A stretch of DNA of 64,000 nucleotides from an uncultured Candidatus Cenarchaeum sp. (GTDB lineage: Archaea; Thermoproteota; Nitrososphaeria; Nitrososphaerales; Nitrosopumilaceae), in assembly GCA_958295735.1 (NCBI GenBank), contig OY282369.1:1286161-1350160 (forward strand), read 5' to 3'. The notes under the pieces were generated by a model. That model did not search any database, was not told where the DNA came from, and saw nothing but the letters and a program-made list of their open reading frames with translations. Shown here piece after piece: positions 1-64,000 of this stretch; positions within the stretch are counted from its first letter, which is position 1, and the number at the start of each line of letters is the position of its first letter. The translations under genes were made by a program, and so were the position numbers.

Positions 1-1723
1 CGAGTTTTATCTTTTCCCTCATCTCGTTCCAGTCGAACTTCGTCCTCTTTATCAGGCTGCCGATCACGGCTATAGCGCCGCCCGTGAGTATCCCCGCAAT
101 GTTCCCGAACAGCATGGAATAGTTGTTGCCCAGGCTGGCCAGCGAGACCTCGCCGCCGAACTCGGGCAACGATGCGGCAACGCCCACCCACGTGCCGAGC
201 GCGACGAACAGCCCGGCTATGGCGCCGAACGTGGCGGCGTACTTGTCCGTCCACTTCCACGTTATGGTGAGGGCTATCGGTATCACGGCGGAGCCTATCA
301 GCACGCCCATGGCCAGGTACACGAACCCCAGGCTCAGGCCCATGCTGAGCAGGATGACGGCGAGCCCCCCCATGCCCAGCCCGAACCCGACTATCGTGGC
401 GCGGGAGACCTTCAGCAGCTTCTTCCCCGACGCGTCGGGGTTCTTGTACGTCCTGTACACGTCGTACGTCACCAGCGAGGAGACCGCTATGAGCTCGGCC
501 GAGCCGGCCGACGTGACCGCCATGAACAGCATCGTGAGCACCAGCACGGCGCCGATCTCCCCCATCAGCACGGACGCGGCGGCGGGCACCGTAAGGCCGA
601 GCTGGACCTGCTCCGGGGTCAGGTCCACCCCCAGCGCCACGGCCGTGAGCCCCATCGTGGTGGCCAGCGTGAACGGTATGGCGAACCAGCACGCGCCGCC
701 GAGGAGGAAGCCCTTCACGGTCGACTGGGGCCGGGCCGCGATGGCCCTCTGCCAGTAGGCCTGGTCCACGAATACCGTCCCGAAGTTGCCCACTATGTTG
801 ATGATGCCGAATATGAGGCCCCCCACCGATGCCATCGTGAGGTACATTCCGGCCGCGTTGCCCTCCACGGGGTTGAGGCGGGCCGCCTCGACGAGCTTTT
901 CGTACATGCCCTCCACGCCGCCCGTTATGGGGCTGACAAAGTACACGGTGGCCACGAACGTGAGGATCACGGCGAATATGATTATCGTGTGCATGTAGTC
1001 CGCCACGAACGTGGCCTTCAGCCCCCCGACCAGCGTGTATATCATCACGCCTATGGGTATGAGGAACGCGGCCAGCGATATGTCCATGCCGGTCAGGCCG
1101 TTGACCACGGCGGCGCCGCCCAAGAGCAGCATCGCGGTGACTATCATGTTGGTCATCAGGGCGAACACCAGGAACACGCGGTGGGCCCCGTCGCCGTACC
1201 TGGCGCGTATTATCTCCAGGAACGTGTGCGCGTTGGGGGCCTTCCTCTTCAGCTCGATGGCCAGTATGCCGAACAGCAGCACCTGTATGGACGCGCCCGC
1301 CGCGTACCAGAACGGGCCGCTGATCCCGTACTGGTATGCCACCGTGGACGACTGGAGCAGCGTGGCGGCCCACGTCCAGGCCGAGACGATGGCTGCCGCC
1401 GTCAGGCCGGTCTTGATGACCCGCCCGGCCGTGTTGAACCATTCCGAGGTCTGCGAGACCCCGAGGTACCTCTCCTCTATCTTGGTCTCCACCGTTATGA
1501 CTATGGCGAATACGGCGCCGAGCCCCACGACGATGAACCATCCCCAGCTCTCGTCCAGGACCTCCCCGATGGCGAACCCCTCGGATATTGCGCCGGCGGC
1601 CCAGGCATCCTGCGGCGCGGCCCCCGCCACGGACGCAACGGCCGCTACCGCGGCGACTGCGGCCAGCATGCGGCCGGAACCCCCCCATCCGGGGCTCGCG
1701 CGGCCGGTGCGTGGACGAGTCAT
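1..1723 (-). CDS. Sodium:solute symporter (SSS family), probable urea transporter, partial
   Basis: This multi-pass permease runs off the left edge of the window, so only about 574 N-terminal codons are visible. From ATG 1723 it reads a Gly/Ser-rich lead, then an Ala-rich hydrophobic segment that looks like a signal peptide or first helix (around residues 19-43), then SSS membrane segments. These include TSEWFNTAGR, VSAWTWAATLLQSST and NIVGNFGTVFVDQAYWQRA, which closely match the second transporter at 9341-11617. A second Met at 1669 is an alternative start. A TATA-like GTATTTAAAGC lies near 1770-1781. SSS proteins with these motifs (DUR3-like) import urea with sodium, and the adjacent urease genes support urea as substrate; that assignment is inference. 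Whether it carries a C-terminal stress domain like its paralogue cannot be seen. Confidence 0.9.
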   Translation of the reverse strand, partial: MTRPRTGRASPGWGGSGRMLAAVAAVAAVASVAGAAPQDAWAAGAISEGFAIGEVLDESWGWFIVVGLGAVFAIVITVETKIEERYLGVSQTSEWFNTAGRVIKTGLTAAAIVSAWTWAATLLQSSTVAYQYGISGPFWYAAGASIQVLLFGILAIELKRKAPNAHTFLEIIRARYGDGAHRVFLVFALMTNMIVTAMLLLGGAAVVNGLTGMDISLAAFLIPIGVMIYTLVGGLKATFVADYMHTIIIFAVILTFVATVYFVSPITGGVEGMYEKLVEAARLNPVEGNAAGMYLTMASVGGLIFGIINIVGNFGTVFVDQAYWQRAIAARPQSTVKGFLLGGACWFAIPFTLATTMGLTAVALGVDLTPEQVQLGLTVPAAASVLMGEIGAVLVLTMLFMAVTSAGSAELIAVSSLVTYDVYRTYKNPDASGKKLLKVSRATIVGFGLGMGGLAVILLSMGLSLGFVYLAMGVLIGSAVIPIALTITWKWTDKYAATFGAIAGLFVALGTWVGVAASLPEFGGEVSLASLGNNYSMLFGNIAGILTGGAIAVIGSLIKRTKFDWNEMREKIKL

Positions 1724-2145
1724 ACGCCGGGCAACGAATCGCGGCGTACTTTTCGGTTGAAGCGGGCGGCGCTTTAAATACGCCTAGCCGGCGTCGGCGG
1801 ATTCGGGGGCAGCCTAGCCGGCGTCGGCGGGTTCGGGAGGGGGCGCCGGCGCGGGATTGTTTGTTAATGTCGGCCCGGCAGGCCGCGGGGCGGCCTAGCC
1901 GGCGCCGGCGCGGCGCGCGGCCCCGCGCCCGGCGGCCGCGGGCGCGAAAACGCCCCCGCGGATGCGGGCTCGCGCCTCGTATGGGAGCGGGGGGGCCGCG
2001 CGGGGGGCCGCGGGGTTTGTCTGTTAATGTCGACCCCCCACGGGCGCGCCGGCGGGGGCTCGTCTGTTAATGTCAGCCCAATCCGGCCGGGAGGGGGGGG
2101 GGCGGGGGCTCGTCTGTTAATGTCGTCCCCGCCCGGCGGGGCCGC
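1724..2145. repeat. Intergenic region with four TGTTAATGTC motifs and CCTAGCCGGCG repeats
   Basis: No gene is visible between the transporter start and the ureC stop. TGTTAATGTC occurs four times on the plus strand (from 1862, 2022, 2065 and near 2115). The last two lie inside a 24-bp direct repeat that begins GGCGGGGGCTCGTCTG. The reverse complement of the motif recurs at 43924-43935. CCTAGCCGGCG occurs at about 1782, 1813 and 1894. A degenerate copy of the dispersed ~90-bp repeat family A (GAAAACGCCCCCGCGGATG) lies around 1945-2000. Confidence 0.6.
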
Positions 2146-3858
2146 CTAGTACAGGTTGTACAGCCTGGCCAGCGAGACCCGCTCGGCGGGGGCCACCGTG
2201 GCCACCTTGCCGTCGGCCTTGACCTCGTACGTCTCCGGGTTGATCTCCATCTTCGGCGTCAGGTCGTTGTGTATCATGTCCTTCTTTCCTATGCGGCGGC
2301 AGTTCTCCACGGGCAGGAGCCTCTTGCCCGCGCCGGCCTTGGACTCGATGCCCGACTCTATGGCCAGCTTTGAGGTGAAGGTCACCGAGGTGGAGCGCCG
2401 CGCCGCGCCCAGCGCGCCGAACATGGGCCTGTGGTAGACGGGCTCGGCGGTCGGTATCGACGCGTTGGGGTCTCCCATCAGCGCGCACGCGACGAACCCT
2501 CCCTTGACCACCATCTTGGGCCGCACCCCGAAGAACTGCGGCGTCCACACCGCGATGTCGGCCATCAGCCCCGGCGCGAGCGAGCCCACGTACCCCGATA
2601 TGCCGTGCGTTATGGCCGGGTTTATCGTTATCTTGGCCAGGTACCGCTTGGCGCGCAGGTTGTCGTTGGGGCCCGCCTCGCCGGCCAGCCTCCCGGCCAT
2701 CCTCTTCATCTTGTCGGCGGTCTGCCAGTTGCGCACCGTCACCTCGCCCACCCTGCCCATGGCCTGGCTGTCGGACGCCATCATGCTCAGCGCGCCCATG
2801 TCGTGCAGGACGTCCTCGGCCGCTATGGTCTCGGCCCGTATGCGGGACTCGGCGAACGAGACGTCCTCCGGGATGGACGGGCTGAGGTGGTGGCAGACCA
2901 TCATCATGTCCAGGTGCTCCTCCAGCGTGTTGACCGTGAACGGCCGCGTCGGGTTGGTGGACGACGGCAGCACGTTGGCCTCGCCGGCCACCATCATTAT
3001 GTCCGGGGCGTGGCCGCCCCCGGCGCCCTCCGTGTGGTACGTGTGGATGGCCCTGCCGGCGATGGCCCGCAGCGTGTCGTCCACGAACCCGCACTCGTTG
3101 AGGGTGTCCGTGTGTATGGCCACCTGCGTGTCCGTCGCGTCCGCGACGCGCAGCGCCGCGTCTATGGTGGCCGGGGTGGTCCCCCAGTCCTCGTGCAGCT
3201 TCAGCCCGCAGGCGCCGGCGGCCACCTGCTCGTACAGCGGGCCCTCCTGCGAGTCGTTGCCCTTGCACAGGAACCCGGTGTTGACCGGGAGCTCCTCGGC
3301 CGCCTCGATCATCCTGCGGATGTTCCACTCGCCCGGCGTGCAGGTGGTGGCGCGGGTGCCGTCGGCCGGGCCCGTGCCGCCGCCGATCATCGTGGTGGTC
3401 CCGCTCCGGATGGCCTCCTCGGCCTGCTGCGGGGAGATGAAGTGGACGTGCGAGTCGATTGTCCCCGGCGTGCATATGGTGTGCTCGCCCGCGATCACCT
3501 CGGTGCTCGACGAGACGGTCATGGTGATGCCGTCCATCACGTCCGGGTTTCCCGCGTTGCCCACCCCCGCTATGAGCCCGTCCTTTATCCCGATGTCCGC
3601 CTTTACTATGCCCGCCACGGGATCCATCACCACCGCGTTCGTTATCACCAGGTCGAGTGAGCCGGAGCGCGGCACGCCGCCGGCCTGGCCCATCCCGTCC
3701 CTGGCGCTCTTGCCGCCGCCGAAGACCACCTCGTCGCCGTGCGATATGAGGTCCCTCTCCACCTGCACCACCAAGTCGGTGTCGCCCAGCCGGATGCGGT
3801 CGCCCTCCGTCGGCCCGTACAGGTCGACGTACCGCCCGCGCGGTATGGAAAGGGTCAG
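2146..3858 (-). CDS. ureC: Urease alpha (catalytic) subunit UreC
   Basis: Catalytic subunit of the nickel enzyme that hydrolyses urea to ammonia and carbamate in the cytoplasm. All active-site elements are present (numbering from 3858): metal-binding H137/H139 in GTIDSHVHF, carbamylated K220 in [10 protein letters not shown]249, H275, the mobile flap C322-H323, and D363. No ATG, GTG or TTG gives a full-length protein. The first such codon (TTG 3774) would delete the conserved [18 protein letters not shown] region. A CTG at 3858-3856 overlaps the ureB TGA as CTGA, mirroring the ATGA/GTGA overlaps elsewhere in this locus, and gives exactly 570 residues, the normal family length. I therefore propose CTG initiation by translational coupling. 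Last gene of ureABC. Confidence 0.95.
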
Positions 3859-4229
3859 GGGCCGGCCCCCGCGAACCCGGCGTCCCGGGCCTTCCGCAGC
3901 GCCCCCTCCAGCCCCCCCTCCAGCGGGCCGTCCACCAGGCCGGAAAAGCCGCGCACTATGCGCCTGCCGCCGTACTCCACGAGCTCGACCTCCCTCGTGT
4001 CGCCCGGCTCGAACCGCACCGACGTCCCCGCCGGGACGTTCAGGCGGAACCCGTACGCCTCCCTCCGCGGGAACGACAGCGCCCTGTTCACCTCGAAAAA
4101 GTGCGCGTGCGAGCCGACCTGCACCGGCCGGTCGCCCGTGTTGGCCACCGTGACCCTGGCCGTCCGCCTGCCCGCATTGGCCCGCACGTCCCCGCCGGCC
4201 ACAAAGTACTCGCCCGGCTTCACGCGCAT
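3855..4229 (-). CDS. ureB: Urease beta subunit UreB
   Basis: A 124-residue beta subunit of the heterotrimeric urease, starting at ATG 4229 ([20 protein letters not shown]). The family core [20 protein letters not shown] is followed by the [20 protein letters not shown] segment, typical of UreB. Its ATG overlaps the ureA stop as ATGA and its own TGA overlaps the proposed CTG start of ureC. The three structural genes are therefore tightly coupled. Confidence 0.95.
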
Positions 4230-4531
4230 CACACTATCGGGTCGTGGACGGTCACCAGCTTTGTGCCGTCCTCGAACGTCGCCTCCACCTGGACGGAGGA
4301 GACCAGATCGGCCACCCCCGGTAGCACGTCGTCCCCGGACAGCACGCGCCTGCCGGAGCCGGCCAGCTCCGAGACGGACCTGCCGTCGCGCGCCCCCTCC
4401 AGTACGTGGTCGGCTATGAGCGCGACGGCCTCCGGGTGGTTGAGCTTGAGCCCCCTCCCCTTCCTGCGCCTGGCCAGCTGCGCCGCCAGGAACACGTGGA
4501 GTTTTTCCGCGTCGCGCGGGGTGAACGACAC
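4229..4531 (-). CDS. ureA: Urease gamma subunit UreA
   Basis: A 100-residue gamma subunit ([20 protein letters not shown], then [20 protein letters not shown]), the canonical length for UreA. The GTG at 4531 is chosen because a TATA box (TATATAA, 4554-4560) lies 23-29 bp upstream, suggesting a leaderless message. It is the first gene of ureABC. The IS66-type element is inserted 37 bp beyond this TATA box, so the core promoter is intact but its upstream region has been replaced. Confidence 0.95.
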
Positions 4532-4551
4532 GGGACCCCTCCGCCCCGCGG

Positions 4552-4561
4552 CGTATATAAC
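4552..4561 (-). promoter_or_regulatory. TATA box of ureABC
   Basis: TTATATAC on the minus strand sits 23-29 bp upstream of the ureA GTG. If the IS element and one target copy (4597-6493) are removed, this box lies only about 50 bp from the opposing ureE TATA box. The ancestral layout was thus a compact bidirectional urease promoter. Confidence 0.7.
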
Positions 4562-4596
4562 GATTGGATCGGGGCCCGGCCGTTCCCGCGGCGCGG

Positions 4597-6483
4597 TATG
4601 AGGTCAGCACCCCCCCCCCCCGCCGGCCGCGGTGCCCCGCGCCCAAGCCGGCCCGGGGCGGGGAGCCTCCCCGCCGCCGGCGTCCCGCGATCAACTAGCT
4701 AGAGAGGCATGTACTAGAGACAGCTCGGGGCGGGGAGCCCCCCCCCCCGCCGCCGGCGTTTGCCGCGGGAAGCGCATCCCCGATCCCGCGTGAGGCCGGC
4801 CCGGGGCGGGGAGCCTTTCCGCCGCCGGCGTCGGTCCCGCGCCGGCCGCGGCGCTGCGCGCTAGACCAGTTTTGCCACTTCTTCGGCCACGCCCTTGCCG
4901 TGCGCCCTCCAGGTCAGGACGCACGTCACGAAGTTGGACATGCGCCTCATGGCCGCGGAGCCGCCCTTGATCTGCCCGCTTATCTTGCGGAACACCACGG
5001 CGTAGCGCAGGGCGCGCTCCGAGGAGTTGTTGGTAGGCTCCGCCTCCGGGTACTCCAGGAACGTGAACAGGATCGGTATGGCCCTCTCGATCCTGGCGAC
5101 GAGTTTTTCCAGCCGCTCGTCGCCCGATCCCCTGTACCGGTCCAGCATGCATCCCAGCGCCACCTCCGCGGCCCGGCGCAGCCTGGCCGACGGCGCCCCG
5201 CCGTCGCGCAGCAGGATGGACTCCACGTACGCGCGCAGCAGGTCCTCGGCCAGGAGGCGCGCGTCCGGATGCGCCCCGTCCGCGTCCGCGACGTGCACGG
5301 CGTTGCGCAGCTCGTGTGACCAGCAGTCCTGGTGCTTTCCTCCCGGATCGAACACCTTGTACGGGCGGTGGCCGTCCGTGGTCACGCATCCCCCGTACCC
5401 GTCCATGTGCGCGTCGATCACCTCGCTGCCCCTGCTCCTGTTGTACACGATGAACACGTTGGGGCCCGACTGGATGACGTGGATCCAGCCCCGGATCCCG
5501 TCCAGCGACATGCCCGACTCGTCGATTCCCGCCGACGGCGAGGCGTAGATCTTGTCCATCACGCCCTTCGCCTCCCGTTCCATGGCGTCCCCGACCCTCG
5601 CGAGCATGTTGATCACCGTGGATTTGGTCACGTGGCAGCCGAACAGCGAGTTCGAGGCCCTCGCGACGCCGTCGTACGGCACCCGATGCGACCGCAGCTC
5701 CGCCACGGCGCCGATCAGGTTCCTGCCGAACGAGCCCTTCTTGGGCAGGCCGCTCTCCGCCTCGAACGTCTTGCCGCACTTTCTGCACTGCGCCGTGTCT
5801 ATGTGGTGGCGCGTCTCGATCGCCACGACGGGCGGTATGTCCGTGATGTCCCGGGTCCTGGTGCAGCCCGGCGCCGCGGGCTGCCCGCAGCATACGGGCG
5901 GGCCGCCCTCGAACGCGTGGTGCTCGGAGCGCGCCGGGTCGTGCCTTCGCGCCGTTCCCTTGTGGCCCTTCCTGCCCCCCGGCTTCTTCCGTTCCGGCCC
6001 GTCGCCGCTCTTGCGGGCGACGTTCTTTTTCTTCTTCAGTTTCTTCCACACCAGCGAGTTGGCCGAGGGCGGCGAGTTGACGTTCTCGTAGTACGACATC
6101 CTGTGGGCCATCGCATCGACGAGCTTCCTGAGGGAGTCGTGCGCGCGGGCAAGCTCGTCGCGCTCGGATCTCACCTCGTCAAACTTGGATCTCAACTCGT
6201 CCATGGCGAGGCGGCCCGCCTCCAGCTCCAGCTCCAGTTCCCTGTACGTCTTGCGCCTGCCCATGCCGTACGGTCTACGGCTATGCATAACAGCGGTCGA
6301 ATTGCGACTTTTCACAAAAAGGTGAAGATCTGCCAACCTCGCGCGGCGGCAAAGCCGGCCCGGGCGCGGGGCGCCGCGGCCGGCGCGGGACCGACGCCGG
6401 CGCGGGGGGAGGGGGCTCCCCGCCCGGGCCGGCCCGGGCGCGGGGCGCCGCGGCCGGCGCGGGGGGGGGGTGCTGACCTCATA
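4597..6483 (-). mobile_element. IS66-type insertion element inserted in the urease promoter region
   Basis: The element is bounded by long imperfect terminal inverted repeats of roughly 95 bp that begin TATGAGGTCAGCACCCCC at both ends. It is flanked by an identical 10-bp direct repeat, CGCGGCGCGG, at 4587-4596 and 6484-6493, read as the target-site duplication. It carries one gene, an IS66-family transposase (4861-6264). The ends contain GC-rich subrepeats: GGGGCGGGGAGCC near 4655, 4737 and 4803, and a 36-bp direct repeat at 6354 and 6428 that includes CGGGCGCGGGGCGCC. No IS66 accessory tnpA/tnpB genes are present. Known IS66 elements usually give 8-bp duplications, so 10 bp is noteworthy. 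Confidence 0.85.
4861..6264 (-). CDS. IS66-family transposase
   Basis: A 467-residue transposase. An N-terminal coiled-coil segment (residues ~10-70) precedes a Lys-rich linker and a Cys-rich zinc-binding region (CCGQPAAPGC ... CRKCGKTFEAE). A DDE catalytic domain follows, with Asp in GIDESGMSLDG, Asp in TTDGHRPYKVF and Glu in NNSSERALRYAVVFRK. The HQDCWSHELRNAVH and FVTCVLTWRAHGKG blocks are typical of IS66. ATG 6264 is chosen; ATG 6288 would add eight residues. The reading frame stays open far upstream, but that extension crosses the element end and is antisense to ureE and ureF. It looks intact, so the element may be recently active. Confidence 0.9.
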   Translation of the reverse strand: MGRRKTYRELELELEAGRLAMDELRSKFDEVRSERDELARAHDSLRKLVDAMAHRMSYYENVNSPPSANSLVWKKLKKKKNVARKSGDGPERKKPGGRKGHKGTARRHDPARSEHHAFEGGPPVCCGQPAAPGCTRTRDITDIPPVVAIETRHHIDTAQCRKCGKTFEAESGLPKKGSFGRNLIGAVAELRSHRVPYDGVARASNSLFGCHVTKSTVINMLARVGDAMEREAKGVMDKIYASPSAGIDESGMSLDGIRGWIHVIQSGPNVFIVYNRSRGSEVIDAHMDGYGGCVTTDGHRPYKVFDPGGKHQDCWSHELRNAVHVADADGAHPDARLLAEDLLRAYVESILLRDGGAPSARLRRAAEVALGCMLDRYRGSGDERLEKLVARIERAIPILFTFLEYPEAEPTNNSSERALRYAVVFRKISGQIKGGSAAMRRMSNFVTCVLTWRAHGKGVAEEVAKLV

Positions 6484-6501
6484 CGCGGCGCGGCAGGCAA
6501 C

Positions 6502-6510
6502 CCATATACG
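6502..6510 (+). promoter_or_regulatory. TATA box of ureEFGD
   Basis: CCATATACG lies 22-30 bp upstream of the ureE GTG (6532) and only about 10 bp beyond the right target-site copy of the IS element. The core promoter survives, but anything further upstream is now transposon sequence. Confidence 0.65.
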
Positions 6511-6531
6511 GCGCGCGGCCGGCATCCGCGC

Positions 6532-7017
6532 GTGCTCTTGATCACCGCGGTGGCCGGGAACCTCGCAGACGGGGGGGGAGCCGCGCCCCCCGCGGAGCGG
6601 ATCAGGATCCGCAGGGAGGACATGGCCAGGTCCAGGCTCCGCGCGTCCACCGACGGGGGGGCGGACGTGGGGCTGTCGCTGCCTCCCGGGACCGCGCTGC
6701 GGCACGGCGACCTGCTGGACGGGGGGGGCGGCAGGCGCATACTCGTGGAGCAGATCCCCGAAAAGATCGCCACCGCGAGGCTCAGGGGGAGGCCCGGCCC
6801 GGAGGCGCCGGTCCTCGTCGGGCACATAATAGGCAACAGGCACCGGCCCATATCCGTGGGCGCCGACGGCGCCGTCTCGTTCCCCATACAGGCGGACTCG
6901 GAGCTGGAGGTCTTCGGGAGGCTGCTCTCCGGCGTGGGCGGGGAGGGGGTCGACCTGTCGGCCGGCGAGGCCGTGTTCGTGCCGCACGGGGGGGCGGACG
7001 TGCGTGGGCACGGCTGA
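6532..7017 (+). CDS. ureE: Urease accessory protein UreE
   Basis: A 161-residue nickel metallochaperone that delivers Ni to the UreDFG-urease complex. The GTG at 6532 fits the TATA box at 6502-6510. The pattern of a beta-rich N-domain (IRIRREDMARSRLR, LPPGTALRHGDLL) and a C-domain with VLVGHIIGNRHRPI is typical of UreE, with the family GNRH motif near residue 104. The C-terminus ends VFVPHGGADVRGHG: it has scattered His but not the long poly-His tail of some bacterial UreE proteins. It overlaps ureF by 14 bp. Confidence 0.88.
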   Translation: MLLITAVAGNLADGGGAAPPAERIRIRREDMARSRLRASTDGGADVGLSLPPGTALRHGDLLDGGGGRRILVEQIPEKIATARLRGRPGPEAPVLVGHIIGNRHRPISVGADGAVSFPIQADSELEVFGRLLSGVGGEGVDLSAGEAVFVPHGGADVRGHG

Positions 7018-7714
7018 CGGGGCGGCGGGGCAGATGCTGGCCGCCATGCAGCTGTCCGACTCCATGTTCCCGGCGGGGCTGTTCGCCGCCTCCAACGGGC
7101 TGGAGTCGATGTTCCTCGGGGGGGAGGTCGCCGGCGCGCGCGGCCTGGAGGAGCTCAACCGCACGCTGATCGAGCGGCAGGCGGGCCCCCTCGACTGCGC
7201 GTTCGTGTCGGGGGCGCACGCGGCGGCGGCGGCGCGCGACGAGGGCGGGATAGCGCGCCTGGACGCCGCGTGCGCGGCTGCCAGGTGCGCCAGGGAGTCC
7301 AGGGAGGCGGCCGCCAGGTCCGGCGCGCAGCTCGCCCGGTGCGTGGCGGGCATGGCGGGGGGGGAGGGGGCCGTCCTGGAATGGTACCGCGGGAGCATCG
7401 ATTCCGGCGCGGCCGCCGGGATGTACCCCGTCTCGCTGGCCGTCTGCGCCGAGGCGCTCGGGCTGGCCGAGGAGCCGGCCATCATAGTGCTGCTGTACGG
7501 GTCGGTCGCGAGCAGCGTGGGGGCCGCGCTGCGCCTCGGGATGATCGACCACTTGGAGGGGCAGGAGATCATACACCGCCTCAAGCCCCTCGTGCTCAGG
7601 ACCGCCGCGGAGCGCCTGGGCCGGGGGGCGGAATGGGCGTGGCAGTTCGCCCCGCAGGCGGAGATAGCGCAGATGCGCCACGAGAGGGAGGGCGGGGGGA
7701 TGTTCGCCACGTGA
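7004..7714 (+). CDS. ureF: Urease accessory protein UreF
   Basis: A 236-residue all-alpha accessory protein that forms the UreD-UreF-UreG activation complex. The family signature QLSDSMFPAGLFAASNGLE appears near the N-terminus, and the C-terminal helices include HRLKPLVLRTAAERL. The GTG at 7004 overlaps ureE by 14 bp, and its TGA overlaps the GTG of ureG as GTGA, so translation is probably coupled. Confidence 0.92.
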   Translation: MGTADGAAGQMLAAMQLSDSMFPAGLFAASNGLESMFLGGEVAGARGLEELNRTLIERQAGPLDCAFVSGAHAAAAARDEGGIARLDAACAAARCARESREAAARSGAQLARCVAGMAGGEGAVLEWYRGSIDSGAAAGMYPVSLAVCAEALGLAEEPAIIVLLYGSVASSVGAALRLGMIDHLEGQEIIHRLKPLVLRTAAERLGRGAEWAWQFAPQAEIAQMRHEREGGGMFAT

Positions 7715-8379
7715 GCGGGGCGGGGGGGAGGCCGCCGCGGATCCCGAGGCTGGGGATAGGCGGGCCGGTAGGGTCGGGAAAGAGCGCGCTCATAGAGAGG
7801 GCCGTGCCCGTCCTGGCGGGGATGGGGTACAGGGTGGGCATAATCTCCAACGACGTGATATCGAGGGAGGATGCCGACCGCATGAGGGCCAGCCTGTCGG
7901 CGGCCCGCGGCCTCGTCCCCGAGGAGCTGGTCGTCGGCCTGGCCACGGGGGGCTGCCCGCACACGGCGGTCAGGGAGGATCCGTCCATGAACATCGCCGC
8001 GGTGGAGGAGATGGAGGGGACGCATCCGGAACTGGACATGGTCATAATAGAGAGCGGCGGGGACAACATCACCACCACGTTCAGCCCGCTGCTGGCGGAC
8101 TATTTCATATACGTCATAGACGTGGCCGGCGGGGACAAGTACCCGCGCAAGGGGGGCCTGGGCATACAGAGCTGCGACCTCCTGGTGATCAACAAGACCG
8201 ACCTGGCCCCGCACGTGGGGGCCGACCTGGGGGCGATGGAGCGCGACGCGGCCAAGTTGCGCGGCGGGAGGCCGCACGCGCTCACCAACTGCATGGCCGA
8301 CGAGGGCGTGGGGGCGGTCGCCGAGCACGTGGTGCGCGGCCTGCTGTTCGGGAGCGGCCCCAAGGCGGGGGCGGCGTGA
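7711..8379 (+). CDS. ureG: Urease accessory GTPase UreG
   Basis: A 222-residue SIMIBI-class GTPase that powers nickel insertion. The Walker A motif GPVGSGKSALIERAV, the metal-binding CPH motif in GGCPHTAVREDPSMN, the ESGGDN block and the guanine-specificity NKTD (VINKTDLAPHVG) are all present. The GTG start overlaps the ureF stop by 4 bp, and the stop overlaps the ureD GTG by 4 bp. Confidence 0.95.
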   Translation: MSGAGGRPPRIPRLGIGGPVGSGKSALIERAVPVLAGMGYRVGIISNDVISREDADRMRASLSAARGLVPEELVVGLATGGCPHTAVREDPSMNIAAVEEMEGTHPELDMVIIESGGDNITTTFSPLLADYFIYVIDVAGGDKYPRKGGLGIQSCDLLVINKTDLAPHVGADLGAMERDAAKLRGGRPHALTNCMADEGVGAVAEHVVRGLLFGSGPKAGAA

Positions 8380-9332
8380 ACCCGGAGGCGCCGCCCCGCC
8401 GGAGGGCGGGATGCCCCGGGCGGGGGCCCGGGGAGGGCGCGGGCTGGGAGGTGCCGCCCCAGGTGGCCGCGTACGCGGACCCCTCCGTGCGGGGGGGGAC
8501 GGGAAAGAACGGGCGCCTGCGCGCGGCGTTCGGGCTGGCCGGCGGCGGGAGGACGGCGCTGGTCGACGTCGAGTGCGAGGTGCCGCTGGCCGCGCAGAGG
8601 GCCATGTACTGCGACGGGCCCGGCGGCCCCGCGTACCTGTACGTCGCCTCGGTCTCCGGCGGGCTGCTCCAGGGCGACAGGTGCGACGTGAGGATATCGG
8701 CGGGGAGGGGCGCGGCGGCGCACGTGACCACGCAGGGCGCCACCAGGGTGTACGGGATGGACGCGGACTATGCCGCGCAGCGGGTGAGCGTCACGGCCGG
8801 GGAGGGCTCGTACCTGGAGATCGTGCCCGACCAGATAATCCCGTACGCCGGGTCGCGGTTCTGCCAGAGCACCGACATCGAGGTGCGCGAGGGCGCGGCG
8901 GTCGTGTGTTCCGAGGTGGTGGCCTCCGGGAGGGAGGCCATGGGGGAGTCGTTCCGGTACGACGTGTGCTGCCTGCGCACGGCGGCGTTCGACGGGGGCG
9001 GGGCGCCGCTGCTGGCCGACGCCGCGTGCCTCGAGCCGGGCCGGGGAGGCCAGTCCGCGCTGGGCGCGATGGGGGGGCGGACGGCGGTCGGCACAGTGTA
9101 CGTGCTGGCCCCCCGGAAGGCGGTCCGGCCGCTGTACGAGAGGGCGGCCGCGCTGCTGGAGGGCTGCGCGGGAGTGTCGGCCGGGGCCAGCCGCCTGCGG
9201 GGCGACGCGGGGCTGCTGGTGAGGATCCTCGGCGACGGCACCGGCGCCGTGGCGGGGGCCGCCGCCGGCGTGGTGGCGGCGGCCAGGGCCGAGTGCAGGG
9301 GACTGCCGTTCCGCGGCGTGAGGAAGAGCTGA
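8376..9332 (+). CDS. ureD: Urease accessory protein UreD (UreH)
   Basis: A 318-residue scaffold protein of the urease maturation complex. Family blocks are visible: YVASVSGGLLQGDRCDVRIS, HVTTQGATRVYGMD, and EIVPDQIIPYAGSRF. The N-terminus has a Pro/Arg/Gly-rich extension of about 30 residues that is probably disordered. It is the last gene of ureEFGD and ends nine bases before the convergent transporter stop. Confidence 0.92.
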   Translation: MNPEAPPRRRAGCPGRGPGEGAGWEVPPQVAAYADPSVRGGTGKNGRLRAAFGLAGGGRTALVDVECEVPLAAQRAMYCDGPGGPAYLYVASVSGGLLQGDRCDVRISAGRGAAAHVTTQGATRVYGMDADYAAQRVSVTAGEGSYLEIVPDQIIPYAGSRFCQSTDIEVREGAAVVCSEVVASGREAMGESFRYDVCCLRTAAFDGGGAPLLADAACLEPGRGGQSALGAMGGRTAVGTVYVLAPRKAVRPLYERAAALLEGCAGVSAGASRLRGDAGLLVRILGDGTGAVAGAAAGVVAAARAECRGLPFRGVRKS

Positions 9333-9340
9333 CCCCGCGG

Positions 9341-11617
9341 TCAGTCCAGCAGGATCACCGGCCGGGCCGTCCGCTCCAGCACCCCGGAGGCCACGCGCCC
9401 CGCGCCGGCGGCCGACCGGCCCAGCCCCCTCCGCCCCATGGCTATCACGTCGACGCCGAGGCCGTCGGCCACCTCGGCTATCACGGACGGGGGGTCCCCC
9501 GACCGCACGATCCGCCTGCAGTCGCGGCCGCCGCGCGGCGGCGCTATCCCGCGGAGCACGGCCCTCCCCTCCCGCACGCGCGCCGCGGCATCGCCCCCGG
9601 CGGGCGGCTCCACCACGTGGAGCAGGTATATCCTCGCCGGCGCCCCGCCCCCGAGCAGGCGCTCGGCGCCGTCCAGCGCCCTGAGCGACCCGCCGGACCC
9701 GTCGACCGGCACGAGGATCTTCCGCGCGGGGGGCGGCTCCTCGTCCCGCCGCCGCGCGCGCCGGTCCCCCGCCCCGATGCCGCGCAGGACGCCGCGTATG
9801 CTGGCCCTGGCCTCCACTATCGGCAGGACTATCACGGCGCCGGCGGCGGCCGCGGCCCACGCGGCGGCCACCGCGATCCACGCGGCGAACGAGTCGGCCG
9901 AAAAGACGTACCCCGTGACGTAGAACGAGGCCGGCCAGGCCACCACCAGGAACAGCGCTATCCCGAGGCCGGCCCTCCTGCACAGCGCGGCGGCGCGCCT
10001 CAGCGCCTCCGCGTCGCCCGCCCGCCCCCCCGGGGCCCGGCGGTTCCCGTCGTCGGCAAGCCGGATCCTCTGCCGGAGCGCGCGGAAGTCGAACCGCTCC
10101 GGGAACGCCGCGCTGCCGGCCACCGTCACGGACGAGCTCACCGCGATCGAGGCGACGTTGCCGGCCAGCAGGGGGACGGCGCCGGAGGCGGAGGCCACGG
10201 AGATCTCCCCCGAGACGGCCGAGGCCGCGGCCAGCCACGCGGCCAGGCCCGCGGCCAGCCCGGCCGCGGCGCCGCCCGTCGCGGCGACGCGGTTCGTCCT
10301 GCCCCAGAGGATGCCCAGCGATATGGGGGCCACGGCGGGCCCCAGCAGTATGCCCATCGCGAGGTAGACGTGCTGCAGGCCGACCCCCAGCTGGAACAGC
10401 GCGGACGCCAGCACCCCCATGCCGAGGCCGAAGGCCAGTATGGCGGCGCGCGAGACGCGTATGAGCTGGCGGCCCGTGGCGGACGGCCGCAGGTACGTCC
10501 TGAACACGTCGTAGGTCACCAGGGACGAGGCGCTGACCAGCTGCGAGGAGCCGGCGGCCGTGACCGCGGTGAACACGATGGTGAGTATGAGGATCGCCCC
10601 GACGTCGCCCATCAGCCCGGCGGCGACCGTCGGCGCGACCAGGCCCAGGCCCACCTCGTCCTCCGTGAGCTCCACCCCCGTGGCCACCGCCGCCAGGCCC
10701 AGCGCGGTGGCCAGCGCGAACGGTATGGCGAACCAGGCCAGGCCCCCCAGGACGAAGCCCCCGGCGACCGACCGCGGCGCGGCGGCGACGGCCCTCTGCC
10801 AGTACGACTGGTCGACGAATACGGTCCCGAAGTTGCCCACGATGTTTATCACCCCGAACACGAGCGCGCCGGCCGAGGCCAGCGTCAGGTAGCTGCCCAT
10901 GGCGTTCCCCTCCACCGGCCTGAGCGAGCCGGCCGCGGCGAGCTTTTCGTACATCCCGGAGACGCCGCCGATCTCGGGGCTGGCGAAGTAGATCACCGAG
11001 ACGAAGGCCATGACCGCCCCGAATATCAGCGCGGCGTTGAGGTATTCCGCGAAGAACGTCGCCTTCAGGCCGCCGAAGACCGTGTACAGTATGACGCCGA
11101 CTGGCAGCAGGAACGCGGCCGCCGTTATGTCGACGCCGGTGAGCGAGTTGACCACGGCGGCGCCCCCGAGCACCAGCATGGCGGTCACCACGGTGTTGGT
11201 CATGAGCGCGAAGAACAGGAAGACCTTGTGCGAGTGCCGCCCGTACCTGACGTACATGACCTCTGGAAACGTGTGCGTCATGGGGGCCCGGCGCTTCAGC
11301 TCCACGGCCAGTATCGCGAAGAGTATCACCTGTATGCTGGCCCCCGCCGCGTACCAAAAGGCGCCCGCCATGCCGAACTCGAACGTGACCGTGGACGACT
11401 GGAGCAGGGTGGCGGCCCACGTCCACGCCGAGACTACCGACGAGGCGATCAGCCCGGTCTTTATGGCCCTGCCGGCGGTGTAGAACCACTCGGAGGTCTT
11501 CCTCGTGCCCAGCCCCCGCGTCTCGGCCTTCACCATGAGGGTCACGGCGGCGGCCATCACCAGCCCGATGCCGATCAGGACGAGGTACCCGACGCTCTCC
11601 GAGAGGATCGTGGGCAT
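9341..11617 (-). CDS. SSS-family (urea) transporter fused to a C-terminal universal stress protein domain
   Basis: A 758-residue fusion. Residues 1 to about 500 are a sodium:solute symporter with the same landmarks as the first transporter (TSEWFYTAGR, NIVGNFGTVFVDQSYWQRA). After two or more further helices comes a charged linker, then from about residue 620 a UspA-like domain. It starts KILVPVDGSGGSLRALDGAE, has YLLHVVEP, and ends with the nucleotide-loop pattern MGRRGLGRSAAGAG ... PVILLD. ATG 11617 has a TTTTAATA box about 24-31 bp upstream. The substrate is inferred from the urease context. The Usp domain, if it binds ATP, could couple uptake to energy state; that is hypothesis. Confidence 0.9.
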   Translation of the reverse strand: MPTILSESVGYLVLIGIGLVMAAAVTLMVKAETRGLGTRKTSEWFYTAGRAIKTGLIASSVVSAWTWAATLLQSSTVTFEFGMAGAFWYAAGASIQVILFAILAVELKRRAPMTHTFPEVMYVRYGRHSHKVFLFFALMTNTVVTAMLVLGGAAVVNSLTGVDITAAAFLLPVGVILYTVFGGLKATFFAEYLNAALIFGAVMAFVSVIYFASPEIGGVSGMYEKLAAAGSLRPVEGNAMGSYLTLASAGALVFGVINIVGNFGTVFVDQSYWQRAVAAAPRSVAGGFVLGGLAWFAIPFALATALGLAAVATGVELTEDEVGLGLVAPTVAAGLMGDVGAILILTIVFTAVTAAGSSQLVSASSLVTYDVFRTYLRPSATGRQLIRVSRAAILAFGLGMGVLASALFQLGVGLQHVYLAMGILLGPAVAPISLGILWGRTNRVAATGGAAAGLAAGLAAWLAAASAVSGEISVASASGAVPLLAGNVASIAVSSSVTVAGSAAFPERFDFRALRQRIRLADDGNRRAPGGRAGDAEALRRAAALCRRAGLGIALFLVVAWPASFYVTGYVFSADSFAAWIAVAAAWAAAAAGAVIVLPIVEARASIRGVLRGIGAGDRRARRRDEEPPPARKILVPVDGSGGSLRALDGAERLLGGGAPARIYLLHVVEPPAGGDAAARVREGRAVLRGIAPPRGGRDCRRIVRSGDPPSVIAEVADGLGVDVIAMGRRGLGRSAAGAGRVASGVLERTARPVILLD

Positions 11618-11740
11618 GCGGGGGCGGCGGGCCCCGGTCTATTAAAATCGGGGGCCGGCCGCCGCCCGCATCGGGGAATGCCCGATCGCGCCCGGGTTCG
11701 CGCGCTTACTCGTTAAATAGGCGCGCCGCAAAGGAGGCGC

Positions 11741-12280
11741 GTGATCGACGCGGTCGACGAGCTCATAGTGTCCGCCCTCAGCCAGGACTCCCGGCAGGAC
11801 TCGTTCCAAGTGTGGGACTACGTGCGGGGGTTCGGCCACGGCGTCACGGAGGACGAGATCGACGCGAGGCGGCGCGCGCTTGAGGACGACGGCATCATAA
11901 AAAACTACACCATATCGGTCGACTCGAAAAAGATGTCGCGCCGCGTGATCCGCGTCGACCTCGTCACGTTCAGGACGTCCCAGGCCCTGCCCAGGCGGCT
12001 GGAGGGCCTCAAGAGGTACCTGCGCGACGCGCCGTTCGTGGTGTTCTCCGGGAGGACCCGGGGCGGGTACGACTGGATGACCGCCAAGGCGTTCCTGAAC
12101 TCGGACATGGCCGACGAGGAGAACGACGTCTACCGGAACCTGTTCGGGGACATACTGCAGACGTACGAGGTGTACGACTTTGTGCCGCAGGCCGACATCG
12201 CCCCGCGCGCCCTGGCGTACACGGAGGGGGAGTACAGGAGGTTCCTCAAGGAATGGGCGCCGCCGTTCGTCGGCAAGTGA
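11741..12280 (+). CDS. Lrp/AsnC-like transcriptional regulator
   Basis: A 179-residue protein with an N-terminal winged-helix part (IDAVDELIVSALSQDSRQDS ... ALEDDGIIKNYTISVD) and a C-terminal alpha/beta sensor half (VIRVDLVTFRTSQALPRRLE ... TYEVYDFVPQADI). The layout resembles the Lrp/AsnC family, but the HTH part is long and the fit is loose. The GTG at 11741 follows a TTAAATAG box at 11713-11720. Its divergence from the transporter-Usp gene suggests it could control urea uptake, which is inference. Confidence 0.65.
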   Translation: MIDAVDELIVSALSQDSRQDSFQVWDYVRGFGHGVTEDEIDARRRALEDDGIIKNYTISVDSKKMSRRVIRVDLVTFRTSQALPRRLEGLKRYLRDAPFVVFSGRTRGGYDWMTAKAFLNSDMADEENDVYRNLFGDILQTYEVYDFVPQADIAPRALAYTEGEYRRFLKEWAPPFVGK

Positions 12281-12329
12281 TGCCGCGCGCCGGCGCGCGG
12301 TAAGCGGCCGGGCGCGGATGCGGCGGCGG

Positions 12330-12562
12330 CGCCGCGCCGGCGGCGCGCAACCAAGCAACGGGCGCCGCGCCGGCGGCGCGCAACCAAGCAACGGGCGCCG
12401 CGCCGGCGGCGCGCAACCAAGCAACGGGCGCCGCGCCGGCGGCGCGCAACCAAGCAACGGGCGCCGCGCCGGCGGCGCGCAACCAAGCAACGGGCGCCGC
12501 GCCGGCGGCGCGCAACCAAGCAACGGGCGCCGCGCCGGCGGCGCGCAACCAAGCAACGGGCG
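12330..12562. repeat. Seven perfect 33-bp tandem repeats
   Basis: The 33-bp unit (core GGCGCGCAACCAAGCAACGG, rest a GCCGCGCCGGCGGC palindrome) is repeated seven times head to tail with no visible divergence. It lies between the Lrp-like gene and the end of the ParB-like gene. No spacer separates the units, so it is not a CRISPR. Perfect identity implies recent expansion or homogenisation. Being next to parB-like, it could be a ParB-binding array, but nothing proves this. Confidence 0.95.
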
Positions 12563-12602
12563 CCGCCCTTCGCGGGAAGGATGCGCCGCGGGCGGGCCGG
12601 CC

Positions 12603-13478
12603 TCACGGGCGGCTCTTCGCGTACCGCAGGGTGTCGTCTATCATGGCGTGGGTGCGCCGCCGCAACCCCATCAGGAACTCCACGAGCTCCACCCTCTCCC
12701 CGGGCGCCGCGCCGTGCGCGTCCTCTATGAGGTCGTCTATCCGGGACAGGGTCACCTTGAGGGCCAAGCTGCTCTTCCTGACTATCTGCTTGCCCCTGGA
12801 GTTTTGGCGAGCGGCGGGGGCGGCGGGGGCCGCCCGCTGGCCGGCCTCCTCGCGGAGCCGCCCCTTCATCATCCTGATCTGCCTCACGGTGGCCCCGCCG
12901 CGGCCGGCGCCGTCCCCCACCACGCTGTCTATGAGCTCCTCCTTTATGGAGGGATCCGCGCTGGCCAGCTCCACCGCCTGGCTCACCCCTATGTCGTTGC
13001 TGGCCACCTTCTCCCTGACGGCCTCCGGCAGCTTCAGCAGCTGCATCCTGTGCGAGACGTACTCCTCGCTCCTCCCTATGCGCCTGCCCAGCTCGCTGAC
13101 CCCGCCCCACCCGAAGTCGACTATGTACTTTTGGAACGCCGCGGCCTCCTCCAGCGGATCCATCGTCTTGCGCTGGAGGTTCTCGGTGATCTGGATCTCG
13201 TACGCCTGCCTGTCCGTGATCTCGCGTATCTTGCACGGAATGAACCGCCACCGGAGGGAGCGGCAGGCGGCGAACCGCCTGTGGCCGGCGACGATCTCAA
13301 AACCGTGCTCAAGCGGGCGCACGACGATGGGCTGGAGCAGGCCGTGCTCCTTGATGCTGTCCCTGAGGCCGGCGAGTTCTGGGGAACTCTTCGGGTCAGG
13401 ATACCGGATGGGGAGCCTTGCGGTCCGGATCATCCGCAGCTCTATAGGCTCCACAAGCGAGTCGTCGTATGCGTCCAT
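12603..13478 (-). CDS. ParB/Noc-like DNA-binding protein
   Basis: A 291-residue ParB family protein. The N-terminal ParB/Srx domain includes LRDSIKEHGLLQPIVVRP, then EIVAGHRRFAACRSL (CTP-binding GxxRxxA-type motif, residues ~60-75) and ITENLQRKTMDPLEEA (ENxxR motif). A KorB-like HTH follows (ELGRRIGRSEEYVSHRMQLL, ~130-150). The C-terminal half has an Ala/Pro linker and a helical domain. No parA is visible nearby. In archaea such proteins may act in segregation or as regulators. ATG 13478 has a TTAAATGTA box about 35 bp upstream. Confidence 0.88.
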   Translation of the reverse strand: MDAYDDSLVEPIELRMIRTARLPIRYPDPKSSPELAGLRDSIKEHGLLQPIVVRPLEHGFEIVAGHRRFAACRSLRWRFIPCKIREITDRQAYEIQITENLQRKTMDPLEEAAAFQKYIVDFGWGGVSELGRRIGRSEEYVSHRMQLLKLPEAVREKVASNDIGVSQAVELASADPSIKEELIDSVVGDGAGRGGATVRQIRMMKGRLREEAGQRAAPAAPAARQNSRGKQIVRKSSLALKVTLSRIDDLIEDAHGAAPGERVELVEFLMGLRRRTHAMIDDTLRYAKSRP

Positions 13479-13821
13479 CAGTCGCGTCCCGACACGGAGT
13501 AGCGGGGCTACATTTAACCATTTTTGCGCGGTTCGCGCACGAGGTCACCCGCATCTTCCCCCGCCGGGCGGGGCGGCAGGGGGCGCCGGCCCGCGGCCCT
13601 GGTCCGGGATCGGCTCCCCCTGCCTCGCCAGATCTCGCGCGGCGGCGCCCCCCGTCCGATGCCGTCCCGCCGGCCGCGGGCAGCCCGCGCCGGAGAGGGC
13701 CAATCCGCCCTCCTCCCGCGGAACCCGCCCCGCCGCCCGTCCGGGGCGGCCCGCCCCGGCGGCGCGCGGCGCCGCGCGGCCCGAAACATACATGACAGGC
13801 GTCGCCCCGCCTCGGTGCAGC
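13479..13821. other. GC-rich intergenic region without a supported gene
   Basis: Apart from the parB promoter (about 13510-13520), I see only GC-rich sequence. CACGAGGTCACCCGCATC at 13543-13560 resembles the outer end of the family-A dispersed repeat, but no partner end is recognisable. Long open frames here are low-complexity and antisense-like. Confidence 0.5.
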
Positions 13822-14514
13822 ATGACGACGCACGCCGAGCTGCGGCGGGCCTGCAAGGCAGAAAAAAATCCGCGCAAAAAAGAAAGGTTGCTCGCGGTGC
13901 GCAGCATCGTGATCTGGGGGGAGAGTCGCACGCAGGTTGCAGCGGCGCGGCATCGGGCGTACAACACGATCAGGGCGTGGCACGCGCGCTTCCTGGAGCG
14001 GGGAATAGAAGGACTGGAGGATCTCCCGCGCTCCGGGCGCCCGCCCAAGGCGGCGGGCGGGGCACGATCGGGATCCCGGCGCCGCGGCGATCCCCCGCGC
14101 TCCGGGCGCCCGCCCAAGGCGGCGGGCGGGGCACGATCGGGGTCCCGGCGCCCGCCCAAGGCGGCGGGCGGGGCACGATCGGGGTCCCGGCGCCGCGGCG
14201 ATCCCCCGCGCTCCGGGCGCCCGCCCAAGGCGGCGGGCGGGGCACGATCGGGATCCCGGCGCCGCGGCGATCCCCCGCGCTCCGGGCGCCCGCCCAAGGC
14301 GGCGGGCGGGGCACGATCGGGGTCCCGGCGCCGCGGCGATCCCCCGCGCTCCGGGCGCCCGCCCAAGGCGGCGGGCGGGGCACGATCGGGGTCCCGGCGC
14401 CGCGGCGATCCCCCGCGCTCCGGGCGCCCGCCCAAGGCGGCGGGCCGAAAGATTGCCGACTCTGCGGGCCGCGGCAACGCGGCGCGCGCGGTCCGCAAGT
14501 CCGCAGGACAGTAA
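13822..14514 (+). pseudogene. IS630-type transposase N-terminus with repeat-expanded hinge, truncated
   Basis: From ATG 13822 the first ~75 residues read as an IS630/Tc1-type HTH (MTTHAELRRACKAEKNPRKK ... YNTIRAWHARFLERGIEGLE) and end at the family hinge DLPRSGRPPK. Instead of the DDE catalytic domain, the frame then runs through about six copies of a 23-residue unit built from that hinge (PPRSGRPPKAAGGARSGSRR) and stops after AGRKIADSAGRG.... No DDE region follows before 14850. It is therefore a transposase remnant, or a stand-alone DNA-binding protein with an Arg-rich tail. Confidence 0.7.
14032..14447 (+). repeat. 69-bp in-frame tandem repeats (about six units, one shortened)
   Basis: The unit contains CTCCGGGCGCCCGCCCAAGG and CGATCGGGRTCCCGGCGCCG. 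The copies differ at only one position (GGGATCCC versus GGGTCCC), and the second unit is shortened. The period is 69 bp, so the reading frame is kept. Confidence 0.9.
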
Positions 14515-14852
14515 AGAACGCGCCGGCATCGCGTTCCCCGCATCGATGCGCGGCAAGCGGCGCGCCGGCGGATGCTCCCTCCGGGGTTCCCGAGCCCGCG
14601 CGCCGGCCCATCGCGGGCGCGAAAGAACGATCGGCCGGAAACTAGTCCGTCACGTAGCCGCGCCCGCGGCGGCCGCGGCGGGCGGTTTTTCGCGCCCAAA
14701 ACTCGAGTTATGGTATCGGCGGCCGGAGACGCAAAGTTGGTGTGGTTGCCGCGCGCGCCGCATCGGCGGGGTATCCAAATCCCCCGAGCGGACGCCGGGC
14801 GCCCGTCCCCGCGGCGCGGAGCCGCGGGAATGCCGCCGCGGTCCCGCCGCCC
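14515..14852. other. Intergenic region between the IS630 remnant and aspartokinase
   Basis: No supported gene. The sequence is GC-rich, with a slightly less GC-rich patch around 14690-14750 (AAAACTCGAGTTATGG). The aspartokinase stop lies at its right edge. Confidence 0.5.
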
Positions 14853-16271
14853 TCAGGGGGCGGGGCCCGGCGCGCCGCCGGCCAGGCCGAACTCGTCGTG
14901 CAGCACCCTGACCGCCTCGGCGCAGTCGTCGTTGCGCACCACGAACGCCAGGTTGAGCTCGGAGGAGCCCTGGGTGATCATCACGGTGTTTATGCCGCGC
15001 GACGCGATGGCCCCGAACACCCGCGAGGCCACCCCGGCCGTCCCCCGCATCCCCGAGCCTATGAGCGCCACTATGGAGACGTCCGGCGTGACCTCCAGCC
15101 TCTTGATGATCCCCCCGAGCAGCCCCATCTCCAGCGCGCTGACGGCCCCGTCCATGTCGGATTTTTTCACCACCACGCTTATGCTCGACTCGGACGGGTT
15201 CTGCGAGATCATCATCACGTTGACGCCGGCGCCGGCCAGCGTCGAGAATATCCTGGCCGCCGTCCCCGGCGCGCCGACCATGCCGCCCCCCCGCACGTCG
15301 ATGAGGCCGTTGCCGCGCAGCGTGCTGACGCACTTGACCGTCCTCACGGCATCCGAGCTCGGCGAGGCGGCCACCAGCGTCCCCCGGCTGCCGGGGTCGC
15401 GCGAGCTGCGTATGCGCAGGGGTATCTTCGTGTCCAGCAGCGGCTCGAACGTGCGCGGGTGGATCTGCTTGGCGCCGAACAGGGCCATCTCCATGGCCTC
15501 CACGTACGAGACCTCGCCGAGCACCCTGGCGCCCTTGACCAGCCGCGGATCCGCGCTCATCAGCCCGCCCGCGGCGCCCATCAGCCAGATCTCGTCGGCG
15601 CCGATGCACGTGCCTATGGTGGTCGCCGTGTAATCGGAGCCGCCCCGGCCCAGCGTCGTCACGGCCCCGTGCTGGTCGGCCCCCACGAACCCGCCCACCA
15701 CGGGCATCGTGCCCGCCTCCAGGAGCGCCCCCAGGTTGCGCGACACGCGCAGCCGCGTGGTGTCCATGAGCGGCCGCGCCTCGCCGAAGTTCGAGTCGGT
15801 GACTATGCCGGCCTCGTTGCCGCCCAGCGCCTCCGCGGCGGCCCCGGCCCCGGCGGCCGCGTGCGCCATCGTCCGCGCGGCGATCCGCTCGCCGAACGAG
15901 AGCAGGTAGTCCAGCGAGCGCGGGGTCACCTCGCCTATCAGCACCATCCCGTCGACCAGGCCCCTGAGCTCGGAAAAGTCGCGCTGCAGGGAGGCCAGCA
16001 GGCGCCTCCTGGCCGCGGGGCGCCCGGCCACCGCGGCGGCGAACCGCCTGCTGCCCGACACTACGCGGGCGGCCGCGGCGCGCGCGCCCCCGCTGTCGCC
16101 CCTCCTCACGCAGGCGGCGGCGCCCAGCAGCGCGTCGGTGGTCCGCCCGACGGCCGAGCAGACGGCCACCACCTCGCCGTCCGCGCGCCGCTCCGCCAGG
16201 AAGCGCGCCGCGGCGGCCATCCGCGCCGGCGTGCCGATCGAGTCCCCGCCGTACTTTACCACCAGCCTCAA
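14853..16271 (-). CDS. lysC: Aspartokinase
   Basis: Phosphorylates aspartate, the first step toward Lys/Thr/Met. The 472 residues begin MRLVVKYGGDSIGTPARM (kinase KYGG motif). The substrate/ATP site includes GRGGSDYTATTIGTCIGADE around residues 213-232. Two ACT regulatory domains end the protein: VNVMMISQNPSESSISVVV and INTVMITQGSSELNLAFVV. The TTG at 16271 gives the expected N-terminus. It lies 40 bp downstream of pcn on the same strand, so co-transcription is possible. Confidence 0.93.
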   Translation of the reverse strand: MRLVVKYGGDSIGTPARMAAAARFLAERRADGEVVAVCSAVGRTTDALLGAAACVRRGDSGGARAAAARVVSGSRRFAAAVAGRPAARRRLLASLQRDFSELRGLVDGMVLIGEVTPRSLDYLLSFGERIAARTMAHAAAGAGAAAEALGGNEAGIVTDSNFGEARPLMDTTRLRVSRNLGALLEAGTMPVVGGFVGADQHGAVTTLGRGGSDYTATTIGTCIGADEIWLMGAAGGLMSADPRLVKGARVLGEVSYVEAMEMALFGAKQIHPRTFEPLLDTKIPLRIRSSRDPGSRGTLVAASPSSDAVRTVKCVSTLRGNGLIDVRGGGMVGAPGTAARIFSTLAGAGVNVMMISQNPSESSISVVVKKSDMDGAVSALEMGLLGGIIKRLEVTPDVSIVALIGSGMRGTAGVASRVFGAIASRGINTVMITQGSSELNLAFVVRNDDCAEAVRVLHDEFGLAGGAPGPAP

Positions 16272-16311
16272 GGCCCACGCACCGGCCGTGCGGCGGCCGC
16301 CGCCAACCCGC

Positions 16312-17067
16312 CTAGCCCTCGACCCTGGGGGCCAGGTAGAAGTGGATGCGGCCCACGTTGGACACCTTGAACTCCATCCTGAGCGGCTTGGCGGCGGAGA
16401 ACTCGCACGTGATGGACGGCACCGCGTTGCCGACCGCCTTGACCACCGGGTTCAGGTACTCCAGGCTGTACGTCCCCTCGCTCTCCGACTTTACCTCCAG
16501 ATCCTCCACCGACCCGTCGCCCTTCTTGGCGTTTATGGCCACCTCGCCCGTGTCGCTCCTGCCGGAAAAGACGGCGCCGTCCGCCGTGGCCCGCACCGTG
16601 AGGTATTCGGACACGACTTGGACGTCCCCCAGCATGCGGTCCAGCGCGGTGTGCGTCAGTTCGATCCTGGCATCGTACGGTATCTTGGGCAGGGGCGTGT
16701 CCGTGGCGGATCCCTCGATCAGCCTTATCCTGTACCTCTTGTTTGTGCCGATCGACACGAGCAACATGTTGTCCTCGGATATGCCTATCTCGATGCCGTC
16801 CTTCTTGCCGGCCCGCTTTATCAGCTTGGCCAGCTCGTCTATGCGGACGCCGAACTTGATGTCGCTGTCGCACTCGAACATCTCGAACGCCGAGTTGGGC
16901 CACGATATGTCTATGAGCGCCACGTGGGACGGGTCCATGCCGCGGAACGTTATCCCCTCGGCGTTGGCCACGAACGTCGCCTCCTCGACCACGGTCGATA
17001 TGGACGAGATTATCGCCTTCAGGTCGTCCGAGCCGCTCGTCCTCGCAGTGAACACCAAGCCGGACAC
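16312..17067 (-). CDS. pcn: DNA polymerase sliding clamp (PCNA)
   Basis: A 251-residue clamp with two PCNA folds. ANAEGITFRGMDPSHVALID and the C-terminal KVSNVGRIHFYLAPRVEG are characteristic. It encircles DNA and tethers PolD or PolB, Fen1 and ligase. The GTG at 17067 is supported by a TAGATATAG box at 17082-17090. The interdomain loop and the C-terminal tail look complete. Confidence 0.96.
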   Translation of the reverse strand: MSGLVFTARTSGSDDLKAIISSISTVVEEATFVANAEGITFRGMDPSHVALIDISWPNSAFEMFECDSDIKFGVRIDELAKLIKRAGKKDGIEIGISEDNMLLVSIGTNKRYRIRLIEGSATDTPLPKIPYDARIELTHTALDRMLGDVQVVSEYLTVRATADGAVFSGRSDTGEVAINAKKGDGSVEDLEVKSESEGTYSLEYLNPVVKAVGNAVPSITCEFSAAKPLRMEFKVSNVGRIHFYLAPRVEG

Positions 17068-17081
17068 CCCCCGCGGCGCCG

Positions 17082-17091
17082 TCTATATCTA
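17082..17091 (-). promoter_or_regulatory. TATA box of pcn
   Basis: TTAGATATAG on the minus strand is centred about 20 bp upstream of the GTG start at 17067, as expected for a leaderless transcript. Confidence 0.6.
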
Positions 17092-17113
17092 ACTATTGCG
17101 CGGCGGCGCGCGG

Positions 17114-17203
17114 CATGAGGTCGCGTGCCCGTCAGTCACAGGCGTGAAAACGCCCCCGCTGATCCGGATTCGCGCCTGCGGAGCGGGGGTTGCCGGCCTC
17201 GTG
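17114..17203 (+). mobile_element. MITE-like repeat, family A, copy 1
   Basis: A 90-bp element with inverted ends CATGAGGTCGCG and CGGCCTCGTG. It is flanked by a perfect 10-bp direct repeat, CGGCGCGCGG (17104-17113 and 17204-17213). The interior carries the family core CAGGCGTGAAAACGCC and GATCCGGATTCGCGCC. The ends and duplication length match those of the IS66-type element at 4597-6483, so it may be a non-autonomous relative. Confidence 0.75.
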
Positions 17204-17214
17204 CGGCGCGCGGC

Positions 17215-17300
17215 GCATGCTTGCGTCCGCCGCGATCCGGGCGCGGGGCCGCGGGGCGGTTTGCCGCCGCCGGGCGCGGCTTCGGCCCGGGCCGGCGCGC
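17215..17300 (-). repeat. Dispersed repeat, family B, copy 1
   Basis: On the minus strand it aligns with copies at 34219 and 57687: internal GCGGCAAACCGCCCC, then a GATCGCGGCGGACGCAAGC end. The other end is degenerate. It sits directly beside family-A copy 1. Confidence 0.65.
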
Positions 17301-17316
17301 CCGCGGCCGGGCGTGT

Positions 17317-17649
17317 CTAGGAATAGTCGCGCCACGTGTGGCCGCAGCCGGTGCAGCGGTAGAACTGCGTGGTCGGCTCGTCGGCGCTCCTGGTCTGGAG
17401 CATCCACCACACCGCCTCGGCATGGCCGCACTTTTCGCAGTCGATCTTTATGGTGGGCAGCGACCCCTGCCCGCCCTCGTCCCCCTCCAGCACGTTGAAC
17501 TCGGGGGGCTCGCCGGACGGCGGCTCGGGCGGGGCCGCCCGGGACGGGGCGCCCCCCTCCGTGTGGCCGCACTTCGGGCAGGTGGACGCGGCCCGCTCCG
17601 CCCCCGCGCCCCGCCTGAGGCGCACGTCGCACTTTGGGCAGAACTTCAT
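17317..17649 (-). CDS. tfs: Transcription factor S (TFS, RNA polymerase cleavage factor)
   Basis: A 110-residue TFIIS-like factor that stimulates RNA cleavage in backtracked polymerase. The N-terminal zinc ribbon is MKFCPKCDVRL ... CPKCGH. The C-terminal ribbon is CEKCGHAEAVWWMLQTRSAD ... FYRCTGCGHTWRDY and carries the catalytic-loop context RSADE. The Pro/Glu-rich linker is somewhat long. ATG 17649 overlaps the rpoL stop as ATGA, so the two polymerase-related genes are coupled. Confidence 0.95.
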   Translation of the reverse strand: MKFCPKCDVRLRRGAGAERAASTCPKCGHTEGGAPSRAAPPEPPSGEPPEFNVLEGDEGGQGSLPTIKIDCEKCGHAEAVWWMLQTRSADEPTTQFYRCTGCGHTWRDYS

Positions 17650-17939
17650 CTGTCCGCCTGCTTGGGGTCCAGCAGATCCGTGAAGAGTTTCCGGAGCTTC
17701 CCCACCTCGGCGGCCGCCGCGGACGAGGCCCCCGCGATCCTCCCCACGGGATCGCCCGCCGACGAGCTGACCCGCATCCAGATCTCGTTGGTGAGCGGGT
17801 GCTTCACTATCACCCCCGCGAACTCGTTCTTCTTCTCCTTGATGAGCTCGTGCTGCACTATGTACAGCGTCCCGATGTCCGACTTTGTCACCGAGATGCT
17901 GACCTCGCTCTCGGTCGCAGTTAGCACCCGCGCCTCCAT
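17646..17939 (-). CDS. rpoL: DNA-directed RNA polymerase subunit L
   Basis: Rpb11-like assembly subunit. ATG 17939 (MEARVLTATESEVSISVTKS) gives 97 residues and has a TTTATATC box about 23-32 bp upstream. A longer start at 17975 would place that box inside the coding region and is rejected. The family core DIGTLYIVQHELIKEKKNEF, then VIVKHPLTNEIWMRV, is recognisable. It is the first gene of rpoL-tfs. Confidence 0.93.
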   Translation of the reverse strand: MEARVLTATESEVSISVTKSDIGTLYIVQHELIKEKKNEFAGVIVKHPLTNEIWMRVSSSAGDPVGRIAGASSAAAAEVGKLRKLFTDLLDPKQADR

Positions 17940-17961
17940 CCGGGCAAAAAGGCACTTATTG

Positions 17962-17971
17962 CAGATATAAA
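17962..17971. promoter_or_regulatory. Shared TATA-like element of rpoL and the divergent 17984 gene
   Basis: GATATAAAC on the plus strand reads GTTTATATC on the minus strand. On the minus strand the spacing to rpoL is ideal. The plus-strand gene starts only about 14-20 bp away, so either its start lies further inside or it uses another promoter. Confidence 0.5.
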
Positions 17972-17983
17972 CCATGTTGCGGA

Positions 17984-18538
17984 TTGTCGGGCGGCATCAT
18001 ACGGGACGTCGGGCTGGCCGCGGAGGGGGACGGCGGCTTCGGGGCGGGGGGGAGCGTGGCCCTGCGCGTCAGGTTCGCCGTGGAGGGCGGCGTGAGGGAC
18101 GCGTTCACCGAGGAGAACTGGACGCGCGCCTACGAAAAGTACGACAACACGTTCAAGCTAAAGTACGCCATAAAGGTGCGGGCGGGGGGCGGCGTGGCCG
18201 CCGGCCTGAAGAGGCGCCACCCCGGCGGCGGGATCGACTCGTACAGGAAGGCGTCCATATTCTGGACCAGGAACCCAAAGCTGGTGAACCCGATGAAGGA
18301 CAAGAGGGTGTGGGTGCAGGTGGCGAAGAACTTCAAGCCGACGATACGGCTCACCGAGGAGGGCACCAGGGCGGAGCTGTTCGACTTTGACGAGCGTGTC
18401 ACGTTCAGGGCATCCGATCTCGGGCCCGGCACCCACAGGGTCTCGGCGGAGGCCACGGCGTCGTGGCAAAAGCACGACTTTGTGGAGGCGGGAAGCGCCA
18501 AGGGCCACTCGGCAGAGGCGGAGCTGCGCGTGTACTAG
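17984..18538 (+). CDS. Conserved hypothetical protein (beta-rich, unknown function)
   Basis: A 184-residue protein starting at TTG 17984 (MSGGIIRDVGLAAEGDGGFG). I do not recognise the family. It has alternating beta-strand-like segments (VALRVRFAVEGGV, RVWVQVAKNFKPTIRLTEEG, ERVTFRASDLGPGTHRVSAE), an aromatic/basic middle (YEKYDNTFKLKYAIKVR) and no signal peptide or membrane segment. Its divergence from rpoL suggests a housekeeping role. The start is uncertain because of the short TATA spacing. Confidence 0.7.
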   Translation: MSGGIIRDVGLAAEGDGGFGAGGSVALRVRFAVEGGVRDAFTEENWTRAYEKYDNTFKLKYAIKVRAGGGVAAGLKRRHPGGGIDSYRKASIFWTRNPKLVNPMKDKRVWVQVAKNFKPTIRLTEEGTRAELFDFDERVTFRASDLGPGTHRVSAEATASWQKHDFVEAGSAKGHSAEAELRVY

Positions 18539-18608
18539 CGGCGCGCCCGGGGGAGCGGGGGCCGGGCCGCCGCGAAGCGATAATAAGGCGCGGGGCCGGC
18601 CGGCGCCC

Positions 18609-18761
18609 GTGGCAAAGTACGACGGGTTGCTCGGCCAGCCGGTGCTAGAGGTGGAGGAGCCGGACAAGGAGGGGGGCATAACCGTGATATTCAAGGACAA
18701 CAGGTTCCTGTTCATGAAGGCCGTCGGCGGCGGGATCGAGACCGTCTCGATACCGGAGTAG
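18609..18761 (+). CDS. Small conserved protein (50 aa), paralogue of the next gene
   Basis: GTG 18609 gives MAKYDGLLGQPVLEVEEPDK ... GGITVIFKDNRFLFMKAVGG ... and ends SIPE. A TAATAAGG box lies about 22-28 bp upstream. It aligns along its whole length with the protein encoded at 18763: KYD at the start, EPD.EGG, a V.F..N strand, MK...GGGIE, and a final E. A small beta-sheet domain is likely; function unknown. Confidence 0.75.
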   Translation: MAKYDGLLGQPVLEVEEPDKEGGITVIFKDNRFLFMKAVGGGIETVSIPE

Positions 18762-18762
18762 C

Positions 18763-18924
18763 GTGGCCGCGTTGGAAAAGTACGATCCCATAAGGATGCA
18801 GGACCTGGTAAGGGTCGAGGATCCGGACGGCGAGGGGGGCGTGACGCTCGTGTTCAGGAACGGCGCGGCCATGAAGGTAAAGGCGGCGCCCGGCGGCGGG
18901 ATAGAGTCGAGGATAACGGAATAG
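18763..18924 (+). CDS. Small conserved protein (53 aa), tandem paralogue
   Basis: The GTG at 18763 starts one base after the stop of the 50-residue paralogue. The sequence reads MAALEKYDPIRMQDLVRVED ... GGVTLVFRNGAAMKVKAAPG ... SRITE. The shared pattern with its neighbour shows a tandem duplication followed by divergence, and the one-base spacing implies co-translation. No known motif was recognised. Confidence 0.75.
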   Translation: MAALEKYDPIRMQDLVRVEDPDGEGGVTLVFRNGAAMKVKAAPGGGIESRITE

Positions 18925-18960
18925 CGGCGCGGCCGCGGAGGCAAGGGCGGCGGGGCGGGG

Positions 18961-19065
18961 CGCGAGCGCGGATCGGCGGAGTCGCTTCCGCGCCTTGGCG
19001 GACGCCCCCAACACCACCGAGGCCCGCGAGTCGCGAGCGCGGATCGGCGGAGTCGCTTCCGCGCC
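18961..19065. repeat. Spaced direct repeat, 34 bp twice with 37-bp spacer (71-bp step)
   Basis: Two identical 34-bp copies (core GATCGGCGGAGTCGCTTCCG) lie at 18961-18994 and 19032-19065. The 37 bp between them (18995-19031) are unrelated. The repeat contains a GCGGA...TCCGC inverted pair. One of six loci with a ~70-bp step. Confidence 0.9.
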
Positions 19066-19113
19066 CGCGGCCGGCAGGCGCGCGGCCCCGGCGGGCGGGC
19101 CGGGGACGGCGGC

Positions 19114-19605
19114 CTAGGCGGCGCGGCGCGCGTACTCCGCGACGGCCTCTTCCTGCTCCTCCGACTGGATGGAGCCGGGCCTCTCCGACCTCACGCGGGC
19201 CACGGCCTCGGCGGCGCCCATCCCCCCGCGCCGCGCCAGGTAGCAGGCCAGTATGGTCCCGGCGCGGCCCATGCCGGCCGCGCAGTGCACCATGACGGGC
19301 TCGCCGGCGCCGATCCGCTTCTCGATGAACCGCACGGCCTCCCCTATGCCGTCCTGTTCGGGGGCGGCCATGTCGGGAGTCGGCACGTGGAGGTACCCGA
19401 GGCCCCCGACCCATTCGGCGGGCAGCGGGCGCTCGGTCATCGTGACCACCGCGGCGACGCCCTGCCCCACGGCCCACTCCAGCTCGGCGCGCGTCATGGG
19501 CCGGCCCGAGCCCGCCAGCTTTCCCGGCACGATCCACGAAAAGTTGGTCGGGCGGCCCGTGACCGACCCGTGCACCCTGCGCCAGAGGTTGCCGGGGGCG
19601 CTCAC
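19114..19605 (-). CDS. Dual-specificity/tyrosine phosphatase-like protein
   Basis: A 163-residue Cys-dependent phosphatase. The catalytic loop HCAAGMGRAGTILACYLAR fits HCxxGxxR, and an upstream general-acid Asp may be in PTPDMAAPEQD. Family features FSWIVPGKLAGSGRP and a substrate-binding AAVVTMTERPLP resemble archaeal DUSP-like enzymes. The GTG at 19605 is chosen (MSAPGNLWRRVHG). The substrate is unknown. Confidence 0.85.
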   Translation of the reverse strand: MSAPGNLWRRVHGSVTGRPTNFSWIVPGKLAGSGRPMTRAELEWAVGQGVAAVVTMTERPLPAEWVGGLGYLHVPTPDMAAPEQDGIGEAVRFIEKRIGAGEPVMVHCAAGMGRAGTILACYLARRGGMGAAEAVARVRSERPGSIQSEEQEEAVAEYARRAA

Positions 19606-19675
19606 GCGCAACCCGCGGCAGGGAGGCGTTTTAGCGTTGCGATCCACCTTTATGTGCGGCGGGGCGCGCGGGGGC

Positions 19676-20746
19676 GTGGCGCCGGGAAGGGAGGCGGTCC
19701 TGTACGAGCGGATCGCCGGGGGGGACCGCGTGAGATGCACGGCGTGCGCCAGGTACTGCGAGCTCGGGCCGGGGCAGGCCGGGCTGTGCGGGGTCCGCGG
19801 CAACGAGGGCGGCAGGCTGGACCTCTACGTGTACGGCAGGGTGGTCGCGGGCTGCGTCGATCCCGTGGAAAAGAAGCCCGTGGTGCACTACAGGCCCGGC
19901 ACCCGCGTCTATTCCATCGCCACCACGGGATGCAACTGGCTGTGCAGGTACTGCCAGAACCACGACGTGAGCCAGAGGCGGAGGGTGGAGGGGGCGGAGA
20001 TGTCGCCCGCGGACGTGGCCCGCGCCGCCGCGGAGGCGGGCGCCGACGGGATCGCCTACACGTACAACGAGCCGTCCATATTCATCGAGTTCGCCAGGGA
20101 CTGCGGGCTGGAGGCCAGGAAGAGGGGGCTGTACAACGCGTTCGTCTCCAACGGGTACGACACGCCCCAGTCGGTGGACATGATGGGCCAGTTCCTGGAC
20201 TGCCTCACGGTGGACTTCAAGGGGAGCGCGGAGCCGGGGTTCACCAGGCGCTACGTCGGGGTGCCCGACCCGGAGCCCATATTCGAGACGCTCAGGGGCG
20301 TGAGGGACAGGACCCGCGCGCACGTGGAGATAACCGACCTCATAGTCCCGGGGGTGGGCGACAGCGAGGAGTACGCCAGGAGGCTGTGCGCGTTCGTGCG
20401 CGACGAGCTGGGCCCCGACACCCCGATCCACTTCCTGAGGTTCCACCCGGACTACAAGATGTCCGGGTTCCCCCCCACCCCCGTCCGGACGCTGGAGAGG
20501 CACCACGCGATCGCCGCGGAGGAGGGGCTGAGGTACGCGTACGTGGGGAACGTGCCGGGCCACCCGCTGGAGCACACCTACTGCCCGGGGTGCGGGGCCG
20601 TGGCGATACGCAGGTTCGGGTTCGGCATAGAATGGTGGGGCCTGGACGGCGCGAACCGGTGCGCGGCCTGCGGCCACCCCGTGCCGGTCGTGGGCGCCCC
20701 GCCGCCGGGATACAGGGCGGGCGGAAGGCTCAGGCTGCTGCCCTAG
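19676..20746 (+). CDS. AmmeMemoRadiSam-system radical SAM enzyme
   Basis: A 356-residue radical SAM protein. The cluster motif is C86-x3-C90-x2-C93 in TTGCNWLCRYCQNH. It is preceded by an N-terminal Cys region (CTACARYC ... LCGVRGNEGG) and followed by AYTYNEPSIFIEFARDCG and HVEITDLIVPG, all typical of the COG1180-like protein of the MEMO1/AMMECR1/radical-SAM triad. A C-terminal zinc ribbon is visible (YCPGCGAV ... CAACGHP). The GTG at 19676 fits a CTTTATGT box at 19648-19655. The reaction is not established for this family. Confidence 0.87.
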   Translation: MAPGREAVLYERIAGGDRVRCTACARYCELGPGQAGLCGVRGNEGGRLDLYVYGRVVAGCVDPVEKKPVVHYRPGTRVYSIATTGCNWLCRYCQNHDVSQRRRVEGAEMSPADVARAAAEAGADGIAYTYNEPSIFIEFARDCGLEARKRGLYNAFVSNGYDTPQSVDMMGQFLDCLTVDFKGSAEPGFTRRYVGVPDPEPIFETLRGVRDRTRAHVEITDLIVPGVGDSEEYARRLCAFVRDELGPDTPIHFLRFHPDYKMSGFPPTPVRTLERHHAIAAEEGLRYAYVGNVPGHPLEHTYCPGCGAVAIRRFGFGIEWWGLDGANRCAACGHPVPVVGAPPPGYRAGGRLRLLP

Positions 20747-21396
20747 AGCGCGACGGCCCGCGCGGGCGAGCCGGTGGCCCCCTTCAGCTTTAGCGGCATC
20801 ACGGCCAGCCGGAACCGGCGCCCCCCTATCCGGGACAGGCCGGCCAGGTTCTCCACCGCGGGTATGCCGGCGCCCAGCAGCGCGCGGTGCGCGGCGAACC
20901 GCCGCGAGTTTCCCGGATCCACGCTCGGCGAGTCGATGCCCACCAGCCCGGCCCCGCGCGAGGCCAGGCGCCGGGCCGCGCCGGCCGTCAGGCCGGGGCA
21001 CTCCCCAAAGTACGACGCGCGCCCCGTGTCGTCGGACCAGCCGGTGCGGAATACCACGGCGGAGCCGCGCGGTATCCTGCCCGCGCCCCCCGGCCCGGAC
21101 TCGAACCGATCCACGTCCCGCGCGGTGATGGGGCGCCGGGCCGACCGCCCCGGCGCGTCGACGAGCAGCGCGTCGGAGACCAGCCGCGACACGGGGATGC
21201 GGTCGACCGTGGCGCCCCCCCTCACGAAGTGGCTAGGCGCGTCCACGTGCGTCCCCGTGTGCGAGCTCATCAGCAGCAGTTCCAGGTCGTACCCCGCATC
21301 GTCCATCCGCTCCCACCGGATGAAGTGCGGCGGCGGCGAGCCGGGGAACGAGGGGAGCGATGCGGAGACCGCGAGGGTGAGGTCGACGGGCCGCAC
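20743..21396 (-). CDS. Cyclase family protein (kynurenine formamidase-like)
   Basis: A 217-residue metal-dependent hydrolase-like protein with the cyclase signature SSHTGTHVDAPSHF (HxGTHxDxPxH, residues ~44-57) and PRGSAVVFRTGWSDD, GIDSPSVDPG. Members hydrolyse N-formylkynurenine, isatin or carbamoyl-like substrates; the substrate here is unknown. The GTG at 21396 has a CGATAAAAGG box about 22-30 bp upstream. Its stop overlaps the radical SAM stop in a shared CTAG. Confidence 0.85.
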   Translation of the reverse strand: MRPVDLTLAVSASLPSFPGSPPPHFIRWERMDDAGYDLELLLMSSHTGTHVDAPSHFVRGGATVDRIPVSRLVSDALLVDAPGRSARRPITARDVDRFESGPGGAGRIPRGSAVVFRTGWSDDTGRASYFGECPGLTAGAARRLASRGAGLVGIDSPSVDPGNSRRFAAHRALLGAGIPAVENLAGLSRIGGRRFRLAVMPLKLKGATGSPARAVAL

Positions 21397-21547
21397 GCGG
21401 CCGGGCGGGGGCCGCCGCCTTTTATCGGTTGGGCGGGGGCCGCCGCGCGGGCTCGCCCGCCGCGATCCGGGCTCGGGCCCGCGCCGGCCGCCGCGCGGCG
21501 CGCGGCCGCGGCGCGATCATTAAATAGCCGCCCCCCGGGCCGGGCGC

Positions 21548-21859
21548 GTGGCAACCGCGTTCGTCCTGATCAACTCGGACCTGGGATCCGACGAGGCGAT
21601 CATAGCCGGCATCAGGGGGACGCTCGACGAGGCGAGCGGCGTGAAGTACGAGGTGCAGGGGGTGTACGGGGTGTACGACATCGTGCTGAAGCTGGAGGCC
21701 GAGGATCCGGCCGTCCTGCGCTCGGTGATCACCGGCGGGATCAGGCGGATCCCAAAGGTGCAGTCCACCCTGACCATGATGATGATAGAGGAGCAGGAGG
21801 GGCCTACAGCTCCCGCCGCACCTCCTCCGCCGCCCTCTCCACCTGCGACTCCGTGTTGA
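21548..21859 (+). CDS. Stand-alone Lrp/AsnC ligand-binding (RAM) domain protein
   Basis: A 103-residue protein. Residues 1-82 form a RAM/ACT-like domain (TAFVLINSDLGSDEAIIAGI, VQGVYGVYDIVLKLEAED, GIRRIPKVQSTLTMMMIE) with no HTH. The tail is a Pro-rich run (TAPAAPPPPPSPPATPC) that is antisense to the end of the aminotransferase gene, so it may be a by-product of overlap. The GTG at 21548 has an ATTAAATAG box about 21-29 bp upstream. Such proteins can act as co-regulators of full-length Lrp proteins. Confidence 0.85.
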   Translation: MATAFVLINSDLGSDEAIIAGIRGTLDEASGVKYEVQGVYGVYDIVLKLEAEDPAVLRSVITGGIRRIPKVQSTLTMMMIEEQEGPTAPAAPPPPPSPPATPC

Positions 21860-22991
21860 AATAGTGCGGCGACGCCCTGACCATCCTGGCCTCGCCCATC
21901 TCCCGCACGGCCATCACCACGCCGCGCGCCTCGAGCCGGGCCGCCAGCTCCCGCGGGTCGCGGCCCCGCACGCTGAACGGCACTATGCTGGTCCGCATGC
22001 CCTCGTCGTCCGGCCCGTGCACGGTTACTCCCGGCATGGCCGACAGATCTTCCCTGAGCTGCGCCGCCAGGCCCATGGCCCTGTCCCTGGCCGCATCCAG
22101 GCCGTACCGGAGCAGGCGGCGGATCGCGGCGGCGAGCCCCGCCATCCCGGCGTAGTTCCGGAACCCGGCCTCGAACCTCTCGGGGGGATCCCTGTGCCGC
22201 ACGCGGTTCCACGCGTCCAGCGTGGCCGACTCGCCGCCGACGGCCCGCGGCTCGAGCAGCCCGGCCGAGCCCTTCCGGCAGTAGAGCAGCCCCGTGCCCA
22301 TCGGGCCGCAGAGCCACTTGGAGCCGTTGAAGGCCATGAAGTCGCACCGCAGCGCCGAGACGTCGAGCCGGCCCGTGCAGCCGACGGTCTGCGCCGCGTC
22401 CAGAAAGTACGGGATCCCCCTGCGCTCCAGCGCCTCGCCGGCCTCCTCGGCCGGCAGTATGGCCCCCGTGTTGTACAGCGCGTGGCTCAGCGCGGCCAGC
22501 CGCACGCCGCCGCCGTCCAGCATCCGCTCCAGCTGCCGCATGTCGAAGAGCCCGTCCGCGTCTATGTCCAGGCTGCGCACGCGCGCCCTGCCCGCCAGCC
22601 GCATCCACGGATAGTAGTTCGCGTGGTGCTCGTGCCCCATCCCGCGCACCACCACGCTCGATCCCCGGGGAATGCGGATTCCCCCGGCCACGGCGTTCAC
22701 GCCGTCGGTGGTCGACTGGTTGAGCGAGATCTCCTCCGGGCTGCACCGTATTATCCCGGCAACCAGCCGCCGGACGTCCCGCAGCGTCCCGGAGACGAGC
22801 CGGCCGGCCTCCGCCGAGTCGGGCCCCGCGCGGCCGTACTCGGCGAGGAATCCCGAGACGGCCTCGACGGCCTCCGACGGCATGGGGGACGCCGATGCGT
22901 TGTTCAGGTAGATGGGGCCGCCCTCGGGGAACCCGCCGGCGGGCGGGCCGCGCGCCCCCGACCCAGCAGCTGCGCCCCCGTCCCCGCTCAT
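21804..22991 (-). CDS. Class V aminotransferase / cysteine desulfurase-like PLP enzyme
   Basis: A 395-residue fold-type I PLP enzyme. Key blocks: YLNNASASPMPSEAVEAV, SLNQSTTDGVNAVAGGI, GHEHHANYYPW, FLDAAQTVGC, and the PLP Lys in FNGSKWLCGPMGTGLLY. Near the desulfurase catalytic-Cys position the reading is ambiguous, so it may be a desulfurase or an isopenicillin-N-epimerase-like enzyme. The first ~25 residues are Gly/Ala-rich. A TATA-like GTATTTAAC lies only about 5-12 bp upstream of ATG 22991, so the true start may lie further inside. Confidence 0.85.
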   Translation of the reverse strand: MSGDGGAAAGSGARGPPAGGFPEGGPIYLNNASASPMPSEAVEAVSGFLAEYGRAGPDSAEAGRLVSGTLRDVRRLVAGIIRCSPEEISLNQSTTDGVNAVAGGIRIPRGSSVVVRGMGHEHHANYYPWMRLAGRARVRSLDIDADGLFDMRQLERMLDGGGVRLAALSHALYNTGAILPAEEAGEALERRGIPYFLDAAQTVGCTGRLDVSALRCDFMAFNGSKWLCGPMGTGLLYCRKGSAGLLEPRAVGGESATLDAWNRVRHRDPPERFEAGFRNYAGMAGLAAAIRRLLRYGLDAARDRAMGLAAQLREDLSAMPGVTVHGPDDEGMRTSIVPFSVRGRDPRELAARLEARGVVMAVREMGEARMVRASPHYFNTESQVERAAEEVRREL

Positions 22992-23022
22992 CGTTAAATA
23001 CCCGGCGGGCGGGCCGCGGCCG

Positions 23023-23685
23023 TTGCCGGATAAAAACGGTGGGCGGGCCGGCGCGTTCGAGGACGACGTGGCCCCGCTGCTGCGCGGCGGCCTCGTCTAC
23101 GTGCTGTGCGAGGAGGCCATCCTAAAGGCGGCGTTCCTGGCCAGGGCGGTGCGGTGCGCCGCCGCCCCCGTCACCTACATAGACACGGACCTGATGTACA
23201 GCGGCCTCCTCTCCTCGGGGATACTTTGCGGGGCCGGCCCCGCGCCGGACGTGCGCAGGCCGGAGGGGGAGGAGGGGATCCGCGCGGCGCTCGCGGCTGC
23301 CCTGCGCGCGGCCTCGGGGGCGGGGAGGGCCTCCGTGGTGGTCGTCGACTCGCTCAACGGCCTGTACGGCATGTGCGGCGACGGCGACGGGGAGAGGCTC
23401 GCCACCGCGCGCCTCATGCTGCTGGCGCTGGCCGCGGGCGGGAGCGGATCCACTGTGATACTGGCGGGCGTCGCCACGCCCAGGGAGGACGGCTGCGGCC
23501 CGGGGCGCTGGGCGCTGGCGCCGGCGGGGCGCCGCATAGCCGCGGCCCGCCCCTCCACGCGCATGCGGCTGAGGCGGGCCGGCGGGGGCGGGGCGGGGGC
23601 GGAGGTAGACCTGCTCGGGGAGGGGGACGCGGCGGTCCGCACCATAGCGATCCCCGGCCTGGCGCCGGCGGCGCCGGCGCCCTGA
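23023..23685 (+). CDS. RecA/KaiC-fold-like protein lacking a clear Walker A
   Basis: TTG 23023 (MPDKNGGRAGAFEDDVAPLL) is chosen because a GTTAAATAC box lies 21-31 bp upstream. The 220 residues resemble the RecA/KaiC fold: GLVYVLCEEAILKAAFLARA, VTYIDTDLMYSGLL, and a Walker B-like strand ASVVVVDSLNGLYGMC. No GxxxxGK[ST] P-loop is visible. It may be a degenerate archaeal RadB/KaiC-type paralogue. The last codons lie inside a 36-bp repeat that recurs just downstream. Confidence 0.6.
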   Translation: MPDKNGGRAGAFEDDVAPLLRGGLVYVLCEEAILKAAFLARAVRCAAAPVTYIDTDLMYSGLLSSGILCGAGPAPDVRRPEGEEGIRAALAAALRAASGAGRASVVVVDSLNGLYGMCGDGDGERLATARLMLLALAAGGSGSTVILAGVATPREDGCGPGRWALAPAGRRIAAARPSTRMRLRRAGGGGAGAEVDLLGEGDAAVRTIAIPGLAPAAPAP

Positions 23686-23757
23686 CGAGAGGCAGTACGT
23701 CATGACCAAGGGCTTCTGGGACCCCGGCCTGGCGCCGGCGGCGCCGGCGCCCTGACG
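23652..23757. repeat. Spaced direct repeat, 36 bp twice with 34-bp spacer (70-bp step)
   Basis: Two identical 36-bp copies (starting CCCCGGCCTGGCGCCGGCGG) lie at 23652-23687 and 23722-23757. The first overlaps the 3' end and stop of the RecA-like gene; the second is non-coding. The 34-bp spacer (23688-23721) is far less GC-rich than its surroundings (AGGCAGTACGTCATGACC), as if it came from elsewhere. Confidence 0.9.
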
Positions 23758-23763
23758 GCTGCC

Positions 23764-23798
23764 AACGGCGTTATAATTACGCCAAACGGCGTTATAAT
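23764..23798 (+). promoter_or_regulatory. Paired 14-bp direct repeats, possible operator upstream of ferredoxin
   Basis: AACGGCGTTATAAT occurs at 23764-23777 and 23785-23798, exactly 21 bp (two helical turns) apart. The overlapping GGCGTTATAATTACGCC is itself near-palindromic. The pair lies about 20-50 bp upstream of the ferredoxin TATA box (TTATATTA, 23817-23824), a natural position for an activator or alternative basal factor. Confidence 0.6.
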
Positions 23799-23850
23799 CG
23801 GCCGATTTTGGGCAAGTTATATTAAGATCCGTTTACCCCAACGCACTGCA

Positions 23851-24150
23851 ATGCCAGTAGCGATCCTGCCGGACATCAGCGAGCAGATGTGCATAGGCTG
23901 CGCCTTGTGCGTGGAAATATGCACGTCGCTGGGACCTGACGTCCTCAGAGTAAAGCCCGTCGAGGGCTGGAAGAGGGGTAAGGCGTTCGTCTTTTACCCT
24001 GAGAGATGCATCTCCGACGGCGCATGCATAGGCGTGTGCCCGACGAAGGCCATCTTCTGGATGAGGCCGATGGACTTCACAGTAGGTCAGCCGGTCCCCC
24101 TCTACAAGAACTCGGTCTTCGTGAAGGGCTGGACTGAGCTAGTCGACTAG
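23851..24150 (+). CDS. Ferredoxin, 4Fe-4S dicluster type
   Basis: A 99-residue ferredoxin. The first cluster motif is CIGCALCVEICTS; the second Cys set is CISDGACIGVCPT. Electron carrier for cytoplasmic redox reactions. The N-terminal MPVAILPDISEQM and the Trp-containing C-terminus (VKGWTELVD) are clear. Codon use is visibly less GC-rich than in neighbours, typical of a highly expressed, conserved gene. ATG 23851 lies 27-34 bp after the TATA box. Confidence 0.92.
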   Translation: MPVAILPDISEQMCIGCALCVEICTSLGPDVLRVKPVEGWKRGKAFVFYPERCISDGACIGVCPTKAIFWMRPMDFTVGQPVPLYKNSVFVKGWTELVD

Positions 24151-24179
24151 CCGGCCCTCATTATTTTATTTCAGCGGCC

Positions 24180-24278
24180 CCGGGATCCTGCGCGGCCCCG
24201 GCCCGCGGTTGCGCCGCGGGGGCTGCCCGGTCTCGAACGTCCCCCTCAAGCCGGGATCCTGCGCGGCCCCGGCCCGCG
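24180..24278. repeat. Spaced direct repeat, 28 bp twice with 43-bp spacer (71-bp step)
   Basis: Identical 28-bp copies (starting CCGGGATCCTGCGCGGCCCC) lie at 24180-24207 and 24251-24278, downstream of the ferredoxin and of the convergent DnaJ-like gene. The 43 bp between them are unrelated to the repeat. Confidence 0.9.
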
Positions 24279-24311
24279 CCTCCGCGGATCCGCGCGGGGC
24301 GGGGCCGCCGC

Positions 24312-25496
24312 CTACCGCCCGAGGCCCAGCCGGGACCGCCACGAGCGGCCCCCCGCCCCCTTCGCCGCGGCGCCCCCGTCCCCGCCGAGGCGGTCCAGCA
24401 TCGCGTAGGTTATGGAAAAGCCCCCGCCCACCATCGTGTCGCCGCGTCCCCCGGAGCCGCGCCCTGGGCCGCCGGGCCGGGGCCCTGCCCCCGGCAGGTC
24501 GCGGATCTTCCGGGTCTTGAGCGTGTGCAGGTAGAAGCTCTTGCCGTTCTCCAGCGAGATGGTGGCATCGTCGCTCAGGCCCAGCACCGAGCCCTTCGTG
24601 AAGAACCGGATCTGGCCGCCCCGCTTCAGCTCGAACGAGACGTCGTACGTCATCTTGCTGCCGTACACCATTATCTCCTTGGCCGCGACGCGCACGTCGT
24701 TCTCCATGTTCACCGCTATCACCGTGCGGGCGTCCATGCTCACCGTGTCCGCCACGTCCCCGGCGACGATGCTTCCCCGGGGGGAGAGGAGGCGTGTGCG
24801 GCGCTCCACCGTGACGTACAGCCCGACCTTCCCGTCGGGATCCTGCACCCGGCTCTTGCTGCCGGTGACGTTGCCCACCACGATGTCGCCGTTCTCCGCC
24901 GTGATGCTGGCCCCGTTCTCCACGCGGTACCTGTTCTTCGTGGGGCTGACGAGCTTGAAGTCGCCCCGGGTCAGCGTCAGGCTCGTGGCGTGCTCCGGGG
25001 CGAACGAGGGGCTGTTGACGCTGCCCTGCATGAGGATCGGCCCGTCGTGCACCAGGCTCCCGGCCATCACGTTGCCCTTTATGGCGAGGGCGCCGGGCGG
25101 GCGGGCGGGTCCGCCCACCGAAAACTCCATCTCCCCCAGGGTCTTGGATCCGAACAGGCGGGTGCCGGACGCCCCGCTCCGGGCGAGCGCGGCCGCCCAG
25201 TCCCCCGCCAGCCGCATCTCGCCGGAGATCTCGGCGGCCAGTATGGCGTTGCGCCGCCGCGTCTCCGCCTCGTCGTCGCCCGAGTACACCCTCGAGTTCC
25301 GGAGCCGCTCCTTCTCCGAGTCGGGGTACTTTTTGCCCTGCTTGAGATCCTCGTAGGCCCGCTTGATCCGCTTGAACTGCTCCATGTCCCCGCCGCGGTC
25401 CGAGTGGTGCAGCAGGGCGAGGCGCCGGAACGCCGCCTGGATCTCCCGCGGGGCCGCGCCCTCGGGGACCTGCAGTATGTCGTAGTTGTTCTCCAC
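24312..25496 (-). CDS. J-domain (DnaJ-like) protein with beta-rich C-terminus
   Basis: A 394-residue protein from GTG 25496 (MENNYDILQVPEGAAPREIQ), supported by an ACTAAAAGTAT box about 25-35 bp upstream. Residues 3-55 are a J domain (AFRRLALLHHSDRGGDMEQF), but the invariant HPD tripeptide reads HSD, so stimulation of DnaK may be lost. Residues ~120-360 are repeated short beta-strands (GALAIKGNVMAGSLVHDGPI, GASITAENGDIVVGNV, GSIVAGDVADTVSM) that look like a beta-helix or polymer-forming module. The tail is Gly/Arg-rich. No membrane segment. Confidence 0.82.
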   Translation of the reverse strand: MENNYDILQVPEGAAPREIQAAFRRLALLHHSDRGGDMEQFKRIKRAYEDLKQGKKYPDSEKERLRNSRVYSGDDEAETRRRNAILAAEISGEMRLAGDWAAALARSGASGTRLFGSKTLGEMEFSVGGPARPPGALAIKGNVMAGSLVHDGPILMQGSVNSPSFAPEHATSLTLTRGDFKLVSPTKNRYRVENGASITAENGDIVVGNVTGSKSRVQDPDGKVGLYVTVERRTRLLSPRGSIVAGDVADTVSMDARTVIAVNMENDVRVAAKEIMVYGSKMTYDVSFELKRGGQIRFFTKGSVLGLSDDATISLENGKSFYLHTLKTRKIRDLPGAGPRPGGPGRGSGGRGDTMVGGGFSITYAMLDRLGGDGGAAAKGAGGRSWRSRLGLGR

Positions 25497-25698
25497 CGCG
25501 CCCGTGCGCCCGCGCCATACTTTTAGTTTCCCGCGCGGGTCCGCGGGGGCGGGGTTTTCGGCGCGGGCTGGCGGCCGCGCGGGCCGCGCCCGGCGGGAAG
25601 GAGGGCCGGCCCGCGCGGTTTTTGCCGCGCGCCGCGCGTTTCGTGATGCAATTCGCCGCGGGCGCACGCCTTTTATCCGAAAAAGACGTGACTGATTG

Positions 25699-26664
25699 GT
25701 GGCAAGGACATACTTGGACGAGTACGACAGCCCGGAGGGCTACGCGACGCACTGCCCCATAGAGGCCTGCGGGACGCACCCCGTGATCACCGACGCGGAC
25801 AGGGGCGAGGTCTTCTGCGGCGGATGCGGGCTGGTGCTGCTGCAGAGGATGGAGGAGGCGCACCACGAGGGCCGCCCCGCGGGGGCCGGGGCGGGCCCGC
25901 GGGCCGGCGGCGGGGGCGGCGCGGGCTCGGGCCCCGCGGGCACGCTGGCGATGCACGACAGGGGGCTCTCCACCGTGATCGGGAAGAACGTCGACTCGGG
26001 CGGCCGGTCGATCCCGGCGGACTCTAGGCAGGCCTTCGAGCGCATGCGCGTCTGGGACAAGAGGAGCAGGCCCAAGAAGATCGCCAGCTTCAGCAAGGCG
26101 CTCACCCAGCTCAACGCGATGAAGACCAAGCTGGCCGTGCCGAAGCCTGTGGCGGAGAACGCGGCGTACATCTACCGCAAGGCGGTGGCGGCGGGGCTGA
26201 CCCGCGGCAGGACCATGTCGTCGATGGTCGCCGCATCCCTGTACGCGGCGTGCAGGGAGTCCAACACGCCCAGGACGCTGGACGACGTGGCCGGCGTCGG
26301 CAACGTGGAAAGGAGGATCCTGTCCCGCGACCTGCGCACCCTCGTGGGCCGGCTGGGCCTGCGGCTGGGCCAGTACGACACGGGCTCGTTCGTCGCGAAG
26401 ATAGGCAACAACCTGGGCGTCAAGGAAAAGACGAAGCGCGACGCCGTCGCCATACTGCAAAAGGCGGAGGCGGCCAGGATCACGGCGGGAAAGAACCCCG
26501 TCGCGCAGGCAGCCGCGTCCCTGTACGTGGCCTGCCTGCTCAACGGGGAGGAGATCAGCCAGAGGAGGATCTCCTCCGAGGCGGGGATCAGTTCCGTGAC
26601 CATACGCAACAGGGCCGTCCTGATCAGGAAGACCGTCGCCCTGCCGCCAGGAAAGCCGTACTGA
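25699..26664 (+). CDS. tfb: Transcription initiation factor TFB
   Basis: A TFIIB homologue of about 321 residues. The N-terminal zinc-ribbon region has CPIEACGTHPVITDADRGEV and FCGGCGLVL. A Gly/Ala-rich insert of about 25 residues follows, then the B-reader/linker (LSTVIGKNVDSGGRSI) and two cyclin folds (NAAYIYRKAVAAGLTRGRTM; AQAAASLYVACLLNGEEISQ). The last helices (SEAGISSVTIRNRAVLI) form the BRE-binding HTH. The GTG at 25699 follows a CTTTTATCC box about 23-31 bp upstream. The spacing of the first Cys pair (C-x4-C) is wider than usual. Confidence 0.95.
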   Translation: MARTYLDEYDSPEGYATHCPIEACGTHPVITDADRGEVFCGGCGLVLLQRMEEAHHEGRPAGAGAGPRAGGGGGAGSGPAGTLAMHDRGLSTVIGKNVDSGGRSIPADSRQAFERMRVWDKRSRPKKIASFSKALTQLNAMKTKLAVPKPVAENAAYIYRKAVAAGLTRGRTMSSMVAASLYAACRESNTPRTLDDVAGVGNVERRILSRDLRTLVGRLGLRLGQYDTGSFVAKIGNNLGVKEKTKRDAVAILQKAEAARITAGKNPVAQAAASLYVACLLNGEEISQRRISSEAGISSVTIRNRAVLIRKTVALPPGKPY

Positions 26665-26670
26665 CCGGGG

Positions 26671-27198
26671 CTAGCCGGGCGCGGCGGCCGCCGCCGGCCC
26701 GCCGGGCGGCGGAAGCCGGCCCACGAACCTGTCCGCCTCGTAGATGCCGATCTTGTCGTGCCCCAGCAGGTCGAACTTTTGCAGTATGGTCTCCATGAGG
26801 GCCTCCTCTTCCACCTGCTCGGTGACGAACCACTGGAGGAAGGCGAACGCGGCGTGGTCGCCGTCCTTTTGCGCCACGGCAGCCATGCTGTTGAACGATG
26901 CGGTGACGGCCTGCTCGCTCTTCAGGGCCGCCTTGAAGACGGACTCGAGATCCTTGAACGCGGCGGGAGGCTGCTTTACGGCCGGGATGGTCGCCCCCGC
27001 GCCGATCATGTTGAGGTAGCGGACTATCTTGTTCATGTGGGCCCTCTCCTCGTCCGCCTGCCGGTACAGCATGGATGCCGACCCCTCGTAGCCGGCGAGC
27101 TCGCACCAGGATGCCATCGCGAGGTAGTAGTTGGAGGCGTACGCCTCCATGCCTATCTGGCTCGTCAGCGCTTTCTTCAGCGGCGCGGACATCCTCAT
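26671..27198 (-). CDS. Ferritin
   Basis: A 175-residue four-helix ferritin. Ferroxidase-centre residues are recognisable: GMEAYASNYYLAMASWCELA (first helix Glu/Tyr), ADEERAHMNKIVRYLN (ExxH pair), and WFVTEQVEEEALMETIL (E..EE). It stores iron and limits oxidative damage. ATG 27198 has a GTTTTTAACG box 22-31 bp upstream; ATG 27192 is an alternative. The C-terminus is a Pro/Gly/Ala tail. Confidence 0.92.
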   Translation of the reverse strand: MRMSAPLKKALTSQIGMEAYASNYYLAMASWCELAGYEGSASMLYRQADEERAHMNKIVRYLNMIGAGATIPAVKQPPAAFKDLESVFKAALKSEQAVTASFNSMAAVAQKDGDHAAFAFLQWFVTEQVEEEALMETILQKFDLLGHDKIGIYEADRFVGRLPPPGGPAAAAAPG

Positions 27199-27813
27199 GC
27201 GCCGGCGGGCCCGGCGCGCCGTTAAAAACGCTTCTTCGGGCGGCGGCGCGCATCGCGGCCCAAATTCCGGGCGCGAAAAACCGCCCCGCGGCGCGGGCGC
27301 GGTTGCGAAATAGGCCACCGGGCGGGGCCCCCCGTTCGGGAGCGCGGCGGCGTTTGCGGGGGCCCGGCGAAAGCGCGCGCGGCGCGGCGGCGTTTTCCAA
27401 AGGCGGGCGGGCCGCCGCCGGCCGCAATCCCGGCCGGCGCGGGCGGCCCGTTCCGGCCGCGGTCCGCGCCCGGAGTTGCGCGCCCGGCCCCGCCGCGGGC
27501 GGGCCGCCGGATCTTTTTCCGGGCTTCCCGCCTCCCGCGGGCGGGCCGCCTTATTCGGGGCGGCCGGCCGCGGAGTTTTTGGGCAGCCGGCCTTTTTGCC
27601 CGCCGCCGGGCGCGGGCCCGGCCCCCTCCCCCTCCCCCGTGCCGCGCCCGGCGCGGATCACGCCGCGCGCAATCCCGGAAAGCCGGCAGCCCGCAGTCCC
27701 GCGCGGCGCGCCCGGGGCGCCCGCCGTTTCGGGGGCGGCCTTTCCCTCCCGCGGATGCGCGCGGGCGGCATCGCCTCCGCGCCCGGATCGTTCCCCTTCC
27801 CGCGTGCCCCGCC
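27199..27813. other. 615-bp GC-rich intergenic region, no gene supported
   Basis: It holds the ferritin promoter at its left edge. The rest is low-complexity GC-rich sequence with short repeats such as CGCGGGCGGGCCGCC (near 27492 and 27538). No RBS-, TATA- or codon-like signal points to a gene. The lone frames that run across it are antisense extensions of CDC48. Confidence 0.6.
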
Positions 27814-29991
<2,178 letters not shown>

Positions 29992-30025
29992 TTACTCCAT
30001 CACCATAAAAAGTGGGGCGGAGGCC

Positions 30026-30544
30026 CTAGAGGACCTCCACCGTCTTGCCTTCGGGGTTCCCGCCGGCCAGCCGGAACGACAGCTCCAGGATCCCGTTCTT
30101 GTACGTGGCCCTGGCGCTGTCCCGGTCGACCTTGTGCCTGAGGGGCAGCCTGGCGCGGTACCGCTTTTGGTCCCGCTCGGCGCTGATGCTCACGATAGAG
30201 TCGTCCGAGACGGCGATCTTCACGTCGCCCTTCTCGACCCCCGGCATCTCGGCCACCAGCTTTACGGCCCCCTCCTTTTCGTCGACGATCTCGTCGACGG
30301 AGGGGCGCCTCGCCCCCGATGCCGGGGCGGAGCCCCGGCCGGCGTTGCCGAACTCCCGCACCACCGGCGTCCCGTCGGGGCCCACGGACATCGTGTATCC
30401 GTAGTATAGAGGCCCCGCCGCGCCGCCGGTCGCCCGGCCCGCATCCCAGAGATTTTCCAGCTCCGCGAAGGAGCCGGACAGCCTCCGGAAGAGGCGGTCA
30501 AATTCGTTGTCGTTGTAGTGCATTGTCATATCCACCTGTGCCAT
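30026..30544 (-). CDS. Small heat shock protein (Hsp20/alpha-crystallin)
   Basis: A 172-residue holdase. The alpha-crystallin domain covers residues ~85-170 (AVKLVAEMPGVEKGDVKIAV, DSIVSISAERDQKRYRARLP, ATYKNGILELSFRL). The N-terminal region has FDRLFRRLSGSFAELENLWD, as in thaumarchaeal sHsps. The C-terminal I/L-x-I/L-like motif may be VEVL. The promoter is in the AT-rich region 30545-30612. Confidence 0.93.
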   Translation of the reverse strand: MAQVDMTMHYNDNEFDRLFRRLSGSFAELENLWDAGRATGGAAGPLYYGYTMSVGPDGTPVVREFGNAGRGSAPASGARRPSVDEIVDEKEGAVKLVAEMPGVEKGDVKIAVSDDSIVSISAERDQKRYRARLPLRHKVDRDSARATYKNGILELSFRLAGGNPEGKTVEVL

Positions 30545-30612
30545 GTAATAGATATGACATAATATAAGAATTGCGAATTCATTACACGTCTCGTGACATA
30601 ATATTATTATAC
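30545..30612. promoter_or_regulatory. AT-rich divergent promoter of hsp20 and the ACT-domain gene
   Basis: An island of AT-rich sequence in a very GC-rich genome. GACATAATAT occurs at 30555-30564 and 30594-30603, about 40 bp apart. GAATTGCGAATTC sits between the two copies. The minus strand offers TTATATTATG for hsp20; the plus strand offers ATTATTATAC (30603-30612) for the 30634 start. The doubled box may be a heat-shock operator. Confidence 0.6.
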
Positions 30613-30633
30613 GTGACAGGCGCAGTCGCCCGC

Positions 30634-31308
30634 ATGAGGGGCGCCGCCCCGTCGGTGCCCGCAGCCGTCAGGGAGATAGTGACTGGGAACCGGCCCATAC
30701 GCGACTGCCTGCGGATGGGCCTGATCAACTATACGGCGCTGGCCGCCAGGATCCGGCCGGATGTGGAGGTGCGCCTCGGCGGGCACCCGGTCCCGCTGAA
30801 TACCATAGTGGTGGCGATCAAGAGGCACGCCGACTCCACGCGCGGGGCGGAAGCGGAGGCGCCCGGCGGGCCGGTGCTCAAGGACGCGAGGATAGCGCTG
30901 ACCGACGGCGTGGTGGAGGTGCGCGTGGAGGGGGGCGGGGCCAGGGGGCGGCGCTCGGTGGCCGACCTGCTGGAGAGGTTCTCCGGCGTGGCGGAGGACT
31001 TTGACCTGTTCGGGCTGCCGGGCTCGTTCCGGTTGCTGACCGAGGATCTGGAAGGGGCGCGCCGCGCGGTGCGCTCCATCCCTCACGGGCAGGGGACGCT
31101 CGGGGCTGCCGGGCTGGTGCGCTTGAGGATAACCGTCCCCGCGGAGAGGAGGACGGAGGCGGGCCCGCACGTGGTGGAGCTGCTGCACGGCAGCGGCGTG
31201 GAGTTCGTGGACGCGTACTTTAGCAGGGACGACATGGTGATCACCTTCGAGCGGGAGCACGCGGCGAGGGCGTACGACGCGCTGCGCTCGGCGGCGGCGG
31301 GGCGCTGA
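30634..31308 (+). CDS. ACT-domain-like regulatory protein
   Basis: A 224-residue protein from ATG 30634 (MRGAAPSVPAAVREIVTGNR), chosen because ATTATTATAC lies 22-31 bp upstream. Residues ~20-75 look like a small HTH (IRDCLRMGLINYTALAARIR). Residues ~145-220 resemble an ACT fold (SGVEFVDAYFSRDDMVITFE). It is known to me only as a conserved archaeal type; ligand unknown. It ends two bases before the NDH-2-like gene and is probably co-transcribed with it. Confidence 0.7.
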   Translation: MRGAAPSVPAAVREIVTGNRPIRDCLRMGLINYTALAARIRPDVEVRLGGHPVPLNTIVVAIKRHADSTRGAEAEAPGGPVLKDARIALTDGVVEVRVEGGGARGRRSVADLLERFSGVAEDFDLFGLPGSFRLLTEDLEGARRAVRSIPHGQGTLGAAGLVRLRITVPAERRTEAGPHVVELLHGSGVEFVDAYFSRDDMVITFEREHAARAYDALRSAAAGR

Positions 31309-31310
31309 GC

Positions 31311-32657
31311 ATGCCGGCGAGGCGGCGCAGGAAGAAGGTGCTCGTCCTCGGGGGCGGCTTCGCCGGCGTGGAGTGCGTCCGCCGGCTGGAGGCCAGCCTG
31401 GGGCGGGACGGGGGCGTGGAGATCGTCATGGTGAGCGAGGACAACTTCCTCCTGTTCACCCCCATGCTGCCGCAGGTGGCCTCGGGCACCATAGAGACGC
31501 GGCACATAGTCATGCCGATCAGGACCATATGCGGGGGGGCCACGTTCTACGAGGGGAGGGTGAGGAACATAGACCCGCACGGCAAGATCGTGGACGTGTG
31601 GGGGACCGGCCAGAGGCGCGGCATCTCCATACACTACGACTTCCTGGTGGTGGCGCTGGGCAGCCAGACCAACTTCTTCGGCATGAGCGGCGTGGAAAAG
31701 CACGCGTACACCATGAAGACCCTCAACGACGCCGTGCTGCTGCGCAACAGGGTGGTGGACATGCTGGAGCAGGCCGAGAACGAGACGGATCCCATACGCA
31801 GGAGGGGCCTGCTGACCTTCGTGGTCGTAGGCGGCGGGTTCGCGGGGATAGAGACGGCCGGCGAGCTCATGGACCTGCTGCACGACGCCGCCAAGCACTA
31901 CCCGAACGTGGGCCGCGGCGACGTGAGCGTGTCGGTCCTGGAGGCCATGCCGTCCATACTGCCGGGGTTCAGCGGAAAGCTCGCCGCGTTCGCGCGGCAA
32001 AAGATGTCCGAGAGGGGCATAGACATACGGCTGAACACGGCGGTGTCCGGGTTCGACGGGCGCGAGGTGGAGGTGCGCGGGACCGGGGAGGGGGAAAAGG
32101 AAGGGGGCGTCATCATGACCAACACGCTGGTGTGGACCGCCGGCGTCACGCCCCCCAACACCGTGAAGAGGTCGCTCCTCAAGACCGAGGGCGGCAGGAT
32201 AGTGGTGGACGAGAACCTCGGGGTCCCGGGGTTCGCCGGCGTCTTCGCCGTGGGCGACTGCGCCCTGCTGGCCGACCCGCGCACCGGTAGGCCGTACCCG
32301 CCCACCGCCCAGCTGGCCGAGGCGCAGGCCAAGACGGCCGCGCGCAACCTGCACGCCCTGATGCGGGGCGGCAAGATGTCGCCGTTCTCCTACAAGTCGA
32401 GGGGGCAGATGGCCGTGATAGGAAAGAGGGCAGGGATCGCCTCGCTGTTCGGGTTCAACATAGCGGGCTTTTGGGCGTGGGCACTGTGGAGGAACGTCTA
32501 CCTGTCGAAGATACCGCGGGCGGACAAGAGGATCCGCGTGCTGCTCGACTGGACCATCGACGTGTTCTTCGACAGGGACATAGCGCGGCTGAAGCTCGTC
32601 ACGAAGCCTGCCGAGCTGGAGTACGCGGAGCTCGACGAGGTGGACGACGTCTGGTAG
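31311..32657 (+). CDS. NAD(P)/FAD-dependent oxidoreductase (NDH-2-like)
   Basis: A 448-residue flavoprotein. FAD-binding KVLVLGGGFAGVECVRRLEA comes at the N-terminus. The NAD-binding second dinucleotide fold is TFVVVGGGFAGIETAGELMD (~165-185). The FAD C-terminal motif is GVFAVGDCALLADP (~310). FLVVALGSQTNFFGM is typical of NDH-2. A C-terminal amphipathic region (IAGFWAWALWRNVYLSKIPR) may anchor it to the membrane. It would oxidise NADH and reduce quinone without pumping protons. Confidence 0.9.
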   Translation: MPARRRRKKVLVLGGGFAGVECVRRLEASLGRDGGVEIVMVSEDNFLLFTPMLPQVASGTIETRHIVMPIRTICGGATFYEGRVRNIDPHGKIVDVWGTGQRRGISIHYDFLVVALGSQTNFFGMSGVEKHAYTMKTLNDAVLLRNRVVDMLEQAENETDPIRRRGLLTFVVVGGGFAGIETAGELMDLLHDAAKHYPNVGRGDVSVSVLEAMPSILPGFSGKLAAFARQKMSERGIDIRLNTAVSGFDGREVEVRGTGEGEKEGGVIMTNTLVWTAGVTPPNTVKRSLLKTEGGRIVVDENLGVPGFAGVFAVGDCALLADPRTGRPYPPTAQLAEAQAKTAARNLHALMRGGKMSPFSYKSRGQMAVIGKRAGIASLFGFNIAGFWAWALWRNVYLSKIPRADKRIRVLLDWTIDVFFDRDIARLKLVTKPAELEYAELDEVDDVW

Positions 32658-32714
32658 CGGGCGCGCGGCGCGGGCGGCTGCGGCGGGCGCGGCAGCAGGG
32701 GCCGCGGGCGCCCC

Positions 32715-34235
32715 CTAGTCCCCCGGCCCCCCGGCAACGGCGGACAGCGCCCACACCAGCGGCGCGATCGCGAGCCTGACGGCCGCGCCGAACGCGGGGC
32801 TTTCCCGCTGCATGTCGGCCACGGCCGGCGAGAACGCGTAGTACGCGGCGTTGAAGCCGGCCACGAGCGAGGCGCCCGCCGGGGCCGAGGCCGCGAGGCC
32901 GTCCCTGACCTCGCGCAGCGCCTGCACCTGCGGCGCCAGCTCCGAGCCGTACGCCGCCGTGGCCACCAGGCAGCCGCCGCCCTGCGGGCCCGGCCGGGGG
33001 GGCTCGTCGGGCATCTCGAACGAGGACAGTACCGCCTCGAAGTTGTACAGGCCGTCCTCGAACGAGTCCTCGGGGCTGCTGTACGTCAGGGTGTAGAAGT
33101 TCTCCCCGCCCTCCAGCACGATCTCGCGGAACAGCACCGAGACGTTCTGGCCCGCCACGGGGAAGTGGCTGCGCGCATCCGTGCGGTACGCCTGGATCCC
33201 GCCCCGCTCCTCGCCTTCGGCCGAGAGCACCTCGAGCAGCCCCGCATCGGCCAGCTCGCCGAGCCTCACCGCGTTCTCGGCCACCTTGTCGGGCAGCGCC
33301 GTCCCGTTCCTCGGCTCCACTATCACGGACACGGCGGGCGGGGGGCCGCCGGCGTCCCCGCGCGGCCCGAGCGCCACCACGTCCGGCGTGCCCGGCTCCG
33401 GCTCCGGCCTCTCCTGGACGAGCCACCCCTCGGGGATCTCGAACGCTATGCCGAACTCCTCGCTGGAGTACGAGCCGGACTCGGCCGCGAGCGGGGAGGT
33501 CGAGAGAGCGGGGCCGTCGCCGTCGCCGGTGCGCGCCGGCTCCCCGAGATCCAGCAGGTCCTCCCCGGGCAGGGAGGCGCGGTCCGTCACGTAGGCGCGC
33601 GATATCTCGGCAGGCCCGCGGTCCTCCGGGGCGTCGCTGACCATGACGGGCAGCGCCGCTATGGCGTCGAGCGCCTCCAGGCTGCCGGCGGTGGCCACGC
33701 GGCCGAAGGCCGTGTACTGGCCGTCCAGGAACGAGGAGTCGCGGTGCACTATGAAGAACTGCGAGCCGGCGCTGTCAACGTGGGCCGAGCGGGCCATCGA
33801 GACGATCCCCCGCTCGTGCGCGATCGTGTTGAACTCCGCGGCGACCTCGTGGTCCGGCCCGCCGGTGCCCCACCGGCCCGGCCCGACGCCGCTGTCGGCG
33901 CGGGTGTTGGGATCCCCGCCCTGTATCATGAAGCCCGGTATGATCCTGTGGAATATCGTCCCGTCGTAGAATCCCGACCCCGCCAGCTCGGCGAAGTTGT
34001 CCACGTGGTTCGGCGCGTCGTCGGGAAACAACTCTATGACGATGCTGCCGGCGGCCGTCTCGAGGACTACCATGCGGTCGTCCTGCGCCTGCGCGTGGGA
34101 GGCCTGCGGGGAGAGGAGGGCGGCCGAGGCGGCGGCCAGCAGCGCGAGGGCGAGGATGGGGCGGTTCGTCGCGGGGGCGAGCGGGGCGCCAAATAAAAGC
34201 CAATCTGGAAGCGGGCGGTGCAGACTTACGTCCAA
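32715..34235 (-). CDS. Secreted cyclophilin-type peptidyl-prolyl isomerase with C-terminal extension
   Basis: A protein of up to 506 residues. A hydrophobic signal segment (ILALALLAAASAALLSPQAS) precedes the cyclophilin domain (FAELAGSGFYDGTIFHRIIP, FMIQGGDPNTRADSG, SAGSQFFIVHRDSSFLDGQY). The second half is a beta-rich extracellular domain, then a CFI-box-like motif (GGCLVATAAYGSELAPQVQA) and a C-terminal hydrophobic helix. The only in-frame canonical start upstream of the signal peptide is TTG 34235, but it lies in repeat family B. The best TATA box (TTTTATTTGG, 34190-34199) falls inside that reading frame. The true start is unresolved. Confidence 0.85.
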   Translation of the reverse strand: MDVSLHRPLPDWLLFGAPLAPATNRPILALALLAAASAALLSPQASHAQAQDDRMVVLETAAGSIVIELFPDDAPNHVDNFAELAGSGFYDGTIFHRIIPGFMIQGGDPNTRADSGVGPGRWGTGGPDHEVAAEFNTIAHERGIVSMARSAHVDSAGSQFFIVHRDSSFLDGQYTAFGRVATAGSLEALDAIAALPVMVSDAPEDRGPAEISRAYVTDRASLPGEDLLDLGEPARTGDGDGPALSTSPLAAESGSYSSEEFGIAFEIPEGWLVQERPEPEPGTPDVVALGPRGDAGGPPPAVSVIVEPRNGTALPDKVAENAVRLGELADAGLLEVLSAEGEERGGIQAYRTDARSHFPVAGQNVSVLFREIVLEGGENFYTLTYSSPEDSFEDGLYNFEAVLSSFEMPDEPPRPGPQGGGCLVATAAYGSELAPQVQALREVRDGLAASAPAGASLVAGFNAAYYAFSPAVADMQRESPAFGAAVRLAIAPLVWALSAVAGGPGD

Positions 34236-34308
34236 ACCGAAACCGCGCCTAGCAACGGCAAACCGCCCACCGATCTCACGCTCCGATCACGGTGGACGTG
34301 AGTCCGCA
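34219..34308 (+). repeat. Dispersed repeat, family B, copy 2
   Basis: The best-preserved copy: inverted ends TGCAGACTTACGTCC and GGACGTGAGTCCGCA enclose CAAACCGAAACCGCGCC and CGGCAAACCGCCC. It is about 90 bp long and lies within about 120 bp of a family-A copy. Confidence 0.75.
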
Positions 34309-34411
34309 GCGGGACGTGCCGACTCGCGTCCTCCGCCGGGCCGCGCCCAAAAGCGGCCCCGCGCGGGAGGAAGAGCGGCCTGCCCCGCTCGCCGCGCGGG
34401 GGGAAGAGTGC

Positions 34412-34506
34412 GGGGGCAGCGGCAGCCCCCCCCCCCTTCCGCAGTCACGAATCCAGATCAGCGAGATCGTTTTCACGCCCGTGGTTGCCGGGCACGTGAC
34501 CTCGTA
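34412..34506 (-). repeat. MITE-like repeat, family A, copy 2 (degenerate)
   Basis: On the minus strand it starts TACGAGGTCACGTGCCCGGC, continues with GGGCGTGAAAACGATC and CTGATCTGGATTCGTGACTG, and fades into a C-rich stretch at the far end. No target duplication is visible. Confidence 0.6.
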
Positions 34507-34562
34507 CCCGGCACATTTGCCCCATCGAACGGGCTTGGGAGGGCAAGCCCGTCTCTAACTAC

Positions 34563-35225
34563 ATGATCTCCGTGCGGCATCCGCACCAGACATTCCACAA
34601 CCTGATCTTTAAGCCCGGTCAGACCAGAATCTATCTGTCGTACCCCAGCACGGAGTCTAGGAAGACGCAAGGAGGAATCAAGGAGATCAACCGGCTTAGG
34701 ACCCGGATGCACAAGATCGCCAAGGATCGCGGACTAGTGATCTTTGATCCCGTGACCATGGACGAGACGTGCGTGTAATTGGCCCTGAACCAGCAGGACG
34801 ATCCGGAACATGGCGACGGGGATATCCAAACAGCGGACGGCGTTAGGTGGCCTCTTTGCCTTGAAGACGAGATGGGCGAACCCGTCAAGTTCCCAATACG
34901 GTTGCCGCGCCGCGAGATCGAGGAAGCGGACGGGGGTGTGAGAAACCAGATCGCCGCAAGAGACTACACATTAGTCGACTCTGCCACGCATCTGGTGGTG
35001 TGCCGCCCGTTCTACAACGGGATCCAGTCACAGGGCGCGAGCAAGGAGATCACGAGAGCCAACGACCACATGAAGAAGGTCATAGTGTACCGCCCGCCCG
35101 AAGACGTTCGCGGAACGACCACTTCCCACCCGTTCGAGTCTCTGACCATGACGCACGACTCCGAAGATGCCTTTTTCAGCGATGTTGAGAGGCTCGGCAT
35201 GCACTCAAATTCCTCCACCGCCTAG
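34563..35225 (+). pseudogene. Hypothetical gene split by an in-frame TAA (71 + 148 codons)
   Basis: A continuous frame from ATG 34563 to 35225 is interrupted once, by TAA at 34776-34778; the next codon (TTG 34779) resumes the same frame. The first part reads TRIYLSYPSTESRKTQGGIK ... LVIFDPVTMDETCV. The second reads RDYTLVDSATHLVVCRPFYN and KKVIVYRPPEDV. The pattern (YLSYP, FDP.T.DE, D...VVCRPFY) resembles nucleoside 2-deoxyribosyltransferase-like domains found C-terminal to some archaeal ATPases, so both halves probably belong to one protein. It is less GC-rich than the flanks, suggesting acquisition. It may be a pseudogene or two coupled ORFs. Confidence 0.6.
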
Positions 35226-35308
35226 CCGCGAAATCGGCCGGTGCTACACCAAAGCGCAGTGCGGGTTCGTGCACCTGCCGCCACACACGTGAAAATACAT
35301 TCGTTGGT

Positions 35309-35887
35309 ATGGCCTCACGCTTGACAGAGACAGATAGCCGACTCCGTATGTTTGATCAGATGTTAGTATATATGCGGAAAACGCATATAAGTGATCCAAA
35401 TGATGTCGTGGCGTTGTCGGCGCAAGAGAATGACAAGGTGCTGCGCATACTCCGCAGCATGGGGCCCATAAGCTTGAGCAGGCTCGTAGACCGCATCCGC
35501 CTGCAAAAACTCGGCTATCTGGCACAGGAGCTCGGGGCCGGCGGATCGTATCCGTATTCTTGGTACATTTACGGGCCGTATTCGCCAAAGCTGACAGCGG
35601 CGCTGTACTCGGGCGTGGAGAGCGGCCGGTTTGACTCTGCGCCGGATCTTGTGCAGGACGAATCGGGCGTGGTGTCACGGATGAAGCGGTTGCTGGGCGG
35701 TGAGATCCCCGGCCACAGGACGCTGGAGTTGTTCGCCTCGATCTGGTACATGTTGCCTGCAGGAAAGGAGTCGGAGATGGACAAGGGGCACATCCTGTCC
35801 ATCATGCGCGAAGAAAAGCCCCATTTTGAACCGGCCGAGGTGGAGTCGGCGCTTGACAAGATCATAGATTTCAGGAAGGCGCCATAG
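35309..35887 (+). CDS. Hypothetical protein, YwgA/phage-associated-type
   Basis: A 192-residue soluble protein from ATG 35309 (ATG 35348 is possible). The segment DRIRLQKLGYLAQELGAGGS and SWYIYGPYSPKLTAALYSGV matches the LQKL...YxYGPYS pattern of YwgA/SocA-like (DUF4065-related) proteins, which are often found with toxin-antitoxin or phage genes. It is lower in GC than the neighbours and sits next to the split gene and MITE copies, consistent with an accessory patch. No toxin partner was recognised. Confidence 0.7.
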   Translation: MASRLTETDSRLRMFDQMLVYMRKTHISDPNDVVALSAQENDKVLRILRSMGPISLSRLVDRIRLQKLGYLAQELGAGGSYPYSWYIYGPYSPKLTAALYSGVESGRFDSAPDLVQDESGVVSRMKRLLGGEIPGHRTLELFASIWYMLPAGKESEMDKGHILSIMREEKPHFEPAEVESALDKIIDFRKAP

Positions 35888-36736
35888 GCACGCCCCGCAC
35901 CCGTCTGTCCCGGCCCGCCAGATTGGAGGCAGATCCGGGGGTCGAACGATCCAAGTCCGGCACCGGCAGGCGCCCGCAGTACCGTGCCGTGCCACGCTAG
36001 GAGATTCTTTGCGCGCGGGGATTTTGTCGGACGCGTGTCCGGAGACGTCCGCGCCGCCGGCCGAGGCGGGTTCCGCCCCGGGAGCGCCGCCGGCCGAGGG
36101 AGATCCCCGGGGAGGCTCGAAGCCGGCCCGAACGGATCGCCCGCCCGCCCTCTGTCCGGCCCGCTGGGATCGCCCGCGCCCTCCGCGCGGGGTGCCGGCT
36201 ACTCTCGAGCGCCTTCCGCGCCCGCATCGTCGCAGTCTCGCAACGCTCGGCCGGGCCGCGGAGGCGGGCCAAGCGGCGGGGGCGTCCGGCGGATCCGCCC
36301 CGGCGCTACGGGCGGCCCGCGGCAGAGGCACCTCCGCCCGCGGCCTGCTCCCGCGTAGTACGAGGCCACGTACCAGCGTCACGCATGAAAACGATCTAGC
36401 TGGTTTGGATTCGTTCCTGCGAAGATGGGGTTGCCGACCTCGTACGAAGCGGGAGTACACACTTACTTCCTCTCCCCCCCCCCCATCCCGCCTCCCGCCG
36501 CACCAGTTCCTTGCGCGCCGCCACCGTCTCTGATTCTGCCATGCCGCGGCACAAATTCGCCATACTAGTACCACCAACCAAGGGATTCCGCCGTTCGGCT
36601 AGGATTGCGCGACGTGCGGGCCAGCCAGGGCGTCCCCAAGGTGCAGCTGGGGGGGTGGCAAGTGTGTACGAGCGGGGGCTCGTACGAGCGGGGGCTCGCA
36701 TTGTTTTTAACGAGCGGGCCTCCCGGCCCCGCGCGC
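35888..36736. other. 849-bp intergenic region with family-A repeat, no gene supported
   Basis: Contents: a 16-18-bp direct repeat GCGCCGCCGGCCGAGG (near 36046 and 36079); family-A copy 3 (36359-36444); a tandem GTACGAGCGGGGGCTC pair (near 36664 and 36681); and the promoter GTTTTTAACG (36704-36713) of the next gene. Open frames here look like shadows, with no start/TATA support. Confidence 0.55.
36359..36444 (+). repeat. MITE-like repeat, family A, copy 3
   Basis: 86 bp with inverted ends TACGAGGCCACGTACC and GGTTGCCGACCTCGTA, and internal CGCATGAAAACGATC and TTTGGATTCGTTCCTGCG. No flanking duplication remains, suggesting an older insertion. Confidence 0.7.
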
Positions 36737-37228
36737 ATGGACGGGGACGAGGAGATCAGGGCGCACCTGGTCTCGGTGTGGAGGGAGGCCAGGAAGCTCT
36801 TCGCGGTGGGCGGGAGGGAGGGCATGCTGGTGCTGACCGACAGGCACCTGTCCTTCGTGCACAAGACGGAGGCCAAGAAGAGGTGGTGGACGTCCGTAGT
36901 GTCCAGGCAGACCCTCAAGCTGCTGCGCTCGCCCGGCACGATGATCCTGCACGACGGGTACGGCGAGGCGGATCTGGGGCGGGACATCAAGAACCCGAAG
37001 AACACCCATCTCGCGTTCGACGACATACTGGAGATCGGCTTCGGCGAAAAGGCGTGGGGCAGCGTGCTGGAGCTGGAGTACGACAAGGGCGGCAAGAGGG
37101 AAAAGTTCCAGTACTCCATAGCGAAGGACTGGGTGAAGTACCCGGCCAAGGAGCCGACGGGCTTCATGAGGGTGGACTGGGAGCCGTTCGTCGCGTTCGT
37201 CAGGGAGCGGCAGACGGTGACCACATGA
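36737..37228 (+). CDS. Conserved hypothetical protein (PH/GRAM-like)
   Basis: A 163-residue protein from ATG 36737 (MDGDEEIRAHLVSVWREARK), with GTTTTTAACG 24-33 bp upstream. Alternating strands (GMLVLTDRHLSFVHKTEAKK, FDDILEIGFGEKAWGSVLEL, KFQYSIAKDWVKYPAKEPT) suggest a PH/GRAM-like beta fold. Function unknown. Its stop overlaps the cbiE start as ATGA. Confidence 0.78.
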   Translation: MDGDEEIRAHLVSVWREARKLFAVGGREGMLVLTDRHLSFVHKTEAKKRWWTSVVSRQTLKLLRSPGTMILHDGYGEADLGRDIKNPKNTHLAFDDILEIGFGEKAWGSVLELEYDKGGKREKFQYSIAKDWVKYPAKEPTGFMRVDWEPFVAFVRERQTVTT

Positions 37229-37935
37229 CCGAAGTGGCCGCCGTCGGGGTGGGGCCGGGATCCCCGGAGTGCCTGACCGGCGAGGCCGCCGCCGCCATAC
37301 GCGGCTGCGACGTGGTGGTGGGGTACGGCTACACGCTGAAGACCATAGAGGGGCTGACGGCCGGCAAGGAGGTGCGCGAGATCACCATGGGCGACCAGGA
37401 GGAGGCCTACCGCGAGCTGGCCGCGGGGCCGCGGGGCCGCAGGGTGGTGGTGCCGTTCACCGGCGACGTGAGCTTTTCTGAGTCAGAGGTGGTCGACAGG
37501 CTGGCCGAGATATTCGGCGGCGTGAGGCTGGTGCCGGGGATAAGCGCGGTGCAGGTCGCCGCAGCCAGGGCGGCCGTCCCGCTGGACAAGTGCCGCGTGA
37601 TCACGATGCACGTGAGCGGCCCCATAGAGGAGAAGAAAAGGGACATGCTGGCAGCGGTGTCCGGCGGCACGTGCGTGATACTGGTCCCGAGGCCCTGGCC
37701 CCGCGACCCGGAGAAGAACTTCATGCCCTCCGAGGCCGCCGCCTACCTGAGGGAGGCGGGCGCGCCCGTCGGCGGGCTGCGCGCGCGCGTCTACGAGCGC
37801 CTGACCACCGCCGACGAGGCCTGCACGGACTGCGCCGTGGGGGACCTGGAGGGGAGGGAGTTCTCGGACATGTGCGTCGTGGTGATCGGCGAGGTGGAGC
37901 CCGAGTCGTACGCGGGCAGGGGGCGGCCGGCCTAG
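37225..37935 (+). CDS. cbiE: Cobalt-precorrin-7 (C5)-methyltransferase CbiE
   Basis: A 236-residue SAM-dependent tetrapyrrole methylase. The N-terminal VAAVGVGPGSPECLTGEAAA and DVVVGYGYTL, then VPFTGDVSFSESEV and VPGISAVQVAAARAAV, fit CbiE of anaerobic cobalamin synthesis. Thaumarchaea make B12, which supports the call, though related CbiF/CbiL enzymes share the fold. No other cob gene is in the window. Confidence 0.82.
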   Translation: MTEVAAVGVGPGSPECLTGEAAAAIRGCDVVVGYGYTLKTIEGLTAGKEVREITMGDQEEAYRELAAGPRGRRVVVPFTGDVSFSESEVVDRLAEIFGGVRLVPGISAVQVAAARAAVPLDKCRVITMHVSGPIEEKKRDMLAAVSGGTCVILVPRPWPRDPEKNFMPSEAAAYLREAGAPVGGLRARVYERLTTADEACTDCAVGDLEGREFSDMCVVVIGEVEPESYAGRGRPA

Positions 37936-37936
37936 C

Positions 37937-38965
37937 TCAGTTGTGCGGGTTGGAGCCGTGCCGGATGATCTGGCTGTCGCTGGCGGGGAACGAGTAGGCA
38001 GTTATGGTTATCCACGGGTAGTCGGGGTCGATCATGCGGTAAAAGCCGGCCTCCTCCAGGACCACCGTGGCCTCGCCTCCCGGCGGGATCGGGCCGGTGT
38101 TGACGCGGCCGTCCAGGGTGTACGAGCAGTCCGACTGCACGTAGCTGGACCCGGGGGCGCGCTTGTCGTCGCCTCCCTCGCACAGCACGAACGCGCCGCG
38201 CGTGGTCGAGCTGGATCCGGAGCCGCTGGCCAGGGTGTGCGCCACGCTGTCCCCGTTGGATATGACGAACGGGGTGCCGGGCTCCACAGAGAGCCTGTCT
38301 GGATCCACGTAGCCCGCCCCCGACGCGGTCCTCGCCTGCGAGGCCTGGTCCGCGTACGTGGCCCCGCGGCCGCGCTCCGACGAGCCGGGCAGGATGCGGA
38401 TCGTCGTGGCGGGCGCATCGCCTTCGGCCGCCGCCGGCACGGGGGCGGGGGGCGCGGCCCGCAACCCGGAGGCCCTCGCGACGTACAGGACGTCGTGCCT
38501 CGTGCCGTCGTGTTCCGTGATCCTCCCGGTGAGGGCGTACAGGGAGGCGCCGCCGTCCGCGCCGCCGTCGTGCGCCAGCCTCCCGAGCACGCCCAGCGTG
38601 ACGCCTTCCCCGCCGTCCGCGGGGACCGCCGTCCCCGAGATCCTCAGCAGCTTGCCTCCGCGCAGGGACGTCCCGGTCATGTCCGCGGCCATGTACTCTT
38701 CCCCGCCCAGCGTGACTAGGCCGCCGCCTATGGATGCCGCGGCCCTGCCGGTGTCCGCCGCCGCGGCGCCCACCACAAGCACCAGTTCGAACCCGGACGG
38801 GGCCGCTTCCGCCCCGCCCGCCGCGAAGCCGGTCGCCTCTAGCACGTAGGACGCGCCAGGCCCCAGCGGCTGGGCCGATGCCGGCGCGGGGGCGCCGCAG
38901 GCCAAGGCAACCAAGAGCAACGCGAGCGGCGCGGAAAGGGCCGGCACTGCAGCGCGCTGCCTCAC
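37937..38965 (-). CDS. Secreted cupredoxin-like protein with depleted copper site
   Basis: 342 residues starting with a signal peptide (LALLLVALACGAPAPASAQP). A middle beta domain (residues ~35-160) is followed by a C-terminal plastocyanin-like domain: YVDPDRLSVEPGTPFVISNG, DSVAHTLASGSGS (a potential first His ligand) and GEATVVLEEAGFYRMIDPDY. The usual C..H..M copper ligands after the last FY strand are not visible (FYRMIDPDYPWI). It may bind copper differently or be structural. Thaumarchaea encode many such exported proteins. Confidence 0.8.
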   Translation of the reverse strand: MRQRAAVPALSAPLALLLVALACGAPAPASAQPLGPGASYVLEATGFAAGGAEAAPSGFELVLVVGAAAADTGRAAASIGGGLVTLGGEEYMAADMTGTSLRGGKLLRISGTAVPADGGEGVTLGVLGRLAHDGGADGGASLYALTGRITEHDGTRHDVLYVARASGLRAAPPAPVPAAAEGDAPATTIRILPGSSERGRGATYADQASQARTASGAGYVDPDRLSVEPGTPFVISNGDSVAHTLASGSGSSSTTRGAFVLCEGGDDKRAPGSSYVQSDCSYTLDGRVNTGPIPPGGEATVVLEEAGFYRMIDPDYPWITITAYSFPASDSQIIRHGSNPHN

Positions 38966-39003
38966 GGTGCCCCGCCCATCGGGGCTACCGGGCGCGGATC
39001 GGT

Positions 39004-39603
39004 TTATAGCTTGCTAGGGGAAGGGGACCGCACTTGTTGGGGGGCCTCAAGGATCTCGGACGCGCGGAACAGGCAGTCGATCTTTATCCCGTTCTCCTCC
39101 TCAAGCCTTTTTTTGGCCTCGGGGGTGCCGCGGTACACCGCAGCAACTAGATTGGTTGACTCAACGCCTTCCCCCTTGAGCGTCTCAAACGCCTTGAGGG
39201 CGGAACTGCCAGAGGTGACCACGTCGTCCACCAACACTGCGGGGGAGAGCAGCACGCCCTCGATCCACTTGGAAAGGCCGTGCTCCTTGGGCTGTTTGCG
39301 CACGTAGAACGAGGAGACGGCAACGCCCCCGGCGCTGGCGCTGTACTGCGAGATAGCCGTCGAGATCGGGATCGAGCCGGACTCGAGCCCGCCCACCGAC
39401 CTGATCCCGCCGATCCGCTGTATCCGGGAATGGAACTGGCGCGCGAGCAAGCCTATGCCGCGGGGATCTCCCATCACCTGCTTTAGATCAAAGTAGTGGT
39501 CAGAGCGGTCCCCAGAGGCAAGCAGTATTGACTCTTCCGCGCGCACCAGCGACAGGTTGGCGATCATTTCTCGTAGCTGCTGCGCTGCCGCCGCACTTTC
39601 CAC
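39004..39603 (-). CDS. pyrE: Orotate phosphoribosyltransferase
   Basis: A 199-residue pyrimidine-biosynthesis enzyme (orotate + PRPP to OMP). The PRPP loop AVLVDDVVTSGSSALKAFET, substrate loop FYVRKQPKEHGLSKWIEG and SGDRSDHYFDLKQVMGDPRG are diagnostic. GTG 39603 is the longest start; internal ATG (MIANLSLVRAEES) is possible. Codon use is noticeably less GC-biased than in the neighbours. Confidence 0.93.
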   Translation of the reverse strand: MESAAAAQQLREMIANLSLVRAEESILLASGDRSDHYFDLKQVMGDPRGIGLLARQFHSRIQRIGGIRSVGGLESGSIPISTAISQYSASAGGVAVSSFYVRKQPKEHGLSKWIEGVLLSPAVLVDDVVTSGSSALKAFETLKGEGVESTNLVAAVYRGTPEAKKRLEEENGIKIDCLFRASEILEAPQQVRSPSPSKL

Positions 39604-39853
39604 GCCGCCGCGACACAGTACAGCGCGTTGATAAAGGTTGTGAACCCGGGACTACCGCTTGGCGGCGCGCCGTCGCCGCCGCCGCGGCGCACCATTGAGC
39701 GCGATCTACGGATCGTTTGAACCACGCCGGGAGACGCGACGGCATCCGTGGCGGATGTTGCCGCCTCAGCACGCGTACGGGGCAACACAGGGCAAGCCGC
39801 TGTTGATGATCCGGCGGCCACCACTGTCCGCTCCCGCCGCGCCCCGCGCGCGG

Positions 39854-40513
39854 TCAGGCGCCTCCCGGATCCTCCGGGACCAGCACGGCCGGGGCGCCGC
39901 CGGGCCCCGCCATGAGGGACTCGATCATCTGGAACTCGACGAGCGCGCCGACCAGAAGCAGGCCGGCCACCGCGACCACCTCGAGGCCCACAACCGGCAG
40001 GACGGGCATGAGCGGCTTCCTTCTTAGTAGCCGCGCAGCCAGCAGGAAGCTCCGCGAGACGGCTATCGAGTAGGCGGCCAGCTCCAGTAGCCCGAACGGG
40101 GACAGGAAGAGCACCGCCAGCGGCGGGATGCCGGCTAGGGCGACCGGGTTCGCCGCGGCGATCGAGGCGAACGCGTACCCCGTGGACCAGGCCGAGAACA
40201 TCCCCCAGACGATGCCGAATCCGGGAAGGAACATCGGTAGGGCCAGCGACGTGTTGTGGAGGAAGATGCCGACCGCGTCGATCCCCTCCACGATCTTCCC
40301 GAACTCTTCCAGGAACGCCTCCGCCTCCTCCTCTCCCACGTCGCTCATGGCGCCGAGTTGGTAGACCGAGGCGAACGCGGCCGTGGCCAGGAAGAACAAG
40401 AGCAGGCGCCTCCGGCCGGCGTCAGGCTCCCGCCGCGCGCCGGCGTCAGGCTCCCGCCGCGCGCCGCCTCCGGCCCCGCCCGCCGGCGGCGGGGAGGGGA
40501 AGGTCAGCCACAC
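39854..40513 (-). CDS. SpoIIM-like (DUF95) multi-pass membrane protein
   Basis: A 219-residue membrane protein from GTG 40513 (MWLTFPSPPP), with a CTATAG box about 22-28 bp upstream. It has about five hydrophobic helices, with the family motif FLHNTSLALPMFLPGFGIVW and FLSPFGLLELAAYSIA. The N-terminus carries an eight-residue in-frame repeat (REPDAGAR). The SpoIIM/DUF95 family is common in archaea; its role is unclear. Confidence 0.82.
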   Translation of the reverse strand: MWLTFPSPPPAGGAGGGARREPDAGARREPDAGRRRLLLFFLATAAFASVYQLGAMSDVGEEEAEAFLEEFGKIVEGIDAVGIFLHNTSLALPMFLPGFGIVWGMFSAWSTGYAFASIAAANPVALAGIPPLAVLFLSPFGLLELAAYSIAVSRSFLLAARLLRRKPLMPVLPVVGLEVVAVAGLLLVGALVEFQMIESLMAGPGGAPAVLVPEDPGGA

Positions 40514-40678
40514 GGCGCGGCCGCGCCCGGAGCGGCTATAGGTGTTGTTGCGCGCGGGGCCGCCCGGCCGCCCGCCGGCGCCGGGCGCGGATCCGGATCG
40601 GCGGCTGCGGGGGCTGCGGCCCGCCGGCGCGCCTGCGCGGCAAACGGGTTTAATTAGAACTCGCGCGCGCGGGCGGCG

Positions 40679-42157
40679 TTGGATCGAGACCTGATAGCCG
40701 CCCTGGACTACGCGCTGAACAGGGGGTTCCAGATACACCCCGATGCCCTGGAGAGCATGGAGAGCATGGAGCCGAGCGTGGCGCGGAACGCCATCAGGGG
40801 CTTGGTCAGGGCCAAGGCGCGGAGGGGGCCGTTCATGATCAGCCGGGACGATCTGGAGTCGTTCCTGGGGCTGGTGGCCCCTCCCGGGACCGATCTCGGG
40901 AACGACCACGACGTGCTCTCCGACCCCACCCCGCACATAACCTCGGCCGAGGGGGCCGCCGGGTACAACGCCCTCTTCGCCAGCAGGTATGAAAAGATGA
41001 AGAAGCTCGTGGCGGGCAGGCCCGAGGCCAAGCTGCTCAAGACCGCGGCGGCCGCCAAGCAGGTCAAGCGGGACGAGGAGGCGTACGTGTGCGGCCTCGT
41101 ATCCAGCAAGAGCGTGGAGAGGAGCGCCACCAAGGTGGTGCTGGACGACCCGACCGGGACCGTGGAGCTTGTGGCCTTCGAGGGGGGCGCCAAGGGGGAG
41201 GCCGACGGCCTGTTCAACGACCAGTTCGTGATGGCCAAGGCCGTTCCCGGCAGGAACGGCGGGCTGGTGGCCAAGGAGATAATGTTCCCCGGCGTCTCCG
41301 ACCACCGGTCCGGCAGGTCCGAGACCGAGGCGCACGCGATCTTCCTCTCCGACCTGCACGTGGGCAGCAGGTACTTCATGGAGGCGGAGTTCGACGAGCT
41401 GGCGGAGTGGCTCCGCGGCCCCGACCCGGTGGCCAAGGCGATCCGCTTCATGGTGATCGGGGGCGACCTGGTGGACGGCGTGGGGATCTACCCCAACCAG
41501 GACAAGGAGCTCGTGTGCCAGACGCTGGAGGAGCAGTTGGAAAAGGCCGACCGCCTGCTGGGCAGGGTGCCGGACAGGATAAAGATCTTCGTGATCCCCG
41601 GCAACCACGATCCGGGAAGGCGGGCCCTGCCCCAGCCGGCCATACCCAAGAAGCACTGCCCCGGCCTGCGCAGCAGGGAGAACGTCTTCATGCTGGGCAA
41701 CCCGTCGACGATCTCCCTCAACGGGGTGAGGGTAGCCATGTTCCACGGCCAGAGCATCGACGACCTGGTAAAGACCACGCCCGGCCTGAGCTACAGCAAG
41801 CCCGTCGACGCCATGCGCCGCCTGCTGGAGGCCAGGCACTACAGCCCAATATTCGGCAGCCAGACGCCCATAGCGCCGGAGAGCGAGGACATGCTGGTGA
41901 TGGACGAGGCGCCGGACATACTCCACATGGGCCACGTCCACATAACCGGCCTGGGGATGTACCGCGGCGTCATGATGATCAACGCCGGCACGTGGCAGTC
42001 GCGGACCCCCTTCCAAGTGAGCGTCGGCCAAGAGCCCACCCCCTGCCAGGCCATAATAGTGAACCTCAAGACCTTCAGGGTCTTCTACAAGGACTTCGCG
42101 GAAGGCAGGGACGTGGTCGGGAGCGGGGGGGCGGCCCCGCCCGCCGCCGGCCCCTAG
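40679..42157 (+). CDS. DNA polymerase D small subunit DP1
   Basis: A 492-residue subunit with the exonuclease phosphoesterase domain. Motifs: IFLSDLHVGSRYFMEAEFDE (D-x-H), FMVIGGDLVDGVGIYPNQD, FVIPGNHDPGRR (GNHD), and a terminal GHVHITGLGMYRG, all matching the Mre11-like nuclease of PolD. An OB-like region precedes it (CGLVSSKSVERSATKVVLDD). The N-terminal helical part starts MDRDLIAALDYALNRGFQIH. TTG 40679 follows a GTTTAATTAG box. The stop overlaps the convergent cdc6 stop. Confidence 0.95.
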   Translation: MDRDLIAALDYALNRGFQIHPDALESMESMEPSVARNAIRGLVRAKARRGPFMISRDDLESFLGLVAPPGTDLGNDHDVLSDPTPHITSAEGAAGYNALFASRYEKMKKLVAGRPEAKLLKTAAAAKQVKRDEEAYVCGLVSSKSVERSATKVVLDDPTGTVELVAFEGGAKGEADGLFNDQFVMAKAVPGRNGGLVAKEIMFPGVSDHRSGRSETEAHAIFLSDLHVGSRYFMEAEFDELAEWLRGPDPVAKAIRFMVIGGDLVDGVGIYPNQDKELVCQTLEEQLEKADRLLGRVPDRIKIFVIPGNHDPGRRALPQPAIPKKHCPGLRSRENVFMLGNPSTISLNGVRVAMFHGQSIDDLVKTTPGLSYSKPVDAMRRLLEARHYSPIFGSQTPIAPESEDMLVMDEAPDILHMGHVHITGLGMYRGVMMINAGTWQSRTPFQVSVGQEPTPCQAIIVNLKTFRVFYKDFAEGRDVVGSGGAAPPAAGP

Positions 42158-43362
42158 ACCACGTCGCCCAGCGTCAGGTCGCCCTCGAAGGTCGACTTTA
42201 TGATCTCCGCCGGGATCGCCAGCTTGTATTTTTTCGTCCGGCCGTGCATCCCCTGGTGCACCAGCCGGGACGTGATGATCCCCGACACCTCTATCTCGCT
42301 GAGCATCTGGGTGACCCGCCGCTGCGTGAGCGCGTCCTGCCTGAGGGTCCTGGCCAGCTCCTTGTACGCCGCGTAGATCTCGCCCGTGGACGAGCCCCCC
42401 GACCTCATGATGGCCACTATGAGGAGTTTTTCGTGGAGCGGGTACGAGCGCAGGGCGGCCACCTCCTTGTTCTCCTCTATCTTCTGGGCGGCGGCCCGTA
42501 TGTGCCCCTCGGTGACCGTCCCCGACTGCTCCCTCTCGGCCATCTCCCCTGCCACCCTCATCAGGTCTATGGCCCTCCTCGCGTCGCCGTGCTGGGAGCC
42601 GGCCATGGCCGCGCAGAGGTTGAGGGCCGGCGGCGTGACCGCCCCCGACACGAACGCCCCGCCTATCCTGTCCTCAAGTATGCGCCTTATCTGCTCCACC
42701 GTGTAATTCGTGAACACGATCTCCTCCTCCCCCAGCGTGCTGAGCACCCTGGCATCCAGCCTCTCCTTGAACGTGAGATCGTTGGAGATGCCCACCAGCG
42801 CCAGCGAGCCGGCCTTTAGCCTCTCGTTGGCCCTGGTCAGCTGGTACAGGACGTCGTTCTTTGTCCTGGCCGCCAAGTGCACTAGGTAGTCGATCTCGTC
42901 TATCACCAGGACGGCGTTTATCCCGCCCGAACCTACCGCGACCAGCGCCCTCCTGAACACTTCCGCTATCGACAGGCCGGTGGGCGGCAGATCCCTCTCC
43001 GACAGCCCCAACTGGTGGCCAAAACTTACCAGTATTCCATAAGTGGTCGTCTCCTCCTTTGCGTTGACGTACACCAGCCGTATCGGAAAGTCCGTCCTCG
43101 CCACCCTCACCCGTATCTTCGACAGCACCTTCCTCACCACCAACGTCTTTCCGGTTCCCGGCTTGCCGTACACGAGCAGGTTCGACGGCCTTGACCTCTT
43201 CAATATGGGGAGAAGCGACTGCGTGACCATCTCCTGTTCCGTGTCCCTGTGCTGTATGACGTCCGGCATGTACGTGAAATGGAGTTTTTCCCTGTCCACC
43301 AACAACGACATGCCGTTCTGGGCCGCATCAAGCATCTTTTCTACCGGATCCTGCACGGCCAT
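42154..43362 (-). CDS. cdc6: Orc1/Cdc6 replication initiator
   Basis: A 402-residue AAA+ initiator: Walker A VYGKPGTGKTLVVRKVLSK, Walker B AVLVIDEIDYLVHLA, sensor 1 SLALVGISNDLTFKERLDAR, sensor 2 HGDARRAIDLMRVAGEMAE, and a C-terminal winged helix (LTQRRVTQMLSEIEVSGIIT). It starts at ATG 43362 next to the repeat-rich region that looks like oriC, the usual archaeal arrangement. GTTAAGAG (43387-43394) may be its TATA region. Confidence 0.96.
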   Translation of the reverse strand: MAVQDPVEKMLDAAQNGMSLLVDREKLHFTYMPDVIQHRDTEQEMVTQSLLPILKRSRPSNLLVYGKPGTGKTLVVRKVLSKIRVRVARTDFPIRLVYVNAKEETTTYGILVSFGHQLGLSERDLPPTGLSIAEVFRRALVAVGSGGINAVLVIDEIDYLVHLAARTKNDVLYQLTRANERLKAGSLALVGISNDLTFKERLDARVLSTLGEEEIVFTNYTVEQIRRILEDRIGGAFVSGAVTPPALNLCAAMAGSQHGDARRAIDLMRVAGEMAEREQSGTVTEGHIRAAAQKIEENKEVAALRSYPLHEKLLIVAIMRSGGSSTGEIYAAYKELARTLRQDALTQRRVTQMLSEIEVSGIITSRLVHQGMHGRTKKYKLAIPAEIIKSTFEGDLTLGDVV

Positions 43363-43435
43363 CGCATGCCTTTCCCCGTACCCGCTCTTAACCAGCCTAG
43401 TCCACTAGTTTCACCAACCGCTTCAAGTTAGTTGA

Positions 43436-43847
43436 CCAGAACCGACGCTGCCCCCGCCGGCCCCCGCCGGCCCCCGCCGGCCCGGCGGGGCCGGCACCTC
43501 TTTGGCCGAGCCGCGCCAGAACCGACGCTGCCCCCGCCGGCCCCCGCCGGCCCCCGCCGGCCCCCGCCGGCCGGCCAGCACGGACCCACACACCTTCATT
43601 TCCACTCCGCCTTCCTTCTCCCCTCCCCTCCCCTCCCCCTCCTTTTCAAAAAAAAAAAAGAAGAAGAAGAGAGTGGAAATGAAGGTGTGTGGGTCACTGG
43701 ATGCTCTAGTTAACAGTAGTGAATGGTGTGTTAATGGACAGGTCAAAAAGCCGGTTTTTGACCCCTTCATTTCCACTCTAGGCGTTAAGCGCGCTCTTAA
43801 CAGTGTTAAAAGCCGGTTTTTGACCCCTTCATTTCCACTCTAGGCGT
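43436..43847. other. Probable replication origin with ORB-like repeats
   Basis: A 637-bp gene-free region beside cdc6. Four copies of GAGTGGAAATGAAGG occur: on the plus strand at 43671-43685, on the minus strand at 43593-43607, 43764-43778 and 43826-43840. The last two continue as GAGTGGAAATGAAGGGGTCA, close to the archaeal origin recognition box pattern (CAGTGGAAAC followed by a G-string). A 40-bp direct repeat at ~43746-43785 and 43808-43847 contains those two. A C-rich CCCCCGCCGG tract is repeated at 43436 and 43516. An A12/GAA tract (43648-43670) and AT-rich 43708-43740 could unwind. Confidence 0.75.
43583..43695. repeat. 25-bp perfect inverted repeat flanking a polypyrimidine/poly-A tract
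   Basis: Arms at 43583-43607 and 43671-43695 are perfect complements and contain ORB-like boxes in opposite orientation. The 63-bp interval is a C/T-only run (CTTCTCCCCTCCCCTCCCCT) followed by A12 and GAAGAAGAAG. Inverted ORBs around an easily melted tract are typical of archaeal origins. Confidence 0.9.
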
Positions 43848-43999
43848 GGATCGTCCGCCACGCCCTTGTAGCCTCCTGCCGGCCCAGTTAAGGCATGAAA
43901 ACGGCTCAGGCGTGGCACACGAGGTCAACATTAACAGACAATCCTCTTAACAACTCTTGATGGATCAGTTCATCTGTATGGGCTTCCAACGTAAGCGGC

Positions 44000-44386
44000 A
44001 TGGCAAGGAAGCGGATCAGGATAGACGTGGAGGATGCGGACGGGGCGAGGTATGACATCAAGGTGGAGGGAAACGTCACGAGGGAGAAGGTGTTGAAGAT
44101 ATTCGAGATGATGAACATAGTGGATGTGGAAGACGAGCGGCAGGAGGCCGCCCCGAAATCGGTCGGGTCAAAGATATGGCACGTGATCGACCGGCAGTTC
44201 CCAGTAGGGCGGTTCACGTCCTCCCAAATCCTTGAAAAATACGAGGACGAGTACAACGAGCCCATCAAGCACAGCGTCATATCGACGTACCTGTCGCGGT
44301 TTGCGGCTAGGAGCAGGCTGGAGAGGGCGCGCGCCGGCAGAGAGTGGTCGTACCAGATACTAAGGCCGGTTCCGCAGGCCAGGTAG
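44000..44386 (+). CDS. Conserved hypothetical winged-helix-like protein
   Basis: A 128-residue protein from ATG 44000. The N-terminal strand-helix region reads RIRIDVEDADGARYDIKVEG. The C-terminal half resembles a winged helix (VGSKIWHVIDRQFPVGRFTS, VISTYLSRFAARSRLERARA, WSYQIL). Its position next to the origin, and its lower GC, suggest a conserved core function, but I do not recognise a named family. Confidence 0.75.
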   Translation: MARKRIRIDVEDADGARYDIKVEGNVTREKVLKIFEMMNIVDVEDERQEAAPKSVGSKIWHVIDRQFPVGRFTSSQILEKYEDEYNEPIKHSVISTYLSRFAARSRLERARAGREWSYQILRPVPQAR

Positions 44387-44769
44387 ATCGCCCTCGGCTA
44401 CGGGCGGGGTTGGTATAAAAGACGAGGCGGCGCCGGCGGCAGGGCTTGCGGCAGAGGCGTTTAAACCGCCAAACCCGCGCCCGGCAGGGCAAGCCGGCAT
44501 TTCATTCCCCGCATCCTTCAACATGCGTGCAAAACCACCGGCGCATCCTGGACGCCTTGCCTCTTTCCCTGCCGGAAACCCTCCCGGCCCGCGTGTTCCG
44601 TGTCCCCCACGCGCCGAACCGGCCGCTTGCCCTCTGCGGGCTTGGACAGGTCGCCCCTTCCGCCCCTAGGAGCAGGATCCTACAAATCTATCATGGGATG
44701 CTTGGCAGATCTGTTGAAAAAACACGAGAATTATGCAAAAACCACAACTCCGCCGACCTGCATGCGCGT
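44387..44769. other. 383-bp intergenic region, possible transcript but no gene assigned
   Basis: GGTATAAAAG at 44409-44418 is a strong TATA-like box. The sequence after about 44440 (CGTTTAAACCGCC, GCCCGGCAGGGCAAGCCGGC) could fold, so a small RNA is possible. I cannot match it to RNase P, SRP or box C/D RNAs. A 165-codon frame from 44446 runs antisense through the AbrB-like gene and is not accepted. Confidence 0.4.
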
Positions 44770-44931
44770 CTAGGTGATCGTCGCCTTTCTTACTTCCAGG
44801 CTATCCCCGCGCAGGACCACTCTCACGTAGTCTCCGCCCCTGATGTCCATGTACCTCCGATACCGCTTGGGGATGGAGATCGTCCCCGCCGCGGTTATTT
44901 TTACCAGCATTTCCTCGGCCTCGGCTCCCAT
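44770..44931 (-). CDS. AbrB/SpoVT-type DNA-binding protein (53 aa)
   Basis: ATG 44931 gives MGAEAEEMLVKITAAGTISI ... PKRYRRYMDIRGGDYVRVVL ... EVRKATIT. This is the swapped-hairpin AbrB pattern (V.I...G.I.IPK..R....I..GD.V.V...G..L.V). It is too short for ordinary ORF cut-offs. A GTTTATATTATTA promoter lies 24-36 bp upstream. An ATACTATTGTATAGTAT palindrome covers the start and suggests autoregulation. Such proteins are antitoxins or global regulators; no toxin gene is adjacent. Confidence 0.85.
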   Translation of the reverse strand: MGAEAEEMLVKITAAGTISIPKRYRRYMDIRGGDYVRVVLRGDSLEVRKATIT

Positions 44932-44966
44932 ACTATTGTATAGTATTCTTAATAATATAAACCATT
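44930..44966 (-). promoter_or_regulatory. Promoter and palindromic operator of the AbrB-like gene
   Basis: ATACTATTGTATAGTAT (44930-44946) is an interrupted palindrome at the start codon. The TATA-like GGTTTATATTATT follows at about 44954-44966. The arrangement suits repression by the gene's own product. Confidence 0.6.
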
Positions 44967-45265
44967 GTTATACGTCATTATGAAATTCGAATAAACACAA
45001 AACACGCACAAACACCACATACGTCTTGTCAGCAACCTGGCCGTCCCCGCTGCGGCGGGACGCCGGCCGCCGGAGCTCCCGCCGGCCGCCGGCAACTGCT
45101 GGAACGCGCCCTGCATCGCGCCGGCGGGTTTGGGCGTAGCTGGGCGAGTTGCCCCGACGGGACGGCGCAGGCGCCAGCCGCCCGCGGGCATGACAGAGGC
45201 TCCGCCGGCGCCGCCCACTGCCGGAAATGTTGGTGTGGGGGAATGGCGACGGACAGACGGACGGA
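44967..45265. repeat. Intergenic region with a 22-bp direct repeat
   Basis: CAGAGGCTCCGCCGGCGCCG occurs at 45194 and 45271 (77-bp step). The second copy overlaps the end of the 45266-45871 gene. The left part is AT-rich (AAACACAAAACACGCAC); the right part is inverted-repeat-rich (GCCGGCCGCCGG). No gene is supported. Confidence 0.55.
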
Positions 45266-45871
45266 CTAGGCAGAGGCTCCGCCGGCGCCGCCCTCCGGCA
45301 AACCCAGCCTCCGCCGGCCCTCGTCAGTTATGAAATAGGCATACGGTCTTGAGTTGGTTCTTCGCTCCGCCAGGCCGCTCTCGTAGAGATGCTTCATCAG
45401 TCTTGACGTATGCTCTCTAGTGCGCCCCACTGTGATTTGAATGTCGCGTGATGTCATTGGCTTGTCTGTGATTAAACGCAACACGTGATTTGTAACATCG
45501 GCGGCCCTGGGGAGCAACGCGGGCGCAGGCGTGGGCGGCTTTGAGCCCTTGGCTGGCCGCTCCTTCTGCCCCGGAGCATCACCCTTCACCGCTCCTTCTG
45601 CCCCGTGCTCGGGGCGATCGGGCGGCGCATCGCCGTCCTTCTCTTCCGCAGGCGTCATCATGCCCATCTCCATCGCATCCAAGCGTATCTTTAGGTCAAT
45701 AAGCTGCCTTTCGTAGTATTCCAGGCGCTCCGCGCCGCCAGGCGCGTCCTTCCGGACTGTCTCTTCAGCGACTGGCTTGAACCTGTAATAGACGAGGGGG
45801 CCGAGCACGCCTGCCAGGAACACCAAGGCTACCGCCGCGACCAACCAAGGCGTCAGCACCTCTTCAGCCAT
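45266..45871 (-). CDS. Membrane-anchored winged-helix regulator
   Basis: A 201-residue protein from ATG 45871 (TATA-like GTTAAATCA about 22-30 bp upstream). One N-terminal membrane helix (WLVAAVALVFLAGVLGPLVY, ~9-28) is followed by a short coiled coil (AERLEYYERQLIDLKIRLDA), a charged Pro-rich linker, and a C-terminal winged helix (VLRLITDKPMTSRDIQITVG, HTSRLMKHLYESGLAERRTN, YFITDEGRRRL). It may be a membrane-tethered transcription factor; signal unknown. Confidence 0.85.
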   Translation of the reverse strand: MAEEVLTPWLVAAVALVFLAGVLGPLVYYRFKPVAEETVRKDAPGGAERLEYYERQLIDLKIRLDAMEMGMMTPAEEKDGDAPPDRPEHGAEGAVKGDAPGQKERPAKGSKPPTPAPALLPRAADVTNHVLRLITDKPMTSRDIQITVGRTREHTSRLMKHLYESGLAERRTNSRPYAYFITDEGRRRLGLPEGGAGGASA

Positions 45872-45994
45872 CACGTATGCCTAGATGTACGGTGATTTAA
45901 CCTGTTACATCAACAAAAACTCACATGTTAGGTGACATTTGGCTCACAAAACCGCCACGCTTTTTGTTCGCTTCCGCGCCACGAACACGCAAAA

Positions 45995-46357
45995 TCACAC
46001 ATTGCACGCCTGTTTTATGACGCGTTCAATCACGTCAAGCACCTCCTCACTACGTTCTGGAAACACATCACTGCTTTCTATCACGGAAACCTGCTCTGCC
46101 AACCTTGACATCACGTCAAGATCATCCGGCAAAAGCACGCCTAGCCCGTGTAAAAGCACCGCGGTATAGTAGAACGCCGCCAGTTTTTCCTTTGACTGGC
46201 CCACTTGCCTGTAGTAGGCGCCGCGGCTCATCCCGAACTGGACGTCTCGAATGTTCTTGGTTTTGAGGAGAATCTCAACCTGCCGCTCCGTAAACAATGA
46301 TTTTTCTATGATTTTGCGTATGATGTGGTTAAAATTGAACCCAGACGACTCGGCCAT
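45995..46357 (-). CDS. Conserved hypothetical protein, probable HTH regulator
   Basis: A 120-residue, low-GC gene. The N-terminal half looks like a helix-turn-helix (IIEKSLFTERQVEILLKTKN, FGMSRGAYYRQVGQSKEKLA). The C-terminal half is a helical dimerisation-like region (LAEQVSVIESSDVFPERSEE). It is preceded by a perfect ATACAGATCTGTAT palindrome and a TTAATTGTA box, consistent with autoregulation. Confidence 0.75.
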   Translation of the reverse strand: MAESSGFNFNHIIRKIIEKSLFTERQVEILLKTKNIRDVQFGMSRGAYYRQVGQSKEKLAAFYYTAVLLHGLGVLLPDDLDVMSRLAEQVSVIESSDVFPERSEEVLDVIERVIKQACNV

Positions 46358-46360
46358 AGC

Positions 46361-46374
46361 TATACAGATCTGTA
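46361..46374. promoter_or_regulatory. Perfect 14-bp palindrome, likely operator
   Basis: ATACAGATCTGTAT lies four bases upstream of the 46357 start, between the start and a TTAATTGTAG box (46383-46392). It is positioned to bind the encoded regulator or block initiation. Confidence 0.7.
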
Positions 46375-46529
46375 TGCGCGGCTACAATTAACTCTTCGTT
46401 CGCGAGGCCGCGGCGCCTCCGAACAGGACCAAACGGCGGGAGCGCGGCGCGCTTGGATCCTTGGCCGAAAGCGCCCCATCCGCGCGGGGGCAAACGTACA
46501 GTTTAAACCCCGTTCCCCAAAGGCCCTTC

Positions 46530-47285
46530 ATGTTAAAGGGCGGCGTGGAGGCCCGCATACGATCGGAGTTGGAGGGAAAAAAGACGCTGATCTTCGTGCT
46601 GGTCGACTCGGAGGTCTCCGGCGCGGATGCCGCGGCCGACCTTGCGGCGCGGGCGGAGAAGCGGGGCGCATCGGCCGTGCTGGTGGGTGGCTCGACGGTC
46701 ACCGATCAGGCCGAGACGGCCGGCGCTGTCAGAAGCATACGCGGGGCGGTTGGCATACCGACCATACTGTTCCCCGGCAACGTGGCCGGCGTGGTCCCCG
46801 GCGCGGACGCGATACTGTTCACGTCGCTCATGAACTCGGAGCACCCGCACTTTATCACGCAGGCCCAGGCGCTGGGGGCGCCGAGCGTGCTGCGGTACGG
46901 CCTGGAGGCCCTCCCCACCGCCTACCTCGTCATAGGCGAGGGGACCACCGCGTGGTTCGTGGGTTCGGCCAGGGGCATACCCCGCGACAAGCCCAAGATC
47001 GCGGCGGCCTACTCGCTGGCAGCCAGGTTCCTCGGGATGCGGTTCGTGTACCTGGAGGCCGGCTCGGGAGCGGCGGCCAGCGTCAGGCCGGAGATGGTCG
47101 CGGCGGTACGCGCCGCGTTCGACGGGGTGCTGATAGTGGGCGGCGGCATCCGGGACGCGGCGACGGCGGGCAGGCTCTCAAAGGCCGGCGCGGACGTGGT
47201 GGTGGTCGGGACCATGCTGGAGGCAGGGCGCGGGGGCATGGCCAGGCTGTCCGCCATGGCCAAGGCGGTCGGCGGGGCGCGATGA
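46530..47285 (+). CDS. Geranylgeranylglyceryl phosphate synthase
   Basis: A 251-residue TIM-barrel enzyme that forms the first ether bond of archaeal lipids. Diagnostic blocks: SAVLVGGSTVT, TILFPGNVAGVVPGADAILF, SLMNSEHPHF, YLVIGEGTTAWFVGSARGIP, YLEAGSGA, and VGGGIRDAATAG ... VVVGTM. ATG 46530 follows a GTTTAAACC box (46501-46509). The protein ends GGAR, with its TGA overlapping an ATG. Confidence 0.95.
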   Translation: MLKGGVEARIRSELEGKKTLIFVLVDSEVSGADAAADLAARAEKRGASAVLVGGSTVTDQAETAGAVRSIRGAVGIPTILFPGNVAGVVPGADAILFTSLMNSEHPHFITQAQALGAPSVLRYGLEALPTAYLVIGEGTTAWFVGSARGIPRDKPKIAAAYSLAARFLGMRFVYLEAGSGAAASVRPEMVAAVRAAFDGVLIVGGGIRDAATAGRLSKAGADVVVVGTMLEAGRGGMARLSAMAKAVGGAR

Positions 47286-47372
47286 GCGGGGGGAACGCGG
47301 CTTTCCCGCCGCGCCCCGCGCGCGGCCGGCCGGCAGCAACCGGCGGGGCGCGATGAGCGGGGGGAACGCGGC
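47270..47372. repeat. Spaced direct repeat, 32 bp twice with 39-bp spacer (71-bp step)
   Basis: Copies at 47270-47301 and 47341-47372 (core GGCGGGGCGCGATGAGCGGG) flank an unrelated 39-bp spacer. It lies exactly at the stop/start junction of GGGPS and DP2. Confidence 0.92.
47282..47356 (+). CDS. 24-codon microORF created by duplication of the ggs-polC junction
   Basis: ATG 47282 overlaps the GGGPS stop (ATGA). The frame MSGGNAAFPPRPARGRPAAT ... GGAR stops in TGA 47354-47356, which overlaps the ATG of DP2. The 32-bp junction sequence is present twice with a 71-bp step, so this ORF begins like DP2 (MSGGNAA) and ends like GGGPS (GGAR). Probably not a functional protein, but it preserves coupling between its neighbours. 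Confidence 0.5.
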   Translation: MSGGNAAFPPRPARGRPAATGGAR

Positions 47373-50300
47373 CCTTGCCAGGATCGAGGGCATCGACATG
47401 CCCGAGTCGTACTCGCGGTACTATTCGGAGATGGCCGCGGGGACGTACGCGGCGTTCGAGAGGGCCGCCTCGGCCAAGGCCACGCTGGCCGACTCCTCGG
47501 CGATGGTCGAGCCCAAGATCGCGTTCGACTTGGCGGATCGCGTCTCCAAGATGCACGACATCGACATCGCGGCGCCCCTGCGCGAGCTGCTAAAGTCCAA
47601 CGGGAAGGAGCTCACCGCCCTGACGCTCTCCAAGGAGATAGCGCTGGGCAAGTACGTCCCGGACGGGGCCCCACTGGCCGAGCGGCTGGACTTGGCCGTC
47701 CGCGTCGGGCTGGCCATAGTCACGGAGGGCGTGACCATCGCCCCCCTCCAGGGGATCTCCGAGGTGGTCACCAAGCGCAACAAGGACGGGTCAGAGTACC
47801 TCTCCGTGTCCATAGCGGGGCCCATGCGGTCCGCCGGGGGGACCGAGTCGGCGGTCACCATGCTGATAGCTGACCACGTGAGGAAGGCCGCCGGGCTGTC
47901 CCGCTACCAGGCCAACTCGTTCGACGACGAGGCCGGCCGGTTCGTCGAGGAGCTCAGGGTGTACGAGCGGGACGCGGCGAGCTTCCAGTACCACGTGCTG
48001 GACGAGGACGTGGTCACGGTGATCACGAACCTGCCGGTGGAGCTTGACGGCGTGGACACCGATCCCTACGAGGTGGTGAACCACAAGGGGATGGCCCGGA
48101 TAAAGACCGACAGGGTGCGGGGCGGCGCGCTCAGGGTGCTCAACGACGGGCTGATCGGCCGGTCCAAAAAACTCCTCAAGCGCATAGACCTGTACGAGAT
48201 GGAGGGCTGGGAATGGCTCGGCCGGCTCAGGGGGGCCGTGCAGGCGGGGGACGGCGCGGAGGATGCGGCGGCCAAGAGGATGCGCGAGGTGATCGCCGGC
48301 CGCTCCGTGCTGTCCCAGCCGGGCAGGCCCGGCGGGTTCCGGCTGCGCTACGGGCGGGCGTGCAACACGGGGTTCGCGTCGGTCGGGTTCCACCCCGCGG
48401 TGGCCGAGATACTCGACCACACCGTCACCGTGGGCACGCAGATCAAGACGGACATACCGGGAAAGGGGGCGACCGTGGCGTTCGTCGACTCGATAGACGC
48501 GCCAGTCGTGAGGCTGGACAGCGGCGACGTGGTGAGGGTAAGGGACGCGGCGCACGGGGCGCGGCTGAGGGGGAGCATAGCCGAGATCCTCCACCTGGGG
48601 GATGCGCTCGTCTCGTTCGGCGACTTCCTGGAGAACAACGCGCGGCTCGTCCCGTCGGGGTACGTGGAGGAGTTCTGGGAGGCGGACGTGAGGGAGATGG
48701 CGGAGGGGCTGGATGCCGGGTCCGCCGCCCGCGGGCGCCTGCTGGCCGCGCTGGATGCCGGGTCCGCCGCCCGCGGGCGCCCGCCGCCCGCGGGCGAGTC
48801 GATCCGGCTCTCCCGCGACCTAGGGGTCCCGCTGCACCCGCGCCACCTGTTCTACTGGGACCTTGTGGCGCCCGCGGATCTCCGCCCGCTGCTCGCTCCC
48901 GGGACCGCGGAGGCCGGAAAGCTCTCGTTCGGCCCCGACGCCAAGCCGGTCCTGGAGAAGCTCGGCGTGCCCCACGCGGCGTCCCCCGGCGGCGGCGCCA
49001 CGGCGGAGGGCGAGGAGGCGGCAGTGCTCTCCGCCCTGCTTTTGGAGCGCCCGCCCGACGTGGACGCGGCGGAGCGGGAGGGCCTGCAGGTACCCGAGAT
49101 GCTTTCGCGCTCGTCCGGGGTGCGGGTCAGGGCAAAGTTCTCGACGGCCATAGGCGTGAGGATAGGCCGGCCCGAAAAGGCCGCCCCGAGGCAGATGAAG
49201 CCGCCCATACACTGCCTTTTCCCGGTGGGGCCCAAGGGGGGGCCCATGCGCGACCTGCTCAAGGCCGCCGCGCAGCCGGACTTTTACACGGACATATTCA
49301 GCCGCATCTGCGGGGAGTGCGGCGAGCCGTCCGTGGGGATACTGTGCGCGGACTGCGGCAAGAAGGCCGGCGTCGCGCTCGCGTGCCCGTCCTGCAAGGC
49401 CGCGCTGGACGGCCGCGAGTGCCCGCGCTGCGGCAAGCCGGCGCTGGCCCACTCGTACAGGGCCTTCCCCCTGAAGCGGCGGCTGCTGGCCGCCCAGGAG
49501 CGGGTCGGGCTGCGCGCCAAGGAGCCGTTCAAGGGGGTGAGGGATCTGATCGGCCAGGACCGCATAGCCGAGCCGTTCGAGAAGGGGCTGATCAGGCAGC
49601 ACAGGGGCCTCACGGTGTTCAAGGACGGCACGGTCCGGTTCGACGCGACCAACTCGCCGCTGACCCACTTCCGGCCCTCGTGGATAGGCACCGGCGTGGA
49701 GCGGCTCAGGGAGCTCGGGTACGGGGAAGACGCGGACGGCAGGCCGCTGGAGGAGCCGGACCAGACCGTGGAGCTGAAGGTACAGGACGTGATAATCCCG
49801 GAGGAGAGCGGGCGGTACCTGGTGGAGGCGTGCGGGTACATCGATGCGGAGCTGGAAAAGCTGTACGGGAAGGGGCGGTTCTACGGCGTCTCGGGGCCCG
49901 AGGATCTGGTGGGCCACCTCGTGGTCGGCCTGGCGCCGCACACCTCGGTCGGGGTGCTGGCCAGGATAATCGGGTACGCGCGGACGCACGTCTGCTTCGG
50001 CACGCCCAACTGGCACTCGGCCAAGCGGCGCGACGCCGACGGGGACGCCGACTCGATAATGCTGCTTATGGACGCGCTGCTGAACTTTTCGCGCCAGTTC
50101 CTCTCCGACAGGATAGGCGGCCTCATGGACGCGCCGCTGCTGATCCAGCCGCTGGTCCTGCCCCACGAGTCGCAGCCGCAGGCGCACAACCTCGAGGTCG
50201 TGCGGTCCCTCCCGGCCGGCTTCTACGCGGCCGCGGCGGCGGGCAGCAAGGCATCCGACGTGCGGTGCGTCGAGGTGATAAAGTCGCGCCTCGGGACGCG

Positions 50301-50784
50301 GGGGCAGTTCGAGGGGTACCGCTTCACGCACGCGACCTCCGCGCTGACCGCCTCCAAGCCGCGCAGCGCCTACTCCACGCTGGGCTCGATGCTGGACAAG
50401 TTCGACCTGCAGGTACGAAACGCGGACCTGATCCGCGCCGTCGACACGCCCGAGATCGTGTCCAACGTCATATCCACTCACCTGGTCCCCGACATAATGG
50501 GGAACCTCCGCTCGTACGCGAGGCAGAACCTGCGCTGCACCTCGTGCGGCACCAGCTACCGGCGGGCCCCGCTGGCCGGCAAGTGCCGGTGCGGGTACCG
50601 GCTCATACAGACCATCACGCGGCCGTCCGTGGAAAAGTACCTAAAGCTGGCCAAGAGGCTGGTGGAGAGGTACGACGTGGGCAGGTACCAGAAGGGGCGC
50701 ATCGCGGCGCTGGCCGACGAGATCGATCTGGTCTTCGGGAGCGGCTCGGGAGACCAAGCGCTGCTCACCGACTTTGCGGAGTAG
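47353..50784 (+). CDS. polC: DNA polymerase D large subunit DP2
   Basis: A 1143-residue catalytic subunit. The N-terminal SYSRYYSEMAAGTYAAFERA and the conserved PMRSAGGTESAVTMLIADHV are DP2-specific. The metal-binding/catalytic region is downstream. Zinc modules: CGECGEPSVGILCADCGKK with CPSCKAALDGRECPRCGKPA, and C-terminal CTSCGTSYRRAPLAGKCRCG. GTPNWHSAKRRDADGDADSI carries the catalytic DxD. No intein interrupts it. Residues ~453-476 contain a duplicated LDAGSAARGR segment, an in-frame 32-bp repeat with a 42-bp step. ATG 47353 begins MSGGNAALARIEGID. Confidence 0.96.
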   Translation: MSGGNAALARIEGIDMPESYSRYYSEMAAGTYAAFERAASAKATLADSSAMVEPKIAFDLADRVSKMHDIDIAAPLRELLKSNGKELTALTLSKEIALGKYVPDGAPLAERLDLAVRVGLAIVTEGVTIAPLQGISEVVTKRNKDGSEYLSVSIAGPMRSAGGTESAVTMLIADHVRKAAGLSRYQANSFDDEAGRFVEELRVYERDAASFQYHVLDEDVVTVITNLPVELDGVDTDPYEVVNHKGMARIKTDRVRGGALRVLNDGLIGRSKKLLKRIDLYEMEGWEWLGRLRGAVQAGDGAEDAAAKRMREVIAGRSVLSQPGRPGGFRLRYGRACNTGFASVGFHPAVAEILDHTVTVGTQIKTDIPGKGATVAFVDSIDAPVVRLDSGDVVRVRDAAHGARLRGSIAEILHLGDALVSFGDFLENNARLVPSGYVEEFWEADVREMAEGLDAGSAARGRLLAALDAGSAARGRPPPAGESIRLSRDLGVPLHPRHLFYWDLVAPADLRPLLAPGTAEAGKLSFGPDAKPVLEKLGVPHAASPGGGATAEGEEAAVLSALLLERPPDVDAAEREGLQVPEMLSRSSGVRVRAKFSTAIGVRIGRPEKAAPRQMKPPIHCLFPVGPKGGPMRDLLKAAAQPDFYTDIFSRICGECGEPSVGILCADCGKKAGVALACPSCKAALDGRECPRCGKPALAHSYRAFPLKRRLLAAQERVGLRAKEPFKGVRDLIGQDRIAEPFEKGLIRQHRGLTVFKDGTVRFDATNSPLTHFRPSWIGTGVERLRELGYGEDADGRPLEEPDQTVELKVQDVIIPEESGRYLVEACGYIDAELEKLYGKGRFYGVSGPEDLVGHLVVGLAPHTSVGVLARIIGYARTHVCFGTPNWHSAKRRDADGDADSIMLLMDALLNFSRQFLSDRIGGLMDAPLLIQPLVLPHESQPQAHNLEVVRSLPAGFYAAAAAGSKASDVRCVEVIKSRLGTRGQFEGYRFTHATSALTASKPRSAYSTLGSMLDKFDLQVRNADLIRAVDTPEIVSNVISTHLVPDIMGNLRSYARQNLRCTSCGTSYRRAPLAGKCRCGYRLIQTITRPSVEKYLKLAKRLVERYDVGRYQKGRIAALADEIDLVFGSGSGDQALLTDFAE
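48708..48781 (+). repeat. In-frame 32-bp direct repeat inside polC (42-bp step)
   Basis: GCTGGATGCCGGGTCCGCCG plus 12 further bases occurs at 48708-48739 and 48750-48781, adding 14 residues (LDAGSAARGR twice) to a Gly/Ala/Arg loop of DP2. The step is a multiple of three, unlike the ~70-bp intergenic steps. Confidence 0.9.
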
Positions 50785-50807
50785 CGGCCGCCGCCCCGCC
50801 CCCCCGC

Positions 50808-52172
50808 CTACCTGAGCCTGACGTACTCGTACGCGGGAAGCCTGCCGTCGAAGCAGTAGCGCACCTTCTGGAACCCCTTCCTGAGCGCGCGGACCCCCGA
50901 GCGCACCCGGGCGGGGTCCCTGCCGCCGATGACCGCCTGCCCCATGAGCGAGGCGATCTCGCGCATCTCGCCCTTCTTCATGCCGAGCCTCGTCACCTCT
51001 GCCACCCCGAGCCTGATCCCGCCGGGGTGCATGTAGTGCCGGCCCGCCCTGATGTCCCCCGGGATGAGCTGCCTGTTGACTATTATGTTGGCCTTTTCGA
51101 GATCCGCCTCGACCCGCCCGCCGTCCGAGTGGGCCAGGACGTCGACCGCGACCTGGTGCGATCTCGTGAAGCCGCCGGCCTCGCCCAGCACCCGGAAGCC
51201 GGCCGCGCTGAGCGCCTCGGCGAGCGCCCTCGCGTTGCCGACCACCTGCCTGGCGTAGGCGGCCCCGAACTCGGCGGCCTCGGCGAACGCCACCGCCTTG
51301 GCCGCCATGTGGTGTATGTGGTGGCTGCTCGTGAGGCCCGGAAAGACGGCCCTCTTGATCCCCTCGGCGTGGGCCTTCCCGCCCAGCACCATCCCGCCCT
51401 GCGGGCCGAAGAGCGTCTTGTGCGTGCTGGCCGTGAGCGTGTCTGCCCCCTCCCGGAGCGGGTCCTGGAACTGGCCCCCCGCTATCAGGCCCGCCACGTG
51501 GGCCCCGTCGTAGTTCACGTGCATGCCGCTGTCCTTGAGGAAGCCGGCCAGCTCCTTCACGGGGTGCGGGAACAGGAACAGCGAGCCGCCGAGCATGGCT
51601 ATCTTCGGCGCCCCGCGGCCCCGCTTCAGCCCGCGCACCTTCTTCTTCGTCCCGTCCACGTCGATGTTCATCGCCTCGGGGTCGAACGGGTAGAACTCGA
51701 CGTCCAGCCCGTGGACGAGGCCGGCCGTGCCGGCGTGCTCCCGCCGCCCGTGGGATATGTGGCCCCCCGCGGGGATGGAGGGCGCCAGCATGGCGTCGCC
51801 GGGGCTCGAAAAGGCGGAATACACGGCCAGGTTGGCCACCACCCCCGAGACGGGGCGGACGTCGGCGAACCGCGCCCTGAACAGCCTGCGGGCCAGGGCG
51901 GCGCACTCGACCTCCACCTCGTCTATGTACGCGCAGCCCGCGTACACGCGCTCGCCCGGCCAGCCCTCGGCGTAGCGGTTCCCAAAGTCGGAGATCAGCG
52001 CCTCGCGGACCGCGGGACTCGGGACGTTCTCGCTCGCTATGAGCGGAAGCGACTCGCCGAACCACCCGTGGTGCTTCTTGAGGGCGGCGAAGACGCCGGC
52101 GTAGGATGCGCGGGCCGTCCGGCCCGCGGCTGCAGGGCGCGCCCCGCGCCCCGCGGCCGCCGAAGCTTTCAT
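50808..52172 (-). CDS. glyA: Serine hydroxymethyltransferase
   Basis: A 454-residue PLP enzyme (serine to glycine, one-carbon transfer). LIASENVPSPAVREALISDF, the PLP Lys in TASTHKTLFGPQGGMVLGGK, and HVNYDGAHVAGLIAGGQF are typical of archaeal GlyA. ATG 52172 (MKASAAAGRG) has a TTTAAATGCG box 20-28 bp upstream. The first ~25 residues are a variable Ala/Arg extension. Confidence 0.94.
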   Translation of the reverse strand: MKASAAAGRGARPAAAGRTARASYAGVFAALKKHHGWFGESLPLIASENVPSPAVREALISDFGNRYAEGWPGERVYAGCAYIDEVEVECAALARRLFRARFADVRPVSGVVANLAVYSAFSSPGDAMLAPSIPAGGHISHGRREHAGTAGLVHGLDVEFYPFDPEAMNIDVDGTKKKVRGLKRGRGAPKIAMLGGSLFLFPHPVKELAGFLKDSGMHVNYDGAHVAGLIAGGQFQDPLREGADTLTASTHKTLFGPQGGMVLGGKAHAEGIKRAVFPGLTSSHHIHHMAAKAVAFAEAAEFGAAYARQVVGNARALAEALSAAGFRVLGEAGGFTRSHQVAVDVLAHSDGGRVEADLEKANIIVNRQLIPGDIRAGRHYMHPGGIRLGVAEVTRLGMKKGEMREIASLMGQAVIGGRDPARVRSGVRALRKGFQKVRYCFDGRLPAYEYVRLR

Positions 52173-52230
52173 GCCGCCGCCGTGCCCGCCCGCATTTAAA
52201 ACGGTATTGATGGCGCTCCGGCCAGGCGCC

Positions 52231-52400
52231 GCTGCGCGGAAACGGCGCCCCACGGGCGCGCCCCGCGGCCGCCGGCTGGGGCACTTTGCCCCGATTGCGG
52301 CTGCGCGGAAACGGCGCCCCACGGGCGCGCCTCGTCCAGCATGACCTTCCGGCGGACGGGAGCAGGCGGCTGCGCGGAAACGGCGCCCCACGGGCGCGCC
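52231..52400. repeat. CRISPR-like mini-array: three perfect 32-bp repeats, two 37-bp spacers
   Basis: Repeats (core GCGCGGAAACGGCGCCCCAC) lie at 52231-52262, 52300-52331 and 52369-52400. The spacers 52263-52299 and 52332-52368 are each exactly 37 bp and unrelated to one another. Repeat length, spacer length and constant 69-bp step are those of a CRISPR array, but there is no AT-rich leader, no cas gene in the window, and the array is tiny. A diverged copy of the repeat (29/32) lies at 59440-59471. Between glyA and the thermosome gene. Confidence 0.9.
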
Positions 52401-52436
52401 CCCGGAATCGGGGGCATGAGACGGACTACCGGATTA

Positions 52437-52450
52437 ACAAAATATAAAAA
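52437..52450 (+). promoter_or_regulatory. TATA box of the thermosome gene
   Basis: ACAAAATATAAAAA, a long A/T run, ends about 24 bp upstream of ATG 52474. It is a strong box, as expected for an abundant chaperonin. Confidence 0.75.
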
Positions 52451-52473
52451 GGGAATTATGCGGCCCCCACAGC

Positions 52474-54156
52474 ATGAGCAACGTCCAGGCCTCGTCAAAG
52501 GGCACCATGCCGGTGGTGTTGCTAAAGGAGGGCTCCTCGGAGACCAAGGGGCGCGACGCCCAGAAAAACAACATATCCGCATCCAAGATAATCGCCGAAA
52601 TCGTGCACTCCAGCTTGGGCCCCCGCGGCATGGACAAGATGCTGGTTGACTCTTTGGGTGACGTTACCATAACCAACGACGGCGCCACCATACTCAAGGA
52701 GATCGACGTCCAGCATCCGGCCGCCAAGATGCTCGTGGAGATATCAAAGTCAACCGACAACGAGGTGGGCGACGGCACCACCTCCGCCGTCGTCTTGGCC
52801 GGCTCCCTCTTGGAGAACGCCGAGTCGCTCCTCGCCCAGGACGTGCACCCCACGGTGATCGTCGACGGGTACAGGAAGGCGGCCAAAAAGGCCGAGGAGG
52901 CCCTCCGGGAGATAGCCGATGCGGTCTCTCCCGACGACCGTGGCATCCTCGCGAAGGTCGCCAAGACGTCCATGCAGACAAAACTGGTCAGGAAGGACTC
53001 CGACCTGCTTACCGACCTCGTGGTGCGGGCAGTCATGGCGGTGGCCGACAAGGACGGCGAGGGCCGGGCCGTCGACGTGGACGACGTGAAGGTGGAGAAA
53101 AAGGCGGGCGGCTCCGTCGGGGACTCGCGCCTCGTCGAGGGCATAGTGCTGGACAAGGAGATAGTCCACGGCGGGATGCCCAAAAGGATCGCCGATGCCA
53201 AGATCGCACTGCTCAACGCAGCGCTAGAGATCAGCAAGACCGAGACGGATGCGAAGATAAACATCTCCAACCCCCAGCAGCTAAAGTCGTTCTTGGACGA
53301 GGAGAACCGCATGCTGAAGACCATGGTGGACAAGGTGATAGCGTCCGGCGCCAACGTGGTCCTGTGCCAGAAGGGCATAGACGACATGGCCCAGCACTAC
53401 CTGGCAAAGGCCAACATACAGGCAGTCAGGCGCATAAAAGAAAGCGACCTGTCAAAGCTGGCAAAGGCCACGGGGGCCCGAATCGTGACCAACTTGGACG
53501 ACCTGTTCGAGAAGGACTTGGGCTCGGCGGCGAGCGTGGAGGAGCGCAAGATAGAGGAGGACCGCTGGGTGTTCGTGGAGGGTTGCCGCCATCCAAAGTC
53601 CGTGACCATCCTGTTGCGCGGCGGCTCGCAGCGCGTGGTGGACGAGGCCGAGAGGTCGGTGCACGATGCCGTAATGGTGGTAAAGGACGTGCTGGAGCTT
53701 CCCTCCGTGGTGGCCGGCGGCGGCGCCCCCGAGACCTACGCGGCATCGCAGGTGCGCGGCTGGTCAAAGTCGCTGGCGGGCAGGGAGCAGCTCGCGGCAG
53801 AAAAGTACGCCGACTCGCTGGAGTCCATACCGCTGGCGCTCTCCGAGAACGCGGGAATGGATCCGATTGACACCCTCACGTCCCTCAGGTCCAGGCAGCT
53901 GAAGGGCGAAAAGTGGACGGGCATCGACGTGATGAAGGCCCGCATATCCAACATGAAGGCCGGCGACATCATTGAGCCGCTGGCGGTCAAGTCGCAGGTA
54001 GTCTCCTCCGCCACCGAGGCCGCGTGCATGATACTGCGCATCGACGACGTGGTGGCCACCGCGAAATCCGCCGGCCCGCCCCCCGGGGGCGAGGGCGGAA
54101 TGGGCGGCGGCGGCATGGGCGGAATGGGCGGCGGCATGCCTGACATGGGCATGTGA
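52474..54156 (+). CDS. ths: Thermosome (group II chaperonin) subunit
   Basis: A 560-residue chaperonin. ATP-site motifs: SSLGPRGMDKMLVDSLGDVT, TNDGATILKEIDVQHPAAKM, DNEVGDGTTSAVVLAGSLL, and VVAGGGAPE. The C-terminal Gly/Met-rich tail (GGGMGGMGGGMPDMGM) projects into the cavity. It folds cytosolic proteins in an eight- or nine-membered double ring. Codon use is less extreme in GC3 than in neighbours, consistent with high expression. Confidence 0.97.
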   Translation: MSNVQASSKGTMPVVLLKEGSSETKGRDAQKNNISASKIIAEIVHSSLGPRGMDKMLVDSLGDVTITNDGATILKEIDVQHPAAKMLVEISKSTDNEVGDGTTSAVVLAGSLLENAESLLAQDVHPTVIVDGYRKAAKKAEEALREIADAVSPDDRGILAKVAKTSMQTKLVRKDSDLLTDLVVRAVMAVADKDGEGRAVDVDDVKVEKKAGGSVGDSRLVEGIVLDKEIVHGGMPKRIADAKIALLNAALEISKTETDAKINISNPQQLKSFLDEENRMLKTMVDKVIASGANVVLCQKGIDDMAQHYLAKANIQAVRRIKESDLSKLAKATGARIVTNLDDLFEKDLGSAASVEERKIEEDRWVFVEGCRHPKSVTILLRGGSQRVVDEAERSVHDAVMVVKDVLELPSVVAGGGAPETYAASQVRGWSKSLAGREQLAAEKYADSLESIPLALSENAGMDPIDTLTSLRSRQLKGEKWTGIDVMKARISNMKAGDIIEPLAVKSQVVSSATEAACMILRIDDVVATAKSAGPPPGGEGGMGGGGMGGMGGGMPDMGM

Positions 54157-54265
54157 CGGGGCCGCACGCGCGACAGATCCAGCACAACCAAGCAACTCGT
54201 TAATTTTCGGCCGCGCGCGCGGATCCGGCCGAAGCCGTTTTCGTTCGCGGCCAGGCGCCGCCGCC

Positions 54266-54350
54266 GCAGACTCTGGTCCAAACCGAAACCGCGCCCAGCA
54301 AAGCAAACCACCACCCAATCCCGCGCCCAGTTCGCAACGTACCCGAACCC
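54266..54350 (+). repeat. Dispersed repeat, family B, copy 3
   Basis: GCAGACTCTGGTCCAAACCG and AAACCGCGCCCAGCA match copies at 34219 and 57687; the right half is degraded. It lies immediately left of a family-A element. Confidence 0.65.
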
Positions 54351-54363
54351 GCGCCGCCGGCGG

Positions 54364-54454
54364 TATGAGGTCACGTACCCGCCAATCACAGGCGTGAAAA
54401 CGCCTTTCGCCGATCCAGGTTCGCGCGCGAGGAGCGGGGGGTGCTGACCTCGTA
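54364..54454 (+). mobile_element. MITE-like repeat, family A, copy 4
   Basis: A 91-bp element with ends TATGAGGTCACGTACC and GGGGTGCTGACCTCGTA and a CAGGCGTGAAAACGCC core. It is flanked by 10-bp direct repeats CCGCCGGCGG/CCGCCGGCGC (54354-54363 and 54455-54464, 9 of 10 identical). Its right end matches the terminal bases of the IS66-type element. Confidence 0.75.
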
Positions 54455-54503
54455 CCGCCGGCGCACTCAAAAGTTTATTTGGCTACCGCCCGCCGCCAGG
54501 CGG

Positions 54504-54788
54504 TTGGCCGAGGGACAGATTGTCGGAAGGCTCGCGGGCGGCGCGAAGTACGCCTACTTGGGCGTATTCTTCGTGCTGCTGGCGGGGTTCTTCCATCCCC
54601 TCGTGTCGGGGGCCAGCTTTGAAGGGGTAGTAGCGGGGACGCTGGTGCTCGCGCTGGGCTTGGGCGGGGCGATCCTCGTGTACAAGGCATCCACGGCGAA
54701 CAGTGGCCGCGGGACGTACTTCGGGGCGGGGTTCGGCCTGATGGCGCTGTCCCTGACGTTCATACTGCTGCTCACGGGCAGGTTCTGA
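54504..54788 (+). CDS. Small membrane protein (94 aa), unknown function
   Basis: The TTG at 54504 (MAEGQIVGRLAGGAKYAYLG) follows a GTTTATTTGG box (54473-54482). Three hydrophobic helices: YLGVFFVLLAGFFHPLV, VVAGTLVLALGLGGAILVY and GFGLMALSLTFILLL. No known motif. An upstream in-frame ATG at 54441 lies in the family-A element and is rejected. Confidence 0.75.
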   Translation: MAEGQIVGRLAGGAKYAYLGVFFVLLAGFFHPLVSGASFEGVVAGTLVLALGLGGAILVYKASTANSGRGTYFGAGFGLMALSLTFILLLTGRF

Positions 54789-54889
54789 GCCCGCGGCTTT
54801 TTCCCCGCGCGGCGCTCCGCGCCGCCCGCGGGCCCGTCCCCGCCACCCGACAAAGTGCGGGCAGATCCTGCGGGCGGAGCCCGCCCCCG

Positions 54890-56350
54890 CTACACGTCAA
54901 AGTACAGGTAGAACTCGTGCGGGTGGGGCCTGCTGGCTATCTCCTTCTGGTCGCGGCGCCCCAGTTCCACGAGCCTTTCCACCACGTCGCCGGGGAATAT
55001 GGGCGCCAAGAACTTCCTGTCGCTCTCTATCTCGTCCAGCGCCTCGCCCAAGCTGGCCGGCAGGACGCCGATGTCCCTCTTTTTCCTCTCGGCCTTGGTC
55101 ATCTTGAAGATGTCCTCCTGCACCTGGTCGCCCGGATCGATCTTCTTCTTCAGGCCGTCCAGGCCGGCGGCCAGCACCGAGGAGAATACCATGTAGGGGT
55201 TGGCGGAGGGATCCGGGGCGCGGAACTCCAGCCGCTTGAGGACGGCGTAGCCGGCCCCCTTGAAGTGCCTCGGGACCCTGACTATCGCCGAGCGGTTGCT
55301 GCCGCTCCAGGCCACGTATACGGGCGCCTCGTAGCCGGGGACCAGCCTGTGGTACGAGTTGGTGGTCGGGTTGGATATGGCGCACAGGGCCCTCGCGTGG
55401 GCCAGTATGCCGCCGCAAAAGTAGCGCCCCGCCTGGCTGAGCTCCATGTCGGCATCGGGATCGAAGAAGGCGTTCTTCTTGCCCCGCCACAGGCTCACGT
55501 TGGTGTGCATGCCGGACCCCGAATCCATGGAGATCGGCTTGGGCATCATGGTGGCGATCTTGCCGTACTTTTTCGCGATATTGCGCACGACGAACTTGTA
55601 CGACTGGGTCGAGTCGGCCGCGTTCGTCAGGTAGTCGTACCGGATGTCTATCTCGCACTGGCCGGCGGTGGCCACCTCGTGGTGGTGGTTGTCGCACAGT
55701 ATGCCGAAGCTCTCGCTGAGTACGTTGACGCACTCGTTCCGGAACGGCGTGAGCGTGTCCGAGGGGGTGCTCGGGTAGTAGCCCTCCTGCAGCCCCATGG
55801 GGTAGCCGGAGCCCTTTTGGCTCCAGGGCGCCTCGTCGGACTCTATGGCGTACGACTGCCCCTTGTACGGCGTCAGGACGTCCCAGTGGACCTTGTCGAA
55901 CACGAAGAACTCCACCTCCGGCCCCCAGGCGCTGAAGTCGAACCCGGCCGACTTGACGGACTTTTCCGCCCCCTGCGCTATTCCCCTCGGGTCCCGCTCC
56001 AGCCTCCCGCGGTCCTCGCCCCAATAGACGTCGCACAGCAGCCGGGCCGTCTTGTTCTCCTCGTACCAGGGCACCACCGCGAACGTGTTGGGGTCGGGCT
56101 TGAGCACCAGGTCGGAGTCGTCGATGCTGGTAAAGCCCACTATGGACGAGCCGTCGAGCTTTGGCAACCCGTCCCGCATCTGCTCCGGGGTGAAGGTGTT
56201 GGCCGATATGGTGGTGTGGTGGAAGCGGCCGGTCAGGCCGGTGAACTGGAGGTCTATGAACCGGATTCCCTCGTGCTGTATCATTGAAAACACCTCGTCT
56301 GCCGAATACTTTAGCTCCAGCGGCTTGCCGTGGCTGACTTTGTAGGGCAC
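54890..56350 (-). CDS. glnA: Glutamine synthetase
   Basis: A 486-residue type I GS that assimilates ammonia into glutamine, linking urease-derived ammonia to biosynthesis. Motifs: DSSIVGFTSIDDSDLVLKPD, GPEVEFFVFDKVHWDVLTPY, FGILCDNHHHEVATAGQCEI, GSGMHTNVSLWRGKKNAFFD, and NPTTNSYHRLVPGYEAPVYV. The tyrosine of an adenylylation-type loop is not obvious. GTG 56350 (MPYKVSHGKPLELKYSADEV) is preceded by a CTTAAATGG box 28-36 bp upstream. Confidence 0.96.
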   Translation of the reverse strand: MPYKVSHGKPLELKYSADEVFSMIQHEGIRFIDLQFTGLTGRFHHTTISANTFTPEQMRDGLPKLDGSSIVGFTSIDDSDLVLKPDPNTFAVVPWYEENKTARLLCDVYWGEDRGRLERDPRGIAQGAEKSVKSAGFDFSAWGPEVEFFVFDKVHWDVLTPYKGQSYAIESDEAPWSQKGSGYPMGLQEGYYPSTPSDTLTPFRNECVNVLSESFGILCDNHHHEVATAGQCEIDIRYDYLTNAADSTQSYKFVVRNIAKKYGKIATMMPKPISMDSGSGMHTNVSLWRGKKNAFFDPDADMELSQAGRYFCGGILAHARALCAISNPTTNSYHRLVPGYEAPVYVAWSGSNRSAIVRVPRHFKGAGYAVLKRLEFRAPDPSANPYMVFSSVLAAGLDGLKKKIDPGDQVQEDIFKMTKAERKKRDIGVLPASLGEALDEIESDRKFLAPIFPGDVVERLVELGRRDQKEIASRPHPHEFYLYFDV

Positions 56351-56375
56351 CTGTGCGGGGCAACACAAATACCCA

Positions 56376-56386
56376 CCATTTAAGGA
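56376..56386. promoter_or_regulatory. Shared TATA region of glnA and the divergent GINS gene
   Basis: ACCATTTAAGG reads CCTTAAATGG toward glnA and CATTTAAGG toward the GINS gene at 56405. One 11-bp A/T core seems to serve both directions. Confidence 0.6.
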
Positions 56387-56404
56387 TTGGTTGCGGGGGG
56401 AGCG

Positions 56405-56974
56405 GTGGCGGCGGATATCGGCATGGGCGCGTTGCACGGGGCGGTAGCCAGGGAGGCCGACAACGATGCGATCCAGGAGCTCGACCCCGAGTTTTACCGG
56501 TCCGCGGCCGAGTTCCTGGGCAGGCTGGGCCGCGCGCGGTACGACGGGCCGGCCGACGCGATCAACGCGGCGGCGGCCTCGCTGGCCTCCTCGCTGGCCT
56601 CGTTGCTGCTGGACATGCGGCTGGAAAAGGCCGGGCGGCGCGGGGGCGCCCCGCGGCCCGCGGCGGGCCTGGCGCGCCTGCTTGACGAGGAGAAGTTCAT
56701 CCTGGACGCCGGCGCGGCGGAGGAGGAACGGCGCGCGCAGGTGCTGGGCGCGATGCGGGGGGGCCGGTCGCTGCTCCTCGCGGCGGCGGCGCGCCGGCAC
56801 AAGGCCGACACGTCCACGGTCCTGTTCCTGCGGGACACCGACCGGCTCGTCGGCGCGGACATGAGGAGGTACGGCCCGTTCCGCGCCGAGGAGATCGCGA
56901 CGGTCCCGCGCGAGAACGCGCAGGCGCTCGTGGCCAAGGGGATGGCCGCGCGCGTGGAGTGGTGGGGCGGCTAG
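56405..56974 (+). CDS. GINS complex subunit (Gins51-like)
   Basis: A 189-residue replication factor of the CMG helicase. The helical A domain is ELDPEFYRSAAEFLGRLGRA and LASLLLDMRLEKAG. The C-terminal B domain TVLFLRDTDRLVGADMRRYG and PRENAQALVAKGMAARVEWW matches archaeal Gins15/51 (F.G.D...YGPF...D...LP..NA..L...G). GTG 56405 is chosen from promoter spacing. Its position beside the PolD, Cdc6 and oriC genes is consistent. Confidence 0.87.
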   Translation: MAADIGMGALHGAVAREADNDAIQELDPEFYRSAAEFLGRLGRARYDGPADAINAAAASLASSLASLLLDMRLEKAGRRGGAPRPAAGLARLLDEEKFILDAGAAEEERRAQVLGAMRGGRSLLLAAAARRHKADTSTVLFLRDTDRLVGADMRRYGPFRAEEIATVPRENAQALVAKGMAARVEWWGG

Positions 56975-56992
56975 CCGGGGGCGCGCAGGAAC

Positions 56993-57271
56993 GTGTCGCA
57001 CCTGGACGTCGACGTGATCGACTTTTTGCTGCTTACCGTATACCCCGTGGCGGGGCTGTTCCTGGTGGAGGTTGCCTCGCGCGCGGCCGGCCTGGCGGCG
57101 TGGACGAAGCTCGCCGCGCAGGGGGCCGTGTCGGCCGGGTTCGCGGTGGCGTACGTCACGCTGATCACCGCCCACTGGATGACGTCGATCGTGCTGGCCG
57201 CGCTCGCCGCCGCGCTGTTCTTCCAGGCGCGCCGGTCGTGGCTGGACCCCGCAAAGAGCCAGCAGTACTGA
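56993..57271 (+). CDS. Small membrane protein (92 aa), unknown function
   Basis: GTG 56993 starts 18 bp after the GINS stop, so it is probably co-transcribed. Helices: VIDFLLLTVYPVAGLFLVEV, GAVSAGFAVAYVTLITA and SIVLAALAAALFFQ. The C-terminal tail RRSWLDPAKSQQY is probably cytoplasmic. No family recognised. Confidence 0.75.
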   Translation: MSHLDVDVIDFLLLTVYPVAGLFLVEVASRAAGLAAWTKLAAQGAVSAGFAVAYVTLITAHWMTSIVLAALAAALFFQARRSWLDPAKSQQY

Positions 57272-57499
57272 TCAGCCCTTGAACCTTCCGAACACCCGCC
57301 TGAGCAGGCTTGGCCTGTCGCGCCCCCCGTCCCTGACGACCTTCCTCTCGCCGAACCTGCTCGCCCTTATCTGCGTCAGCCTCACGCACCTGTGGTCCTC
57401 GGGAAGCCGGTGCTCGGCGCAGAACGGGTCCCTGCAATAGCTGCACTCGAAGGGCAAGTCGGTGTCGTCGCCGCAGTACGCGCACCTTTCCAGCTTCAC
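57272..57499 (-). CDS. AN1-type zinc finger protein
   Basis: A 75-residue protein from GTG 57499 with a TTTATTACG box about 21-29 bp upstream. The Cys/His pattern CAYCGDDTDLPFECSYCRDP, then FCAEHRLPEDHRC, matches AN1 zinc fingers. The basic tail (RDRPSLLRRVFGRFKG) may bind nucleic acid or membrane. Its stop abuts the convergent membrane-protein stop. Confidence 0.88.
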   Translation of the reverse strand: MKLERCAYCGDDTDLPFECSYCRDPFCAEHRLPEDHRCVRLTQIRASRFGERKVVRDGGRDRPSLLRRVFGRFKG

Positions 57500-57823
57500 G
57501 CGGGTGATCCCGCACGCGCTCGTAATAAAGTATCGTTGGATGCGGGGCGGTCCCCGCCGGCCCGGGATGCGGGCGGGCGGCCCCGCCCCGGCGGCCGCCG
57601 CCCCGCCCCGCCGCCGCGGATCCGGATCGGCGAGGCCGCTTTTGCGCTCCCGCCCCGCGGGCGCGCGGCCCCGCGCCGGGGGCCGGTGCAGGCTTGCGCC
57701 CAAACCGGAACCGCGCCCGGCGGCAACAAACCGCCCCCGACCCCGCGCCTGGGTCACGACGGACGCAAGTCTACGCCCGGGCCGCTGCCAACCTTTTTAG
57801 AGATCCGCGCGGGGCCCGGCGCG
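57500..57823. other. Intergenic region with repeat family B copy 4
   Basis: Apart from the AN1 promoter (57521-57529), a GC-rich stretch containing GATCCGGATCGGCGAGGCCG (similar to the repeat at 18961 and to the family-A core), family B at 57687-57774, and the SDR promoter (CTTTTTAG, 57793-57800), no gene is seen. Confidence 0.55.
57687..57774 (+). repeat. Dispersed repeat, family B, copy 4
   Basis: Ends TGCAGGCTTGCGCCC and GGACGCAAGTCTACG; interior CAAACCGGAACCGCGCC and GGCAACAAACCGCCCC. No family-A copy is adjacent here. Confidence 0.75.
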
Positions 57824-58615
57824 GTGGAGCAGGCGGACGGGGCGGCGGCCGGGGGAAAGGCGCGCGATCAGGCGGAACTGGAGGGAAAGGTGGCCGTGGT
57901 CACGGGGGCCAGCAGCGGGATAGGGCGGGCCACCGCGCTGGAGCTCGCGCGCTGCGGCGCCAGGGTGGCGATCTGCGCCAGGCGGACGGACAGGCTGGAC
58001 GCGCTCGCGGCCGAGATCGGGGGGGCCGGCGGCCTGGCGCACGCGGGATACCTGGACGTGACGCAGCGCGAGCAGTGCGCGTCCTTCATGGCCGGCGTCG
58101 TGGAAAAGTGGGGAGGGATAGACATACTCGTGAACAACGCGGGACTCATGCCGCTCAGCTTTTTCAAGAACCTCAAGGTGGACGAGTGGGACAGGATGGT
58201 GGACGTGAACATAAAGGGCGTCCTGTACTGCACGGCCGCCGTGATCGGCCACATGGCGGAGAAGGGCTCGGGCCACATTGTCAACGTGTCCTCGGTGGCA
58301 GGCAGGATCGTGTTCCCGTCCGGCAGCGTCTACTGCGCCACGAAGCACGCGGTGACCGCGCTGAGCGAGGGGCTCCGCCAGGAGTTCAGCGCCCGCGCGG
58401 GGATCCGCGTCACGTCCATAGAGCCCGGCGCGGTCGACACCGAGCTGAGCTCCACCATAACCGACGAGTCGCTCTCGGGATTCGTGGACAGCATCAAAAA
58501 GGCCGGCGTGCTCGCCGCGGAGGACATTGCGAGGACAGTCCGGTTCGCCGTCGCGTCTCCTGCCCACGTCAACGTCAACGAGATACTGGTGAGGCCCGTA
58601 TCCCAGGAGCGCTAG
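57824..58615 (+). CDS. Short-chain dehydrogenase/reductase
   Basis: A 263-residue classical SDR: VAVVTGASSGIGRATALELA (cofactor site), IDILVNNAGLMPLSFFKNLK, HIVNVSSVAGRIVFPSGSVY with catalytic Ser and the YCATKHAVTALSEGL YxxxK. An Arg-containing strand (AICARRTDRL) suggests NADP preference. GTG 57824 is supported by CTTTTTAG 24-31 bp upstream. The first ~25 residues are an Ala/Gly extension. Substrate unknown. Confidence 0.92.
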   Translation: MEQADGAAAGGKARDQAELEGKVAVVTGASSGIGRATALELARCGARVAICARRTDRLDALAAEIGGAGGLAHAGYLDVTQREQCASFMAGVVEKWGGIDILVNNAGLMPLSFFKNLKVDEWDRMVDVNIKGVLYCTAAVIGHMAEKGSGHIVNVSSVAGRIVFPSGSVYCATKHAVTALSEGLRQEFSARAGIRVTSIEPGAVDTELSSTITDESLSGFVDSIKKAGVLAAEDIARTVRFAVASPAHVNVNEILVRPVSQER

Positions 58616-58829
58616 CGCCGGCCGGCCGCGCGCCGCGGCGGGACGATCCTCCCGCCCCGCGGCCTCCATTCCGGGCGCGAACGGCCGGCGCCGGGGGCCG
58701 AAAATGCGTCCGCGCGCCAGGCCGGAGGGGGGCGCGTGCCGTTGCCGGGCGCGGCCGCGGTTTTTGCCCGGGCCTGCGCGGCGGGGCGATCCAACGGTTT
58801 AATAATTTCGGCCGGGCGAGCGCGTGCGA

Positions 58830-58904
58830 GGGGCCGTCGTCTAGCTTGGCTATGATGCTAGCCTGGGGTGCTAGAGGTCGCAGGTTCAAATCCTGCCGGT
58901 CCCA
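58830..58904 (+). tRNA. tRNA-Pro (anticodon GGG)
   Basis: The sequence GGGGCCGTCGTCTAGCTTGG ... folds as a tRNA: acceptor GGGGCCG with CGGTCCC (one G-T pair), anticodon stem CTAGC/GCTAG with loop CTGGGGT (anticodon GGG), T arm GCAGG-TTCAAAT-CCTGC, discriminator A. It resembles archaeal tRNA-Pro. No intron at the usual 37/38 site and no encoded CCA. TTTAATAATTT (58798-58808) is the probable TATA box. Confidence 0.92.
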
Positions 58905-58994
58905 CCTTCTGGGCGGAACGCTCCCGAGCGCCGGCCGGAATGCGTGGGACGCGCGCTAGAAATCAACATATACCGGAGGCCGGCGCCGCCCGCC

Positions 58995-59069
58995 ATGGGC
59001 CTCAGGGATCGCCTCAAGAAATACTGCGTGGTAAAGAAGGTCAGGGACTCGGCCGAGCAGGGCGGGTAG
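58995..59069 (+). CDS. 24-residue small protein, leader of the 59076 gene
   Basis: ATG 58995 gives MGLRDRLKKYCVVKKVRDSA ... EQGG. An ACATATACC box lies 21-29 bp upstream, so this ORF sits exactly where a leaderless start is expected. It ends six bases before the start of the next gene. Basic, with one Cys. It could be a true microprotein or a leader peptide controlling the downstream gene. Confidence 0.55.
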   Translation: MGLRDRLKKYCVVKKVRDSAEQGG

Positions 59070-59075
59070 GTAAGG

Positions 59076-59378
59076 ATGGCCGCCGAGGACGAGCCCAAGT
59101 ACGTCTTTGCGACTCTGAAGATGCCCGACGGCAAGGAGTACGAGGTGCCCCTTCCCGCCAAGGTCTTCAGCACCGGCCGCAGGGGGTTCTACGGCCAGAT
59201 TCCCCCCATGGCGTACGGCGGCGACGTGTACGGCGGGCAGATCCAGATCTGGAAAAAAAGCGACAAAAAGGACGAGGAGACCGCTGCCCCCGAGCCCCGG
59301 GCCGGCGACGGCTCCCCGGAAACGGGCGGCAAAAAGGACGACGGGGCCGCCGACCCCGATCCCGCGCCGCCGGCCTAG
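59076..59378 (+). CDS. Hypothetical small protein (100 aa) with acidic tail
   Basis: Residues 1-60 look folded (YVFATLKMPDGKEYEVPLPA, KVFSTGRRGFYGQIPPMAYG, YGGQIQIWKKSDKKDEE). Residues 61-100 are an acidic, Pro/Gly-rich tail, probably disordered. Not recognised; seems to be in a two-gene unit with the 24-residue ORF. Confidence 0.72.
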   Translation: MAAEDEPKYVFATLKMPDGKEYEVPLPAKVFSTGRRGFYGQIPPMAYGGDVYGGQIQIWKKSDKKDEETAAPEPRAGDGSPETGGKKDDGAADPDPAPPA

Positions 59379-59401
59379 CCGCCCGCCGGCATTCGATGCC
59401 G

Positions 59402-59505
59402 CCTCCGGGTCCCGCAGGACGAAGCCGGCCTAGCTTGCGGTTGCGCGGAAACGGCGCCCCCCGGGCGCGCTTCCTCCAGGTCCCGCGGGACGAAGCCGGC
59501 CTAGC
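59402..59505. repeat. Spaced direct repeat, 33 bp twice (2 mismatches), 38-bp spacer resembling the 52-kb repeat
   Basis: Copies at 59402-59434 and 59473-59505 (core GACGAAGCCGGCCTAGC) have a 71-bp step. The spacer 59435-59472 holds TTGCGCGGAAACGGCGCCCC and matches the 32-bp repeat of the 52231 array at 29 of 32 positions. The second copy overlaps the stop of the kinase-glycosylase gene. Confidence 0.9.
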
Positions 59506-60934
59506 CGCCCGCCAGGCCGCCCGCCAGCATCCCGGGCTCCGCCGCCTGCCACCTCCACAGGTACCACGTGGCCGCGCTCCTGTAGGGCCGCCACGCCTCG
59601 GCCTCCCTCTCCGCCTCCGCCTCCGAGGGCAGCCTGCCCGCCGAGCGCAGCAGCATGATCCCCCTCCTGAGCCCCAGATCGCCGGCGGGCAGCACGTCGA
59701 GCCGCCCCAGCGCGAACATGAGGAACATCTGGGCCGTCCACCTGCCCACCCCCCTGACCGCGGAGAGCTCGCCGACCACGTCCTCGTCCGGCATGCGGGG
59801 CAGGGCGTCCAGCCTGAGGGCCCCCGACTCGATCCTCGCGGAGAGGCCGGCGATCGCCGCCGCCTTCATCCCGGACAGCCCCGCCCCGCGCAGCGCGGCC
59901 TCGGGGGTGGCGGCGACGGCGCCGGGCCGCGGGAACCGCCCCCCGTACAGCGCCCTGAACCTCGCCGCCGCCGCGCCGGCCGCCGCGCCCGACAGCTGCT
60001 GGCCTATGACGGCCAGGACCAGCGACTCGTACCTGTTCCTGGCGCGCCGCATGCGGTACTCGCCCACGCGCCCGACCACGGCGGCCAGCCGCCCGTCCCT
60101 GCCCGAGAGGTGCCTCGCCACGGCGCCCCGCTCCGCGGGGGCCGGCGGCCCGCGCGGGGAAAGCCCCAGCGCGCCCAGGACGCCCTCGAAACTCTCCCGC
60201 GTCCCCTCCGACTTGTAGGCCCTGAGCGCCCGCACCGCCGCGCCCTTTTCGGGCCTCGCGCCCAGGCGCCCCATCGCCTCGGCCATTCCCGATCCTATGA
60301 ACATCCCCTGCGCCGCCGAGGTCACGTTGGAGGCGCGCCTTCCCGCGCTGGCGCCCTCGAAATCCACCACGGCCGTCCTCCCCCCGCCGCCCACCACAGC
60401 GTGCCGGTGTATCCTGCTCAGCTCGCCGTGGTCGAGGCCCGCCGCGTCCAGGCGGTAGCAGTCCTCCAGCACCGCCCTGGCCGCCCTCCTCGCCTCTGCG
60501 GCGCCCGCGGGCCCGCCGCCGGCCATCCAGCTGCCTATGGTGCGCCCCTCCGCCAGCTCCATCACCAGGAAGTTCCTGCTCGCCCCGGCCAGCGCGGGCC
60601 CGACCCCCGCCTTGTTGGCGGCGCCCAGCAGCCTCGCCTCCCCCAGCATGCTGCGGCGCGGCGAGTCCAGCCGCCGGATCTTCAGGGCGGCCGCCCGCGC
60701 CCTCCCGCCAGCCCGGGCCAGCACCACCACCCCCGAGTGCCCCTTTCCCAGCACGTCCAGGCCGCGCACGCGGGCGGGGCCCTCGAACCGCACGCCGGAG
60801 ACCCCCAGCCTTCCCAACTCCGCGAGGCGCGACGCCACCGTCCGCGCCCCCGCGGGCCCTGGGTACGCCAGGATTCCCGAGTACGGCGGGCCCGCCAGCG
60901 CCTCAACTGGCAGGAACTTGGAGGAGCGCCGCAT
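59501..60934 (-). CDS. Fusion of COG2112-type Ser/Thr protein kinase and AlkA-type DNA glycosylase
   Basis: A single 477-codon frame. Residues ~1-260 match the archaeal predicted Ser/Thr kinase family COG2112: Gly loop VLGKGHSGVVVLA (61-73), Lys in AALKIRRLD (~85), DHGELSRIHRHAVV (168-181), VVDFEGASAGRRASNVTSAA (189-208). Residues ~275-465 match a helix-hairpin-helix-GPD DNA glycosylase of AlkA type: SLVLAVIGQQLSGAAAGAAA, HhH LSAVRGVGRWTAQMFLMFAL, and catalytic Asp ~419 in LPAGDLGLRRGIML. The linker (262-275) is Pro-rich. The two parts are usually separate proteins. The start (ATG 60934) overlaps the end of cca by 32 bp. Confidence 0.88.
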   Translation of the reverse strand: MRRSSKFLPVEALAGPPYSGILAYPGPAGARTVASRLAELGRLGVSGVRFEGPARVRGLDVLGKGHSGVVVLARAGGRARAAALKIRRLDSPRRSMLGEARLLGAANKAGVGPALAGASRNFLVMELAEGRTIGSWMAGGGPAGAAEARRAARAVLEDCYRLDAAGLDHGELSRIHRHAVVGGGGRTAVVDFEGASAGRRASNVTSAAQGMFIGSGMAEAMGRLGARPEKGAAVRALRAYKSEGTRESFEGVLGALGLSPRGPPAPAERGAVARHLSGRDGRLAAVVGRVGEYRMRRARNRYESLVLAVIGQQLSGAAAGAAAARFRALYGGRFPRPGAVAATPEAALRGAGLSGMKAAAIAGLSARIESGALRLDALPRMPDEDVVGELSAVRGVGRWTAQMFLMFALGRLDVLPAGDLGLRRGIMLLRSAGRLPSEAEAEREAEAWRPYRSAATWYLWRWQAAEPGMLAGGLAGG

Positions 60935-62309
60935 CGGTGGAGGCCAGATCCAGCAGCTGCCTTTTAACTGGTGCCGGCCCCGCCCCGCCCCCGCGCACTA
61001 TGCGGGCCCCGCCCTTCCTGATCCCGGCGGCCAGCTTCCGCGGCACGCCCGACCCGTCCAGCCCGCCGGCGAGCAGCTCCTCCAGGAACTTCCCCGCCTC
61101 CGTGTGGGCGCTACTCTCCAGCGCCATGATCCTCCCGTCCCCGCCTATCCACATGGCCGGGGACCTCCGCCTGTTCTTCGCGACGAACCGGGCGGCCGCC
61201 TCGCGGCCGAAGACCGCGGGGCCTTCCCGCACCCTGTGCGCCGGTATGGTGTACGACTCCAGCAGGAAGGCCAGCCAGGCCTCGCCCCCGGCGCGCCCCT
61301 CCTCGCGGCCGCCCGCCCTGACCTGGACCGACCGCCTCGCCACCGCGAAGCCGGCCTCCTCCATCTGGGTCTCGACGGCCGCCCCGGCCCTCTTGGCCAT
61401 CCCCCACGCGGCATCGGGGCTCCCGTCCCCGTACCCGAACCCGACCGCCACGCAGTCGCGCAGCGGGCCCGCGGCGGCCCCCGCCCCCCGCCCGCGGCGG
61501 GCCCCCCGCCCAAAGTACGCCCCCGAGGGCTTTTCCAGGAACCCCCTGCACAGCAGCACGAGCCGCCCCACGTTCTCCATGGAAATGGCCGCGGCCAGGT
61601 TCCTGTTGCGGTCGACCGGATCCATTATGGCCACGGGCGTGCTGAACCTCTTGGCGGCGGCGCCCACCACCAGCCCCGGCTCGGCGGCGGCCATCGCCCT
61701 GGCCACCGACTCGAAGCTGCCGTAGTTCAGCACCAGCACCTCGCAGGCGTACCCGCTGAACCCCTGCGTCGCTATCTCCGCCCCGTATATGCCGCCGGCC
61801 GCCATGAATCGCTTGAGCACCCTCGCCTCGCCCCCCGCCTCGCCGGCCAGCTCCCTCGCCATCAGCCTCGTGTGGAACGGCGACCGGTCGGCCGCGCTCT
61901 TCCACGCCCCCTCCCGCACGTCGTAGCACGGCACCGAGTTGATCCGGGTGTCCCCCATGACGCACTCCACGAACGGGTGATCGGAGAACCGCGTGTACGG
62001 CCCGTGGTCCTTCAGCGCCTCGAAGCCGATCCTCAGGGCGGCCTTCTCGAACGCGTCCGGCGGGGTCTCCGCGGCGAACTTTACGTACACGTCGATGTCT
62101 GCCGACTCGGGCAGCCACGTTCCCTTTGCGTGCGAACCGCCCTCCTCGATGCCCACCACGCCGGGCTGCCCGTCCGCCGCGGCCGCTATGAGCTCCTTGG
62201 CCTTCGCGGCGAGCTCGGCCTTTTGGCGCACCTGCGCGCCGGACGGGGACGCGCGCCGCCGCTCCCTGTCTATGATCTCCCGGACCCGGCCGGCCGGCGC
62301 CGCGGTCAT
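60903..62309 (-). CDS. cca: CCA-adding enzyme (class I, archaeal)
   Basis: A 468-residue tRNA nucleotidyltransferase that adds the 3' CCA, needed here because the tRNA-Pro gene lacks an encoded CCA. The catalytic head is GSHAKGTWLPESADIDVYVK (GS...DxD). The neck/body blocks include VMGDTRINSVPCYDV and RLMARELAGEAGGEARVLKR with GGIYGAEIATQGFSGYACEV. A Gly/Arg-rich insert lies around residues 265-285. ATG 62309 overlaps the thpR stop as ATGA. The reading frame stays open upstream but that part is antisense and not accepted. Confidence 0.94.
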   Translation of the reverse strand: MTAAPAGRVREIIDRERRRASPSGAQVRQKAELAAKAKELIAAAADGQPGVVGIEEGGSHAKGTWLPESADIDVYVKFAAETPPDAFEKAALRIGFEALKDHGPYTRFSDHPFVECVMGDTRINSVPCYDVREGAWKSAADRSPFHTRLMARELAGEAGGEARVLKRFMAAGGIYGAEIATQGFSGYACEVLVLNYGSFESVARAMAAAEPGLVVGAAAKRFSTPVAIMDPVDRNRNLAAAISMENVGRLVLLCRGFLEKPSGAYFGRGARRGRGAGAAAGPLRDCVAVGFGYGDGSPDAAWGMAKRAGAAVETQMEEAGFAVARRSVQVRAGGREEGRAGGEAWLAFLLESYTIPAHRVREGPAVFGREAAARFVAKNRRRSPAMWIGGDGRIMALESSAHTEAGKFLEELLAGGLDGSGVPRKLAAGIRKGGARIVRGGGAGPAPVKRQLLDLASTDAALLQVPAS

Positions 62310-62869
62310 GCCGCCCGCGCCCCCACCGACAGGACGTCCGTGTGGACCGCCCCCCCGGGCCCCGGCGCGCTCCTTCTGAGCTTGAACCTGCCGATCCTCT
62401 GGGGGCCGAACCGCGCGCCGCGCAGGCCGCGCACGTACCCCGCCACGTCCCCGGCGCGCCGCGCGTCCCTGATCCTGTATATGGTGGCGTGCGGCCTGAA
62501 CTCCCCCGCGGCCGGCCCCGCGGGGCCGAGGGCGCGCCCGACGTCCGCGGCCAGCGCGGCCAGGCGCCGCCCCCCGTCCTCGTCCACGCCGGCCCACACC
62601 GCCCTGGGCCTGGACGCGCTGGGGAACGCGCCCACGCCGGCCAGATGCACCGCGAACGGCTCGAACCTGACCCCCTCCAGGGCCTTCCCCGCCGCGGCCG
62701 CCTCCCCGCCGCCCACCTCCCCGATGAACTTCAGCGTGAAGTGGATCGACCCGCGGCCGGCCGCCCGCCCCGAGCCCTCCTCCCCCAAGTTTTCCAGCCC
62801 CTCCTGCACGCGCCCTATGGCATCCAGCGCCTCCCCGCCGTCCACGTCCACCGCCACGAACGCCCTCAC
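62306..62869 (-). CDS. thpR: RNA 2',3'-cyclic phosphodiesterase / 2'-5' ligase
   Basis: A 187-residue 2H phosphoesterase. The two catalytic motifs are HFTLKFIGEV (~43) and HATIYRIRD (~130). The first residues MRAFVAVDVDGGEALDAIGR are typical. GTG 62869 follows a TTAATTAG box about 23-30 bp upstream. ThpR next to cca is a recurrent archaeal pairing linked to tRNA processing. Confidence 0.93.
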   Translation of the reverse strand: MRAFVAVDVDGGEALDAIGRVQEGLENLGEEGSGRAAGRGSIHFTLKFIGEVGGGEAAAAGKALEGVRFEPFAVHLAGVGAFPSASRPRAVWAGVDEDGGRRLAALAADVGRALGPAGPAAGEFRPHATIYRIRDARRAGDVAGYVRGLRGARFGPQRIGRFKLRRSAPGPGGAVHTDVLSVGARAA

Positions 62870-63123
62870 GCTTTACGCTGTACTTCTGTCTAATTAAATG
62901 GCTCGCGCCCCCCGCCGGGCGGGCCCGCGCGCCCGCGAGCCGCGGGCGCGGAAGCGCGCCGGCCGATCCGGGCCCCCGCCCGCCCGGCAGGACGGCCGGC
63001 ATCGCGCCGTCCCGCCGCCGGCGCCCCCGCCCGCCCGGCAGGACGGCCAGCCCCCCCCCCGCCGCGCTCCGGCGCCGCGCCCCCGCCGGTAGCTTCATAG
63101 CGCCGCGCCCCCGCCGCGCCTGC
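62870..63123. repeat. Intergenic region with GC-rich direct repeats
   Basis: It holds the thpR promoter at the left. A 26-bp repeat (CCCGCCCGCCCGGCAGGACG within it) occurs at 62972 and 63023 (51-bp step). CGCCGCGCCCCCGCCG-like runs follow. No gene. Confidence 0.6.
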
Positions 63124-63726
63124 ATGTCCGCGGGCCGGGGCGGCAGGAAGGTGATAGTCTGCCTCACCGGGATGCCGGGAGCCGGAAAGTCGACCATAGC
63201 CAGGGGGCTGGCGGCCAGGGGCCTCTGCGAGGCGTTCAACATGGGAGACGCCGTCAGGGCGGAGGCGGCCCGGCGGGGCCTGGACGCGACCGGCCCCGCG
63301 CTCGGGGAGCTCATGCTGGATCTCCGGCGGCGCGGCGGGCCGGATGCCGTGGCCGCCCTGGTGGCGCCCGGCATACGCGGCTCCGCCTCGGGGGCGGTGG
63401 TGGTCGACGGGGTGCGGTCCAACGAGGAGATCCGCTTTTTCGGGAAGATCGGCGAGGTGCGCATACTGTCCGTGCACGCCTCGGCGGGCACGCGCTTCGG
63501 GTTCCTTTCCTGCAGGGGCCGCTCTGACGATCCGCGCAGCCGTGCCGTGTTCGACGAGAGGGACGCGCGCGAGCTCGGGGTGGGCATAAGCGAGCCCATG
63601 GCGCTGGCCGACGAGTCGATCTCCAACAACGGCGCCACCGAGGAGGAACTGGTGGACGGGGCGGCCGCGATAATCCGCGCGTGGCTGGACGGGCCGGCGC
63701 GGCCCCCCGCCCGGGGGGGCGGCTAG
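63124..63726 (+). CDS. UPF0200-type AAA NTPase / nucleoside kinase-like protein
   Basis: A 200-residue P-loop protein: Walker A VIVCLTGMPGAGKSTIARGL, then FNMGDAVRAEAARRGLDATG and VVVDGVRSNEEIRFFGK. These fit UPF0200 (MJ1399-like, related to dephospho-CoA/adenylate kinases). The C-terminus has an extra Pro/Gly tail. The next gene is UPF0201, its usual partner. Substrate unknown. Confidence 0.88.
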   Translation: MSAGRGGRKVIVCLTGMPGAGKSTIARGLAARGLCEAFNMGDAVRAEAARRGLDATGPALGELMLDLRRRGGPDAVAALVAPGIRGSASGAVVVDGVRSNEEIRFFGKIGEVRILSVHASAGTRFGFLSCRGRSDDPRSRAVFDERDARELGVGISEPMALADESISNNGATEEELVDGAAAIIRAWLDGPARPPARGGG

Positions 63727-63728
63727 CG

Positions 63729-64000
63729 GTGCGCGTCCCGGCCGCCCGGTGCGGCGTCACGGCCTCGTGCGACGTGCTGCCCACCGAGGACCCAGGCAGG
63801 GTGGGCGCCGCGCTGCTCAACGTGCTGCCCGGCTCGGACGTCCTGCTGGACGGCGGCCGGGCCTCCGCCTCGGCCGAGGGGCCCTCGTTCCTGGCGCCGC
63901 TGGCCGAGGCGATCCGCTCCCGCGGGACGGGGCGGGCGTACCTGCGCCGCATGCGGAAGAACATGGACGGCGCCGAGACCTGGTTCTACCTCAACAAGCA
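63729..64000 (+). CDS. UPF0201-type protein, partial
   Basis: GTG 63729 begins two bases after the UPF0200 stop; the frame runs off the right edge after about 90 codons. The reading MRVPAARCGVTASCDVLPTE ... VGAALLNVLPGSDVLLDGGR ... YLRRMRKNMDGAETWFYLNK matches the UPF0201 (DUF54) RNA-binding-like family. The UPF0200-UPF0201 pair is conserved in many archaea. Confidence 0.85.
   Translation, partial: MRVPAARCGVTASCDVLPTEDPGRVGAALLNVLPGSDVLLDGGRASASAEGPSFLAPLAEAIRSRGTGRAYLRRMRKNMDGAETWFYLNK

Follow-up and report, generated by a model that had tools for sequence, protein, structure and literature searches.

The mini-array of three repeats between the glyA and thermosome genes of this Candidatus Cenarchaeum genome is, judged from its sequence, very probably a neo-CRISPR, formed through off-target spacer integration by the organism's own type I-G Cas4/Cas1-Cas2 complex. 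It belongs to a class of isolated repeat-insert-repeat units which share a period of about 71 bp, occur at a density of ~80 per Mb, and in part carry inserts copied from the genome itself. Off-target integration was one of three possibilities raised in the initial annotation of the locus, and is the one that the evidence below favours.

The repeat locus between glyA and the thermosome gene

We analysed a stretch of 64,000 nt (the window), in which an exact 32-bp repeat is present in three copies at 52231-52262, 52300-52331 and 52369-52400, with start-to-start spacings of 69 and 69; by chance, no such set of three exact copies would be expected at this locus. This confirms the three identical repeats first described between glyA and the thermosome gene, including their period of 69. 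The accompanying description of 32-bp repeats with 37-bp spacers holds for the regular geometry but not for the exact lengths, as repeat copies 2 (52297-52331) and 3 (52366-52400) are identical over 35 bp while copy 1 differs by one base within the three extra positions (GCC vs GCG), so that the natural unit is a repeat of ~35-36 bp with an insert of ~34 bp. The features of the locus and its neighbours are as follows.

50808-52172, minus strand: glyA (serine hydroxymethyltransferase), left neighbour
52228-52262: repeat (duplicated target) copy 1, with the exact 32-bp core at 52231-52262
52263-52296: insert S1, ~34 bp
52297-52331: repeat copy 2, 35 bp, identical to copy 3
52332-52365: insert S2, ~34 bp
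52366-52400: repeat copy 3
52474-54156, plus strand: thermosome subunit gene, right neighbour

Both glyA and the thermosome gene are preceded by TATA-like boxes with the array placed between them, and an effect on these neighbouring promoters is possible. With these two genes as its neighbours it indeed has no cas gene or AT-rich leader beside it; the label "without cas genes" is thus correct locally but misleading for the genome as a whole, which carries a complete-looking type I-G system elsewhere. A fourth, mutated copy of the repeat (3 mismatches) was detected at 59440-59471, with no further copies at ≤3 mismatches in the 3.17-Mb genome, and the core of the repeat was absent from all 40 relatives searched (40/40). 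The locus gave no match to an Rfam family. Matches to the spacers, a check proposed in the initial annotation, were likewise not forthcoming, with no source for S1 or S2 in the own genome at ≤3 mismatches, in phage records, or as exact 22-23-mers in IMG/VR. In the genus sister (G001) the orthologous glyA-thermosome spacer contains no array and is too diverged to provide a clean empty site. Resemblance of the locus repeat to the genome's real CRISPR repeat is not evident, and since it is not the repeat that the I-G effector uses, processing into crRNA would be unlikely, as is a function of the mini-array as a CRISPR array.

Units of the same geometry in the window and across the genome

A search for spaced direct repeats over the full window revealed several other units, alike in geometry but differing in sequence.

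6354-6463: probable ectopic unit and the least certain of the set; 36-bp repeat with a period of 74, surrounding DNA very rich in G+C
18961-19065: ectopic unit, 34-bp target duplicated, 37-bp insert
23652-23757: ectopic unit, 36-bp target duplicated, 34-bp insert
24180-24278: ectopic unit, 28 bp still identical, period 71
47270-47372: ectopic unit, 32-bp target duplicated, 39-bp insert, at a gene junction
59402-59505: second ectopic unit, 33-bp target duplicated, period 71

Two of these have inserts with a visible source. The insert of the unit at 59402-59505 (59435-59472) is a mutated copy of the junction between S1 and repeat copy 2 of the mini-array (52295-52330; 34/38 match), which accounts for the fourth repeat copy near 59440, located between convergent genes and not in a promoter. 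As this insert copies the end of S1 together with repeat copy 2, S1 would have been in place before the copying. The insert of the unit at 23652-23757 has its source elsewhere in the genome (L102:13612-13645; 33/34), with TTG adjoining. The window also holds repeats of other kinds, namely a perfect tandem array of a 33-bp unit, GGCGCCGCGCCGGCGGCGCGCAACCAAGCAACG, with at least 7 copies (12328-12566), a compound array of G+C-rich hairpin-like units with periods of 42, 69, 111 and 138 (14020-14445), and a 40-bp AT-richer repeat in two exact copies with a period of 62, outside the 71-bp class (43746-43847).

We then scanned a sample of 1.194 Mb, 38% of the 3.17-Mb genome, for non-periodic spaced direct repeats with a period of 40-200, a repeat of at least 22 bp and an insert of at least 24 bp. 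This yielded 255 pairs, whose periods peak sharply at 70-72 (22, 37 and 19 pairs, respectively; peak at 71). Isolated repeat-insert-repeat units with a period of 68-75 numbered 95, compared with 10 in the range 61-67 and 10 in the range 76-82, and none was detected in Markov-shuffled sequence. After subtraction of a background of ~1.4 per period, extrapolation to the whole genome gives about 200-250 units. Repeat length in this class peaks at 36-37, yet nearly every unit carries a repeat sequence of its own, so that only the geometry is common, and the inserts likewise have no sequence or ends in common. Five units in the sample are of the three-repeat, two-insert kind, the glyA-thermosome mini-array among them. 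Where the repeat measures 33-40 bp, its copies are identical in 38/58 units and show mismatches in 20/58, and both recent and older events therefore seem to be present. Coding periodicity is weak where the units sit (codon-position GC spread of 0.19 vs 0.31 in random stretches), and most of them are in non-coding DNA.

As a control, we examined sampled stretches from ten relatives, together ~0.88 Mb, and found no isolated units of period 68-75 except for one canonical I-G repeat pair, which lies close to a cas4/1 gene in relative G015. Most of the ten have a Cas1 match and several show ordinary arrays; as Cas1-bearing relatives lack such scars in the sampled stretches, having the enzyme is not sufficient. 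The genus sister (2,045,086 bp) gave no Cas1 match, and no such unit in 240 kb, while four bacterial loci retrieved with a Cas4/1 query (61 kb) contained one non-canonical unit, with a period of 72 (L173). The genomes also differ in size and composition, with 3.17 Mb and ~71% G+C (in the sample) here, 2.05 Mb and 57% in the genus sister, and mostly 35-47% G+C in the other sampled relatives. A separate multi-copy element was seen in the genome, a 53-bp G+C-rich repeat pair (period 83, 30-bp middle) present at four places in both orientations (L050:15770, L053:5085, L055:1678 and L061:11675).

The resident type I-G system and the origin of the inserts

The real CRISPR array of this genome (G000:C1:2939609-2981980) contains 531 repeats of 36 bp (GCTTCAATGGGGCCGCAACATGAGAGTTGCGGAAAG) and spans 42 kb, with nearly all repeats identical and three interruptions of about 1.3-1.6 kb. 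Its spacers (527 measured, 513 distinct) are 33-39 bp in length with a mode of 35. The mean period of the array is 71.6, and that of the 58 ectopic units whose repeats measure 33-40 bp is 71.1. It is adjoined by cas2 and a Cas4g/Cas1g fusion, the latter matching NF049935 with 711 bits against a cut-off of 560, and on its other side by cas7g and cas3, and on this sequence evidence the system is assigned to type I-G. The cas1 of this locus is the only one found in the genome and lies about 1.6 Mb from the mini-array. A second set of type I-G effector genes (Cas3-like and Cas7g matches) occurs at G000:C1:1151639-1155253, with no cas1 or repeat array in the 20 kb examined around it. Its cas1 and cas2 look active, and the repeat and spacer lengths of the array match those of the ectopic units. 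The adaptation module belongs with the type I-G modules that have a Cas4/Cas1 fusion, as in Methanosarcina barkeri and Geobacter sulfurreducens (PMC10504553), and the repeat end CATTGAAGC is the same as in the I-G repeat of relative G015. In vitro, the type I-G Cas4/1 gave directed integration and also some nonspecific products (PMC10504553); however, that study describes no genome-wide scars of the kind seen here.

Insertion with duplication of the target is directly evidenced by paralogous empty sites of other units of the class, in which one repeat is present and the insert and second repeat are missing. Four such cases were found. The site L126_7627 has an empty counterpart at L126:5768 that is 99% identical and from which 70 bp are absent, and further empty sites were seen for L089_14416 (in L127 and L088), L086_11644 (in L104) and L099_11737 (in L090).

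We also assessed where the inserts came from. The raw count of inserts with a match elsewhere in the genome (16/93) was discarded as evidence, as the many paralogs in this genome give random 35-mers an equal rate of matches elsewhere; ~22% of such 35-mers were found again within the genome sample. We therefore used an edge-bounded test, which demanded ≥85% identity and unrelated 12-nt flanks on both sides in every match, and searched 38% of the genome. Such self matches were found for 10/58 inserts, compared with 4/3000 random 35-mers and 0/116 flanking 35-mers, and since the search covered 38% of the genome, self DNA may account for about half of the readable inserts. In the same 38% sample, and disregarding the array itself, self matches covering 80% of the spacer were found for none of the array spacers (0/527). 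At the curated source sites TTN was present at one end in 4/9 (background 0.056, p=0.001; a small sample). This PAM-like motif is a point of likeness to type I-G, for which PAMs include TTN and TTC (PMC8482600), and the M. barkeri Cas4/1 study used the 5'-GAA-3' PAM strand (PMC10504553). In addition, the insert of the ectopic unit at L050:10117-10225 (insert at L050:10153) begins with 17 nt of the 3' end of the real repeat, as would be seen if a fragment of the array had been taken up and integrated at another site.

The duplicated targets resemble the real repeat slightly, with 12.8 matches of 36 against 11.8 +/- 0.3 at random sites, mainly at the GCTTCAAT end, and their self-complementarity exceeds that of the surrounding DNA (mean rank of 0.38 vs an expected 0.50 +/- 0.04). 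A free EM motif search over the targets was set aside because it overfits 48 sequences, and the comparison with the real repeat was kept in its place.

Alternative explanations and significance of the scars

A repeat flanking an insert is a general mark of transposition, and the empty sites would also be expected of a MITE-like short mobile element, or of another integrase, with a target-site duplication of ~36 bp. Known transposons duplicate far fewer bases than this. Moreover, the inserts share neither sequence nor ends and derive from different places in the genome, and the lengths of insert and duplication equal those of the spacers and repeats of the resident CRISPR, all of which makes a mobile element very unlikely. 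The regular geometry, identical repeats and unique spacers would equally suit a degenerate or orphan array of another CRISPR-Cas system, as the initial annotation had considered; however, apart from its captured copy the repeat occurs nowhere else and in 0/40 relatives, it is unrelated to the real CRISPR repeat, nearly all similar units differ from one another in their repeat, and a single cas1 was found in the genome, leaving this origin extremely improbable. The suggestion of a different repeat family is likewise unsupported, since members of the class are alike in geometry and not in sequence.

Given that the array lies between two divergent promoters, in a genome with many tandem repeats, we also considered tandem duplication, slippage, or regulatory iterons common to the glyA and thermosome promoters. 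Tandem duplication copies a whole period, whereas these inserts are unique; moreover, the fourth copy is not in a promoter, the orthologous spacer in the sister has no repeats, and the 71-bp class is found genome-wide, so that an origin of this kind is most improbable. The ~71% G+C of the genome and its single contig might raise the suspicion of an assembly artefact, but an artefact would not reproduce the repeat-plus-spacer length of the CRISPR or avoid coding DNA, nor would it give older, mutated copies (the 20/58 with mismatched repeats) or TTN at the source sites, and we consider it barely credible.

In off-target integration, the type I-G Cas4/Cas1-Cas2 complex would take up a DNA fragment of ~34-36 bp and connect it with the two ends of a ~36-bp target in the glyA-thermosome intergenic region, after which gap filling would duplicate the target to give R-S-R (R, repeat; S, insert). 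A second integration into the same target would then give R-S1-R-S2-R. Genome-wide, about 200 such accidents would have taken place, for the most part in non-coding DNA, with inserts that include self DNA, that of the unit at 59402 having been copied from the S1/R2 junction of the mini-array. The geometry and density of the units, the empty sites in paralogs, the self origin of some inserts and the presence of the enzyme genes are direct observations; from these we infer the identity of the enzyme as Cas1-Cas2, its activity in living cells, and the status of the scars as by-products with no function. The high susceptibility of this genome could possibly reflect a promiscuous Cas4/1, high expression, or weak recognition of the leader.

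Comparable events are known from the type I-E system of E. coli, where Nivala, Shipman and Church (2018, Nat Microbiol 3:310-318) reportedly saw neo-CRISPR loci mainly upon overexpression, with a few putative natural cases. As here, these loci consist of an insert of spacer size that lies outside the CRISPR locus between two copies of a target of repeat size. In contrast, the units described here involve type I-G, are natural, reach ~80 per Mb in one genome and show visible capture of self DNA. Passages of PMC9456107 and PMC11788318 cite neo-CRISPR loci from non-canonical Cas1-Cas2 integration in E. coli type I-E, and frequent integration outside the CRISPR locus by the minimal Cas1 integrase of type V-C is cited in a passage of PMC13034035. 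The type V-C enzyme differs in its half-size repeats and spacers and in having no Cas2, and its off-target activity was observed as such and not as a natural genomic record. Within our limited coverage of the literature we found no published genome with such a density of scars, which is weak evidence of novelty; what is unusual here is the natural density of off-target integration together with the visible capture of self DNA.

More tentatively, and as a plausible reading that falls somewhat short of probable, the type I-G Cas4/Cas1-Cas2 may be a genome-wide mutator of this lineage, which continues to insert ~71 bp (insert and duplicated target) in non-coding DNA, drawing on self and foreign sources alike, with some scars, such as the three-repeat mini-array, becoming preferred targets and developing towards new arrays. 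If so, captures made before immunity removes self-targeting cells would be preserved in these scars naturally and without selection. The contrast between array spacers (0/527) and ectopic inserts (10/58) in self matching within the 38% sample would be expected if self DNA were captured freely and purged later as harmful in the array. Some 200 natural scars could provide a selection-free measure of self-DNA uptake, of the motif used and of the targets preferred, and, as some of them have gained a second spacer, they suggest a concrete route for the birth of new CRISPR arrays.

Follow-up and report, generated by a model that had tools for sequence, protein, structure and literature searches.

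How did a sequence that acts as the repeat of one array come to lie, as a spacer, between duplicated flanks at a second locus? The question arises in the window, the whole stretch of 64,000 nucleotides analyzed here (positions 1,286,161-1,350,160 of a single-contig genome of 3.17 Mb, G000:C1, with a GC content of ~70%; coordinates prefixed G000 are those of the genome). The initial annotation had described, at 59.4 kb, a segment lying between 33-bp duplicated flanks and matching the repeat of an array at 52 kb at 29 of 32 positions, and had seen in it a short piece of DNA copied and inserted with target duplication. The duplicated flanks are real (33 bp at 59402-59434 and again at 59473-59505, with an offset of 71, an identity of 94% and 38 nt of intervening sequence) and the match was reported about right: the 52-kb repeat has a 31-bp core with exact copies at 52231, 52300 and 52369, and a copy with two mismatches at 59440. 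None of the sequence shuffles gave a match of the 59.4-kb segment to the 52-kb repeat.

The register of repeat and insert at 59.4 kb is uncertain by a few bases. Taken as 36 bp, the left target copy lies at 59399-59434 (plus strand, 32/36 identical to 59470-59505), the inserted 35-nt spacer at 59435-59469 (plus strand; 38 nt if only the 33-bp core counts as repeat) and the right target copy at 59470-59505 (plus strand), which continues into the native flank CGCCCGCC. When the insert is matched as a whole, 59435-59472 agrees with 52295-52332 at 35/38 positions, the similarity trailing a few bases into the right repeat, and no TTN is found next to this donor. As the flanks are 94% and not 100% identical, the event was not recent. 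Divergence is comparable between the two target copies (4/36) and between insert and donor (3/38), which would fit both dating from one event. An older, nested insertion at this site is possible. The right repeat runs into the native flank GCCGGCCTAGCCGCCCGCC, which recurs where the upstream gene has its stop codon (59369-59387), and GCCGGCCTAGC(CGCCCGCC) occurs three times in the window, at 59369-59387 (the copy that contains this stop codon), 59424-59434 and 59495-59513; a nested event with a subsequent deletion would be consistent with the offset of 55 between the first two GCCGGCCTAGC copies. In addition, 24 nt of the left repeat (59400-59423) recur without mismatch at G000:1667784, in what reads as the coding sequence of RNA polymerase subunit A', and this stretch may be an older inserted fragment beneath the later event. 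A tRNA was the sole Rfam match in the window.

The putative donor of the 59.4-kb insert (52295-52332, plus strand) consists of repeat copy 2 of the 52-kb array together with 2 nt of spacer 1. This array lies between two divergent genes, SHMT-like (50808-52172, minus strand) and thermosome (52474-54156, plus strand), and comprises, on the plus strand, repeat 1 (52228-52263), spacer 1 (52264-52296, 33 nt), repeat 2 (52297-52332), spacer 2 (52333-52365, 33 nt, unrelated to spacer 1) and repeat 3 (52366-52401). The left edge of the 59.4-kb insert, TTGCGG, is found among the 52-kb copies only at the second, because there the end of spacer 1 precedes the repeat; the 52-kb site therefore already had spacer 1 when the fragment was copied, and the 59-kb spacer would have been copied from the second 52-kb repeat. 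Very probably, the 52-kb array is a neo-CRISPR array built by two successive insertions at one target. Its spacers, at 33 nt, have a length found once among the 527 spacers of the canonical array of this genome, and neither the 52-kb nor the 59-kb repeat is related to the canonical CRISPR repeat GCTTCAATGGGGCCGCAACATGAGAGTTGCGGAAAG. The thermosome gene is 77% identical in the congeneric genome G001, where the match ends short of the intergenic DNA.

The same geometry recurs elsewhere. Self-comparison of the window found seven unrelated places with repeat pairs at offsets 69-74, the repeats being 28-36 bp long, among them 6354-6463 (repeat 36, spacer 38, offset 74), 18961-19065 (repeat 34, spacer 37, offset 71), 23652-23757 (repeat 36, spacer 34, offset 70, the spacer being a 33/34 copy of G000:1463610), 24180-24278 (a decayed repeat of 28, offset 71) and 47270-47372 (repeat 32, spacer 39, offset 71). 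A segmental duplication has placed a second copy of the first of these, flanks included, at G000:1253803 on the opposite strand. A scan for isolated direct-repeat pairs, which covered 2.09 Mb or 66% of the genome, counted 13, 29, 59, 36 and 15 pairs at offsets 69, 70, 71, 72 and 73, respectively, and ~2 at other offsets; after score filtering, 139 isolated pairs at offsets 69-73 stood against 10.2 expected in the same portion (Poisson p ~1e-103). With ~140 loci over a background of ~10 in 66% of the genome, ~200 are therefore expected in all. The repeat length at these offsets peaks at 36 bp (31 pairs), 37 bp (23) and 38 bp (13), and control offsets have no such peak. According to a simple codon-usage gene model, 94/122 strong loci are intergenic, compared with 20% of random positions. 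At eight loci, the 52-kb array among them, at least three copies enclose different spacers, as would be seen if a neo-CRISPR array had taken up spacers on two occasions.

Other repetitive features were recorded along the way. The genome scan had extra offset peaks at 83, 102, 126, 204 and 297/300. Tandem arrays of period 69-72 at G000:C1:606760, 1514687, 1936166 and 332213, and ~20 more, are probably repeat-spacer units later amplified by recombination between the duplicated targets. In the window, a compound tandem repeat at 14020-14445 (periods 69, 111 and 42) is possibly an amplified locus of this repeat-spacer-repeat kind, and a GC-rich palindromic unit of 33 bp is present in 7.2 perfect copies at 12328-12566.

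As read from the sequence, what stays constant across sites is the geometry (an insert of ~35 and a duplication of ~36), and it is equal to that of the genome's own type I-G array. Very large for an archaeon, this canonical array (2939609-2981980) extends over 42 kb; it counts 531 repeats, each of 36 bp, and 527 spacers, of which 513 are unique, and three inserts of ~1.3-1.6 kb break it up. Its spacers measure 34-37 nt in 497/527 cases (34 nt, 82; 35 nt, 199; 36 nt, 148; 37 nt, 68) and its pitch is 70-73; the mean pitch, 71.6, is compatible with the 71.2 of the dispersed loci (KS p 0.15). Cas3g, Csx17, Csb1 and Csb2 are encoded to its left, and Cas2 and a Cas4g/Cas1g fusion to its right, all scoring above curated cut-offs, so that the type I-G locus is complete; its Cas1 is the sole Cas1 match of the genome. 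A 36-nt repeat and a TTN PAM have been published for type I-G (PMC9638904), and the GAA PAM strand is used in type I-G Cas4/1 processing (PMC10504553). In the 66% of the genome covered, all exact copies of the CRISPR repeat (528/528) lie within this one array, and in the same portion a self-match of at least 28 nt was found for 0/527 canonical spacers. The simplest reading would be that self spacers are lost from the functional array by self-targeting and are harmless within non-cognate repeats.

At several dispersed loci the inserts, which are ~30-39 nt long, are copies of unlinked genomic DNA, with the similarity ending at the insert edges and the flanks unrelated. A self-match of the inserts is by itself not diagnostic, as flanking controls match as often; because the genome is very repetitive, plain matching is uninformative, and only the coincidence of the match ends with the insert edges discriminates. 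By this strict test, a donor was found for 19/125 loci, compared with 97/4000 random intergenic segments (p 9e-10) and 16/4000 coding segments (p 9e-21). The donor segment was 34-37 nt long in 25/33 cases. Outside one end of the donor, TT stood at positions -3,-2 in 8/33 donors, against 5.5% expected (p 3e-4), and in 13/33 when one base of slack was allowed (p 2e-4), as a TTN PAM would predict, with the edges uncertain by 1-3 nt; since TTN is present in a minority of donors, this PAM enrichment is supportive only. In a survey of copied fragments in all intergenic DNA, coding donors numbered 8 at 35 nt, 6 at 36, 4 at 37 and 0 at 38, and this drop beyond 37 nt, in small numbers, is likewise supportive. 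At 110117, a 17-nt piece of the CRISPR repeat forms part of the insert. DNA repair in general can yield small templated insertions, and short-patch template switching or microhomology-mediated repair might copy small pieces whose flanks are duplicated by chance, in a genome that is highly redundant and rich in duplicated, GC-repetitive DNA (650/1500 random intergenic 36-mers match at least 27 nt elsewhere). Such repair, however, predicts no fixed 36-bp duplication and no 34-37-nt insert, and neither the geometry of the canonical array nor TTN at donor ends, and we consider it very unlikely to account for these loci.

Several loci have an empty paralogous site, with a single repeat and no insert. 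The search was a strict one, its permissive version giving thousands of spurious GC-rich matches, and it paired 27627 with 25838, 26357 and 26964 (98-99% identity), 880330 with 1112247 (95%) and 2911733 with 2573979 (91%); locus 1014416 has one as well (91-95%), and so do others. The empty paralogous sites demonstrate insertion with target duplication and rule out decayed arrays. Our main reading, to which we assign a probability of roughly nine in ten, is that the type I-G Cas4/1-Cas2 integrated spacers ectopically at the dispersed loci. The Cas4-Cas1 fusion together with Cas2 would take up a chromosomal fragment of ~35 bp, at 59.4 kb the second 52-kb repeat; the fragment would enter ordinary intergenic sequence by two staggered attacks ~36 bp apart, and gap filling would leave the 36-bp target duplicated on either side. 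The evidence is comparative throughout: the geometry, its identity with that of the canonical array, the sharp-edged copied inserts, the empty sites and the complete type I-G locus are visible in the DNA itself, whereas the role of Cas4/1-Cas2 as the enzyme, and any account of target choice, are inferred. Short fragments might also be moved by an overlooked transposase or integrase, distinct from Cas1, whose target duplication would have the unusual length of 36 bp, given that target duplication is demonstrated and that Cas4/1-Cas2 is a predicted enzyme for the reaction. Against this, the canonical array has exactly such a geometry, the sole Cas1 match of the genome belongs there, and no transposase known to us combines 36-bp duplications with the insertion of unrelated 35-nt fragments; the probability of this alternative seems to us very small.

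The repeats of the dispersed loci differ from site to site, and are unlike each other and unlike the CRISPR repeat. When the CRISPR-repeat motif was sought in the targets, the mean best identity was 13.3/36 compared with ~12.6 in controls, with no clear resemblance, and the idea that the repeats are degenerate copies of the CRISPR repeat was rejected on these figures. It is scarcely credible that a single old family of CRISPR arrays, its repeats since diverged, left the loci behind as decayed or homing remnants: the pitch of the loci equals that of the array and eight of them have several spacers, but the repeats are unrelated between loci and to the CRISPR repeat, and paralogs without the insert keep a single native copy of the repeat. 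Hairpin-driven target choice was also rejected, the repeats folding no better than GC-matched 36-mers; in Sulfolobus, Cas1 binds stem-loops (PMC9456107). The duplicated targets at G000:C1:867092 and 317690 resemble tRNA 3' ends (GGATTTGAACCC and GGTTCAAAGCCCCCC, respectively), which suggests integration at tRNA genes. That the targets are intergenic and GC-rich could be an outcome of selection and not of how they are chosen. In Sulfolobus, specific integration is described as dependent on host factors (PMC5815122, PMC9456107), and the loss of such a factor would be a plausible cause here.

The initial view of a fragment copied and inserted with target duplication is borne out by the sharp-edged donors and the paralogous empty sites, whereas its other half, a mobile sequence in its own right that spreads, is not, each site having a different insert and a different duplicated target. 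A search of the genome for copies of the 32-bp sequence found four places only (four exact 14-mers), the next matches being weak. A dispersed mobile 32-bp element was rejected, as the 59.4-kb copy and the three 52-kb copies are the only ones in the genome. Copies lacking flanking duplications had been named as evidence against mobility, which does not apply to the 52-kb copies because these are themselves the duplicated target of earlier events. A palindromic element of REP or MITE type, transferred from the 52-kb to the 59-kb site, which the GC-rich sequence with its inverted repeat and the one copy flanked by a duplication might recall, can be dismissed, given that three of the four places are the duplicated 52-kb target, that the other loci of the same geometry hold unrelated inserts and that, over the whole genome, the 32-bp sequence does not form the single family of many dispersed copies typical of REP/BIME or MITE sequences.

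Among relatives, 200 kb of the same-genus genome G001 (2,045,086 bp), which has no Cas1 match, contained 0 isolated pairs at offsets 66-78; this absence in a Cas1-less congener is correlative, and other differences between the species fit it too (GC 57% vs 70%). In two Cas1-bearing relatives, 100 kb of each held no such pairs outside canonical arrays. A search for the Cas4-Cas1 protein in GTDB contigs found nothing.

Ectopic integration on this scale raises a wider possibility, which we put forward tentatively and hold to be somewhat less probable than its opposite: CRISPR adaptation in this lineage might amount to a standing, genome-wide transposition of short fragments, carrying self DNA into intergenic regions, including promoters, and repeatedly at some sites. 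Such a transposition-like process would be tolerated because non-cognate repeats are not made into guides. If this is true, adaptation would genuinely feed intergenic sequence and tandem repeats into an expanded genome, and transcription and use of some neo-arrays would be conceivable. What is known of off-target Cas1-Cas2 integration comes mostly from overexpression; with ~200 natural fossil events, one could measure how often it happens, how targets are chosen, how far it depends on a PAM and what becomes of the inserts. The loci would also trace a route to the birth of new CRISPR arrays, eight of them already having two or more different spacers, and constitute a natural self-targeting experiment, with self inserts common outside the array and 0/527 inside it (at 28 nt or more). 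For such genomes, CRISPR-finding software would report many false "orphan arrays".

Several known systems invite comparison. Casposons are kilobase elements with target duplications of ~14-15 bp. The proposed events would share with casposons and casposases the action of a Cas1-family integrase outside CRISPR arrays; the loci described here hold inserts of ~30-39 nt, and not a kilobase element with its own Cas1 and terminal inverted repeats. For E. coli, Nivala, Shipman and Church (2018) reportedly listed a few putative natural off-target cases too. Ectopic targets in E. coli resemble the native repeat or leader, which is a feature of the known cases and not of the reaction. Off-target integration and neo-CRISPR loci of the E. 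coli type I-E system (doi 10.1038/s41564-017-0097-z) were obtained through Cas1-Cas2 overexpression (PMC11788318) and were favoured near IHF-like motifs (PMC9456107). There, as here, a spacer-sized fragment lies outside the array and a repeat-length target is duplicated; unlike that system, the present one is natural, belongs to an archaeon whose Cas4/1 is of type I-G, numbers ~200 loci in the genome, shows no clear target motif and draws many inserts from its own chromosome. The minimal Cas1 integrase of type V-C is described as frequently integrating off target (PMC13034035), and would be alike in being an adaptation integrase with low intrinsic target specificity; it works without Cas2 and with short repeats and spacers, whereas Cas4/1 plus Cas2 and a 36/35 geometry are found here. 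With canonical type I-G adaptation (36-nt repeats, TTN PAM, Cas4/1 fusion; PMC10504553, PMC9638904) the dispersed loci share the 36-nt repeat length and a genome that encodes the Cas4/1 fusion, as well as, in a minority of donors, an adjoining TTN, but here fragments enter DNA beyond the array whose sequence has no relation to the repeat, and self-derived inserts are common, in contrast to the canonical array with its 0/527. Altogether, the type of reaction is already known, and what appears to be new is its natural scale, the self-origin of the inserts and targets that bear no resemblance to the repeat.
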